A DNA stretch of 9,522 nucleotides from an uncultured Desulfomonile sp. (GTDB taxonomy: Bacteria; Desulfobacterota; Desulfomonilia; Desulfomonilales; Desulfomonilaceae), in assembly GCA_903853735.1 (NCBI GenBank), contig CAINUH010000419.1, forward strand, positions 1 through 9,522, in the 5' to 3' direction. Below the pieces are notes generated by a model. It had not been told where the DNA came from. It made no database searches and saw nothing but the letters and a program-made list of their open reading frames with translations. This document shows, piece after piece, positions 1 to 9,522 of this stretch; positions within the stretch are counted from its first letter, which is position 1, and each line of letters begins with the position of its first letter. The position numbers and the translations under genes are program-made.

Positions 1-28
1 ACACTCTCTTCTCGTATTCGTCCTGCAT
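1..28 (-). CDS. Start of a downstream gene, possibly HdrB (partial)
   Basis: On the minus strand an ATG at 28-26 opens a frame reading MQDEYEKRV up to the window edge. It is preceded by a GAGGG ribosome-binding site with a 9-nt spacing. It lies 62 bp after the stop of hdrC, on the same strand. In Hdr operons hdrB commonly sits next to hdrC, so HdrB (the CCG-domain subunit with the catalytic or electron-exit cluster) is the natural guess. Only nine residues are visible and none is diagnostic. The identity therefore rests on gene order alone; the existence of a gene start is better supported than its name. A 6-bp inverted repeat (41-46 with 66-71) lies just upstream and ends close to the ribosome-binding site. 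Confidence 0.4.
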
Positions 29-90
29 TCAAAAATACCCTCGCCTTTGGGGATTGGTGAGCCGCAGGCGAATCGGCACAACACGAATGG

Positions 91-639
91 TTACTTAGCC
101 GCCGACTGCTTGAAAATCTCCTTCACCTCGCTGATGTGGCTGGACCTGTGGGGCAGCAAGTGAATCTTCCCCTTCTTGAACATCTGCCATCCCAGTTCCA
201 TATCATTGAAGTAGGTTTTGGTCTTCATCTTGTACATGCCGATAAGGAACAGCTCGTGTACCCTTCCAAAAATGCGAACCGTCTGCATGAAAGTCTTATG
301 GAATGTAGGCACTTGGGATTCTTTTGTGTCTATTTTCTGTTGTAAAACCTGGTGCCGGATGGGGTCCAGAAGGGCAGGCACGTCAATACCATTGGGGCAC
401 CTGGCGCCACAGGTATGGCAGGTCAGGCAGAGCCAAATGCTCTTGGAGGCAACTATCCGATCCACGTTGCCCATCACGGCGAGGCGCACCATCTGGTGCG
501 GAAGCAGATCCATCTCGGGAGCTACCGGGCAACCTGCCGAACACTTGGAGCACTGATAGCACTGATGAATCACCGAAGCCAAATCGCCGGACGGAAGATT
601 GACCCTACCCGTCGACACACCGACACTGAATTGCTGCAT
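91..639 (-). CDS. hdrC: Heterodisulfide reductase subunit C-like iron-sulfur protein (HdrC)
   Basis: This 182-residue soluble protein is an electron-relay subunit. HdrC passes electrons from the flavoprotein HdrA to HdrB through two [4Fe-4S] clusters. Both ferredoxin motifs are intact: C27-x2-C30-x2-C33-x3-C37-P, and C71-x2-C74-x2-C77-x3-C81-P. The residues between and after them (PEMDLLPHQM, then CPNGIDVPALLDPIR) are typical of the HdrC family. The length of about 180 residues is also normal. No membrane segment is present, so this is the cytoplasmic HdrC rather than the membrane HdrE/QmoC type. The ATG start follows AGGAG by 6 nt. The gene lies 147 bp downstream of the HdrA gene on the same strand, which supports a complex of the two. 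Family assignment is secure; the physiological partner and final acceptor are not visible. Confidence 0.93.
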   Translation of the reverse strand: MQQFSVGVSTGRVNLPSGDLASVIHQCYQCSKCSAGCPVAPEMDLLPHQMVRLAVMGNVDRIVASKSIWLCLTCHTCGARCPNGIDVPALLDPIRHQVLQQKIDTKESQVPTFHKTFMQTVRIFGRVHELFLIGMYKMKTKTYFNDMELGWQMFKKGKIHLLPHRSSHISEVKEIFKQSAAK

Positions 640-673
640 TTCTTTCTCCTGCGGGGAGTTAGTTAGTTTATGC

Positions 674-691
674 CGAGCGTAATCACGCTCG
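674..691. other. Intercistronic hairpin between hdrA and hdrC
   Basis: A perfect 7-bp inverted repeat, CGAGCGT and ACGCTCG, flanks a 4-nt loop (AATC). It sits in the 147-bp gap between the stop of hdrA and the start of hdrC. On the minus strand, the direction of the operon, no U-run follows the stem, so simple intrinsic termination is unlikely there. On the plus strand a pyrimidine-rich tract (ATTTCTTTT) follows, but no plus-strand gene would need ending here. A role in mRNA processing or in setting the ratio of HdrA to HdrC is possible, but this is inference. Confidence 0.4.
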
Positions 692-786
692 ATTTCTTTT
701 GTTCAACACAGAACGAAACGCATTGACCGCTCGAAAAACATGTGACCGGATTCACTGAGGCGGCACACGGTAGTGCGCTGTCCCAA

Positions 787-3700
787 TCACGAAGCTACTT
801 CCAACAAGGCGTCAATCTCCTGGAAAACCTGGTCGTCCCTGAAGTGCTGCAATTCGATAGCCTTGCCGGGACACACCGACGAGCAAATCCCGCAGCCCTG
901 ACAAAGGGCCGGCACGATCTCCGCTTTGTGATCCTCCGTTATGTACGGAGCGCCGTACGGGCACAGCCTCACACATGTCAGGCAAGCCGCACACTTTGAA
1001 GGATCTACCTTGGATATGACGCCGTGGAAAGTCATTTTCTCCTGGCTAAGGATGAGCGAAGCCCGCTGGGCTGCCGCCGTGGCCTGAGCTATTGATTCGT
1101 CAATGGGCTTGGGGTAGTGGGCGAGGCCTGCCAGGAACACCCCTTCGGTAGTGAAATCCACTGGTCGCAATTTCATGTGAGCTTCGACAAAATAGCCATA
1201 AGAGTTCACAGTCACCTTGAAAAGTTGCCCAATTTCCTTGTTTGATTCAGCCGGGTCAATTGCCGCTGCCAGCGTAAGAAGATCCGCTGGAATAATGATG
1301 TCCTCATCCAGTACAGGATCTCGCACGATCACGTTCACTCGGTCTCCAGCCGCCTCCACTCTTGGCTTGGCCTCCGGATCGTATCGGACAAAGATGGTCC
1401 CGGATCTTCTGGACTCGGTATAATACTTCTCCAGGAGACCATACGTCCTCACATCCCGGTATAAAACATAGATATTTGCATCGGGATTGATTTGCCTGAG
1501 TCGCTCAGACAGCCGCACCGACGCAGAGCAGCACACCTTTGAACAATATGGTCGTTCGTCGCATCTGGATCCCACGCACTGGATGAATACGGCATTTCGT
1601 ATTTCCTTGAGCTTAGGATCTCCGGCAATGATACGCTCTTCCAGGCTATGCTGTGTTTCCACTGCGGTGTGTTCACCGTACAGATACTCTGTGGGTTTCG
1701 ACTCAATCGCGCCAGTTGCTATAACGGCTGCACCGAATTCGATTTCGTGCGGTTCGGCACCCATCGGCATGATCTTGCCTTTGAAATGCCCCACATGGCC
1801 TGTCAGATCGAAGAAGCCGGCATTCTTGAATACCTTGATTTTGGGATGGTTTTTCACCTTGGAAATCAAGCCGTCCAGGAAAGGCTTCACAGGTTCTCCG
1901 TGGATGGTCTTTTCAATAGAAACCGCGTTGCCTCCAAGGCTATCGTTTTTCTCAATCAAATAGGTCTGGAAACCTTGATCTGCCAGGTTTAGAGCGGTAG
2001 TAAGGCCTGAGATGCCACCGCCCAAGACCAAGCCGTTTGGAACTACGTCCATTTTGGACTTTTGCAAAGGCGCTAAGAGTCTAGCTCTGGCAACAGCCAT
2101 CCTCGTAAGATCCATGGCTTTCAGAGTCGCATCTTCCTTGCGAGTCGCGTGGACCCAAGAACACTGGTCCCTGACGTTTGTCATGGTAAACAGATACGGG
2201 TTCAAACCCGCCTTTTCCATGGTCAACTGGAACATGGGCTCATGTGTCCTAGGACTGCAAGCCGACACAACAATTCTGTTGAGCTTATGCTCTTCGATGA
2301 TCTGGAGAAACTGCTCCTGAGTATCCTGAGAACAAGTAAAGAGTTTCTCATCGGCGAAAACGACGTTGGGGAGGGTCCTTACATGTTCGACAACTTTGGG
2401 GACATCGACCACGTTGGCAATGTTGATGCCGCACCTGCAGATGAACACACCGATACGGGGCTCCTCGTCTGAAACGTCGCGCTGGGGGGGGAATTCCTGT
2501 TTCGTAGTGAGCGTATGTCGGGCCGAAGCGAGAAGGCGAGAAGACGCTCCCGCTGCCGCGGAAGCCTCGATAACGGTTTGCGGAATGTCTTTGGGGCCCT
2601 GGAACATTCCGGCTGCAAAGATCCCCGGCCGATTGGTAGCAACAGGCTCGAACGAAGTCGTGGAACAGAATAGGGACTCGTTCAGATTCACACCTATCTT
2701 TTCGGCAAGCTCCAGTGATTCATCGGATGTCTTGAGACCCACAGCCAGAATCACCATGTCGAAGGTCTCCGTGTTCAGCCTCTGATTCTCATCCAGATAA
2801 GTGATGTTAAGATTGTGCGTTAATGGGTCTTCTACCACCCGGCTCACCATTGACCTCAAAAACCTGACCCCGCCTTCCTTTCTTGCCCGCTCGTAATAAG
2901 CATCAAAATCCTTTCCATAAGCTCGGATGTCCATGTAAAAGATGGTCGGCTCAATGTTCGGGTCGTGTTCCTTGGCTATAACCGCCTCTTTAATGGATGC
3001 CATACAGCAAACGGAACTGCAGTAAGGCAAACCCTTTCCGAGATCTCGGGATGCAACGCACTGTATCCATGCAATCTTATGCGGGTGCGCTCCATCCGAC
3101 GGCCTTGTGACTACACCTTCGAATGGCCCGGACGCGCTGAGAATCCTCTCCATTTCCAGATTGGTCACTACATTTGGCATCCGGCCGTGACCGAACTCGG
3201 ATATGCGCCCCGTGTCAAAAAGCTCATACCCTGGGGCGAGTACGACCGCCCCCACATCAACGTCTTCCACCACGTCTTGTTGTTCATAGTCCACCGCATC
3301 AGCGAGGCACACTTTCTTGCATACACCGCATTTCTTGCCTCGAAACAGACGGCAGTGCACAGTGTCAATTGTGTACACTGAAGGGATGCCCTGAGCATAA
3401 TCTTTGTAGATCGCCTTTCGGTTGTCATGTCCGAAGTTGTACTCATTGGGTACTTTGGTGGGACACTTCTGCGCGCATGTGCCGCATGAAGTGCACTTTT
3501 CCTGATCAACGTATCGTGCTTTACGGCGTACCTTGACCTTGAAATTTCCCTCCTCGCCCTCAATTCTCTCGATGTGACTGTACGCAAGGATTTCAATATT
3601 CGGATTTTGAGCCAAGGTTTGAAGCTTGGGAGAAAAAATACATGCAGAACAATCGTTTGTCGGAAAGGTCTTGTCCAGTTGGGCCATGACCCCACCGATA

Positions 3701-3825
3701 CAGGGTTTTTCCTCGACGAGATATACCTTGAATCCCGACTCGGCAAGGTCAAGTGACGCTTGAACGCCGGCTATTCCGCCTCCAACGACCAGGGCGGCGC
3801 CTATTACGTCCTTCGGTTTGGCCAT
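787..3825 (-). CDS. hdrA: Double HdrA-type FAD/iron-sulfur electron-transfer protein
   Basis: This 1012-residue protein is a tandem of two HdrA-like modules. Module 1 (about 1-450) starts directly with an FAD Rossmann motif GGGIAG (15-20) and has the C59/C62 pair. It has an inserted two-cluster ferredoxin (C111, C114, C117, C121; C158, C166, C169, C173) and a non-canonical cluster motif C256-x12-C269-x3-C273-C274. Module 2 begins with the typical HdrA N-terminal domain (about 457-590; C463, C465, C498, C523). It then has a second FAD motif GGGISG (602-607), C750-x10-C761-x3-C765-C766, and a C-terminal 2[4Fe-4S] ferredoxin (C945, C948, C951, C955; C975, C978, C981, C985). Single HdrA proteins are about 650 residues. 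HdrA is the flavin subunit of Hdr complexes and can bifurcate electrons; long forms with two FAD sites include HdrL and BamE of class II benzoyl-CoA reductase. Clustering with hdrC and a radical SAM gene does not decide between these. The ATG at 3825 follows GTGAG by 6 nt. Confidence 0.92.
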   Translation of the reverse strand: MAKPKDVIGAALVVGGGIAGVQASLDLAESGFKVYLVEEKPCIGGVMAQLDKTFPTNDCSACIFSPKLQTLAQNPNIEILAYSHIERIEGEEGNFKVKVRRKARYVDQEKCTSCGTCAQKCPTKVPNEYNFGHDNRKAIYKDYAQGIPSVYTIDTVHCRLFRGKKCGVCKKVCLADAVDYEQQDVVEDVDVGAVVLAPGYELFDTGRISEFGHGRMPNVVTNLEMERILSASGPFEGVVTRPSDGAHPHKIAWIQCVASRDLGKGLPYCSSVCCMASIKEAVIAKEHDPNIEPTIFYMDIRAYGKDFDAYYERARKEGGVRFLRSMVSRVVEDPLTHNLNITYLDENQRLNTETFDMVILAVGLKTSDESLELAEKIGVNLNESLFCSTTSFEPVATNRPGIFAAGMFQGPKDIPQTVIEASAAAGASSRLLASARHTLTTKQEFPPQRDVSDEEPRIGVFICRCGINIANVVDVPKVVEHVRTLPNVVFADEKLFTCSQDTQEQFLQIIEEHKLNRIVVSACSPRTHEPMFQLTMEKAGLNPYLFTMTNVRDQCSWVHATRKEDATLKAMDLTRMAVARARLLAPLQKSKMDVVPNGLVLGGGISGLTTALNLADQGFQTYLIEKNDSLGGNAVSIEKTIHGEPVKPFLDGLISKVKNHPKIKVFKNAGFFDLTGHVGHFKGKIMPMGAEPHEIEFGAAVIATGAIESKPTEYLYGEHTAVETQHSLEERIIAGDPKLKEIRNAVFIQCVGSRCDERPYCSKVCCSASVRLSERLRQINPDANIYVLYRDVRTYGLLEKYYTESRRSGTIFVRYDPEAKPRVEAAGDRVNVIVRDPVLDEDIIIPADLLTLAAAIDPAESNKEIGQLFKVTVNSYGYFVEAHMKLRPVDFTTEGVFLAGLAHYPKPIDESIAQATAAAQRASLILSQEKMTFHGVISKVDPSKCAACLTCVRLCPYGAPYITEDHKAEIVPALCQGCGICSSVCPGKAIELQHFRDDQVFQEIDALLEVAS

Positions 3826-3877
3826 CTTGTTCTCACTTTCCGATTAAGTTGGTGTAGTCTTATCAGGGTGGTATTCT

Positions 3878-5239
3878 CTATTTATCAATATGTTGACGAG
3901 GTGTCAACACAAGGTGTTCCGAGATTTGCCTGCGAGTCTTCTGGAGGAACGCCCAATCAACCTCTGTCTGCGCTGCCGGAAGGAGTGTGCAATTGTGAAA
4001 CAACGGCTCTGTTTCTATTGGATAAGGGCTGTTTCTCACTGCTTCAGGCCACATCTCCGTCCCCGGAATGGGAGAATATTCCGCGAGCCTGGGAACAGCC
4101 CCGGCTTCCAACACGACATCCACATCGTCCTCGATCTGGTCCCTCGTCTGCCCTGGAAGCCCCACCAGGAGATAGACACCTATCTGAGTCCCGGCGAATC
4201 CAGCCTCGACCAGATTCCTGACTGCCGACAGGAAGGTGTTCCTATCAGTCTTACCGCCAGTACGCGAATGAAATTCGTCTGAGGAACTCTCAAAGCCGAT
4301 TCTTATGGTTTCAAAACCGGCCCGTTTCATGGCAGAAGCAACCCTCGCATCTATGCATGTAGCGTGCAGTCCATTTGGACTGTGCCAACGCATGCCCGGC
4401 AGTCTGTCACCGGCAGCATCCAGAATGGGCAAAGCATGGCGGGGAGCATCCACGAGAAAGGCGTCATCGTAAAGCGCGATATCGTTGATGCCGTACCTGT
4501 TTCTTGCCGCCTGTATTTCTTCAATGACATCGAATACTTTACGCCTTACAAAAAAATGGAATATTTTCCCTGAAGCACAATAAGAGCAGTTGAGCGGGCA
4601 CCCCCTAGAAGTCATGAGCGGCAGGAATCTCACTTTTCGCATCAGGTCTAATGTGGGTGAGAACTCGAACTTCGTTGATTTTTTTTGCGGCATGGGATTA
4701 ATACCGGTGTGTCGGTACAGAGCCTGAGCCAAGACAGCCTCTGCCGGCCCGGAAAGGACTTCGTGCGGTACGCAGTGATGGAGTGCGTGGTTGGGAAGCA
4801 AAGAAGCGTAGATTCCTCCGAGCAATATGGGAACACCCTCGAAAACTTTCCTGAGAAGTCCGATGGCTTCCCTGACCCCTGGATACCAGTAAGTCATGAG
4901 GCTGGTGACGAGAATCGCAGAAGGACGGGGGGCCGACCGGAGGTCTCTCTCTATGACCACAGGGTCCAATCCGTATCGACTGTACGTGCGCGCAATGTTC
5001 GCCAGAGGCAAAGGTTTTTGTATAGGTGTTCTCACAAACCTTCCCTGCGAAAAGGGTTTCACCCGAGCAGGTTTTGCATCAGGGTGATCAGTGTCGAGGC
5101 AGTCCACAAACAGAGGGTCCCAGCCCAGCCTCCTCAGGCCGGATCCAATGACCAGTAGACCCATCGGCCTTGCCCACAGATCATACGCGGCGAAATCGTG
5201 AATCCACGGATTTACCAGTAGTATCTGTGGTCTTGTCAT
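3878..5239 (-). CDS. Radical SAM protein with cobalamin-domain-like N-terminus
   Basis: This 453-residue cytoplasmic protein carries the radical SAM cluster motif C214-x3-C218-x2-C221 (SRGCPLNCSYC). Other barrel features follow: DIALYDDAF (253-261), IRIGFESSS (312-320) and the LLVGLPGQT stretch (357-365). The first 180 residues resemble a B12-binding Rossmann domain. They open with ILLVNPW and include an S-x-L stretch near TSLMTYWYPG (112-121) and a GG at 141-142. The cobalamin-ligating DxHxxG motif is not seen, so cobalamin, if bound, would lack that histidine. Such proteins methylate or rearrange substrates, but the substrate here is unknown. The ATG follows GAGG by 9 nt. It is the first gene of the minus-strand run, ending 52 bp before hdrA, which suggests co-transcription and perhaps a role in cofactor or substrate chemistry linked to the Hdr complex. 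I see no convincing sigma70 promoter upstream. Confidence 0.85.
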   Translation of the reverse strand: MTRPQILLVNPWIHDFAAYDLWARPMGLLVIGSGLRRLGWDPLFVDCLDTDHPDAKPARVKPFSQGRFVRTPIQKPLPLANIARTYSRYGLDPVVIERDLRSAPRPSAILVTSLMTYWYPGVREAIGLLRKVFEGVPILLGGIYASLLPNHALHHCVPHEVLSGPAEAVLAQALYRHTGINPMPQKKSTKFEFSPTLDLMRKVRFLPLMTSRGCPLNCSYCASGKIFHFFVRRKVFDVIEEIQAARNRYGINDIALYDDAFLVDAPRHALPILDAAGDRLPGMRWHSPNGLHATCIDARVASAMKRAGFETIRIGFESSSDEFHSRTGGKTDRNTFLSAVRNLVEAGFAGTQIGVYLLVGLPGQTRDQIEDDVDVVLEAGAVPRLAEYSPIPGTEMWPEAVRNSPYPIETEPLFHNCTLLPAAQTEVDWAFLQKTRRQISEHLVLTPRQHIDK

Positions 5240-5452
5240 CGTTGGTTGCCTCGTGTGCGGCCTTTTGTTAGTGTGTAAAGGATTTCGGGGCCAAGCTACC
5301 CATGACCAATACCGATTCGTTTTGTGGCTTAGAAATTTGAGTAAAAAAATAATCTGGGTAGTGGCAGCCTTGTCTGTCCGTCATTTTCCGAAAGAAACCG
5401 CGAATCGGCACAAAAGGGCAGACATTGGTAATGTGTGAGGCTCCTTATTAAT

Positions 5453-5502
5453 AAAGATCTCATGGAGGTTAAATCCGTGTTCGGTATCAAAGATCTCATG
5501 GA
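5453..5502 (+). repeat. 14-bp direct repeat around the ybaB start
   Basis: AAAGATCTCATGGA occurs exactly at 5453-5466 and again at 5489-5502, 36 bp apart. The offset is twelve codons, so both copies encode KDLME in the ybaB frame. The second copy is inside the conserved start of YbaB. The first lies upstream of the chosen GTG and supplies part of the GGAGG ribosome-binding site. It may be the trace of a small tandem duplication. Confidence 0.7.
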
Positions 5503-5788
5503 ACAGGCCCAGGGCCTACAAACCAAGATTGCCGCCCTTCAGGAAGAACTTGCCGATAGAACAGTTGCCGGAAGTTCCGGAGGCGACATGGTCCAGGTGG
5601 TGGCCAGCGGGATTCAGGAAATTCTCTCCATTAAAATAGAAAAAGAGATCTTGACTTCAGGAGATACCGAACTTCTGGAAGATCTCATTGTGGCCGCAAC
5701 CAATGATGCACTCCTGAAATCACGTGAACTGATGTCACAAGAGATGTCCAAGCTGACCGGTGGGATGCGTCTCCCAGGATTCATGTGA
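5477..5788 (+). CDS. ybaB: YbaB/EbfC family nucleoid-associated DNA-binding protein
   Basis: This is a 103-residue YbaB/EbfC protein, a small dimeric DNA-binding protein of the nucleoid often encoded just before recR. The sequence starts MFGIKDLMEQAQGLQ, continues with a predicted helix (about 3-28), a beta-rich core (GGDMVQVVASGIQEI, then IKIEKEIL), and ends in a second helix with ELMSQEMSKLTGGMRLPGF. This is the full family pattern at normal length. I chose the GTG at 5477 because GGAGG (5464-5468) precedes it by 8 nt and because family members begin MFG or similar. A longer frame from a GTG at 5435 would add 14 non-conserved residues. The stop TGA overlaps the ATG of recR, so the two are translationally coupled. 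No dnaX precedes it; the neighbour upstream is divergent. Confidence 0.93.
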   Translation: MFGIKDLMEQAQGLQTKIAALQEELADRTVAGSSGGDMVQVVASGIQEILSIKIEKEILTSGDTELLEDLIVAATNDALLKSRELMSQEMSKLTGGMRLPGFM

Positions 5789-6378
5789 TGTCTCGACCTC
5801 TGGAGGCTCTCATAAAGGCTCTGAAGAAATTCCCCGGAGTGGGAGAGAAAACCGCGACACGATACGCTTTTTATATCCTAAACGCAAATCAGGAAGAAAT
5901 CGAAGATCTGGTCGTAACTATAAGCAAAGTAAGAGAAAAACTGCGGCTATGCTCCAACTGTTTTAATCTTACGGACATGGATCCTTGCTCAATCTGCTCA
6001 GACCCAAGGCGAGACAAACGTTGCATCTGTGTAGTAGAAAGTCCTCTCGATCTCGTGGCGGTCGAAAAGGCTGCACATTTTAGAGGGGTTTACCACGTTC
6101 TTCATGGACTCCTGTCGCCACTGGACGCGGTGGGGCCGGAGGATATTCGTTTCAGCGAGCTTATAGAAAGAGTGGGAAAAGGTGGAATATCGGAAGTGAT
6201 ATTGGCTCTTAATCCCACCGTCGAGGGCGAAGCAACCGCGGCATATATAGGCGATCGCCTGAACGAAGTGGGAGTTAAGGTTTCACGCATTGCTTATGGC
6301 ATTCCCGTAGGAGGATCTCTAGAATACTCCGATCCACTCACTTTAACCCGAGCCCTGGAAAACAGAAAGGATTTTTGA
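5788..6378 (+). CDS. recR: Recombination mediator protein RecR
   Basis: This 196-residue protein is complete RecR, which acts with RecO (and RecF) to load RecA on single-stranded DNA at gaps during recombinational repair. The helix-hairpin-helix is at about 6-27 (LEALIKALKKFPGVGEKTA). The zinc finger uses C55, C58, C67 and C70. The Toprim domain spans about 78-172, with CVVES (E84) at its start and NPTVEGEAT (142-150) further on. The C-terminal GIPVGGSLEYSD (171-182) is the Walker-like family signature. E. coli RecR is 201 residues, so the length is normal. The start ATG overlaps the ybaB stop by 1 nt (TGATG), and I prefer it to the GTG one codon earlier because MSRPLE matches the usual beginning. 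The gene stop likewise overlaps an ATG that opens a 24-codon frame. Confidence 0.97.
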   Translation: MSRPLEALIKALKKFPGVGEKTATRYAFYILNANQEEIEDLVVTISKVREKLRLCSNCFNLTDMDPCSICSDPRRDKRCICVVESPLDLVAVEKAAHFRGVYHVLHGLLSPLDAVGPEDIRFSELIERVGKGGISEVILALNPTVEGEATAAYIGDRLNEVGVKVSRIAYGIPVGGSLEYSDPLTLTRALENRKDF

Positions 6379-6452
6379 TGGCAACAGTTGATGTACCAGA
6401 CTCAGAGCCAAGGATCGAAGCCCTCCAGGATATCCACCTCGCCTGTGGATAA
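6378..6452 (+). CDS. Possible 24-residue ORF coupled to recR
   Basis: An ATG overlaps the recR stop in a TGATG arrangement, the same coupling seen between ybaB and recR. It opens a 24-codon frame reading MATVDVPDSEPRIEALQDIH and then LACG, with the TAA forming the end of a perfect DnaA box. I do not recognise the peptide. It could be a small coupled protein, the stub of a gene that once followed recR and was cut off, or chance. It has no independent ribosome-binding site and no visible domain, so confidence is low. Confidence 0.2.
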   Translation: MATVDVPDSEPRIEALQDIHLACG

Positions 6453-6477
6453 CTGACGTGTAACCCTGTGGATAACT
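6442..6477. repeat. Two perfect DnaA boxes in a 13-bp direct repeat
   Basis: CCTGTGGATAACT occurs at 6442-6454 and 6465-6477, 23 bp apart, about two helical turns. Each copy holds TGTGGATAA (6444-6452 and 6467-6475), the exact complement of the consensus DnaA box TTATCCACA. Both boxes face the same way and lie on the same side of the helix, as expected for cooperative DnaA binding. Confidence 0.8.
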
Positions 6478-6841
6478 TGTCGGGGTTAGCAAAATATTAG
6501 GGTTTTATACAGAGTGCCCCATCCTGGGGCACTCGTAAAAGATCAATCAAATCAAATACAAATATAAGTGACCGAAATGTCAAGATCCGCTACAAACCCC
6601 GCGTGCACTGCCCGTAAAGTTATAAACAACTGTTGATAAATTGATTTTTGCGCTCCCCGCGAAACCCCCCGCTCCCCCTCGGTCGAAGGCTGTCGGACGG
6701 CGGTGGAAATCCAAAGCATAACAAACCTCTGCGCTGCTGATTTCCGTTACCCGCGTGCACACAACGTGTCCCGACGGATCTGCAAAAAGCCGACCCGGAC
6801 TGAAGGGTTGCGCCGCTCGTGTCAAACTTGTGTCAAATCTG
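6453..6841. other. Non-coding region between recR and the HicB-like gene
   Basis: Apart from the DnaA boxes, the hairpin and the AT-rich tract, I find no gene here. The part 6641-6800 changes to G/C-rich runs (GCTCCCC- and CCCCCC-like) with no conserved frame. An 11-bp sequence CCCGCGTGCAC is repeated at 6598-6608 and 6750-6760. Frames open on both strands in this stretch, but they have no ribosome-binding site and no recognisable protein. Confidence 0.6.
6503..6540. terminator. Strong hairpin downstream of recR
   Basis: GAGTGCCCCA (6512-6521) and TGGGGCACTC (6525-6534) form a perfect 10-bp stem with the 3-nt loop TCC. Outer arms TTTTA (6503-6507) and TAAAA (6536-6540) can extend it across a small internal loop. 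It is the first strong hairpin after recR, so ending the ybaB-recR transcript is its likeliest job. No U-run follows on either strand, so it is not a textbook intrinsic terminator. It also sits inside the DnaA-box cluster. Confidence 0.5.
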
Positions 6842-6847
6842 TTGACG
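6819..6847. promoter_or_regulatory. Possible operator: phased GTGTCAAA repeats and inverted GTCAA
   Basis: GTGTCAAA occurs at 6819-6826 and 6830-6837, 11 bp apart, so on the same helix face. The second copy also forms an inverted repeat, GTCAA and TTGAC with 5 bp between (6832-6846), which overlaps the -35 box of the promoter just downstream. A regulator bound here could block or aid that promoter. HicB antitoxins commonly bind their own promoters, but whether this short HicB-like protein could do so is doubtful. Confidence 0.3.
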
Positions 6848-6870
6848 GAGTCTGTCAGCGATCCTAGATT
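6842..6870 (+). promoter_or_regulatory. Sigma70-type promoter for the HicB-like gene
   Basis: TTGACG at 6842-6847 (5 of 6 to the -35 consensus) and TAGATT at 6865-6870 (a fair -10) are separated by 17 bp. Transcription would begin near 6877 and leave a leader of about 40 nt before the ATG at 6920. This is the best promoter match I see in the window. Confidence 0.5.
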
Positions 6871-6919
6871 GGTAACGATGAATCAAGGAATCGTTTCCCC
6901 TCTATACAAAGGAAGACTC

Positions 6920-7075
6920 ATGGCCAGGGAAGAATTTTTTGATTTCAAGATATTGATGAAATTCGAGGACGGGCCATGGATTGCCCACTGTCTGGAACTC
7001 AACATTGTTTCATCCGGACGGACGCGTGAGCAGGCCCAAGAAGAGATAGTTGATCTCATCTCGGCCCAGGTATAA
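6920..7075 (+). CDS. HicB-like protein, short or truncated
   Basis: The 51-residue product (MAREEFFDFKILMKFEDGPW, then IAHCLELNIVSSGRTREQAQ and EEIVDLISAQV) matches the N-terminal partial RNase-H-like fold of HicB family antitoxins: strand, strand with W-x-AHCLEL, strand, then the TREQAQEEI helix. Family members I know of this subtype run on for another 50 residues or so after the AQV position; here TAA follows at once. None of the three frames after the stop restores an obvious tail, so this is either a clipped pseudogene-like copy or a minimal form. The ATG follows AAAGGAAG closely, and a good promoter lies upstream. No HicA toxin gene is next to it, so a working toxin-antitoxin pair is not supported here. 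The stop overlaps an ATG (TAATG). Confidence 0.6.
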   Translation: MAREEFFDFKILMKFEDGPWIAHCLELNIVSSGRTREQAQEEIVDLISAQV

Positions 7076-7182
7076 TGTTTCAGTTCCAGTTGCGTGAGCG
7101 TGTCCTCATTTCTGAAAGTTCACGAACTACCCCGATTCATTCTGCCTGTCGATATTACGGGAAGAAACGCTACTCAGTATAA
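7075..7182 (+). CDS. Possible 35-residue ORF coupled to the HicB-like gene
   Basis: An ATG overlapping the preceding stop (TAATG) opens a 35-codon frame: MFQFQLRERVLISESSRTTP followed by IHSACRYYGKKRYSV. The product would be basic and has no family signature I recognise. It is not HicA-like, since the usual glycine/histidine-containing HicA core is absent. It could be the altered tail of the HicB-like gene, a small coupled protein, or chance. Confidence 0.2.
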   Translation: MFQFQLRERVLISESSRTTPIHSACRYYGKKRYSV

Positions 7183-7287
7183 ACTATCCCCATGTTATCG
7201 CTACCGGAAAAAGGTAAGGCCTGGAACCCTCTCAGCCAAAAAAAACACGAAGTGAAAAATTTAGTCTTTTCAACACACTCCGTCTTT

Positions 7288-7293
7288 GATAAT
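7288..7293 (+). promoter_or_regulatory. Weak -10-like element before the GT-C-like gene
   Basis: GATAAT (5 of 6 to TATAAT) lies 47 bp before the ATG at 7341. A poor -35 candidate, TTTTCA, sits 15 bp upstream of it. The spacing is short, so this is only a hint that the gene has its own promoter. If real, transcription would start near 7300 and exclude a TTG start at 7302. The rest of the 7183-7340 gap shows only an A-run (near 7240) and no gene. Confidence 0.2.
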
Positions 7294-7340
7294 GGTTATT
7301 CTTGCAAGGGCCTTCATTCGGACGATTCGACGGGGATGGG

Positions 7341-9140
7341 ATGATGGAAGAACCGGAAGTTAGAGGTTCCAGATTGTGGGTAATTGCCGTAGGACTGGCC
7401 ATTTACAGTATCGTACTGACCGCTGCTACGGGGGATATAGGATTCGACGCGGACGACTGGTGGATATTCAGTTGGGCATACTGGTACGATTTCCCCGCGT
7501 CTGTGGCAGTCTATGCTCATGAGGCCCTCAGACCGATTGAAGGCATGTACTGGTTGAGCCTTTTCCAACTCGTAGGATTTGACAGGCCGGTTTTCCATCT
7601 GTTCTCGCTGCTTCTCTGGGTGACGGCGTCCGGCCTCATGGGTCTGGCTCTTTCTCAGGTGTTCACAAGAAACAGAACCTTCGTGATCCTGAGCATGCTG
7701 TTCATTTTCTTTCTGCCGACAGTCTCATCGCTGACTTACATAATCTTCACGGACAATTCCCGTTTAAGTTTAGTGTTTTTTTGGAGTTCGGTCATAGCGT
7801 TTCAGATGTGGGCGAAGAGGTCCGCCTCGTTGCCTGGGCTCGCATTGCCGCTTTTCCTGTACATTCTATCCTTTCTGACGTACGAGGCGCCGAGCCTTAT
7901 GATATTTGCCGTGCCTATGTTCGTATTGCCTATCAGAAGGAAACAGGGGTACCAGTTTTGGGAAAGGATCTTTTTGGTGAAGCTCGGTGCAGGGATTTTG
8001 TCGGCAGTGGTGCTAGCTATTGCGATTAGATTCTTTTTTCTTAACGGCGGGGCCGTCGAACATCGGCACCTAATTCCCCCGCTGAAATTGATCTTGTCCT
8101 ATCTGGGGCTGCTGCCTTCTTATCTAGTCGCTCCGTTCATCACTTTCTGCAGGGAACTGTGGGTGTGTGTTCTCGCGTGGGCGGTGGGCGTCTGGGTTGC
8201 AGTCCAGTTGTATCGGTCAAGATCACGACCTGACGAGAAGAATCAACCCGACGAACTTGCCAAGTGGGACCAGGGAATTTCTTACAAGATCATTCTGGGC
8301 GTTGCCATCCTCTTTTTGGGCATGCTGCCCTACCAGATCGCAGGATACGGCGGCGGGGTTCCAAACCTGACGGACACACTGTTGGCAAAGTGGGGAATAA
8401 TTGCTCATGGCGACACTACGTGGTTTAACTTTAATTGGGCAAGCCGGATATATTCATCCGCATCCTGCGGCATAGCAATTATTCTCGCGGCGGTGTTTAC
8501 CGCATGGAAGAGCGTCAAAGCGCGATTCGTTTCCCAGTTGGCTGCGGTCGTGGTCATAGTTTTTATGACGGCTTTTCACGTAGGGCTCAGCATCGACTGG
8601 AAGGAAGCCGCGGGCATTCGTAACGACCTCGTTAAAAGCTTGGTAACTCAGATCCCCGACGTAAAACCGGACACCAATTTTGTATTTCTGGATCTGGAAT
8701 CCTATCACAAGAGAGCCGCAGTAGTGAGGCGATGGATGGGACTGCGCGAACTCGTCCGGATGCTATACGACGACCGCACTCTGGGCGCTTGGTACGTATA
8801 CCCTTATGCCTGGGAACCACCTAACAAGATTTTTCAACAGGCAATTGCACAAGCAGCAGGTTTTGTGAGTAGAGGCATGAAACTGAGTGCTCCGGCTCCT
8901 CATGACAGTCTCTTGCTACTAAAACGAGCCGGGAGCAAACTTGTTATATTGGACAAGATTGCTTCCGGTGACGGATTGGCCCCAACTGGTATCTCATGGA
9001 GAGGGGTGAATTCATTACGGTCCAATCGTAACAGGATCCTTTTCTCGTCGAGCTTGATGGATGGTCACTGGGAGAACGCCCGAAGCCGTTGGATCAGGGG
9101 CCTCGTATCAACGTTGAAACTTTCCAGAGTGGCAAGATAG
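7341..9140 (+). CDS. Polytopic membrane protein, GT-C glycosyltransferase-like
   Basis: This protein of about 599 residues has around eleven hydrophobic segments (roughly 11-30, 83-105, 114-136, 141-159, 165-197, 210-234, 249-270, 271-290, 317-336, 370-389, 395-414), then a soluble C-terminal part of about 180 residues. The first outer loop carries an acidic pair, DADDWW (36-41), where GT-C enzymes place catalytic or metal-binding acids. The stretch RPIEGMYWLSLFQLVGFDRP and the later SRIYSS also resemble GT-C membrane proteins. GT-C enzymes move sugars from polyprenyl-phosphate carriers outside the inner membrane; acceptor and sugar cannot be told. I chose ATG 7341 (or 7344 just after) because GGGGATGGG precedes it; an upstream TTG at 7302 would add 13 polar residues. 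An exporter gene follows 40 bp later. Membrane topology is clear; the enzyme class is a moderate guess. Confidence 0.75.
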   Translation: MMEEPEVRGSRLWVIAVGLAIYSIVLTAATGDIGFDADDWWIFSWAYWYDFPASVAVYAHEALRPIEGMYWLSLFQLVGFDRPVFHLFSLLLWVTASGLMGLALSQVFTRNRTFVILSMLFIFFLPTVSSLTYIIFTDNSRLSLVFFWSSVIAFQMWAKRSASLPGLALPLFLYILSFLTYEAPSLMIFAVPMFVLPIRRKQGYQFWERIFLVKLGAGILSAVVLAIAIRFFFLNGGAVEHRHLIPPLKLILSYLGLLPSYLVAPFITFCRELWVCVLAWAVGVWVAVQLYRSRSRPDEKNQPDELAKWDQGISYKIILGVAILFLGMLPYQIAGYGGGVPNLTDTLLAKWGIIAHGDTTWFNFNWASRIYSSASCGIAIILAAVFTAWKSVKARFVSQLAAVVVIVFMTAFHVGLSIDWKEAAGIRNDLVKSLVTQIPDVKPDTNFVFLDLESYHKRAAVVRRWMGLRELVRMLYDDRTLGAWYVYPYAWEPPNKIFQQAIAQAAGFVSRGMKLSAPAPHDSLLLLKRAGSKLVILDKIASGDGLAPTGISWRGVNSLRSNRNRILFSSSLMDGHWENARSRWIRGLVSTLKLSRVAR

Positions 9141-9180
9141 TTGAACCAGCCGTCAGAGTGACGACCAAGAAGGAAGCCGG

Positions 9181-9522
9181 ATGCAATTACTCACTCTGGT
9201 CTTGCGCCGGATCTGCCGGGTTTCATTTGATTTTCCTCGTACTGTTGTAGCGATTTTCCTGGTACTTGCGGTCACCGGCTTCTCCGCAATGCCTTTGATA
9301 AAGATCAGTAACAACCTCATTGCCGGCGTCGGGCAAGAAAACCCAGTCATCAAACTTGGTAGCGAGAATAGCGAAATCTTTGGGGAACAAGATTCTCTGA
9401 TAGTTGCCGTCGAATTCCCCGAACCACCCGGAGAGGACCGACTGCCGTTCATAAAGGGGCTTGGAGACTCCATAGCCAAGATCCCTGGTGTGCGAAGAGT
9501 CCGTTATCGTTTTCTGGACCCG
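9181..9522 (+). CDS. MMPL/RND family exporter, N-terminal part (partial)
   Basis: From ATG 9181 an open frame of 114 codons runs off the right edge. A short cytoplasmic start (MQLLTLVLRRICRVSFDFPR) leads into one membrane helix (about 21-40, TVVAIFLVLAVTGFSAMPLI). A periplasmic segment follows, with GVGQENPVIKLGSENSEIFG (49-68), then DSLIVAVEFPEP (71-82) and KIPGVRRVRYRFLDP (100-114). This is the usual opening of an MMPL/RND exporter: TM1, then a large outer domain beginning with a FGxxD-(L/I)-hydrophobic beta strand and a helix up to IPGV. Full members are about 750-900 residues with twelve helices and export lipids or hydrophobic molecules by proton motive force. HpnN-like hopanoid exporters belong here, but that subfamily cannot be shown from the fragment. 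AAGGAAG precedes the ATG. It is 40 bp after the GT-C-like gene and probably co-transcribed. Confidence 0.85.
   Translation, partial: MQLLTLVLRRICRVSFDFPRTVVAIFLVLAVTGFSAMPLIKISNNLIAGVGQENPVIKLGSENSEIFGEQDSLIVAVEFPEPPGEDRLPFIKGLGDSIAKIPGVRRVRYRFLDP

Follow-up and report, generated by a model that had tools for sequence, protein, structure and literature searches.

A bacterial chromosome is usually taken to have a single oriC that keeps its position. The datA and DARS loci of Escherichia coli are also non-coding clusters of DnaA boxes; they lie away from oriC and are not known to be full copies of the origin or to sit at a skew switch. Putative double oriC chromosomes in DoriC, which were proposed from sequence, carry more than one origin-type DnaA-box cluster each, in one case on a genomic island, and none of the four representative bacteria in the table of that article belongs to the phylum considered here (Gao 2015, PMC4403523). 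In multi-origin cyanobacteria, irregular GC skew accompanies many start sites, and initiation is DnaA-independent in the species named in that source (PMC7198777). For Desulfomonile or Desulfobacterota, no description of an oriC was found in searches of open-licence PMC literature.

Here we analysed a stretch of 9,522 nucleotides from an uncultured Desulfomonile sp. (the window), in which an initial annotation had proposed a chromosomal origin downstream of recR. We find that the DnaA-box cluster at this site is one copy of a non-coding unit of about 220 bp with a fixed geometry, and that the interval 6426-6649 is probably a DnaA-dependent oriC which, in this lineage, was relocated from cdaA to the space between recR and a membrane-protein gene. 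The case for relocation is built on the homology and geometry shared with a cdaA-linked element, on the switch in skew and gene strand at that element in genome G379, and on a remnant of it at cdaA in genome G463.

The element resembles an oriC of the E. coli type in having DnaA boxes at both ends of a non-coding unit of about 220-250 bp, in its fixed spacing and AT-rich stretch, and in the skew switch at its G379 homologue. It differs in usually lying upstream of cdaA, with at most one perfect box in each stretch read near dnaA (ten genomes), in its apparent lineage-specific move to recR, and in occurring more than once in 12 of the 18 genomes of the order. With datA and DARS it shares the character of a non-coding DnaA-box cluster; unlike them, the copies have the full origin design and the one in G379 lies at a skew switch. 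As in the putative double oriC chromosomes, more than one origin-type cluster can lie on one chromosome in the order, although here the copies are of one design, recur order-wide and include a site with a remnant left after the move, in contrast to the cases described in that source (PMC4403523). G470, with three copies and a flat skew, is reminiscent of the multi-origin cyanobacteria, from which the order differs in that its sites are DnaA-box elements and DnaA matches occur in all 18 genomes (compare the species named in PMC7198777).

The box cluster and its conservation at recR

The sequence features named in the initial annotation, namely two perfect DnaA boxes, a one-mismatch box, an inverted pair of near-consensus (one-mismatch) boxes and an AT-rich tract, are all present where it placed them (Table 1). 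The setting is also non-coding as claimed: from the recR stop (6378) up to a small frame that starts at 6920 no gene is convincing, and a longer frame, 6755-7075, has no Pfam match. The annotation missed a further, degenerate box at the left end (box 0, which reads ATATCCACA in G463). One of its boxes, that at 6505-6513, exists as described and is retained only in G463 among the aligned copies; it is therefore probably not part of the element's design. The inverted repeat between the left boxes and the AT-rich stretch is not among the pairs predicted across copies. The whole window has 7 boxes, which is not out of the ordinary given an average of 5.94 over 200 dinucleotide shuffles; outside the cluster, one-mismatch sites lie at 3392 and 7375. 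The clustering is unusual: neither two perfect boxes nor five boxes at up to one mismatch arose in any of 3000 mononucleotide shuffles of 6379-6919, a 541-bp interval that was picked after inspection and hence yields no clean probability.

Table 1. Positions of the element, its parts and the neighbouring genes in the window
Feature	Position	Strand	Evidence and remarks
ybaB/ebfC, left flank	5462..5788	+	PF02575
recR, left flank	5788..6378	+	RecR_HhH, Toprim_4, RecR_C
Conserved non-coding stretch past the recR stop, common to G463 (contig C153)	6379..6720	.	BLAST 78.6% over 322 bp; gapless alignment from recR to 6719
Whole oriC-type element	6426..6649	+ (orientation as in alignment A1)	30 aligned copies; profile model R1, 224 positions
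Box 0, degenerate inverted DnaA box ATATCCACC	6430..6438	+	Columns of the TCCACA core invariant or conserved to 90% or more (30 copies)
Box 1, perfect DnaA box TTATCCACA	6444..6452	-	TGT..ATAA unchanged throughout the 30 copies
Box 2, perfect DnaA box TTATCCACA, 23 bp from box 1	6467..6475	-	Box scan and alignment of 30 copies
One-mismatch box TTATACAGA	6505..6513	+	Among aligned copies kept only in G463 (TTATGCAGA)
Perfect 10-bp inverted repeat, loop 3, between left boxes and AT-rich stretch	6512..6534	.	Stem imperfect in G463
AT-rich stretch, candidate duplex unwinding element	6534..6570	.	Low mean GC at this offset across copies
Box 3, TTATAAACA, left half of right inverted pair	6620..6628	+	Spacing to box 1 and conserved columns
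Box 4, TTATCAACA, right half of inverted pair	6631..6639	-	Spacing to box 1 and conserved columns
Small open frame, 51 codons and stop	6920..7075	+	HicB-like by eye only
Right-flank gene, membrane protein by eye	7341..9140	+	No Pfam match; 76% identity in L178

The order group of G379, presumably the Desulfomonilales, comprises 18 genomes, all with RecR at 65-79% identity, and G463 is the nearest relative by RecR (79%). Conservation of the boxes downstream of recR in relatives, on which the initial proposal was to be judged, holds for G463, where boxes 0-4 and their spacings are retained at 79% identity to the window, and fails for the other 17 of the 18 genomes, in which no perfect box was found past recR (within 1200 bp, or 926 bp in the case of L132). 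A general origin context at recR is thus not borne out; given the same 17 genomes, recR is a putative lineage-specific origin site.

In G463, whose assembly is fragmentary with only 3,520 bp in the contig that bears recR, both flanks are identical in kind to those of the window copy, and the right-flank gene, for a 612-aa protein, lies downstream of the element in the same place. The small-frame region at 6920 is mostly without a counterpart there. Named organisms among 120 listed homologues of the 612-aa protein are Desulfomonile tiedjei or Desulfomonilaceae. A RecR scan of named genomes returned only distant phyla among its best 80 matches, at up to 55% identity. One locus, L072 (CAMBFS010000088.1), is titled Klebsiella pneumoniae, yet its phylum group includes Desulfomonile-like genomes, which points to a mislabelled assembly; RecR at 74% identity occurs within that group, and the 612-aa protein found no match among 99 of its genomes. 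The phylum group of a Dadabacteria locus (57 genomes) was also searched and held nothing of use.

An origin-type element family

Using the 342-bp stretch and a box-pair pattern as queries, we extracted 30 copies of the element, that of the window and 29 from 15 genomes. Alignment A1 runs from box 0 through box 1 and box 2, 23 bp apart, to an AT-rich part round ATCAA and the right pair, TTATnnACA-nn-TGTTGATAA. The right inverted pair starts 173-176 bp away from box 1 in 29 of the 30 copies and 162 bp away in L228 (G470), and mean GC falls to 0.28-0.31 at +90 to +119 from box 1 (29 copies) versus 0.42-0.56 in the five preceding 15-bp bins. An RNA element was considered and excluded, there being no structure beyond the palindromic box pairs: a test for covarying helices yielded none, the two box pairs being the only pairing predicted, with two-sided change in one of 12 pairs, and Rfam, searched up to an E of 1, matched nothing in the window. 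Because such structure is lacking, we take the element to be a predicted protein-binding site in DNA.

To count copies we used R1, a sequence-only profile that was made from the same 30 copies and is hence not independent of them, with up to 127 candidates scored per genome. Full-length matches (E below 1e-7) were found in 17 of the 18 genomes of the order, and 12 of the 18 have at least two; five have a single one (G379, G462, G463, G464 and G453), and G474 has none at this threshold. G463 has an additional partial match and G453 a weak second one at 7.7e-4. Three copies lie on one contig of G470 (2.35, 4.22 and 5.89 Mb), and six were counted in each of G169 and G471, both of them fragmented assemblies that may mix strains. 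Within the phylum group, presumably Desulfobacterota, 131 of 395 genomes (order members included) have a match at E of 1e-3 or below with five candidates scored per genome, and four of the 131 have at least five; most of these phylum-wide matches are weak and partial, and some will be to any DnaA-box cluster.

The usual site is upstream of cdaA. Twelve extracted copies adjoin a gene for a CdaA-like diadenylate cyclase (by eye; DAC domain confirmed), in some beside an MreB-like gene, and a thirteenth cdaA-linked copy is on contig C241 of G469. When 16 cdaA loci were searched with R1, filters off, the element was intact in 13, reduced to a right-half remnant in G463, and not found in G453 or G462; each of these last three genomes has a full-length copy elsewhere. 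Since the cdaA copy of G463 has lost its left half, an intact origin-type element stands at recR while the old site decays, and in this fragmentary assembly no full-length copy was found besides that at recR. Leaving G463 aside, the recR copy finds its closest DNA match at cdaA in G379 (71.7% over 152 bp). A FastTree built from 40 copies joins the two recR copies (support 1.00) and nests them among the cdaA-type copies, with weak support for the nesting (0.39 at the nearest fork and, moving outwards, 0.79 and 0.64).

Other types of copy recur as well. One has sua5/tsaC together with a hemW-like gene as its neighbours, by Pfam, in G464 and G462; frames of the same sizes flank it in G397 and G169, and partly in G467, where the contig ends, while G466 and G468 were assigned to this type by element similarity and the tree. 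Five of the seven genomes with a sua5-type copy also have an intact cdaA copy. A second type clusters in the tree across seven genomes (G470, G473, G469, G475, G472, G453 and G471), separately from the recR pair. In G354, two near-identical oriC-like box arrays were seen (L399 and L403).

Paralogues in G471 share only some 220-340 bp round the element with one another, which would fit the duplication of a small unit; four of them (L232, L240, L242 and L243) form a subfamily of copies with L230 of G470. A repeated unit longer than the element, about 350 to 650 bp pairwise, was observed among L245, L246, L252 and L253 (G169) and L248 (G465); the match between L248 and L252 is 220 bp. The paralogues of G471 and G169 look like duplicates that arose within one genome, so the element does get copied inside genomes, or else assemblies are mixed. 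A simple transposable repeat was tried as an account of the recR copy and is unsupported for it.

Strand switch, skew and the dnaA neighbourhood

An origin signature is seen in G379, for which the search gave a single copy, located upstream of cdaA within a contig of 402 kb. Sampled GC skew is -0.031 (counting SE 0.007) to the left of the element and +0.048 (0.009) to the right, and the coding strand of long open frames switches from 10,890 plus against 19,197 minus to 14,610 plus against 3,438 minus. For the 24 pieces, which come from one contig and make up about 7% of G379, cumulative skew reaches its minimum at the element (by permutation, P 0.0018 for depth alone and 0.0006 for depth combined with place; Mann-Whitney P 0.0016). 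Because skew and gene strand both switch there, we take the cdaA-type element as the oriC of the order. The proposal that the cluster downstream of recR is a chromosomal origin therefore stands insofar as it is an origin-type element, with homologues in 17 of 18 genomes and that of G379 at a skew minimum; it does not stand for recR as the general context.

Locally, the window has the expected signs, -0.018 (SE 0.017) to the left and +0.040 (0.026) to the right, and the values are not significant. Over windows of up to 4.5 kb, cdaA-linked copies average -0.033 (SE 0.006, 11 left flanks) and +0.023 (0.006, 12 right flanks), these flanks being orthologous and hence not independent, while the remaining copies, recR included, show no switch at -0.014 (0.010, 16) and -0.005 (0.014, 15), which speaks against strong origin use of those copies. 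In G470, we sampled 66 stretches (1.27 Mb; L172, L181, L182, L228-L230 and L263-L322) of its single-contig 6.5-Mb chromosome and found no significant replichore skew (permutation P 0.075 for range; 0.72 without the block at 5.96-6.2 Mb). Within 450 kb, the sign does not switch at any of its three copies: left and right means are +0.004 and -0.012 at 2.35 Mb, -0.008 and -0.014 at 4.22 Mb (the cdaA copy), and +0.007 and +0.051 at 5.89 Mb. The block at about 5.96-6.2 Mb has a strong positive skew and strand bias. In G354, skew from twenty 6-kb pieces was too noisy for placing an origin. Given the absence of a switch at the G470 copies and in the non-cdaA aggregate, and the non-significant skew of the window, second copies could be silent or regulatory.

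An origin beside dnaA was considered and is unsupported in the order: eleven stretches of 12-20 kb from ten genomes, both contig ends being taken for G470, have at most one perfect box each. In G470, dnaA is at position 357 and the DNA sampled there is without a box cluster; in the 1.27-Mb sample, which by design includes dnaA and the three element loci, clusters of at least four boxes (up to one mismatch, 250 bp) occur at the three copies only. A strong DnaA match (E below 1e-60) was found in 11 of the 18 genomes of the order and weaker ones in the other seven; there is no strong match in G471. DnaA-like matches in frames of 387-473 aa, weaker than usual for DnaA, were seen in L160 (G453), L153 and L161 (G471). 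Near dnaA in G473, locus L149 has a 17-bp match to box 2 of the window and its flank, a perfect DnaA box included.

Competing readings and meaning

If the element at recR is an oriC, DnaA would occupy the boxes of the left array as well as those of the right pair, loop or wrap the roughly 175 bp between them and, by analogy with known oriC biology, melt the AT-rich stretch (about 6534-6570) for helicase loading. The recR copy would then be the origin used in the window's cell. Any given copy need not be the active one, since two thirds of the genomes have more than one full-length copy.

This last point leads to the most serious alternative, namely that the recR copy is a non-initiating second copy, an oriC-derived site for titrating DnaA or for switching its nucleotide state in the manner of datA or DARS, with the main origin elsewhere. 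It draws support from the 12 of 18 genomes with at least two full-length copies, from the second type that groups across seven genomes in the tree, from the sua5-type copy in seven genomes, five of which keep an intact cdaA copy, and from the lack of an aggregate skew switch at non-cdaA copies, among them both recR copies. We nevertheless consider it unlikely, as the recR copy retains the whole design, AT-rich stretch included, and resembles the cdaA (origin) type most, and as G463 has a broken cdaA copy and no other full-length copy was found in its fragmentary assembly.

It is far less probable that the cluster is the remnant of an integrated mobile element with an oriC-like origin of its own. 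Such surroundings do exist in relatives: the two copies of G354 lie in stretches of low GC (0.442 and 0.432 over 6 kb), both of which have a phage integrase gene; L403, the one scanned, also has RadC-like and ArdC domains, and a frame of L399 is near-identical, by eye, to the RadC-like one. In addition, G471 paralogues are alike only round the element, one of them near an integrase fragment, and one copy of G169 is near an IS110-type transposase. Because of the integrase genes near both G354 copies and the RadC-like and ArdC domains by one, mobile elements may carry copies of the host's origin design. At the window site itself, by contrast, the two flanks are the same in G463, Pfam found no integrase or transposase among the seven frames scanned, and the copy is most like the cdaA-type element. 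DnaA regulates transcription in bacteria and the boxes lie upstream of a gene, yet a DnaA-regulated promoter region for that gene is the least credible reading of all, since the genes next to the copies differ between genomes and are unrelated, 5200-7400 has no more promoter-like matches than chance would give (2 versus a mean of 1.9), and skew switches at the copy in G379.

With a relocated oriC as the preferred reading, one origin design can be traced through the order, from a common cdaA site to a relocation to recR with its remnant, to losses and to extra copies across species. Since relatives often carry at least two such elements per chromosome, origins in these related bacteria seem to move and multiply, and attempts to predict origins in this group from the surroundings of dnaA or from GC skew may go wrong. 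We tentatively put forward, as a possibility short of an expectation, that chromosomes of the order keep at least two full oriC-type elements as redundant origins, so that a lineage may lose one and rely on another, as G463 (at recR), G453 and G462 appear to, and that where several origins are used the replichore skew is lost, as in three-copy G470. If true, bacteria would offer a natural case of replication from multiple origins under DnaA, and whether one chromosome can run on more than one DnaA-dependent origin becomes testable in a cultured species, Desulfomonile tiedjei, which we infer to be G470. The larger surprise would be less the site at recR than an element that moves and is kept in more than one copy across the order.
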